This document shows, in pieces, positions 1 through 32,604 of a DNA stretch of 32,604 nucleotides. This DNA comes from an uncultured Prevotella sp. (GTDB lineage: Bacteria; Bacteroidota; Bacteroidia; Bacteroidales; Bacteroidaceae): the NCBI GenBank assembly GCA_905234355.1, contig CAJOHP010000070.1, forward strand, positions 1 through 32,604, given 5' to 3'. Below the pieces are notes generated by a model that was given only the letters and a program-made list of their open reading frames with translations, did no database searches and was not told the DNA's origin. The position numbers and the translations under genes are program-made. Each line of letters opens with the position of its first letter. Within the stretch, counting starts at the first letter, position 1.

Positions 1-90
1 ATGAGCGTATGTGAGCCTTGATTTGTAACTTTTCGGGGCAATTTGTTCACATTTTTATCTCGACTGGCTTAAAATCTCGGAAATTTTATC

Positions 91-98
91 TAAATTTG
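91..98 (+). promoter_or_regulatory. Bacteroidota -7 box (TAAATTTG) for the NRPS-like gene
   Basis: Matches TAnnTTTG, 36 nt upstream of ATG 135; no convincing -33 box. Confidence 0.45.
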
Positions 99-134
99 CC
101 TGTAAAATTCACCTATACTGCTGATGATTATATT

Positions 135-3100
135 ATGGAAACTATTGTACAGAGCATAGTCAAGACTATTTTCAAATATCCTAAGCGGAAGGCTGTAGCC
201 GATGCGGAAGGCTGGTATTCCTATGAGCGCTTGGGGGCCATCACCGACCAAATGGCAGAAATCATCATCCGCCGTGCAGGGCAGCATGGCGTCGATCTTG
301 CCCAGCGTATCGAAAAAGGCCAAAGCGGTCTGCGTGTGGCTGTCATCATGCCTCGAACCAAGGACTTCCTTCTGGCTACCATCGGCATCATGAAGGCAGG
401 ATGCCCCTATGTACCCATAGATCCCGACTTCCCCATAGACCGTATCAACATCATCTTGAAAGACTGTCGAAGCTTCCAGATCGTCACCACCAAGGAGGTT
501 CTTAGTAAACTACGTGCCGACAAGGCATTCTCCTACACGGAGAAGGACATCATTCTGATGGAGAACGTGCTGGAGATGCCTCCCTCCAGGACGCACATGA
601 CGTACTATGACTACTCTATGCTGGCCAACGAAGGCCTGATTATCTATACGTCGGGCTCAACGGGGCAGCCCAAGGGCGTAGTCCACAAGATGAGTATCTT
701 TCCCCTGATGTCGGAGGTGGTGACACACTTCCATACGGTGACCTCAGAGACCTGCAGTGCCACGTTAGGGAACTTTTCGTTTCTGACTATCTTCATGGAT
801 ATCTATCTGCCGCTGACGCTGGGTGGCTTCGTGTATGTTGTAAACGATACGGAGCGCTTGGACATACGCCTGCTGCACGACGTGCTGGTAAGAAACCGAA
901 TAGAGTTTTGCTTCATGCCTACCAAACTGGGGCTGTCGATGATTGACGCATACGATGATCTGCCATTCAAGGCACTGATTGTGGCAGGTGAGAAACTGCT
1001 GAATCCGCCCGCTACGGACTTCAAGCTCATTGATACCTATGGCACCACCGAGATAGGTTCAGTCATCTGCCGGCTGGTGAACTCTGGGCAGGACAACGAC
1101 ACGCTGGGCACCACACTCGAGGGAATGACAGCCTACCTGCTGGACGAAGAGGGCCGGCAGATTACAGAGCCTGGCGTGACAGGTGAATTCTGCATCGTCA
1201 CCCCTTCGGCAGCCATAGGCTATAACAACCTTCCCGAACTGACTGCCGAGAAGTTTGTTGATTGTCCTTTCGCCCCCGGGCAACTCATGTTCAAGACAGG
1301 CGACCTGATGGCTTACAAGAAGGATGGTTCGCTGGCGTTCCACGGCCGCAAAGACTACATGGTCAAGCTGAACGGCTTCCGCATCGAACTGGGCGAGATA
1401 GAGAGCGTGCTCTCCAAGCACGAAAAGATGTTGGATGTCGCCTGTGTGATGAAGACTGCTGAGAGAGGCGACTACCTGTGCTTCTACTATACTACCAAGG
1501 ACGGCAAGCGCGTAGCAGAGGAAGAGCTGAAGAACTTTGCCGCCAAGAAGCTGGCGCACTATATGGTGCCGTCCATCTATGTACATCTGGATTCTATGCC
1601 CCGCAATGCCAACAGCAAGATAGACCGTCTGCACCTGCCTGAGCCTGTTGCCTGGTCGCAGGCAGAATACGTGGCTCCTGCCACACCAACGGAGGCGAAG
1701 TTGGAGGCTGTCTTCCGCGACCTGCTGGGCAAGGAGCGGCTGAGTGTCACCACGTCGCTGTATGCCCAAGGCCTGAACTCGATACTCGCCATGCAGGCGA
1801 TTGTTAAAATAGCAGAGTGCTTAGGCTTGGATTTGGACTACGAAACGGTTTTCAAGGAAGAGAATATCCGCAGCTTGGCGCGATTCATCGATAGAGACAA
1901 GGCTCGGCATAAAACATCATTCAGGGTCTATCCCAAAGCGAGGACCTATCCTGCCCTGAAAGGTATGTTAGGCTATATGAAGGCATACCAAAAAGGCTAC
2001 AGAACCAATGAAGTGAAATACATCATCCGCATTGAGGGTGTTAAACTGCCAGAAATGAAAAATGCCCTGCAGGCGGTGGCAAAGGCTCATCCCAGTGTGA
2101 AAGTCCGTGGTGCCATGGAGGGCAGGAAATTCATCATCGAGCGAGACGACGAGACACCAATGCCATACGAGACGCTGAAACTGGACTTTGAACCCGCTGG
2201 TGACTGGATAAACGTAAACTGCTCGAAAAAGGTACAGATAGTTGGTGGCTATCTGGTTCATTTCGTGCTCATAGAGACACCTTCCAACGGATACCTATAT
2301 TGTTTTGGCTCGCACGCGGCCCTTGATGCCAGTGCACTGCAACTTTTGATTCACGATTTCTGTCGTGTATTAGCTGGCGAAGAGTTGACACCAGAGAAAT
2401 ATACCATCTACGACTATGCCCTTGACGAGCAACGTTATTTCCGTTCCAAGGCTAAGAAAAAGGATGAAGACTACTATCTTGCGCTGACCAAGGGACTCCA
2501 GGAAAACGTGTTGCCATACGACAAACCTATTGATGGTAGTGACTGGTGCGAGGCAGTTTGTTCGGTCAAGTTCGACAAGGCGGCAATAGACCAATACTGT
2601 TTTAAACACCAGTTGTCGCAAAATTCTTTTTTCATTGCCGTCTTCATGCAAGCCTTTGCAAAGAAAGGAAAGTGGAAGGAAACGATGATCTCTTGTCTGC
2701 ACAGCAATAGAGGTAGTGCAGAACTTGCCAATGTGATGAATCTGACGATACGTAATTTCCCTATCGTTAGTCGTCGGCATGTCACGCTCCGCTCTTCTCG
2801 CTTCCACCAGCAGATGCAGCAAGAGATGCACGCCATACAAGACCAGGTGGTCAGGGCCATGAAGATGCACTTCTACGACTATTACAGCGTTTCCGGTCTC
2901 GGAAATAAGAGTCCTAATGAGTTATATAAGTGTACTTTCCTATATTATGTCGGCCTGAAAGACCTTCTGATGAATCCTGTGAAAGAAAGTAATCTTCTGG
3001 GACGTAAAGTGACATTCGTCAATCCTATGCCCGAGACGATTATAAAGCCAGCTAACGACATGCTTGCCGTAGGTGTTGAACTGAGTATTGACGGTACTTA

Positions 3101-3203
3101 TGAGTTCAAACTTCTATATAATTATAAAAATTACAAACTTGCCACGATAAAAACACTTGCCCGATACGTACAAGATTATATTGGCAAACTGCTCAACGAG
3201 TGA
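135..3203 (+). CDS. NRPS-like protein: AMP-binding adenylation domain, peptidyl carrier domain, C-terminal condensation-like domain
   Basis: A-domain motifs LIIYTSGSTGQPKGVVHK, DTYGTTEIGS, FKTGDLMAYKKDGSLAFHGRKDYMVKLNGFRIELGEIE; carrier motif GLNSILAMQAIVKI; condensation-like GSHAALDASAL. ORF opens at 18, but ATG 135 lies just downstream of a TAAATTTG -7 box at 91-98. Confidence 0.9.
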   Translation: METIVQSIVKTIFKYPKRKAVADAEGWYSYERLGAITDQMAEIIIRRAGQHGVDLAQRIEKGQSGLRVAVIMPRTKDFLLATIGIMKAGCPYVPIDPDFPIDRINIILKDCRSFQIVTTKEVLSKLRADKAFSYTEKDIILMENVLEMPPSRTHMTYYDYSMLANEGLIIYTSGSTGQPKGVVHKMSIFPLMSEVVTHFHTVTSETCSATLGNFSFLTIFMDIYLPLTLGGFVYVVNDTERLDIRLLHDVLVRNRIEFCFMPTKLGLSMIDAYDDLPFKALIVAGEKLLNPPATDFKLIDTYGTTEIGSVICRLVNSGQDNDTLGTTLEGMTAYLLDEEGRQITEPGVTGEFCIVTPSAAIGYNNLPELTAEKFVDCPFAPGQLMFKTGDLMAYKKDGSLAFHGRKDYMVKLNGFRIELGEIESVLSKHEKMLDVACVMKTAERGDYLCFYYTTKDGKRVAEEELKNFAAKKLAHYMVPSIYVHLDSMPRNANSKIDRLHLPEPVAWSQAEYVAPATPTEAKLEAVFRDLLGKERLSVTTSLYAQGLNSILAMQAIVKIAECLGLDLDYETVFKEENIRSLARFIDRDKARHKTSFRVYPKARTYPALKGMLGYMKAYQKGYRTNEVKYIIRIEGVKLPEMKNALQAVAKAHPSVKVRGAMEGRKFIIERDDETPMPYETLKLDFEPAGDWINVNCSKKVQIVGGYLVHFVLIETPSNGYLYCFGSHAALDASALQLLIHDFCRVLAGEELTPEKYTIYDYALDEQRYFRSKAKKKDEDYYLALTKGLQENVLPYDKPIDGSDWCEAVCSVKFDKAAIDQYCFKHQLSQNSFFIAVFMQAFAKKGKWKETMISCLHSNRGSAELANVMNLTIRNFPIVSRRHVTLRSSRFHQQMQQEMHAIQDQVVRAMKMHFYDYYSVSGLGNKSPNELYKCTFLYYVGLKDLLMNPVKESNLLGRKVTFVNPMPETIIKPANDMLAVGVELSIDGTYEFKLLYNYKNYKLATIKTLARYVQDYIGKLLNE

Positions 3204-3227
3204 CGTTCAACATCTATTTTTCTGACT

Positions 3228-4991
3228 ATGATTCGCAAACCATATCTCATATCGCGAGCCATCAAGACTTATATTTTTGCTTCTATCCTGACGATGGCTA
3301 TCGGACAGTTCAATGCCCTTGTCGATAGCCTGCTGATGGGGCACTTGATAGGTCCGGAGGCTTTGTCGGCCATTATGCTGTCGGTTCCTGTCTTAAATTT
3401 AGCTACGATGGCCTATATCCTTTTGTCGTCTGGTGCGGCGATGATGGCTGGTAAGGCGATAGGTGCCCGCGACTACGAGAAGAGCTCCAGTATTTTTTCT
3501 GTAAGCATCATGTCGCTGCTAACCGTCGGAGTCATGATTTCCTTCGGATGCTGGCTGTGCTGTGGTGAGCTGACGGCGTTGGTATGTAAAGACGAAAGGC
3601 TGTATCCCTATGTGCTACAGTATTTAGGATGCGCTACGGGATTGTCGTTCATTACCATGATGCAGCAGGCGTTCTCACAGTTTACGGATGTCGATGGCAA
3701 ACCGAAAACAGTGACCAGGGCTATGGCTATATCCGTTTCGGTCAACATTGTGTTCAATATCTTTTTAGTTGCCGTCTGTAAGCTGGGAATCGCGGGTTCT
3801 GCTTTGGCTTCTGTTATTGGTAATATGGCAAGTATTGTGTTTTTAGTGCGCTGCATGAGCAGAAACAACAAATCCTATCACTTTAAGGTGCATGTCCCCA
3901 ATGCCATTGGAATCCTGGGAAGTAATGTGAAAAATGGTCTGGCTATGATGATGACGACGGTTCTAACGTCGGTCTGTATCATATACATGAACAGCATGGT
4001 AGTCCAATCCTTAGGAGCTAACGGCATGTTCGTCATGTCTATAACCGGTGGCTTGATGGGTATCTGTTCGCTGCTGACCACGGGAGCCTCGCAGGCGTTC
4101 ACTTCTGTTGGGGGCATGCTCTTTGGCCAGAATGACTTCCAAGGCATGCGCATGCTATTCAGCAAATGTGTTATGATTATTCTGCTGGCAGCACTCTTCA
4201 TGACGCTTGTCGGGCAGGTGTGGCCAGAGGGCTTCGCCATTCTATATGGTGCTAAGACTCCTGAACTCATCACGTTCTCCGGTCGTAGTCTGCGTATCAT
4301 AACCTTCATGTTTGTTCCCTTCATGCTCATGGTTATGATGCCTCCTGTCTATCAGCTGCTGGGATATATGAAGCTGGTGGGACTGATGTCCGTGTCCTTC
4401 TTTGTCATCTTGCTTCCTGCCATGAGCTTACTGAGCAAGAGCGATAATCCGGAAAACATCTGGTTTGCTTTCCCTTTGGCTGCGTGGGGTGGGGTGGTGT
4501 TATGTATGCCAGTACTCCTCTTTATTCATTGGCAGAAGCCAGACACGATGCCGCTGGCGCTGATTCCCAACCCCAGTCCGTATCATCGTATGCTTGATAT
4601 CTCCATACCTGCCAGCCAAGACAGTGTTAATAAAGCTATGGAAGAGGTTGTCCGGTTTGTCGAGAGCCTTGATGTCAATTCGAGGTTCTTGAAGAACAAT
4701 ATAGAACTATGTACGGAGGAGTTGCTGGAAAATATTGTCCAGCATTCTGGTATCTCGAGTTCACACTACATTGATTTGCGCATAACAGAGACTGATACCA
4801 GCATATTGGTGATGCTGAAAGACGATGGGCTGCAGTTTGATCCCACTATTCAGAATTGCTCCAGCACAAATCTGGGACTGATGCTTGCCCGTTCGTTTTC
4901 CAACAAGATGGAATACAAGTATATGTACAGTCTGAATATGACATTCATGGAATGGAATAAAGAAGACAGCAAGAATAAGTATGTTTTATAA
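3228..4991 (+). CDS. MATE-family efflux transporter with C-terminal RsbW/SpoIIAB-like HATPase domain
   Basis: N-terminal MATE-like multi-pass membrane region (AIGQFNALVDSLLMGHLIGPEALSAI); C-terminal N-box ELCTEELLENIVQHS, G1-like VMLKDDGLQFDP, G2-like NLGLMLARSF. Starts 25 bp after the NRPS-like stop, so probably co-transcribed. Confidence 0.88.
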   Translation: MIRKPYLISRAIKTYIFASILTMAIGQFNALVDSLLMGHLIGPEALSAIMLSVPVLNLATMAYILLSSGAAMMAGKAIGARDYEKSSSIFSVSIMSLLTVGVMISFGCWLCCGELTALVCKDERLYPYVLQYLGCATGLSFITMMQQAFSQFTDVDGKPKTVTRAMAISVSVNIVFNIFLVAVCKLGIAGSALASVIGNMASIVFLVRCMSRNNKSYHFKVHVPNAIGILGSNVKNGLAMMMTTVLTSVCIIYMNSMVVQSLGANGMFVMSITGGLMGICSLLTTGASQAFTSVGGMLFGQNDFQGMRMLFSKCVMIILLAALFMTLVGQVWPEGFAILYGAKTPELITFSGRSLRIITFMFVPFMLMVMMPPVYQLLGYMKLVGLMSVSFFVILLPAMSLLSKSDNPENIWFAFPLAAWGGVVLCMPVLLFIHWQKPDTMPLALIPNPSPYHRMLDISIPASQDSVNKAMEEVVRFVESLDVNSRFLKNNIELCTEELLENIVQHSGISSSHYIDLRITETDTSILVMLKDDGLQFDPTIQNCSSTNLGLMLARSFSNKMEYKYMYSLNMTFMEWNKEDSKNKYVL

Positions 4992-5050
4992 TTGAACACG
5001 AAGACACGAAGATGAAGCCTTATATGTGTAGCCCTTTTGTGTCTTCGTGT

Positions 5051-5238
5051 CTCATGGTCCACGAGAAGGAGCGGGTGCCGATCTTGAACGATACGGTCAG
5101 GGCACCAGCGTCGATGGTCTGAGGCACGATGATGCTCTCGTACTTGGCCGTGCTGCGCATGTTTGCATCGGTGGCAGGGGTGAATTCGCTCTGGCAGGCC
5201 AGGATGTCGGCAGCAACGGGGGAGGCGGCAGGGGCTAG
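5051..5238 (-). pseudogene. Remnant of a fimbrillin-family (Mfa-like) protein
   Basis: Minus-strand translation LAPAASPVAADILACQSEFTPATDANMRSTAKYESIIVPQTIDAGALTVSFKIGTRSFSWTMRH without stops; no start or intact domain. Confidence 0.6.
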
Positions 5239-5256
5239 GATAGGCGGTTAGCGCAT

Positions 5257-5385
5257 ATGAGAGAATGGACTCATCAAGTGCAGGGACTACATCTTCAACT
5301 TCCTCGAGAACCCGGCGATACCGCCCGATAATAATGCAAGTGAAAGGGGAATCAGAAAGGTGAAGAACTCTGGCACCTTCCGTTC
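5257..5385 (+). pseudogene. Remnant of IS66-type transposase C-terminus
   Basis: Translation ENGLIKCRDYIFNFLENPAIPPDNNASERGIRKVK-NSGTFRSQFF resembles the IS66 C-terminal PPDNNxSERAIRNVKVKQKxSGxFRS motif, with a few residues missing. Confidence 0.75.
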
Positions 5386-5431
5386 CCAATTTTTTCGCCA
5401 CGAATTTCACCTGAATTTCACAAGGGACAAA

Positions 5432-5466
5432 GAAAAAGCGGCTACTTTTGGTGTAACCGCTTGATT
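5432..5466 (-). terminator. Intrinsic terminator downstream of tRNA
   Basis: Minus strand AAGCGGTTAC-ACCAAAA-GTAGCCGCTT followed by TTTCTTT. Confidence 0.7.
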
Positions 5467-5473
5467 TTCAGCG

Positions 5474-5547
5474 TGGACCAGCCAGGGCTTGAACCTGGGA
5501 CCTCCAGATTATGAGTCTGTTGCTCTAACCAACTGAGCTACAAGTCC
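5474..5547 (-). tRNA. tRNA with CAT anticodon (tRNA-Met, or tRNA-Ile2 if lysidine-modified)
   Basis: RC GGACTTGTAGCTCAGTTGGTTAGAGCAACAGACTCATAATCTGGAGGTCCCAGGTTCAAGCCCTGGCTGGTCCA; D arm, anticodon loop CTCATAA and T arm recognisable; one T-T mismatch in acceptor stem; no encoded CCA. Confidence 0.92.
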
Positions 5548-5573
5548 GATGCTTTATGGTCTGAAAGCGGATG

Positions 5574-5581
5574 CAAAGGTA
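5574..5581 (-). promoter_or_regulatory. -7 box for tRNA (TACCTTTG on minus)
   Basis: caaaggta on plus strand, 26 nt upstream of tRNA 5' end. Confidence 0.5.
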
Positions 5582-5699
5582 ATAAAAAAACGGCATTTAC
5601 TGCACATGATACCATGGATAATCACTTGTATTTAACTTTTTTTACCATCTGAGGCCGGAAAAAATGACTGCCGAGGGCGCTAAAATGCCAACTTCTTAG

Positions 5700-5707
5700 T
5701 AACTTTG
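5700..5707 (+). promoter_or_regulatory. -7 box (TAACTTTG) upstream of ribF
   Basis: TAnnTTTG match 9 nt before ATG 5716. Confidence 0.5.
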
Positions 5708-5715
5708 CCGCCGTA

Positions 5716-6696
5716 ATGCTGCAACCCGAATCCCTCATCAGGCCCCACGACATGGCTTCACGCGGCTATGCTGCCACCATCGGTTTCTTCGACGGTGTGC
5801 ACCTGGGGCATCGCTTCTTGCTCGAAAAGCTGCGACACATCGCTGCCGAACAAGAGTTGGGGTCAATGGTCATCACCTTCGACCGCCATCCGCGACAGGT
5901 GGTCGACACCCAATGGCAGCCTGCACTGCTCACGACCACCGAGGAGAAGGCTCGCCTGCTGGCCGACGCATCGCTGGACCGTGTGGTGGTCATGCCGTTC
6001 ACCGAGCAGCTGGCGCGTCTCAGCGCCCACGACTTCATGGAGCGGGTGCTTGTCGGGCAGCTGGGGGTGAGGGTGCTGCTCACGGGCTACGACAACCGCT
6101 TCGGCCACCGGCGCGAGGAAGGCTTTGCCGACTATGTGGCCTATGGCCGCGAGCTGGGCATCGGCGTGGTGCAGGCGCCCTCGCTCAGCACGGCAGGCCT
6201 GTGCTACAGCTCGTCGATGGCGCGCCGCCGTCTGGCGGAGGGCGACGTGGCAGGTGCCGCCACTGTGTTGGGGCGCTGCTACACGCTGAGCGGCATGGTG
6301 GTCCATGGCCACGAGATAGGGCGCAGGCTGGGCTTCCCTACCGCCAATGTGCAACCCGACGACCCGCTGAAGCTCATCCCCCGCACCGGGGTCTATGCCG
6401 TCTGGGCGATGCTCCATGAGGGGCACGGGCGGCTGCCTCTTTCCTACGCGGCCGTGATGAACATTGGGCACCGGCCCACCTTCGCCGGCGACGGCCTCAC
6501 GCTTGAGGTCCATCTGCTCGACTTCGCCGGCGACCTCTACGGCCGCCGTCTCACCGTGGCCTTTGCGGCCCGTCTGCGCGACGAGCGACGCTTCGGCACC
6601 GCAGCCGACCTGGCGCGGCAGATGGATGCCGACGTCTGTAGCGCCCGAGAGCTGCTCGTCACCCCACCAACGAACCTAAACACCTTACTACTATGA
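5716..6696 (+). CDS. ribF: Bifunctional riboflavin kinase/FAD synthetase
   Basis: ATIGFFDGVHLGHR nucleotidyltransferase motif; riboflavin kinase motifs GRRLGFPTANV and TGVYAVWA. Confidence 0.95.
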   Translation: MLQPESLIRPHDMASRGYAATIGFFDGVHLGHRFLLEKLRHIAAEQELGSMVITFDRHPRQVVDTQWQPALLTTTEEKARLLADASLDRVVVMPFTEQLARLSAHDFMERVLVGQLGVRVLLTGYDNRFGHRREEGFADYVAYGRELGIGVVQAPSLSTAGLCYSSSMARRRLAEGDVAGAATVLGRCYTLSGMVVHGHEIGRRLGFPTANVQPDDPLKLIPRTGVYAVWAMLHEGHGRLPLSYAAVMNIGHRPTFAGDGLTLEVHLLDFAGDLYGRRLTVAFAARLRDERRFGTAADLARQMDADVCSARELLVTPPTNLNTLLL

Positions 6697-7478
6697 TAGA
6701 AACCATCATCTACGTGCTTATCTTCACAGCGCTGCAGATTCTTCCGAGCGCTATTGTCCTTTGGGGCTGGAGCCTGACCGGCAGCGACGCCCTGACCACG
6801 ACCGACCTGCAGTTGGTGGGCATGATGCTCAGCGCAGTGCTCACGCTGCTCATCTTCATCGCGCTGAAGTGGGCCCGTCCCACGCGTGCCTACCTGCTGA
6901 GCCGCCCCTGGGTGGTGGTGGTGTGGAGTATGCTGGCCGCTCTCGGGTCGATAGTGCCGAGCACATGGCTGCAGGAGCAACTGCCTGAGCTGCCCAACGT
7001 GATAGCCCAGCAGATGGCGGGCATCCTGATGCACCGTGGCGGCTACTTCGTCGTGTGCATCCTTGCTCCGCTGGCCGAGGAGCTGGTGTTCCGCGGTGCC
7101 ATCCTCCGTGCTTTGCTTGCGTGGAAGCCCTCACGCGTGTGGGCTATGATAGCTGTGTCGGCTGTGCTGTTCAGCCTGGTGCATTTCAACCCTGCCCAGA
7201 TGCCGCATGCCTTCCTCATCGGCCTGCTGCTGGGATGGATGTATGTGCGCACGGGCAGCATCGTGCCTGGCATGACGTTTCACTGGGCCAACAACACGGC
7301 CGCCTATCTGCTCTACCGCAGCTATCCCGACCCGTCGCTGCACCTGGCCGACTACTTTGGCGGCGACCAGCGTGCCGTGGGTGCGGCGGTCATCTTCTCG
7401 CTCTTCATCCTCGTGCCCAGCATCTACCAGCTGCACCTGCACATGAAGCGTACGGGCAGTGACGACATCGCAAGCTGA
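6693..7478 (+). CDS. CPBP family intramembrane glutamic endopeptidase
   Basis: EELVFRGAILRAL motif, HFNPAQMPHAFLIGLLLGWMYVRTGSI, HWANN; 4-nt overlap with ribF. Confidence 0.9.
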   Translation: MIETIIYVLIFTALQILPSAIVLWGWSLTGSDALTTTDLQLVGMMLSAVLTLLIFIALKWARPTRAYLLSRPWVVVVWSMLAALGSIVPSTWLQEQLPELPNVIAQQMAGILMHRGGYFVVCILAPLAEELVFRGAILRALLAWKPSRVWAMIAVSAVLFSLVHFNPAQMPHAFLIGLLLGWMYVRTGSIVPGMTFHWANNTAAYLLYRSYPDPSLHLADYFGGDQRAVGAAVIFSLFILVPSIYQLHLHMKRTGSDDIAS

Positions 7479-7507
7479 AAGACATTTCCCCTTGCACTCC
7501 CGAAGCT

Positions 7508-7548
7508 AAAAAAACGGCTGTCACCCGCATGGTGTCAGCCGTTTTTCT
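7508..7548 (+). terminator. Intrinsic terminator after ribF-CPBP
   Basis: AAAAACGGCTGTCACCC-GCAT-GGTGTCAGCCGTTTTT, near-perfect inverted repeat with T tail. Confidence 0.85.
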
Positions 7549-7601
7549 TCGTTAATGGTGGCGTTTGCGGTGCTTCGCAGCGTCGTGCGCCGATGGTTGT
7601 T

Positions 7602-8111
7602 TTAATCCTTAAATGACTTGTTATTATAGAGAAAGCATAGAAATTCCGTATCGATATCTCCTGTGAGGCATACCACGGTGAGCTGTCCGTCGGTCAGGTT
7701 TTCGCGTAGCATGATGAGCTCCACGATCTGCCCCTTTCGGTTTGTCCTGCTGTAGAAGGCTCCTCTGAGCTTGTCGCTTCTGAAGTCGTGCATGGCACGG
7801 AATCGTCGGGCGTTTTTCTTCAGGAGTTTCTCGGCGCGCTCGTAGTAGCCTTTGGGAGCGGAGACGATGCGCATGCTGCGCAGCTTCTGTATGGCCATGG
7901 CCATGTCGGCCTCGTGGCTGCTGTCGGCCCTTCCGGCCAGCTGCTCCATCATCTTTGGGCTGACGGTGACACAGGTGACCATCGTGTCGCCCTTGCACTG
8001 CGATACAAACTTCTCGGCGAAGTCTGGCGCGCGTTGTGCTGTGGCCGTCGCTACGGCGAGCATCAGCAGTGCTGCCAGGGAGCACAGTCGTGTCTTCAGG
8101 GTGTGTGTCAT
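7602..8111 (-). CDS. DUF4252-like secreted protein
   Basis: Signal peptide MTHTLKTRLCSLAALLMLAVATATAQ; third gene of sigma-factor operon; family call from gene context and general resemblance. Confidence 0.6.
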   Translation of the reverse strand: MTHTLKTRLCSLAALLMLAVATATAQRAPDFAEKFVSQCKGDTMVTCVTVSPKMMEQLAGRADSSHEADMAMAIQKLRSMRIVSAPKGYYERAEKLLKKNARRFRAMHDFRSDKLRGAFYSRTNRKGQIVELIMLRENLTDGQLTVVCLTGDIDTEFLCFLYNNKSFKD

Positions 8112-8138
8112 CGTTGCCGTAGTTTTATCGTCGCCGTC

Positions 8139-8666
8139 TTATTCCACTTGTGTGGAGTCGCCTTGCACGGCCATGACCGATATGATGGAGTCGGCAGTGC
8201 GTGCCCTGCTGTAGCCGTCGCTGAGCAGCTCGAGTGCGTCTTCCACCTGGTCGAATGCCACGGCGGGGTCTTCGTAGGTGTCGTGATAGGCGGCATAGTT
8301 GATGTCGTCGTTCTGCGGCTGTGCGGATCGCATGGACAGGTCCATGGCCTGGCCCAGTGCGAGCACCACGGCCACGACGGCGGCAGCTCTGAGCAGCGGT
8401 CGCAGTCGCTCGGCGATGCTCACCGTGCGTGCCTTCACCACGGGTGCGGCTTCTTCGGTGAGTGCGAGTATGCGCTCGTCGAAGTCGTCTCCCAGTGCGG
8501 GCTCGTCGGGCGTGAGGGCAGCGAAGAGCGGCGCGTAGCGTCGCAGCTGCCCGGGCACCTCTTCGGGGCTCTGGGCGAAGAAGGAGCGCAGTATCTGCTC
8601 TTCCTGCAAGGTGGTCTGGCACTGGAAGTAGCGCTCCACGAGTTGTTCTATGTACTTATAGTCCAT
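8139..8666 (-). CDS. Membrane-associated protein encoded beside an ECF sigma factor (possible anti-sigma-type protein)
   Basis: MDYKYIEQLVERYFQCQTTLQEEQILRSFF...; central hydrophobic segment LLRAAAVVAVVLALG; overlaps sigma gene by 11 nt. Confidence 0.65.
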   Translation of the reverse strand: MDYKYIEQLVERYFQCQTTLQEEQILRSFFAQSPEEVPGQLRRYAPLFAALTPDEPALGDDFDERILALTEEAAPVVKARTVSIAERLRPLLRAAAVVAVVLALGQAMDLSMRSAQPQNDDINYAAYHDTYEDPAVAFDQVEDALELLSDGYSRARTADSIISVMAVQGDSTQVE

Positions 8667-9174
8667 ATCTGTCGGTTTCTAAGAACTGCTGCCTGATGGT
8701 CTGGCGTGCCCGGAAGATGTTGACCTTCACTTGCTGCTCTGTGATGCCCATCACGGTGGCTATCTCTTTGTATGGCTTGCCCTCGATGTCTCTCAGCTGC
8801 ATGCATGTGCGCTGCTTCTCTGGCAGGCGGTCCATGAGCCTCTTGACCAGCTCCACGCGGTCGTTGGCTTCGGCCTGCACGGCGGGGTTGGCTGCGGCCG
8901 AGGGGTCGGGTGCATCGTGCTCGGCGGTGTCGAGGAGCTGGCTCCGGTTGTCCATGAGCTTCTGTCGGTCGAGTGCCAGGTGTCGGCATATCGATGTGGC
9001 GAACGCCTCCATAGACGCTATCTCGTCCCACTGCTCGCGCCGGTTCCACAGCTTGATGAGTGTCTCCTGCACGACATCCTCTGCCTCCGCACGATTGAGA
9101 GTGATGCGGAGTGCAACCCTGAAGAGCATGTCCTTCAGCGGCAACACATCGTTTCGAAAGCTCACTTTCTTCAT
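8656..9174 (-). CDS. ECF-type RNA polymerase sigma factor
   Basis: Region 2 RITLNRAEAEDVVQETLIKLWNRR and region 4 RLPEKQRTCMQLRDIEGKPYKEIATVMGITEQQVKVNIFRARQTIR. Confidence 0.93.
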   Translation of the reverse strand: MKKVSFRNDVLPLKDMLFRVALRITLNRAEAEDVVQETLIKLWNRREQWDEIASMEAFATSICRHLALDRQKLMDNRSQLLDTAEHDAPDPSAAANPAVQAEANDRVELVKRLMDRLPEKQRTCMQLRDIEGKPYKEIATVMGITEQQVKVNIFRARQTIRQQFLETDRYGL

Positions 9175-9268
9175 CCTCTCTGTTATGTATGACGACTGAG
9201 GTGGGGCAAATGTTACAAGCGCACCTCACTTTTTTTTCTTATCTCGTGGCGAAATGTGCATTTAGCTG

Positions 9269-9299
9269 CAAAAATATACATAATAGTTGATACTGCAAA
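9269..9299 (-). promoter_or_regulatory. Bacteroidota promoter of ECF sigma operon
   Basis: Minus strand TTTG (9296-9299)-N19-TATTTTTG (9269-9276), about 95 nt upstream of start. Confidence 0.65.
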
Positions 9300-9427
9300 G
9301 ATTATAGGCCATAAAATGACCTTATGTGCTTGTTGTGCCCACCGTCGTGTGAAGGGTGGGACTTTCGTCTTTTCTCTTTAATATAACTGAACTTTCCCAC
9401 CCCCATAAAGGAAGTAAAGTCTTTGTC

Positions 9428-9602
9428 TATCAAGAATTAGAGAATTAGAGAATTTACCCATGAAAAGAATTGACAAGAATTTTCCGTCGCATGCGTCAGG
9501 AAACTTACGAAATGAAAACGCCCCACGGTTTCTTCTCTAATTCCTCTAAATTCTTAGTAAGAATAAAATTCTCTAATTCTCTAATTCACTAATTCTTGAT
9601 AA
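9428..9602. repeat. Imperfect inverted-repeat element with AATTAGAGA-iterated arms
   Basis: Left arm TATCAAGAATTAGAGAATTAGAGAATTT (9428-9455); right arm 9567-9602, whose reverse complement is TATCAAGAATTAGTGAATTAGAGAATTAGAGAATTT. Confidence 0.75.
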
Positions 9603-9656
9603 ATAAGATGGGAAACTTTAATTACTTATATGGTGATACCCTTGTGCCGTGCGTGT

Positions 9657-12626
9657 TCAGAACAGGTCGTCGATGTCGAAGTCGTCGCTGCCGGTGGCGG
9701 GGGTCTCGGCATCGTCGGCAGGCAGCTCTTCCTCCTCGTCGGCAGAGCGCACGGGGGGCATGTCGGTGGGTATCTGCAGCAGTTCCTCGTTGCTGACAGG
9801 CAGGGGGAGGAAGGTGGCGTTGTAGAAGTCGTCGTAGTCCTTATAGCTGTATCGGGAGCCGATGAGGGCTAGGTTGTGGGTGCTGATGACGAGTGAGCGG
9901 CACTTGCGCACCACCTGCCGCATGTGTTCGTCGGCATGGAGCTGACGGGCGTACTGCAGAGCCTCGTCGAAGTTGAGGAACCCGCTGATGGTCATGCGGT
10001 GCAGGCCCTTGTCGTCGTCGATGGTGATGTCGAAGTTGCGCACCATGAAGTTGGAGAAGTTGTAGCGTGCCATCTCGTAGAGCAGCTGGTTCTCAGCCGT
10101 GTTGTAACGGCCGTCGGTGGCCGTCTCTGCAAGCGAGTCGGGCTGGTAGGCGAGGATGAAGAGAAACTCGGTGTTGCGCTCGGCCGATAGTGTGTCTGTG
10201 CTAGTAGAGTCATCGGCCAGTGTGAGGTCGCGTCGTGTCCAGATGTCGTCGAGGTCGAACTTACCGCCGTAGAGCGTCCGTCCCTCCTGCACGCCCTTGA
10301 TGATCATGCCCGCCATCTCGGTGACCTCGCTCTGCGGATATTTCTCTACGACGGTGGTGAGTCGCTCCACGCAGCCCTTGGCATCGCCGTTGTTCAGATG
10401 GCTCAGTCCGTCGATGAAGAGGAACTTCGGCCGGTTCTCACCCAGGGGGAAGCGCTGTTCGGAGAGGAGCGCGTTGGCCGCCACCTCATCGTGGCGGTCG
10501 TGCCGGAAGGCGTCGTAGGTAGCAGCATAGAGCGAGTCTTCGATGTGCTCGCCGAAGCGTGCGTTCTCCACGAAGTAGGGGTCGGTCAGCAGGATAGTCC
10601 ACTCACTCTCCGGATAGTCGGCCTGCAGATGGGTGAGGCATGCCTGTGCCGTGTCGTGGTCGCCGCGTCGTGAGTAGAGCAGGAAGAGGTGATACCACAC
10701 GAGGTCCATCTGTGTGTAGTCGGGATACTGTGTGGTGAGCCTGAGCAGCTGTTTCTCGGAGAGTCGCAGGTTGTCGAGCTTGTCCTTGAAGATGACGCCC
10801 GAGTTGTAGAGCCCGTCCATGATGATGAGGTTGCTGGCCTGCACCTGCTCCTCAGTGAAAGGTATCTGTGCGAGATAGTACTCTCGGTTGTGGGGGTCGT
10901 TGGCCAGGGTGTCCTCGGGCTGTGCCTCGTCGTCAGCAGCGATGGAGTCGGCCCCTGCAGCCAGTGCGTCGTTCCCCTCGAGTGCGCCGCCCTGTGCGAG
11001 TGCCGTGGAGTCTTCCGCCTCAGGCTGAGGCATGTCGAGGCTCACGACGGTCTGGTTCTGCCGTCGCCAGTTGTCCACGTTATCGCGTTTTCCCCAAAGC
11101 TTCTGGAACTGCTGCTTGCCCTGATTGACCGCCGTGGGATTGTAGAAGTACCACAGTCCGTCCTTCCCCGTAGTGGCTGTCGATGGCGGTGTGTTTGCGG
11201 GCCGCTGCTGTCGGTTGCCCACGACCGTCTGCTTCTGCAGGGCCTGCTCCACCTCAGCCTCCCGGGCCTTGTCGCGTTCCTCCTTCTCCTTCTTCTTCAG
11301 TGCCTCGATGACGCGGTCGATGGCAGCCAGGCGCTCCTCCTCGGGCATCTTGGCCAGTGCCTGTAGCGAGTCCTGCAGATAGACGGCATCGGTGTGTGGC
11401 ACGAGCTCATCGAGCACCTTGGAACGGCGTGACAGCTCCTCGTAGTCGGGCCGGTCCTTGTCGAGCAGGCCGATGGCCTCGCCGTAGCATCGCTGGGCGT
11501 CGTTATACTTCTCGCGCACCCAGTAGAGGTCGCCCAGGCGTAGCAGGAGCACGCCTTTCTCTATGCCGCTGCGCGTGGCCTTCTCGTTGCCCTGCTCATA
11601 GGCGTCGATGGCCCGTAGGGTGTCGCGCTGCATGAGGTAGATGTTGCCCATGGCGTAGTAGACCTGGTCCAGGTAGTCCTTGTTCTTGTCGCTGGCGGCC
11701 ATGCGCTTCAGTCGCGATATCATGGAGCGGTAGTTGCCCTCGGCGAGCACCTCGGTCTGCGCTATGCGTGCGTTGAACTCCAGCTCGTATGGCGGGTTCT
11801 GTGCCACCACCTTCCTGTAGGCTTTATAGGCCAGTTCGCGGTGTCCGAGCTGTGCCTCCATCTGGCCCATGAGAAACCACATCCGTGCCTTCTGCGTCTT
11901 GCGCCGCTCGTGCTTGATGGCACGTCGCAGGTAGGGCACAGCGCGCTCATAGTCCTTGCTACGTGCGAGATAGTTGGCCATGGCAGCGTCCCAGTCCTTT
12001 CGTGCGCGGTAGTCTATGGAGTCGCGGTTCATGTTGCGTATGACGTCCTCGGCGTCGTAGAGCCAGTCGAGCTCAGTATAGCTCTGTGCGAGCCATGCGC
12101 GTGCCACGCCGTTGATGGCTGGCTGTGTCTGGTAGAGCCTGCTCATATAGGCGAAGGTGGCGGCGGCCTCGTCGAAGGCTCCTTTCTGAAACTGCGACTT
12201 GCCGAGCAGCATCCATGCTTTCCAGAGGAAGGGGTTGTACTCGCGCCGTGAGAGCCACTCCTTGTCCTTTGCTGTCTTGCGTCGCGACTTGTTCCATGTG
12301 GGCTTGCCCTTGATGCTGTGCTGCTTGATGGTCTTCTCGCTCTTCTCTATGGCGCGGTCGAAGTTGCCCTTGCCCAGGTCACGACTCGACTTGTTGCCCA
12401 CGGTGTTGACGGGCAACGGCTCGGTGTAGTTGTCCTTGTTGCCCTTCTCTTTCTCCAGGGCTCCGTCGATGTAGGCAAGCTTGCCGTTATAATAAGTGTT
12501 ATAACGTGCGGTGAAGGAGTGCCACCAGCGGTTGCGTCCGGTGTTCTTGTGCGTAGAGCATCCTGCCACTGCCATGAGGACAACGGCAAGGAAGAGCATG
12601 ATGAGGCTATGAGGCGTTCTACGCAT
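9657..12626 (-). CDS. porW: TPR-repeat lipoprotein, PorW/SprE-like type IX secretion component
   Basis: Lipobox MLFLAVVLMAVAGCSTHKN, then WHSFTARYNTYYNGKLAYIDGALEKEKGNKDNYTEPLPV, and multiple TPR-like repeats. Start placed at MRRTPHSL (12626) rather than the ORF opening at 12803. Confidence 0.78.
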   Translation of the reverse strand: MRRTPHSLIMLFLAVVLMAVAGCSTHKNTGRNRWWHSFTARYNTYYNGKLAYIDGALEKEKGNKDNYTEPLPVNTVGNKSSRDLGKGNFDRAIEKSEKTIKQHSIKGKPTWNKSRRKTAKDKEWLSRREYNPFLWKAWMLLGKSQFQKGAFDEAAATFAYMSRLYQTQPAINGVARAWLAQSYTELDWLYDAEDVIRNMNRDSIDYRARKDWDAAMANYLARSKDYERAVPYLRRAIKHERRKTQKARMWFLMGQMEAQLGHRELAYKAYRKVVAQNPPYELEFNARIAQTEVLAEGNYRSMISRLKRMAASDKNKDYLDQVYYAMGNIYLMQRDTLRAIDAYEQGNEKATRSGIEKGVLLLRLGDLYWVREKYNDAQRCYGEAIGLLDKDRPDYEELSRRSKVLDELVPHTDAVYLQDSLQALAKMPEEERLAAIDRVIEALKKKEKEERDKAREAEVEQALQKQTVVGNRQQRPANTPPSTATTGKDGLWYFYNPTAVNQGKQQFQKLWGKRDNVDNWRRQNQTVVSLDMPQPEAEDSTALAQGGALEGNDALAAGADSIAADDEAQPEDTLANDPHNREYYLAQIPFTEEQVQASNLIIMDGLYNSGVIFKDKLDNLRLSEKQLLRLTTQYPDYTQMDLVWYHLFLLYSRRGDHDTAQACLTHLQADYPESEWTILLTDPYFVENARFGEHIEDSLYAATYDAFRHDRHDEVAANALLSEQRFPLGENRPKFLFIDGLSHLNNGDAKGCVERLTTVVEKYPQSEVTEMAGMIIKGVQEGRTLYGGKFDLDDIWTRRDLTLADDSTSTDTLSAERNTEFLFILAYQPDSLAETATDGRYNTAENQLLYEMARYNFSNFMVRNFDITIDDDKGLHRMTISGFLNFDEALQYARQLHADEHMRQVVRKCRSLVISTHNLALIGSRYSYKDYDDFYNATFLPLPVSNEELLQIPTDMPPVRSADEEEELPADDAETPATGSDDFDIDDLF

Positions 12627-12648
12627 TCTATTATGTATTAACGCATCC

Positions 12649-12846
12649 TCAGGCGTTTTTATTGCCCTGCTGTCTTTTTTTCTCTTCCATGAGACAGGCA
12701 ATCTTGCAGGAGCCGTCGTTCTTGCTGGTGCAGGTGGCGCAGTCGTCGCCCTCGACGATGGGGTCGTCGGTGCTGCCCCATGAGGCGATGGCGGCCACGA
12801 CACCCAGTGCCACGATGGCGATGACGCATATCAGAAGGAAGGACAT
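12649..12846 (-). CDS. Small cysteine-containing single-pass membrane protein (65 aa)
   Basis: MSFLLICVIAIVALGVVAAIASWGSTDDPIVEGDDCATCTSKNDGSCKIACLMEEKKRQQGNKNA; N-terminal TM helix, CxxC-x7-C-x3-C. Confidence 0.75.
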   Translation of the reverse strand: MSFLLICVIAIVALGVVAAIASWGSTDDPIVEGDDCATCTSKNDGSCKIACLMEEKKRQQGNKNA

Positions 12847-12876
12847 GGTATGTGCGTGCTTCTTTCTTCTTGCTTC

Positions 12877-14133
12877 TTACTTCTCACTAATCCCGAAGCC
12901 GGCGCGTGCGAGGTCGTCCCAGTAGTGTGGGTACGACTTGCTGACCACTTCGGGATGGCGTATGTCCACGGTCTGTCGCAGTGCCACGGGTGCGAAGGCC
13001 ATGGCCATGCGATGGTCCTCGTAGGTGTCGATGACTGGAGGTGTATGGGCTACGTCGCACCGCTCGCCGTCCCAGCAGAGTTCGCGTCCTTCCCTGTCTT
13101 GCAGCACATATCCGAGCTTGCGCATCTCGGTCTTGAGGGCCTCTATGCGGTCGGTCTCCTTGATCTTGAGTGTCTGTAGCCCCGTAAAGCGGAAAGGCAC
13201 GCCCATCAGCGCACAGGTGACGACGAAGGTCTGTGCCATGTCGGGCTGTCCGGAGAAGTCATACTCCATGCGGGGCACGCATCGCCCGTTTTTCCTGAGT
13301 GTGACGGTGGTGGGCGTGCCCGGTCGTCGGCTTCCGAACTTTGTCTTCACGCCCAGGAGGCTGAAGATGTATCTGACGGAGGAGTCGCCCTGCTTCGATC
13401 CGTCCATGAGTCCGCTGAGCGTTACCTGTGCATCAGGCTCCTTGCTCAGAGCCACTATCTCATACCAGTAGCTGGCAGCGCTCCAGTCGTTTTCTATGGT
13501 GTAGGGCCTGGGCTCGTAGGGTTTGGGCTTGACCATGATGGCATCGGTGCTGATCCAGTCGGCATCGGCCCCAAACTCGCGCATGGTCCACAGCGTGAGG
13601 TCGATGTATGGCCGGGAGATGATGGTGCCCTTGAGTCGCAGTTCGAGTCCGGCGCTGAGCACCGGTCCGATGAGCAGCAGTGCCGAGATGTATTGCGAGC
13701 TCACGTTGCCCGGCACCTCGAGCGGGCCTCCCTGCAGCTGCTTGCCCCTGATGACGAGTGGGGGGAAGCCCTCCTCGCCCGCATAGCAGATGTCGGCTCC
13801 TAAGCGTCGCAGCGCGTCGACGAGTGGCTGTATGGGCCGGTGCCGCATACGCTCCGTGCCAGTGATGGTATGGCAGCCGCTGTCGGTGGCAGCGAGCAGT
13901 GCGGTCATGAAGCGCATGGCCGTGCCCGCGGCCTTGATGTCGATGACGTCGGGCATGTGCTCGAGTGCCCGGCTGACGACCTCCGTGTCGTCGCACACGC
14001 TGAGGTTTGTAGGCAGGATGCGGCATCCTGAGAGTGCGTGGATGATAAGTGCACGGTTGGAGATGCTCTTCGATGCCGGCAGGTCAATGTCGGCCTGCAG
14101 CCGCTGCGGTGGGGTGATGGTGTATGTGCTCAT
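12877..14133 (-). CDS. aroA: 3-phosphoshikimate 1-carboxyvinyltransferase (EPSP synthase)
   Basis: LPASKSISNRALIIHALS, GTAMRFMTALLAA, KETDRIEALKTEMRKLG, DHRMAMAFAPVAL; start at MSTYTITPPQ. Confidence 0.95.
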   Translation of the reverse strand: MSTYTITPPQRLQADIDLPASKSISNRALIIHALSGCRILPTNLSVCDDTEVVSRALEHMPDVIDIKAAGTAMRFMTALLAATDSGCHTITGTERMRHRPIQPLVDALRRLGADICYAGEEGFPPLVIRGKQLQGGPLEVPGNVSSQYISALLLIGPVLSAGLELRLKGTIISRPYIDLTLWTMREFGADADWISTDAIMVKPKPYEPRPYTIENDWSAASYWYEIVALSKEPDAQVTLSGLMDGSKQGDSSVRYIFSLLGVKTKFGSRRPGTPTTVTLRKNGRCVPRMEYDFSGQPDMAQTFVVTCALMGVPFRFTGLQTLKIKETDRIEALKTEMRKLGYVLQDREGRELCWDGERCDVAHTPPVIDTYEDHRMAMAFAPVALRQTVDIRHPEVVSKSYPHYWDDLARAGFGISEK

Positions 14134-14144
14134 AGATAGCGTTG

Positions 14145-14181
14145 AAAAAAGAGGGCACAATCACTTGTGATGTGCCCTCTG
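14145..14181 (-). terminator. Intrinsic terminator downstream of the 14216-15025 gene
   Basis: Minus strand AGAGGGCACATCACAAGTGATTGTGCCCTCTTTTTTC. Confidence 0.8.
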
Positions 14182-14215
14182 TGTCGGTAGTATTATCTGC
14201 CCGCGGGCAGGGTCC

Positions 14216-15025
14216 TTACTTCACAGTGACCTTCTCGCCGCCCACGACGTAGATGCCGCGCTGCAGTCCGTTGGTAGCCTGTGAGGCGCTGACCTGACGG
14301 CGCACGAGGTTGCCCTTGAGGTCGTAGACGTCTACTGTGCCGTTCTTCTTAGCCGTCACGCTGGCAATGGCGGTCACCTCGCCAGCTGTGGCGTGCTTGA
14401 TGCGCAGCTCCTTAGCCGTGGCCGACTGTGCCTCCCAGTTGAATCCGCAACGTGTGGGAAGGAAGGTCTTGTCGGCCTCGGTGCGCACGAGCACAGCCTC
14501 GAGCGGGTAGACGTCCTGCTGTGCGGGGATGCCGTAGCGTCCCTCCTTGGTCATGCTCTCCCAGCTGCTTCCGAAGACGACGGTGTTGCCGGCCTTGTCG
14601 CTCATAGTGACGGCCTGCAGCTCAGTGCCGATGCGCATGGCCTCGGTGCTGCGTGCACGCAGATACTGTGCCTTGGGCGAGTAGATGAGGTAGGGCTGTC
14701 CGGCCTCGATGCCCTCGCTGGTGCAGTCTACGAAGTAAAGCGTGAGCGTGGTGCCCTCCTGCTTCATGCCGGCGAAGCGCTCCAGGCGCACGTCGCCAGC
14801 CACCTCGGCGAGCTGCTCGGCACTCATCGACATGGGCAGGCAGATGGTGTTGTAGCCTGCGAAGAGATAGCGGTTGAGCTGCACAGGCTGTGCGGCCGTC
14901 TGCAGATGCTGGACATTGAGTCGTGCCGATTCGGTGTAGACCTGACTAACTTTTGCCTTTGTCTGTGCGACAGCCTGTGTCGACAGAGTGGCGGCAGCCA
15001 TGATTGCAAGTACAATGTGTTTCAT
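14216..15025 (-). CDS. Secreted protein with C-terminal T9SS (Por)-type sorting domain
   Basis: Signal peptide MKHIVLAIMAAATLSTQAVAQ; C-terminus VDVYDLKGNLVRRQVSASQATNGLQRGIYVVGGEKVTVK. Confidence 0.75.
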   Translation of the reverse strand: MKHIVLAIMAAATLSTQAVAQTKAKVSQVYTESARLNVQHLQTAAQPVQLNRYLFAGYNTICLPMSMSAEQLAEVAGDVRLERFAGMKQEGTTLTLYFVDCTSEGIEAGQPYLIYSPKAQYLRARSTEAMRIGTELQAVTMSDKAGNTVVFGSSWESMTKEGRYGIPAQQDVYPLEAVLVRTEADKTFLPTRCGFNWEAQSATAKELRIKHATAGEVTAIASVTAKKNGTVDVYDLKGNLVRRQVSASQATNGLQRGIYVVGGEKVTVK

Positions 15026-15153
15026 ACGCTTATATGTTTTTATGATGTTTATGTTGACGATTCGTTCTGCAATATTACAAAAAATTCTGCTGTTGCGAGC
15101 GTTTTATCCCCATTATTTAATCTTTTTTAATAGAACAGCTTATCCTTCGGTAA

Positions 15154-15350
15154 CGGGGGACTGGCTTTATGCCTGTTCGCCATTGTCCCTCCACGTGTCT
15201 GCGCCACCCGGCGTAGGGACTGGCTTTATGCCTGTCCGCCATTGCCCCTCCCGTATCTGCGCCACCCGCCATAGGGTCTCGGACAGGCATAAAGCCCGTC
15301 CCTACGGCGTATCGCACTGCTGACAGGCATAAAGCGCGTCCCTACGGCAG
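15154..15350. repeat. Cluster of GTAGGGACKGGCTTTATGCCTGTC repeats, two direct and two inverted copies
   Basis: GGCTTTATGCCTGT at 15163 and 15222; reverse complement GACAGGCATAAAGC at 15282 and 15322. Confidence 0.85.
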
Positions 15351-15369
15351 ACGACGTGAATAAGTGAAC

Positions 15370-15450
15370 AAGAAAAGAAACTGCCCGGCACCGCGATGGA
15401 AAGGAAGGTGTGTGTGTGTCACTAGAAGTGGAGAAGCGGTGCCGGGGCAG
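15370..15450 (-). terminator. Long-loop hairpin, probable malQ terminator
   Basis: CTGCCCGGCACCGC (15381-15394) pairs with GCGGTGCCGGGGCAG (15436-15450); T-rich TTTCTTTTCTTG follows on the minus strand. Confidence 0.55.
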
Positions 15451-15504
15451 CAGTCATGTGTTTTTAGTTAGTATCGTTAGAAGTATAGGTTACATGGTGG
15501 GGTG

Positions 15505-17894
15505 TCACTTGTCGCGGTTGCTGTTGCCAATGAGCTCACGCATCTGTGTGTTGAACTCGTCGGCCTGTAGCAGCTGCTCTATGGTGACGTGCATGCGGTA
15601 GCGCCAGTAGTGGCGTGGGTGTGCCGGTATGTTGATGCGCTCGGCGTCGGCTCGGTGGCGAGCCAGTCCTGCAGCGAGATGAGGCATAGCATGCTGGGTG
15701 AGGTGAGGTGTCGGTAGACTATCTCCTTGGCGAGCCACACCGGCAGCGGGTGTGGTGCTTCGCCACTGCGGCGCAGCGGCCCGTTGTAGTAGGCCTGGGT
15801 GCGCTCAGGGTCCTCGTCCCACCACTGCCTCAGTGTGGGCATGTCGTGGGTGGAGATGGTGTCGACGCTGCGGTAGGGGTTGTGCGAGAGCTTTCCGAAG
15901 CGCAGGTTGGGCTCCTTGGGCATGGACTGTATCTCGAGCGTGAGTATGCGCAGCTCGTTCATCACCCAGGGCACGCAGTCGGGCACCATGCCCAGGTCCT
16001 CGGCGCAGCAGAGCATGCGCGTGGCCTCGGTCAGGCGGGGCAGCTTCTTCATGGCCTGCTCATACCAGAACTGGTTGTTGCGGCGGTAGAAGTAGTCGTT
16101 GTACATGTCCCAGAAGCGCTGCTGCTCGTAGGCGGGCAGCTGTGCGAAGGCATCGAGCTGGGTGGCGTTGATGCGGGGGTGCCACATGCCCTTGCGCCTG
16201 TGGTCTTCGAGATAGAGCTCCTGATGGAAGGGCAGGTGCCATCGCTGCTCTATCTCCTCGACAGTGAGTGGCAGTGCGGGCTGGAACTGCCCGTAGAGCC
16301 CGCTCTGCTGTGTCACGGGAATCTCCCAGATGCGGAAGAAGCCGAGCACATGGTCTATGCGGTAGGCGTCGAAGTATTCGGCCATCTTGCGGAAGCGCCT
16401 CACCCACCACTGGCAGTCGTCGGCGAGCATCTCGTCCCAGTTGTAGGTGGGAAATCCCCAGTTCTGTCCGTCGGCGGTAAAGGCGTCGGGCGGTGCTCCT
16501 GCCTGTTCGTCCATGTAGAAGTATCGTGGCTCGGCCCATGCCTCCACGCCGTCGCGCGAGACACCTATGGGTATGTCTCCCTTGAGTATGACGTGCTGCT
16601 GCCTTGCGTGGTCGTGGGCGGCGCGCATCTGCCTGTCAAGGTGGTACTGTATGAAGTGCCAGAAGGTCTCTTCGGTGGCAGCGCCGCCGTCGGCGCCGTG
16701 GTGCATCACGCAGAAGCGGGCATAGGGCTCGAGCCACTCCTTGTTGTGCTCCACAAAGTCCTTATAGGCCTTGGTGCGCCGGGTCTTGGCATACTCCTGG
16801 CTGTAGACGGCCTGGAGGTAGCACATCTTGGCACTGAACATGCGTTCATAGTCTATCTGCGGCAGGGCGTTGAGTTCCTGCCGTGTCTGCTCCATCTGCT
16901 GTCGCAGCTGCTCGTCGGCGATGGGGGGCAGCTGCCGTAGGTCGGCATACTGCGGGTGCAGGGCATAGATGCTGATGGCGTTGTAGGGATAGGAGTCCTG
17001 CCACGTGCCGGTGTGGTTGGTATCGTTGATGGGCAGTACCTGCAGCACGCGCTGTCCGGTCACGGCGCACCAGTCTATCATGAGCTTCAGGTCGCCGAAG
17101 TCGCCCACGCCGAAGCTACCCTCGCTGCGCAGCGAGAACACGGGTATGACGGTGCCCGCGCCCTTCCACTGCCTTTCAGCGAAGAGAGCCTGGGGCAGCT
17201 CGTAGACGGCCACCTGGCCGCGTCGCAGGTCGGGCACGTCGACGAAGCGGTTGTTGCCCTGCTCCCAGGTGGTCTCCTGCGGTGTGGGGGCCTGCCGCTT
17301 GCCCTTCCGGCCGATGATGACAAACTTATACTCGAAGAGTCCCGGCAGGCGGTCGGCGTCGAGTCCGATGACCCACTCGTTGTCGGCATGCTCGCTCATA
17401 GGCAGTGCGCGCTGGGGGTTCCATGCGCCTAGATAGATGGGTGCTCCCACGACGGCGAGCTGCTCTCCCGGGTGCAGCTGTGTGGCGTGCACCTTGAGCT
17501 GTATGGTGCGCGCGAAGCTGGTGGGCACGCAGGGCTGCAGCTCGCGGCTATTGACACACAGGGTGAAGGCCGAGGAGTACATATAGGCATCCTCGGGTAT
17601 GTCGGTCCAGCGGTCGAACACCATGTAGTCGGCGGCGCCCTTGGCGGCAAACTCCAGACGGTGGGGCTCCAGGGGCCACTCGCGGCGCACCTCGGCCTGC
17701 TCACTGTCGGTCACCATATAGTAATAGGTGAGCGACGCTCCTTCCGGGCTGTCGCACTCGTGCGTGAGCATCCAGTAGGCGCAGTCGTAGCTCGTCATAG
17801 GGTGCCGCTCGACAACTCCCTCGCCGCGCACGATGCAGAGCGCGAGGGCATGGCCGGGGTCGGTGTGGTATTCTATGTTAAACAGGATTCTCAT
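15505..17894 (-). CDS. malQ: 4-alpha-glucanotransferase with N-terminal starch-binding-like domains; frame broken near 3' end
   Basis: YKFVIIGRKGKRQAPTPQETTWEQGNNR, GTVIPVFSLRSEGSFGVGDFGDLKLMIDW, DAYRIDHVLGFFRIWEIP, CAEDLGMVPDCVPWVM, STHDMPTLRQWW; C-terminus RADAERINIPAHPRHYWRYRMHVTIEQLLQADEF continues in another frame after about 15650. Confidence 0.9.
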
Positions 17895-17918
17895 AAGTAT
17901 TATGTTTTTTTGATGGGT

Positions 17919-17926
17919 CAAAGTTA
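17919..17926 (-). promoter_or_regulatory. -7 box for malQ (TAACTTTG on minus)
   Basis: caaagtta 25 nt upstream of malQ ATG. Confidence 0.55.
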
Positions 17927-17982
17927 CGATGATTATCCATACGTTGTACGCCGATGGTGCAAAGAATTGGCAAACGGGAAGC

Positions 17983-17994
17983 GCAAACGTTTGC
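17983..17994. promoter_or_regulatory. LacI-type operator palindrome GCAAACGTTTGC
   Basis: Perfect 12-bp palindrome between lacI-family gene and malQ. Confidence 0.65.
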
Positions 17995-18007
17995 ACAGTT
18001 CCCTACC

Positions 18008-19033
18008 CTACCTCGTTGTTCCCCTGAGTATGAGTCTTGTGCGCACGATGCGCTTCTCCACTCGGTCCATGGGTATGTTGCCCTCCACGTGGCCTATGAG
18101 TATGTCGGCGGCCTCCTCGCCCACGCGTGTGCCATACTGCTCCACGGTAGTGAGCATGGGGTCGCACGACACGGCGCGCACGCCATTGCTGAATCCGCAG
18201 ATGCTGATGTCCTCGGGCACGCGCAGTCCCATGCGCTTCACGGTGTAGAGTATGCCCAGTGCGGTGTCGTCGTTGACAGCGAAGAAGGCGTCGGGATAGT
18301 AGTCGCCGTCGAACAGGTCGGGTGTGAGCATCTCGGCGTCGCGGCGGTTGTCGCAGATGCGGGTGAGCTCCGGGCGGAAGGGGAGCCCGTGGCGCAGCAG
18401 GGCGTCCTTATAGCCGTTGAAGCGGTTTTTGGCTATCTCCATGTGCATCTGCGAGCCGTAGAAGGCTATGCGGCGGCAGCCAGTGCTGATGAGGTGCCTG
18501 ACGGCCTGATAGGCACCCATGTAGTCGTCGACGACCACGCGGCTGGCATTGACGCCGGTCGAGATGCGGTCGAAGAAGACGAGGGGCACGCCGGCGTCGA
18601 TGAGTCGCTGGAAGTGGTCGTAGCGCTGTGTGTTCTTCGCCTGCGAGACGATGATGCCGCACACCTTGTTCTCATAGAACGACTGGCAGAGCTGCACCTC
18701 GCGCTCATACTGCTCGCCGCTCTGCGCCACCATGATGCGGTAGCCGTGGGCCGAGGCCTCCTGCTCTATGCCGTGCAGGATGGTGGAGAAGTAGTAGTGC
18801 ACGAACTCGGGCATGATCACGCCTATCACCCTGACCGGCTGTGTGTGCAGGCGGCGCAGGCCCTCGGCCAGCACGTTGGGCGTGAAGTTGTGGTCGCGGG
18901 CATACTGCTGTATGGCCTGCCGCCGCTCGGCAGAGATGCGGGGCGAGTCTTTCAGTGCGCGCGACACGGTGGCCACGCTGATGCCGAAGTGCTCGGCTAT
19001 GTCCTTCATCGTGAGGGTCGTGGGGTCGTTCAT
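18008..19033 (-). CDS. LacI/GalR family transcriptional regulator
   Basis: HTH TLTMKDIAEHFGISVATVSRALKDSPRISAERRQAIQQYARDHNFTPN; ligand-binding FFAVNDDTALGILYTVKRMGLRVPEDISICGFSN. Confidence 0.94.
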   Translation of the reverse strand: MNDPTTLTMKDIAEHFGISVATVSRALKDSPRISAERRQAIQQYARDHNFTPNVLAEGLRRLHTQPVRVIGVIMPEFVHYYFSTILHGIEQEASAHGYRIMVAQSGEQYEREVQLCQSFYENKVCGIIVSQAKNTQRYDHFQRLIDAGVPLVFFDRISTGVNASRVVVDDYMGAYQAVRHLISTGCRRIAFYGSQMHMEIAKNRFNGYKDALLRHGLPFRPELTRICDNRRDAEMLTPDLFDGDYYPDAFFAVNDDTALGILYTVKRMGLRVPEDISICGFSNGVRAVSCDPMLTTVEQYGTRVGEEAADILIGHVEGNIPMDRVEKRIVRTRLILRGTTR

Positions 19034-19042
19034 CGGAATAAG

Positions 19043-19054
19043 TGCAATCGTTTG
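19043..19054. promoter_or_regulatory. Candidate LacI-type autoregulatory operator GCAATCGTTTGC
   Basis: Near-palindrome matching the 17983 site, 10 bp upstream of the LacI start. Confidence 0.55.
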
Positions 19055-19134
19055 CATATTATAACGCGGATTACCGCGGTTTAGTACGTGAAAGGGAAGA
19101 AAAAAAATGCCCTCTAAAAAAACTATGTTAATTG

Positions 19135-19166
19135 TTTGGGCATGTCAGCAAATACGCTTACCTTTG
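19135..19166 (+). promoter_or_regulatory. Bacteroidota promoter of CPA2 antiporter
   Basis: TTTG-N20-TACCTTTG. Confidence 0.7.
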
Positions 19167-19298
19167 CAGTGACCTGATAAGAATCTCTTGCCATTAGGCA
19201 AGGCCAGGACAAGCGAGGGCGACGCCCTCCGGCATCTCATCTTCTTCAGAAACACTTTTTCCCCTGCCCGAGAATGGGGAGTAACATAAACACAAAGT

Positions 19299-20645
19299 AT
19301 GGTACAGGATTTATACATATTGATGATTACAGCAGCTCTAGTCAGCATTCTGTTCAAGTATTTCAAGCAGCCAGTGGTGCTGGGCTATATCGTTGCAGGT
19401 GTCTTAGTAGGACCGCATCTGTTTGGCGAGACCTTTGTGAATGCGGACAATGTGAAGTCCTGGGGCGACATCGGCGTGCTGTTTGTCTTGTTCTGCATCG
19501 GTCTAGAGTTCCGTCTGAAAAACCTCATCAGCAGCGGCAAGGTGGCAGCAATAGGGGCTTCTACGATTATCGTGGGCATGATGCTCTTAGGCTACGGAGT
19601 AGGAAAGGATGCTGATTTTGACATGGTCAACTCGCTGTTTCTGGCGGGCATGCTTTGCATGTCGAGCACCACTATAGTGATGAAGGCCATAGACGAGGCA
19701 GGGCTGAGCAAGGAGCGTTTCGTCAGGGGAGCGACCAGCATTCTTATCGTGGAGGACGTGGTGGCTGTGGTACTGATGGTACTGCTCTCCAGCATAGCCA
19801 TCCGCCATCAGTTCGAGGGTGCCGAGCTGGCCAGCAAGGTCTTCGATCTGGCCATCACACTCGCGGCATGGTTCATCTGCGGAATACTGATTATCCCGAC
19901 ACTGATACGCAAAGTGAAGAAGCATCTGAACGACGAGACGCTCATCATCCTCGCCTTGGGCCTGTGCCTGGGTATGGTGCTGACGGCAGAGGAGGCCGGC
20001 TTCAGCAGTGCACTCGGTGCCTTCGTGATGGGGTCTATCCTTGCCGAGACAGTGGAGTCGCATCGCATCGAAACACTGATGACACCGCTGAAGAATGTCT
20101 TTGCCGCTATCTTCTTCATATCGGTGGGCATGCTGATCAATCCGGCTTCGCTGGCGGAATATTGGTACAGCATACTCTGGGTCAGCCTGGATATTATCAT
20201 CGGAATGATAGTCTTTGGCACCTTGGGGTGCTGGTGGGGCGGGCAGACTATGCGCGACTCCATGCTTACAAGTTTCTCGTTCGTCCAGATTGGCGAGTTC
20301 TCATTCATCATCGCTTCACTGGGCACCAGCCTGGGCGTCCTCGACCCGGTCATCTATCCTATCATCGTGGCCTCCAGCGTGGTGACCACCTTCCTCACCC
20401 CTTATATCATGAAGGCTGCCGTGCCATGCTATACGTTTCTTTACAATCACGCTTCAGAGAGTCTGCGTGCCAAGATAGACCAGCGCGAGCAGCAAGTGGC
20501 AGAAGCGGAGTCGGCCGCCCTGGCCGGCAATACGAGCTCATTGGCAGACAAGGTGCGCCATGCCGTCAGGAATACTTTCATCACGAAGCATCTTGTCAAT
20601 CTGTTTATCAAGAACATGAGCGCTCACGATGACCATGCGGGATAG
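19299..20645 (+). CDS. Cation:proton antiporter, CPA2/KefB-type
   Basis: FKYFKQPVVLGYIVAGVLVGPHLFGETF, VLFVLFCIGLEFRLKNL, EEAGFSSALGAFVMGSILAET, FAAIFFISVGMLINP. Confidence 0.92.
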   Translation: MVQDLYILMITAALVSILFKYFKQPVVLGYIVAGVLVGPHLFGETFVNADNVKSWGDIGVLFVLFCIGLEFRLKNLISSGKVAAIGASTIIVGMMLLGYGVGKDADFDMVNSLFLAGMLCMSSTTIVMKAIDEAGLSKERFVRGATSILIVEDVVAVVLMVLLSSIAIRHQFEGAELASKVFDLAITLAAWFICGILIIPTLIRKVKKHLNDETLIILALGLCLGMVLTAEEAGFSSALGAFVMGSILAETVESHRIETLMTPLKNVFAAIFFISVGMLINPASLAEYWYSILWVSLDIIIGMIVFGTLGCWWGGQTMRDSMLTSFSFVQIGEFSFIIASLGTSLGVLDPVIYPIIVASSVVTTFLTPYIMKAAVPCYTFLYNHASESLRAKIDQREQQVAEAESAALAGNTSSLADKVRHAVRNTFITKHLVNLFIKNMSAHDDHAG

Positions 20646-20784
20646 ACGCTCACGGTGCGCCCAGACAGCCACCTCGGCCTCCCTTTGCACTTCACTAGCC
20701 CCGTAGCTCTGGATAAAAATGCCGTTTTATAAATCGCTGGAAATGTGAATGTTACATTTTTCAGCAAGGATTCTTCCCGATTTA

Positions 20785-20915
20785 CCCCCTAGACGACCCC
20801 CGTTTAGGGTGTAGACGACCCCCGTTTAGGGGGTAGCCGACCTCCGTCTAGGGGGTAAACGGGGCTCGTCTAGGGGGTAAACGGGGCTCGTCTAGGGGGT
20901 AAACGCGGGGCGTCG
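20785..20915. repeat. 22-bp tandem array (15-bp core plus 7-bp AGGGGGT spacer) with core orientation switch
   Basis: Cores at 20791, 20813, 20835, 20857, 20879, 20901; first two AGACGACCCCCGTTT, later ones AAACGGGGCTCGTCT (near reverse complement). Confidence 0.9.
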
Positions 20916-21104
20916 GCATAGCTTTTGGCAAGCAAAACAGGCCGAATGGATAAATATGCGAGGCCTAAACGCATGAACATGCAGAACCAGTCGCTTGCCT
21001 GAGGGCGTCTCCGCGCGCGCGTATATATATAAAAAGGTGTAGCTACCGGATTTTGGCGTAGGCAAGAACAGCATGTCCGGCGCCGCAGTGCAGCCTGCAT
21101 GGGG

Positions 21105-23252
21105 TCACTTCACCACTTTTTTCCCTTCCACGATATAGAGTCCGTGGGGCAGGAGCCTCAGGTCGGTGCCCATATATCGGCCGTCGAGCGAGTAGACAGC
21201 CTTGCTGTCGGCCGCAGCGCTGCTGATGCTTGCTATGCCTGTGGCCACCGACTGCACGAGCACCTCGTCGAGGAAGAAGCGTCCATGAGCCGAAGCAAAG
21301 GTGATGGCCACGGGCCCGCGGCCGGTGATGGTGGCTGTGTGGCTGCTGAAGTCGCCCTTGGCCATCGTGACCGATGCGGTGCTCACCGTGCCACCCTCGA
21401 CGCTGAGCAGGAGCGTCTCGCTGTCCTTGCTGTTGTCCCATGCGCCGGCCTTGAAGGTGAGCGTGGCCGAACCGTTGAGGGTGAAGGTGGGTGTGGTGGC
21501 CGAGCCGGTGGCCGTGGTGGCACCGAACTTGGCGCATCGGTAGCCGCCATAGCCTTTCTCTGTCAGCCACCCGCGGTTGTCGGTGAGGAGCTGGGCCGAG
21601 GCGGCACTGCCGCTCCATACGCCGTCGTTGCCGCCCTTGCCTGCACACTTGTCGAACGACTCATAGAACAAGGCACCGCTGGGCAGCGGCGTGTCGGGCT
21701 GCTCGCTGGCATCCATGTCGGCCACGAAGCGGAAGGAGACGGTCTTGTCGCTGCCCAGGGTGATCTGCTCCACCGACGAAGCCGGGAAGTAGGTGCGGTC
21801 GGTGTTGCGGTTGTAGAACTTGGCCTGGGGCGTAGTGGTCTTGTTGAAGGCATTGTTCTGCTTGTAGGGGAAGGGGTCGTTGGCCATGCCCTCTGTGGTG
21901 TAGTATTTCTCGCCGTAATAGGTCTGATAGTCGTACTTGTTGTCGGCCGGTATCCAGGTCATGCGCTGCCGGCTGGGGTTGTCGTTGGGGGCATTGGCGG
22001 CCCATACGCTGGCATTGTAGTCTACGTGCAGGATGAGCAGGCCTGCGCCGGGCAGCGAGGCGTCCCACCCGTCTTTCTGCCGGTTTTCCAGAAGGAAGAA
22101 CTCGTCGCGGTGGCCCTTATTATATATAATGTATGACTGGCCGCTGCTCTGCAGTGAGGGCATGTGGTCCACGTCGACGTCCTCGTCTTCGAGCACGACG
22201 GGCTCGGCCCATCCTGCCGTCCACCGCTCGTAGCTGGTGTAGCCTGCGGGCTGGAATCCGTCTCCATTGTCAGCCCCGGCGCACATGAGGTCCCACTGGC
22301 CCATGCCCTGTCCGCCGCTGTAGTCGATGTCATAGTAGTCGGGATAGCCCAGGCAGTGGCTGAACTCGTGGCACATGGTGCCTATGCCCGATGCCTGTCC
22401 GTCGGCGCTGAGCTCCGATCCGCAGGCATAGGTGTTGACGGTGAGTCCGTCGCCCACGTCGATGACGCCGCTGCCGAAGCCATTGCGTCCCATCTCTTCG
22501 AGATTCCACTCGTGGGGCCAGATGACGTTGGTGTCGATGTCGTAGTAGTCGGCCTCGCCGTAGCCGGCATAGATGAAGTAGACCTGGTCCACCTCGCCGT
22601 CGCCGTCCCAGTCGTAGACGCTCCAGTCGCTCACGAGAGGCTTGGCCAGCTCCACGGCCTCGGTCACCATCTTCTCGGGATACATGTCGTTGCCGTCGGC
22701 ATCGTTCTTCCCGTAGTAGGAGTAGTTCTGCGACACCCTCACAGGTCCCACGACGTCGAAGCCCAGGCGGAAGAGACCGAGGCTCTGCGCCTTGAAGTAG
22801 TCGGCCACGGAGCCTTTGAACCGCCCGGTGGAGAATCCCTCCTCGTTGGTCATACGCTCGAAGAAGGTCTTGTTGTTGGCCGTGCGAAACGACTTGTTCT
22901 TGAAGTTGACCAGTATGACGAGACCGCGCTTGTCGCCTACGTATGCGCTCTGTGTGCCGGCACGACGCTGTGCCATGCGTGCCGTCCGGCGCTGTTGCGA
23001 CTGCTGCCGGCGGGCTTTGGCTCGCTGGCGCAAGGACTGCAGGTCTGCCTCGCGGCAGACGTCGCCGTCTTGCTGATAGGCCCGACCGTCGGCAGCCAGC
23101 CAGTAGTGGCAGTGCTCGTCGCCGACAAGACGCGCCTCTATGCGCGTGCCGTCGGTCAGGGTGATGGTCTTCGTGAGACCAGGCTTGGCAGGGATGGCCG
23201 ACACCGTGAGCGTGGCCAAGAGAAGTGATAAGGTCAGATAGAGTTTTTTCAT
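21105..23252 (-). CDS. M6 family (immune inhibitor A-like) secreted metalloprotease with T9SS-type C-terminal domain
   Basis: Signal peptide MKKLYLTLSLLLATLTVSA; HEFSHCLGYPDYYDIDYSGGQGMGQWDLM zinc site; C-terminus AVYSLDGRYMGTDLRLLPHGLYIVEGKKVVK. Confidence 0.9.
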   Translation of the reverse strand: MKKLYLTLSLLLATLTVSAIPAKPGLTKTITLTDGTRIEARLVGDEHCHYWLAADGRAYQQDGDVCREADLQSLRQRAKARRQQSQQRRTARMAQRRAGTQSAYVGDKRGLVILVNFKNKSFRTANNKTFFERMTNEEGFSTGRFKGSVADYFKAQSLGLFRLGFDVVGPVRVSQNYSYYGKNDADGNDMYPEKMVTEAVELAKPLVSDWSVYDWDGDGEVDQVYFIYAGYGEADYYDIDTNVIWPHEWNLEEMGRNGFGSGVIDVGDGLTVNTYACGSELSADGQASGIGTMCHEFSHCLGYPDYYDIDYSGGQGMGQWDLMCAGADNGDGFQPAGYTSYERWTAGWAEPVVLEDEDVDVDHMPSLQSSGQSYIIYNKGHRDEFFLLENRQKDGWDASLPGAGLLILHVDYNASVWAANAPNDNPSRQRMTWIPADNKYDYQTYYGEKYYTTEGMANDPFPYKQNNAFNKTTTPQAKFYNRNTDRTYFPASSVEQITLGSDKTVSFRFVADMDASEQPDTPLPSGALFYESFDKCAGKGGNDGVWSGSAASAQLLTDNRGWLTEKGYGGYRCAKFGATTATGSATTPTFTLNGSATLTFKAGAWDNSKDSETLLLSVEGGTVSTASVTMAKGDFSSHTATITGRGPVAITFASAHGRFFLDEVLVQSVATGIASISSAAADSKAVYSLDGRYMGTDLRLLPHGLYIVEGKKVVK

Positions 23253-23304
23253 TTCGTCTTTTATAAGTACATTATTCATTTTGTCCGCTTGTAGAAACGG
23301 CCTG

Positions 23305-23335
23305 CAAAGGTAGGCATTTTATTTCATCCGGCAAA
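23305..23335 (-). promoter_or_regulatory. Promoter of M6 metalloprotease
   Basis: Minus strand TTTG (23332-23335)-N19-TACCTTTG (23305-23312). Confidence 0.7.
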
Positions 23336-24110
23336 GGAAACGCACGACAAACCATGCGTGGAGCATGAACGTCTGCAGATGTCCGTAGTGGTGTGCCATG
23401 ACGCGGTAGCGCTCCATGAGCGAGGCGCGCCGGTGGCGTGTGGTCTGTCCCTCCTCGGCATAGTGGGCCACGACCATGCCCACGTTGCACAGTGTCAGGC
23501 CCATGCGCTCGGCCTCGACCATGACGCGTATGCACCAGTCCACGTCGGCCGAGTAGCGGTAGCGGGTGTCATACTGCACGTTCTTGGCCAGGTCGGTGCG
23601 TGCGTAGAAGGCCTGATGGCACACGAGCATGCCCTGCCTGAAGGAGCGCCATGAGAGCTGCTGTGGCGGTCTGAGCCGTCGCGGGTGCAGCACATGACCC
23701 TCGCTGTCGGTGATGAGCGTGTCGCCGTAGAGCACGGCGGGCAGCTCGGCACTGGGCAGCTCGGCCAGACGGCATCGCCGCACGATCTGCTCAAGCGTGT
23801 CGGGCGAGGGAAAGGCGTCGCCCGCGTTCATATAGACAATATAGTCGCCCGAAGCCTGCGTGAGCCCCTTATTCATGGCGTCGTAGATGCCGTGGTCGGG
23901 CTCCGACTGCAGGATGACCTTATGATGGCTGTCCGAGAGGTCGCTCTGCTGCTTGTATGCCTCGGCCAAGGACATGGTCTGATCGGTGGAGGCGCCGTCG
24001 ATGATGAGGTGCTCCACGCCCTCGTAGGTCTGGTCGAGCACACTCTGGAGCGTCCGTGGGAGCACGGAAGCGGCGTTGTAGGTGATGGTGACAACGGTAA
24101 ATCGTATCAT
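23319..24110 (-). CDS. Glycosyltransferase family 2
   Basis: FTVVTITYNAASVLPRTLQSVLDQTYEGVEHLIIDGASTDQT; SEPDHGIYDAMNKGLTQASGDYIVYMNAGD. Confidence 0.94.
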   Translation of the reverse strand: MIRFTVVTITYNAASVLPRTLQSVLDQTYEGVEHLIIDGASTDQTMSLAEAYKQQSDLSDSHHKVILQSEPDHGIYDAMNKGLTQASGDYIVYMNAGDAFPSPDTLEQIVRRCRLAELPSAELPAVLYGDTLITDSEGHVLHPRRLRPPQQLSWRSFRQGMLVCHQAFYARTDLAKNVQYDTRYRYSADVDWCIRVMVEAERMGLTLCNVGMVVAHYAEEGQTTRHRRASLMERYRVMAHHYGHLQTFMLHAWFVVRFLCRMK

Positions 24111-25381
24111 AGCATGAAGTGTTTCTGTGCCAGCAGCTCCTGGTAGAGTTCTATATAGCGCAGGGCCACGCTGCTCTGCGAGTAGGTGTGCTGCACCTTG
24201 CTCACGGCAGCGGCGGCGAGCTGCGGGCGGTCGGCCTCGCAGAGTGTCCAGTAGAGCCCGCGGGCCAGGTCGTCGCTGTCGCGATAGGCGGCCACATAGC
24301 CGTTGCGCCGGTGGTCTATCTCCTCGGGGATGCCTCCCACCTTGAACCCCACGCAGGGCACGCCGCAGGCCATGGCCTCCATGATGGTGTTGGGCAGGTT
24401 CTCGCTGAGCGAGGGCAGCACGAAGAGGTCGCAGGCCGAATAGACCTCGGCTATGGCGGCCTCGTCGGTCACGTAGCCCAGCGGATAGGCAGGAAAGGGC
24501 AACTCGGCCCCCACCTCGTCGGCATTGGAGCCGAGGAGCACAAGACCCAGCCGCGAGAGCAGGTCGGGATGGTCGGCCGCGAGCTTGCGGCAGGCCTCGA
24601 CGAGGTAGGCCATGCCCTTGTTGGCATTGGTGAGTCGCTGGCAGACAAAGAGCATGAGCAGCTTGTCCTTCGGCAGCTGCAGGCGCTGCCGCGCCTCATC
24701 CTGGTTGCGGCGGAAGAATACGCGGGTGTCTATGGCGTTGGGGATGGCCGTCACCTTGTGCCCGCGCAGCAAGGCACTGGCCCTTGCCTCGCCCTCGAGC
24801 CAGCGGCTGCAAGCCACAAAGGCGATGGCGCCCTCGCTGAGCATGCGCTCCTTGCGACGCCACACACGGACGGAGAGGTCGCTCTCCGAGCCTCCGCCGG
24901 GCAGATACTTGCAGTAGTGACAGCCGCGGGTGAAGTGGCGACAGCCCAGCGACAGATGGCACAGCGAGCTGGCAGGCCACAGGTCGTGCATGGTCCAGAC
25001 GACAGGCTTGCCCGACCGCAGCACCTTCTGTATGCCAGAGAGCGAGAGCATGCCCTGGTTGATCCAGTGCAAGTGTATGACGTCGGCCTGCCGGAACTCG
25101 TCCAGCCGGGTGATGTCGAAGCCACTGTTGGCTATGTCTATGTCGAACAGGTGGTCGCGCTGACCGTGCAGGCCGGCCAGCACCGTGAGCCGCTCCCGCA
25201 GGAAATGGCGCCGCGGCCACCAGCCGTGGCCCAGGCTCACCACGCGCGGGTCGTCGCTCTGCCGGTCGCGCACCAGCATGCGCGCCTGCACACCGTTGTT
25301 GCAGAGCGCATCCATCAGCCGCCAGGCAGCCACGGCAGCACCGCCCGCACGCTCGCTCGTGCTTACTATCAGTACTCGCAT
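24107..25381 (-). CDS. Glycosyltransferase family 4-like
   Basis: ERAGGAAVAAWRLMDAL, HLHWINQGMLSL, DLFVLPSLSENLPNTIMEAMACGVPCVGFKVGGIPEEI; 4-nt overlap with downstream GT2. Confidence 0.93.
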   Translation of the reverse strand: MRVLIVSTSERAGGAAVAAWRLMDALCNNGVQARMLVRDRQSDDPRVVSLGHGWWPRRHFLRERLTVLAGLHGQRDHLFDIDIANSGFDITRLDEFRQADVIHLHWINQGMLSLSGIQKVLRSGKPVVWTMHDLWPASSLCHLSLGCRHFTRGCHYCKYLPGGGSESDLSVRVWRRKERMLSEGAIAFVACSRWLEGEARASALLRGHKVTAIPNAIDTRVFFRRNQDEARQRLQLPKDKLLMLFVCQRLTNANKGMAYLVEACRKLAADHPDLLSRLGLVLLGSNADEVGAELPFPAYPLGYVTDEAAIAEVYSACDLFVLPSLSENLPNTIMEAMACGVPCVGFKVGGIPEEIDHRRNGYVAAYRDSDDLARGLYWTLCEADRPQLAAAAVSKVQHTYSQSSVALRYIELYQELLAQKHFML

Positions 25382-25401
25382 GGGGTTGTCATTAGTCCAT
25401 G

Positions 25402-25409
25402 CAAAGGTA
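25402..25409 (-). promoter_or_regulatory. -7 box of glycosyltransferase operon (TACCTTTG on minus)
   Basis: caaaggta 21 nt upstream of GT4 ATG. Confidence 0.55.
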
Positions 25410-25525
25410 CGGATTTTTCTTCATACAGCCAAGCTACTGAGCAGAAAAAGCACGCTGTTTACGCACACAAAGTTTGATTTACGTCAAGAATAGCGAGTTT
25501 TTACGCAATAACCGACCAGAAAGTA

Positions 25526-25556
25526 TTGCCAGGTTCGGAAAATCGTCGTACATTTG
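25526..25556 (+). promoter_or_regulatory. Promoter of candidate sRNA
   Basis: TTG (25526-25528)-N20-TACATTTG (25549-25556). Confidence 0.6.
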
Positions 25557-25561
25557 CATCG

Positions 25562-25846
25562 TCAAAAGGTTAATAGATTGTTTTAGGTTAGTAGTAATAT
25601 TTATAGTTTTAGGTTTTTAGTTATTGGTAAAAGAAAGTTTTCAACTGTAGGGGTCGCTGTGAAGCTCCCATTTAAACTTTCAATTTTTTGGTAACAATTT
25701 TAGTAGAGATTCCCAACTGTCTGTCAAGTGCGACAGCAGCGGAATCGAAGCTAAAAGAGCCAGAAATTGTTTTCAACTGAAAAGGATTTTTAGTTAAACA
25801 TAGGCTTGTAATGCCACTGCCCGCGAGGGTAGTGGCATTCTTTTTG
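25562..25846 (+). ncRNA. Candidate standalone non-coding RNA of about 285 nt
   Basis: Promoter at 25526-25556, strong terminator at 25810-25845, no plus-strand ATG between -7 box and terminator, flanked by minus-strand genes. Confidence 0.55.
25810..25845 (+). terminator. Intrinsic terminator with GCGA tetraloop
   Basis: AATGCCACTGCCC-GCGA-GGGTAGTGGCATT-CTTTTT, 13-bp stem. Confidence 0.88.
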
Positions 25847-25904
25847 CTCCCCCTCTTCGCTGCATAGTCGCTTGTACAGTCCTGCAAGAAAGGCTGTCTT
25901 TGCA

Positions 25905-26006
25905 CAATTTGAGCGTTGGATATATATACTGAAGAATATGGAGATACTGGATACCTACAACGCCATGACAGGCGCTGAAATGAAAGGCCGTGCAGAGGGC
26001 CGTGTG
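25905..26006 (+). pseudogene. Possible remnant of Rpn/PD-(D/E)XK-family transposase-like nuclease
   Basis: QFERWIYILKNMEILDTYNAMTGAEMKGRAEGR resembles fused fragments of the family's WLYILKNM segment and AEGRAEGR C-terminal tail. Confidence 0.5.
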
Positions 26007-26058
26007 CAACAAAGCACAATACCCAGAAGCGCGGCCCATATTGTGCTCTGCTCGGCAG

Positions 26059-26634
26059 TCAGTAGAGCAGGAGCAGTCCGGCAAAGCCTGCCATGAGAAT
26101 CATCTTCACAGGATTGACCTTGAGCACCAGTGTGCCGAAGAAGGTGGCCAGAAAAAGTCCCACGCTGATGAAGAACTGCCAGCTGTTCTCACTCGGTGTG
26201 GAGAAGTTGTCGCGCGTGCAGAGCAGCAGCGTGGCGGCAGCAAGCAGGCCGACGACGGCGGGCCGCAGACCCATGAATACCGACTGCACGGTGGGCGACT
26301 TCATGTAGCGCAGGAAGAGCTTGCTGATGAGTATCATCAGGATGAACGACGGCAGCACGAGCGCCACCGTGGCCGTGGCCGAGCCGAGCACGGCCATGGG
26401 CATGGAGTAGCCTGCATTCTTCACCGCGGTATAGCCGGCAAAGGTGGCCGAGTTGATGCCGATGGGCCCGGGCGTCATCTGGCTGATGGCCACAATGTCG
26501 GTAAACTCCGACGCCGTCATCCAGTGCCAGTGCTCCACCGTCTCGTGCTGGATGAGCGACAGCATGCCATAGCCGCCGCCGAAACCGAAAAGGCCAATCT
26601 CGAAAAAGGTGATGAACAGGTAAAGGTAGATCAT
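26059..26634 (-). CDS. Chromate transporter family protein (ChrA half)
   Basis: LFGFGGGYGMLSLIQHETV, DIVAISQMTPGPIGINSATFAGY. Confidence 0.93.
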   Translation of the reverse strand: MIYLYLFITFFEIGLFGFGGGYGMLSLIQHETVEHWHWMTASEFTDIVAISQMTPGPIGINSATFAGYTAVKNAGYSMPMAVLGSATATVALVLPSFILMILISKLFLRYMKSPTVQSVFMGLRPAVVGLLAAATLLLCTRDNFSTPSENSWQFFISVGLFLATFFGTLVLKVNPVKMILMAGFAGLLLLY

Positions 26635-27239
26635 TCCGTAGGTTTTATGATGGCACCATAGGCCCAGCCGCCCAGTGCCGCTGCCATTATAATATAAATA
26701 GGTGAGACGCCGAGCAGCCAGATGAACAGGGCGCAGGCCACGGGTATCCAGCAGGTGGCCCAGGTCAGGCGGGCCGAGCGGGCCAGGTTGAACGTAGGCA
26801 CGGCGATGAGTGCCACCACGGCCGGACGTATGCCGCGGAAGATGGCGGCCACGACGGGGTTGTCCTGAAACTGGTGGAAGAACATGGCGATGAGCAGGAT
26901 GATAATAAACGAGGGCAGTGCCGTGCCCAAGGCGCAGCAGACGGCTCCCGGCAGACGGCGCAGTTTGTAGCCCACGAAGATGCTGATGTTGATGGCAAAA
27001 ACGCCGGGACAGCTCTGCGCAATGGCGATAAGGTCGAGAAACTCTTCGCGCGTGATCCACTTGCGCTTGTCCACCACGTCGGCCTCGATGATGGGTATCA
27101 TGGCATAGCCTCCTCCAAGGGTGAACAGGCCGATGCGGAAGAAGGTAGAGAAGAGTATGCCAAGAAGGCCGCCCCTGTCCTTGCCAGGGGCGACTCCTTG
27201 GTTTTGCCGACTATCCATTTGCTCTTTATCAGGAGTCAT
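26631..27239 (-). CDS. Chromate transporter family protein (ChrA half)
   Basis: FFRIGLFTLGGGYAMIPIIEADVV, DLIAIAQSCPGVFAINISIFVGYKL; 4-nt overlap with partner. Confidence 0.93.
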   Translation of the reverse strand: MTPDKEQMDSRQNQGVAPGKDRGGLLGILFSTFFRIGLFTLGGGYAMIPIIEADVVDKRKWITREEFLDLIAIAQSCPGVFAINISIFVGYKLRRLPGAVCCALGTALPSFIIILLIAMFFHQFQDNPVVAAIFRGIRPAVVALIAVPTFNLARSARLTWATCWIPVACALFIWLLGVSPIYIIMAAALGGWAYGAIIKPTE

Positions 27240-27291
27240 AGCAGAAGTTCAAGTACCTACTATCATGTCAGGGGAAGACTTGGGCAGCCGC

Positions 27292-30200
27292 TCAGCTGCG
27301 GGCCTCCACCCACTTGCGTGCGTTGACGAAGGCCTCTATCCACGGCGTCACCTCGTCGCTGCGGCGGCTGGCCGGATACCAGGCGCACTGCCATGGGAAG
27401 ATGGCACGCTCCAGGTGGGGCATCATGCACAGGTGACGGCCGTCTTCAGAGCAGATGCCCGCCACGTCGTAGTCGGAGCCGTTGGGATTGGCGGGATAGC
27501 CGTGGTAGTTATACTTAGCAACGATGTGGTAGTCGCTCTCCTGCCCGGGCAGCGAGAACTTGCCCTCGCCATGGGCCACCCACAGCCCGAGCTTCGAGCC
27601 GCTGAGCGATCCGAACATCACGCTCCTGTTCTCGGGTATCTGCAGCGAGATGAACTCACTCTCAAACTTGTGCGAGTCGTTGTGCAGCATCCTGGCACCC
27701 TTAGCCCCGGTCAGTCCGAGCTCCACCATGAGCTGGCAGCCGTTGCAGATGCCGAGCGAGAGGGTGTCCTCGCGGGCATAGAAGCGGTCGAGGGCCTCCT
27801 TGGCCTTGGGGTTATAGAGGAAGGCGCCTGCCCAGCCCTTGGCCGAGCCGAGCACGTCGCTGTTGGAGAAACCGCCGCAGAAGACGATGAAGCTGATCTC
27901 GTCGAGCGTCTCGCGTCCGCTGATGAGGTCGGTCATCATCACATCCTTCACGTCGAAGCCGGCCAGATAGAGCGAGTAGGCCATCTCGCGCTCGCCGTTG
28001 GTGCCCTTCTCGCGGATGATGGCCGCCTTCGGGCGCTGCACGCCGTCGGCCTCCTTCCAGCGGTCGGCGTTCAGGCCATACTGCGCGAGGGTGCCGCGGA
28101 ATCCGGTGGGCAGCTTGATCTCCAGAGGCTGCCGCTTGTAGTTCTCATAGCGCTCGAGGGCCTTGCCGCCATGGCTCTGCCGGCGGTCCAGCAGATAGCT
28201 GGTCTTATACCACACGTCGCGCAGGTGGTCGATGTCGAGGCAGACTGTATTCTTGTCGGCACTGACAGCGGGGCAGACGAGCTCGAGCGTGCGGCCCTGC
28301 TCCACGGGATAGCCTATTTTGGCATAGCCGATGCCCTGCTCCTCCATGAACGTCTTGAAGTCGGCAGCATGCTCGCCGCTCACCTCGACGACGACGCCGG
28401 GGTTCTCGGCAAAGAGTGTCTTGACCACGTCGCCGTCTCCGCACAGGTCGTGCAGGTTGATGTGCAGGCCGCCCTCGACGTTGGCAAAGGCCATCTCGAG
28501 CAGCGTGGTGATGAGTCCGCCGGCCGAGATGTCGTGGCCGGCCATGATCCATCCGCGACCGACCAGCTCCTGCACGGCCATGAAGGCATCGGCGAAATAT
28601 TCGGGGTTCTCCACCGTAGGCACGTCGTCGCCCACACGCCCGAGGCTCTGTGCGAAGGCCGAGCCGCCCAGACGCTGGGGGCAGAAGGAGAAGTCGATGT
28701 GATAGAGCGAGGCACGGTGGTCATTGACCAGCACGGGGCTCACCACCTTTCTCACATCGCTCACTTCGCCTCCGGCCGAGACGATGACGGTGCCCGGCGA
28801 AATGATTTTCTCGCCGCCGGGATACTGCTGCGAGAGCGAGAGCGAGTCCTTGCCCGTGGGCACGTTGATGTGCAGTGCGCAGCAGAAGTCGCTCAGCGCT
28901 TTCACTGCGGTATAGAGGCGGGCATCCTCGCCCTCCTGCGAGCGGCAGGGCCACATCCAGTTGGCCGAGAGAGAGAGACTGTCCATGCCGTCGGACAGCG
29001 GTGCCCACACGATGTTGGTGAGGGCTTCGGCCACGGAGAGCACGCTTCCTGCCTCGGGCGATGCCAGTCCGGCCTGCGGAGCGTGGCCAAGGGCGGTGGC
29101 GATGCCTTTCACACCACGGTAGTCGAGGGCCACCACGCCACAGTCGCTCAGCGGCAGCTGTATCTCGCCCTGGCACTGCTGGCGTGCTATCTTGCCAGTG
29201 ACCGAGCGGTCCACCTTGTTCGTCAGCCAGTCCTTGCAGGCCACGGCCTCGAGCTGCAGCACACGCTCCAGATAGGAGGTGAGTGCCGCTTGTTCATACG
29301 TTGCCGGGGCGTAGTGCCGCTCCACAGTGTTGTCGCGCATGACGGTCTTGGGCGAGTGGCCGAACATCTGGCTCACATCGAGGTCGAAGGGTTTCACCCC
29401 GTCGCCCTGGACGAAGGAGAAGTGGGCGTCGCCCGTGGTCTGGCCCACCACATACATCGGAGCACGCTCGCGCTCGGCTATCTTCCGCACATGGTCTATG
29501 TGCTTCTCGTCGATGAGCAGTCCCATGCGCTCCTGGCTCTCGTTGGCTATGATTTCCTTCGACGAGAGGGTCTTGTCGCCTATGGGCAGGCGGGTCATGT
29601 CTATTTCGCCGCCACACTCCTCGACGAGCTCGGAGAGGCAGTTCAGGTGTCCGGCCGAACCGTGGTCGTGTATGGAGACAACGGGGTTGACGTCTTCCTC
29701 GCAGAGGGCGCGCACGAGGTTGTAGGCGCGCTTCTGCATCTCGGGATTGGCACGCTGCACGGCGTTGAGCTCGATGCCGCTGGTGTAGCGGCCGGTGTCT
29801 ACGCTCGACACCGAGCCGCCGCCGAGTCCGATGCGGTAGTTGTCGCCACCCACGACGACCACCTTGTTGCCTGGCTGCGGCTCTTTCTTCAGACAGTCGC
29901 GGCGGGTGCCGTAGCCCACGCCGCCGGCCAGCATGATGACCTTGTCATAGGCATATTTGGTAGCATTGCCGGTCTGCTCCTGATGCTCGAAGGTGAGCAC
30001 CGAGCCGCAGATGAGCGGCTGTCCGAACTTGTTGCCGAAGTCGCTGGCGCCGTTTGACGCCTTGATGAGTATCTGCTCTGGGCTCTGGTAGAGCCACTGG
30101 CGCACGGGCAGGATGTTCTCCCAGTCGCGCGTCTCGTCATCATCGTCGTGCAGCCGCGGATAGGCTGTCATATAGACCGCCGTGCCGGCGATGGGCCACG

Positions 30201-31029
30201 AGCCGGTGCCGCCGCCCATGCGGTCGCGTATCTCGCCGCCGGTGCCGGTGGCCGCGCCATTGAAGGGCTCCACGGTGGTGGGGAAGTTGTGGGTCTCGGC
30301 CTTCAGCGAGATGACACTCTCGATGGGCTTCACGCGGAACCAGTCGGCCGTCGACTGGTCGGCGGGGGCAAACTGCTCCACGACGGGTCCCTGGGCAAAG
30401 GCCACATTGTCCTTGTAGGCCGAGAGTATCTTGTTGGGGTTCTCCTGCGTGGTCTTCTTGATCATGGCAAAGAGGCTGCTCTCCATCTCCTTGCCGTCGA
30501 TGATGAATGTGCCTCCGAATATCTTGTGACGGCAGTGCTCGGAGTTGATCTGGGCAAAGCCGAATATCTCGGAGTCGGTCAGCGGCCGCCCGTTCTGCTG
30601 CTCCAGTCCGTGCAGATAGGCTATCTCCTCGGGCGAGAGAGCCAGTCCCTCCTGCTCGTTATACTCCTCCAGGTTCTCCACGTGCTTGATGGGCTCAGGC
30701 TGCAGGTTGATGGTGAAGATGGTCTGGTCGAGCCCGGCATACTCGCGCTGCAGCATGGGGTCGAAGTCCGGCTGCGGTGCCGGGAAGTACTCCTCTATGC
30801 GCACGATGCCGCTGAGGTTCATGTTCTGTGTGATCTCCACGGCGTTGGTCGACCAGGGCGTGACCATCTCGCGCCTCGGGCCTACATATTGGCCGGCGAG
30901 GGTCTCGCCCTCCAGCAGCGTGGCGCCGCCATAGAGCCAGCATAGTTTCTGCACTTCGTCTTGAGTGAGCGCGTGGTCGGCCTCAGTGGCTATCACGCTC
31001 TTCTGCGGGGTCTGGAAAAAGAATATCAT
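27292..31029 (-). CDS. purL: Phosphoribosylformylglycinamidine synthase
   Basis: EINSEHCRHK-like QINSEHCRHKIFGG, KAETHNFPTTVEPFNGAATGTGGEIRD, glutaminase GGFSNSDVLGSAKGWAGAFL and LGICNGCQLMVELG. Confidence 0.97.
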   Translation of the reverse strand: MIFFFQTPQKSVIATEADHALTQDEVQKLCWLYGGATLLEGETLAGQYVGPRREMVTPWSTNAVEITQNMNLSGIVRIEEYFPAPQPDFDPMLQREYAGLDQTIFTINLQPEPIKHVENLEEYNEQEGLALSPEEIAYLHGLEQQNGRPLTDSEIFGFAQINSEHCRHKIFGGTFIIDGKEMESSLFAMIKKTTQENPNKILSAYKDNVAFAQGPVVEQFAPADQSTADWFRVKPIESVISLKAETHNFPTTVEPFNGAATGTGGEIRDRMGGGTGSWPIAGTAVYMTAYPRLHDDDDETRDWENILPVRQWLYQSPEQILIKASNGASDFGNKFGQPLICGSVLTFEHQEQTGNATKYAYDKVIMLAGGVGYGTRRDCLKKEPQPGNKVVVVGGDNYRIGLGGGSVSSVDTGRYTSGIELNAVQRANPEMQKRAYNLVRALCEEDVNPVVSIHDHGSAGHLNCLSELVEECGGEIDMTRLPIGDKTLSSKEIIANESQERMGLLIDEKHIDHVRKIAERERAPMYVVGQTTGDAHFSFVQGDGVKPFDLDVSQMFGHSPKTVMRDNTVERHYAPATYEQAALTSYLERVLQLEAVACKDWLTNKVDRSVTGKIARQQCQGEIQLPLSDCGVVALDYRGVKGIATALGHAPQAGLASPEAGSVLSVAEALTNIVWAPLSDGMDSLSLSANWMWPCRSQEGEDARLYTAVKALSDFCCALHINVPTGKDSLSLSQQYPGGEKIISPGTVIVSAGGEVSDVRKVVSPVLVNDHRASLYHIDFSFCPQRLGGSAFAQSLGRVGDDVPTVENPEYFADAFMAVQELVGRGWIMAGHDISAGGLITTLLEMAFANVEGGLHINLHDLCGDGDVVKTLFAENPGVVVEVSGEHAADFKTFMEEQGIGYAKIGYPVEQGRTLELVCPAVSADKNTVCLDIDHLRDVWYKTSYLLDRRQSHGGKALERYENYKRQPLEIKLPTGFRGTLAQYGLNADRWKEADGVQRPKAAIIREKGTNGEREMAYSLYLAGFDVKDVMMTDLISGRETLDEISFIVFCGGFSNSDVLGSAKGWAGAFLYNPKAKEALDRFYAREDTLSLGICNGCQLMVELGLTGAKGARMLHNDSHKFESEFISLQIPENRSVMFGSLSGSKLGLWVAHGEGKFSLPGQESDYHIVAKYNYHGYPANPNGSDYDVAGICSEDGRHLCMMPHLERAIFPWQCAWYPASRRSDEVTPWIEAFVNARKWVEARS

Positions 31030-31064
31030 ACCTCTTTATATATTATATATTGCACATTTGGCTG

Positions 31065-31072
31065 CAAAGTTA
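31065..31072 (-). promoter_or_regulatory. -7 box of purL (TAACTTTG on minus)
   Basis: caaagtta 36 nt upstream of purL ATG. Confidence 0.5.
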
Positions 31073-31318
31073 CAACTTTTTCTTGATTAACAGGCCGTTT
31101 GGCGCAACTTTTTCGGTTTCCGCTAGTTTTTGTGCGGAGTGGACAACTCCGCCACGCGAGACCTTGTAGAACCAGAGTGGCACAGACACGCGACGGACGG
31201 GGCAACGACAAATCGAACGCCCCTGCTTCTGAACTCCTGTCACATCCGACACTTCAGTAAAAAATAATTTAACGGAGGGGGTGCGAGGTTAAATTTCCAT
31301 AATTCCGATTGACATTCC

Positions 31319-31349
31319 TTTGCCCGTGAGCGTCTAATCAGTAAATTTG
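31319..31349 (+). promoter_or_regulatory. Bacteroidota promoter of OmpA-family gene
   Basis: TTTG (31319-31322)-N19-TAAATTTG (31342-31349). Confidence 0.7.
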
Positions 31350-31480
31350 CAGCCGAGTCTGGTAACGCGGGCGTCCTCGCCCGCATCTGTGGCGGACGAC
31401 GACGCCCGCCTTCGCAGGCAAGACATCGAAAAAACAGTTTAGTGATATAGAACCGTCAAGAACGACAAACAAAAAAGATT

Positions 31481-32320
31481 ATGATTATGAAGAAGACAAC
31501 CATGATGATGGCGCTCGCAGCCGGTGTGCTGCTGAGCAGCTGTGGCAGCAAGAAGGCGCTCGTGGCCTGCCAGGACGAGAATAAGTCGCTCTCAGCCACC
31601 CTATCCTCCACGAAGGAAGAGCTGGCCGCCAAGTCGGCCCGAGTGACCAGCCTCGAGGAGCAGCTCGCCGAGCAGAAACGGCAGACTGCAGCCCTGCAGC
31701 AGTCGCTGCAGCAGAGCCTGAGCAATGCCTCACAGAACAACGTGTCGATAGAGAAGCTGGTAGACCAGATCAACGAGTCGAACAAGTACATACGCCACCT
31801 GGTAGAGGTAAAGTCGAAGAGCGACTCGCTCAACATGGTGCTCACCAACAACCTCACGCGCTCGCTCTCCAAGGAGGAGATGAAGGAGGTCGACGTGCAG
31901 GTGCTCAAGGGCGTGGTCTACATCTCCCTGGCCGACAACATGCTCTACAAGAGCGGCTCCTACGAAATCAACGACCGCGCCGCCGAGACACTCTCTAAGA
32001 TAGCCAAGATCATCACCGACTACAAGGACTACGACGTGCTCATCGAGGGTAATACCGACAATGTGCCTATCTCGCGCGAGAACATCCGCAACAACTGGGA
32101 CCTCTCCTGCCTGCGCGCCTCCAGCGTGGTGCAGGCCCTGCAGACCCGCTATGGCGTAGACCCCAAGCGGCTCACTGCCGGCGGACGCGGCGAGTACAAC
32201 CCCCTGCAGAGCAACGACACCGAGCTGGGCAAGCAGCGCAACCGCCGCACACAGATCATCATCACGCCGAAGCTCGACCAGTTTATGGACCTCATCGACA
32301 AGGCACCCGACCAGGAGTAA
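31481..32320 (+). CDS. OmpA-family lipoprotein with coiled-coil region
   Basis: Lipobox AAGVLLSSCGSKK; coiled coil; OmpA C-terminal DVLIEGNTDNVPISRENIRNNWDLSCLRASSVVQAL...RLTAGGRGEYNPLQSNDTELGKQRNRRTQIII. Confidence 0.94.
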   Translation: MIMKKTTMMMALAAGVLLSSCGSKKALVACQDENKSLSATLSSTKEELAAKSARVTSLEEQLAEQKRQTAALQQSLQQSLSNASQNNVSIEKLVDQINESNKYIRHLVEVKSKSDSLNMVLTNNLTRSLSKEEMKEVDVQVLKGVVYISLADNMLYKSGSYEINDRAAETLSKIAKIITDYKDYDVLIEGNTDNVPISRENIRNNWDLSCLRASSVVQALQTRYGVDPKRLTAGGRGEYNPLQSNDTELGKQRNRRTQIIITPKLDQFMDLIDKAPDQE

Positions 32321-32338
32321 CCGGGGCCTCAGCACACA

Positions 32339-32394
32339 AAAATCTGACAATGCCAAATGTTTCTACCGGAAATATTTGGCATTGTCAGATTTTG
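32339..32394 (+). terminator. Long (about 25-bp) hairpin terminator after OmpA gene
   Basis: AAAATCTGACAATGCCAAATGTTTC-tacc-GGAAATATTTGGCATTGTCAGATTTT. Confidence 0.75.
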
Positions 32395-32406
32395 TTTGTA
32401 AGTTTG
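32375..32406 (+). promoter_or_regulatory. Promoter of the final gene, overlapping the hairpin
   Basis: TTTG (32375-32378)-N20-TAAGTTTG (32399-32406). Confidence 0.65.
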
Positions 32407-32430
32407 CAAGCAAAAATTCAAACACAACGT

Positions 32431-32604
32431 ATGAAACGACTGATTATCACAGCTGTCCTGGCAGCCGGCACGCTGGCAGCCGGCGCCCAGAACCTGCAGA
32501 AGGGCGACTACGGCTACCTCTACTGCCACATGAGCGACCGTGGCGAATATACGGCATACGCCGTGAGCCGCGACGGCTACAACTATGAAGACATCATCGG
32601 CGGG
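32431..32604 (+). CDS. Secreted glycoside hydrolase, probably family 43 (truncated by window end)
   Basis: Signal peptide MKRLIITAVLAAGTLAAGAQ, then KGDYGYLYCHMSDRGEYTAYAVSRDGYNYEDIIGG, typical of GH43-like N-termini. Confidence 0.65.
   Translation, partial: MKRLIITAVLAAGTLAAGAQNLQKGDYGYLYCHMSDRGEYTAYAVSRDGYNYEDIIGG

Follow-up and report, generated by a model that had tools for sequence, protein, structure and literature searches.

The window analysed here is a stretch of 32,604 nucleotides from an uncultured Prevotella sp. Between a glycosyltransferase gene (24107-25381) and a chromate-transporter-like gene which ends at 26059, both on the minus strand, it contains a plus-strand transcription unit with its own promoter and terminator. 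The promoter consists of a TTG at 25526, a spacer of 20 nt and TACATTTG at 25549-25556. The terminator is a stem of 13 pairs with a GCGA loop at 25810-25839, followed by CTTTTT, and there is no ATG between the predicted start and the terminator stem. A first-pass annotation had listed these elements, the minus-strand flanks and exact internal repeats of GTTTTAGGTT (at 25580 and 25606) and GTTTTCAACTG (at 25637 and 25769), and had read the unit as a candidate stand-alone small RNA (sRNA); each is present as described. The GTTTTAGGTT pair is conserved family-wide, and the GTTTTCAACTG pair is found in close relatives only. The features are as follows.

25456-25469, unstranded: second palindrome-like box TGTTTACGCACACA (consensus TGTKTNCGNAVACA), 93 nt upstream of the -7 box
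25474-25487, unstranded: FNR-type palindrome TTGATTTACGTCAA (pattern TTGAYNTANRTCAA), 75 nt upstream of the -7 box
25526-25556, plus strand: promoter of the Bacteroidota type, with TTG at -33, N20 and the -7 box; conserved in the family
25562-25846, plus strand: predicted transcript of about 285 nt, bounded by promoter and terminator
25564-25641, plus strand: 5' arm of 78 nt, free of C and with UAG/UAGGUU repeats; the part best conserved in sequence (alignments A1 and A3; hits of the 5' block model R1)
25633-25681, plus strand: closing stem of the central hairpin in the clade of the window, predicted by folding; GAAAGTTT (25633-25640) pairs with AAACTTTC (25674-25681)
25650-25671, plus strand: central hairpin with a GUGA loop; 8 pairs, 6 with both sides changed
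25708-25746, plus strand: extra hairpin GATTCC..GGAATC, in close relatives only (folding and alignment A1)
25780-25805, plus strand: conserved, unpaired 3' block AAAAGGATTTTTAGTTAAACATAGGC (alignment A1)
25810-25845, plus strand: intrinsic terminator with its T tail; 10 of the 13 pairs have both sides changed

The predicted folding energy of 25562-25846 is -83.6 kcal/mol, compared with -60.5 kcal/mol for dinucleotide shuffles (z = -5.2). The TTG at -33 is kept in 171 of the 174 copies which have a -7 box. Because of this fold, the retention of the TTG and conservation across the genus, the unit is regarded as beyond chance. The region 25562-25846 on the plus strand is almost certainly a stand-alone sRNA gene, given as its predicted transcript.

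Structure and distribution of the family

The genus is taken here as Prevotella sensu lato, with Segatella and Hallella included. A first DNA search of 60 genomes found homologues in nearly all relatives in the genus, often in several places in each. R1, a model built from the sequence of the 5' block alone (match threshold E <= 1e-4), matches the 5' domain of the RNA in 140 of 149 sampled genus genomes, mostly in one copy and in up to five; in searches of more than 40 genomes the filters drop the weaker hits, and the E-values that such a model gives are approximate. Several box-driven UAGGUU-repeat relatives are too diverged for the 5' block seed pattern, and R1 copy numbers are probably undercounts. 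Ten named genomes carry homologues, with 1 to 7 copies each; carriers include Prevotella bivia, P. denticola, P. jejuni, P. veroralis, P. corporis, Segatella copri, S. baroniae and Hallella species. In S. copri there is a single close copy, together with two or more diverged relatives that are box-driven. In a family-wide R1 search 11 of 121 genomes matched, all of them in this genus, one of the 22 covered. An order-wide search outside that genus gave weak matches only, in six genomes; four of these were read and none resembled the family. On this evidence the family is confined to Prevotella in the broad sense and is multicopy. A literature search for the sRNA sequence returned no match.

Members have a common layout: promoter, nearly invariant 5' block, variable middle with a small hairpin, 3' block and terminator. 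Other subtypes have the 5' block in common and differ in the downstream part. The window copy is a long version, the extra hairpin accounting for its greater length; a compact version is about 170-200 nt, and relatives range from about 170 to 300 nt. In many species the neighbourhood is the same, with a divergent glycosyltransferase upstream and ispF together with a PorV-like gene downstream (gene names were read from translations, without a domain search). S. copri has identical neighbours, but there the RNA is in the opposite orientation and retains its own promoter. The P. nigrescens copy falls where no gene is annotated, flanked by genes of the CinA and MaoC families, in a collection whose gene table is incomplete. 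At four loci (L005, L007, L026 and L027) and on several other contigs the assembly ends at or near the element, as often happens with repeats.

The 5' arm is the longest C-free run in the 32.6-kb window; the next C-free or G-free run is 36 nt. It has 34 invariant columns among 27 sequences of different subtypes, and no conserved helix was found in it in the full alignment. Conservation of sequence without a helix is what would be expected of an open binding arm, whether for RNA or for protein. UAG occurs seven times in the arm of the window copy, where dinucleotide shuffles predict 4.4 (189 of 5000 shuffles have at least seven); most 74-nt arms have 7-10.

The covariation test used 24 full-length members, in which the two consensus hairpins (the central hairpin and the terminator) are paired in 96.2% of cells, and 16 of 21 pairs have both sides changed. 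The covariation score is 0.562, compared with 0.270 for shuffled controls and no more than 0.133 after the partners were slid; the slid control favours the structure because the structure was derived from these same sequences, but the margin is large nonetheless. The stand-alone sRNA reading is thus supported by covarying hairpins, a conserved promoter and terminator, the lack of a conserved ORF and retention in differing genomic places and orientations. The sequence-based checks proposed with the first-pass annotation agree with it. Relatives are conserved across the genus with compensatory changes in two hairpins, and Rfam 15, including the 6S families, gives no accepted match to the window RNA with or without cut-offs, so that its statement of no known family is correct for that release. 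It named the unit a candidate sRNA; the genus-wide, multicopy nature of the RNA and the fixed regulatory box upstream escaped it.

Other readings can be set against this structure and distribution. The locus might be a short mRNA, with a small peptide encoded behind an unstructured leader. Some members do have an ORF of 13-21 codons (e.g. METVRLPF...), but its start codon, length and end are all variable, and a search across members found no conserved ORF; several have no ATG ORF at all. Their sequence varies through compensatory base-pair changes, and the AUG of other members belongs to a pair that covaries (A-U in 11, U-A in 11). A short mRNA is accordingly very unlikely. Still less probable is a 6S-like RNA which binds RNA polymerase. 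The family is stand-alone, nearly universal in the genus and 170-300 nt long, which would suit such an RNA, but it has no long interrupted hairpin, its conserved pairing being an 8-bp hairpin and the terminator only; it matches no 6S family and is multicopy in many genomes. The genome also has a copy of Bacteroidales-1 (RF01693), which we take to be the proposed 6S counterpart, elsewhere (C57:17298-17492), and the Bacteroidales-1 covariance model has no match at the window. Several copies per genome and a number of contigs which stop at the element would suit a mobile or repetitive element with a promoter. This we find the hardest to credit, as the neighbourhood is conserved in many species and so are the regulatory box and the structure. 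No family match was found in the viral contigs and phages searched, and a plasmid collection gave two, both on very large Prevotella replicons.

Upstream palindromes and a candidate regulator

A TTGA-N6-TCAA box (consensus TTGATTTANRTCAAGAA) lies upstream of 167 of the 174 non-redundant copies which have a -7 box, nearly always at -73 to -75, whereas shuffled upstream regions give a mean of 0.8; the pattern was picked after several loci had been seen, and 167 is not a count of events because related copies are not independent. Chance is nevertheless very unlikely, since the position is fixed across differing subtypes and neighbourhoods. The TGTKTNCGNAVACA box is present in 90 of the 174 copies, mostly at -92 to -94 and in some at -16 to -26; shuffled regions have none. 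It lies about 19 nt upstream of the TTGA-N6-TCAA box in some subtypes and over the -33 region in others, and occurs elsewhere in Prevotella intergenic DNA as well.

A strict form of the box, TTGAYTTANRTCAA, has four sites in the genome of the window, compared with none in a backwards control. One is ahead of the window RNA. Another is 74 nt before the -7 box of the FopS sRNA (G000:C30:17730-17794; RF04319, 77.6 bits), at a distance from the -7 box equal to that in the window, making it a candidate regulator site common to FopS and the window family. The remaining sites (C54:26600 and C159:3749) precede a glutamate dehydrogenase-like gene, with a -7 box at 104 nt, and a rhamnulose-1-phosphate aldolase-like gene, with a -7 box at 77 nt; both names were read from translations.

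The spacing recurs in other genomes. Among 33 distinct box sites in five genomes (that of the window and four named ones), 18 have a -7 box 72-76 nt downstream, compared with 0.8 expected from other distances. Most of these 18 stand in front of non-coding RNAs, namely UAGGUU-rich RNAs, a tRNA, FopS or GibS-like RNAs and two rRNA leaders. Diverged, C-poor transcripts with UAGGUU repeats are box-driven in S. copri (L285, L293/L296), H. multisaccharivorax (L273, L277), P. denticola (L272) and P. bivia (L279). In H. multisaccharivorax two rRNA operon promoters and one tRNA promoter (L284, L297 and L295) also have the palindrome, placed 73-74 nt ahead of the -7 box. It was not seen at rRNA promoters in three Segatella records or in Prevotella oral taxon 299, and rRNA promoters were rejected as general targets of the box.

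A conserved palindrome at a fixed upstream distance is the arrangement expected of a CRP/FNR-controlled promoter, and a CRP/FNR-type regulator is suggested because the half-site is TTGAY. The published consensus of Cur, wwwTATGTTnTAnAACATAwww (PMC6989115, PMC3878776), differs from this half-site, and Cur was rejected as the regulator of the box. Judged from these patterns, the sRNA gene is likely to be controlled through the TTGA-N6-TCAA box.

Relation to known small RNAs

FopS is the closest comparison. Like the window RNA it belongs to a multicopy sRNA family of the same order, with a canonical TAnnTTTG promoter, a C-poor open 5' arm and a 3' terminator. FopS, however, is about 65-70 nt long and has a seed, GUUUUUCAUAGUAUUAGAUUUAAGG, which covers a start codon, whereas the window RNA is predicted at 285 nt (relatives about 170-300 nt), lacks such a seed and has an extra hairpin. 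The FopS model has no match in the window, either at its gathering threshold (56 bits) or at E up to 10. A copy at 77.6 bits is present elsewhere in the same genome, and FopS therefore occurs in Prevotella.

GibS (RF04182) also has an open U-rich 5' arm, a hairpin and a terminator. Some family members align with it over the full model at 30-33 bits, and relatives score no higher; the window gives no match, and the cut-off is 115 bits. Better GibS-like sequences are found at other loci of the same genomes; that of the window has two, at 48.5 and 40.9 bits, the latter being its FopS copy. BTnc231 (RF04180) likewise has a CGUGAG-capped hairpin and a terminator. Its full-model alignment to the window reaches 20.4 bits (E 0.078 for 561 bases) and that to the best relative 28.3 bits, compared with a cut-off of 80.4 bits, and the UAGGUU arm is absent from the BTnc231 consensus. 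The traits common to GibS and BTnc231 (open arm, CGUGAG-type hairpin and terminator) may reflect either a common design or distant descent. At three loci (L209, L210 and L216) there are longer GibS-like RNAs whose hairpin is closed around CGUGAG (GUCGUGAGAC, AUCGUGAGAU) and is similar to that of the window family; a shared design is possible.

SrcF is a colonization sRNA of S. copri (El Mouali et al. 2024, doi 10.1016/j.chom.2024.09.008, as cited through PMC11814227). It comes from the same genus group, and S. copri carries family members; SrcF could be one of them. If so, part of the family is already known experimentally. The family is a nearly universal RNA of the genus which is absent from Rfam 15 and for which boundaries, structure and a fixed upstream box can be given. 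Few regulatory RNAs have been described in Prevotella and Segatella, although these bacteria dominate many human gut communities and the rumen.

Possible modes of action

The window RNA has the marks of a trans-acting sRNA: its own promoter, an intrinsic terminator and a conserved non-coding structure. Taken as a whole, the locus is probably a trans-acting sRNA gene under a CRP/FNR-type regulator, with an open arm that base-pairs with mRNAs. A CRP/FNR-family protein at the upstream box would switch the gene on, and the RNA would fold into an open 5' arm, a hairpin capped by GUGA or GUGAG and the terminator. The arm, unable to pair strongly with itself, would then pair with G-poor stretches of several mRNAs and change how these are translated or how stable they are; FopS acts in this way through another seed. 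Pairing was chosen as the mechanism because the arm is free of self-structure and because the co-regulated FopS acts by base pairing (PMC11697453). Base pairing by the C-free arm is the likeliest mode of action but is itself put forward tentatively, as an analogy with FopS. Complementarity of the arm to 599 start regions is no better than that of 12 shuffled arms, and no complementary hexamer among those tried is enriched in 387 intergenic upstream regions; these tests covered DNA around fetched loci, which is only part of any genome, and starts were called mechanically. The SusC leaders in the genome of the window have no complementarity to the arm that is evident by eye. A usual seed is also far shorter than the conserved arm, whose repeated motif fits protein binding too.

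CsrB-type decoy RNAs carry a repeated short motif, GGA, in hairpin loops. The window family likewise has a repeated short motif, but it is UAGGUU and is located in an open arm. A protein decoy or platform of this kind, in which the UAGGUU and UUAG repeats of the arm would titrate an RNA-binding protein from mRNAs, is a serious rival because the target tests gave no support to base pairing; overall it seems somewhat unlikely. The UAG-rich arms agree with it. So do the diverged box-driven relatives, in which the motif repeats with changing spacing (up to nine UAGG within 300 nt); in S. copri L293 a module of about 115 nt is duplicated in tandem. The motif of B. thetaiotaomicron RbpB is reported as GUAGGAUA (PMC12119571). 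This sequence is found in several close relatives (L002-L005) but is absent from the window's own copy. The obvious candidate partners, RRM_1 proteins, were found in only two of the 24 genus genomes searched, whereas the RNA is nearly universal, and the idea of an RRM protein as a universal partner is not supported. No RRM_1 gene was found in the genome of the window, which is 75% complete. As the searches recovered RRM proteins from few of these genomes, a decoy partner would probably be some other protein. A wider version would place the family in a larger class of C-free UAGGUU-repeat RNAs, which a single dedicated CRP/FNR-type regulator would control along with FopS as an sRNA regulon. The family would then serve as a multi-site decoy for an RNA-binding protein replacing Hfq, CsrA or RbpB in Prevotella. 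This version is unlikely.

The family offers a concrete entry to post-transcriptional control where an RbpB-type protein appears mostly missing. Outside the genus, 16 genomes of the same order were searched and RRM_1 proteins were found in 10, compared with the two of 24 within it; the RbpB type appears to have been lost from most of the genus. FopS, an RbpB-associated sRNA family of Bacteroidaceae, is carried on C30 of the window's genome, where RRM_1 was not found.
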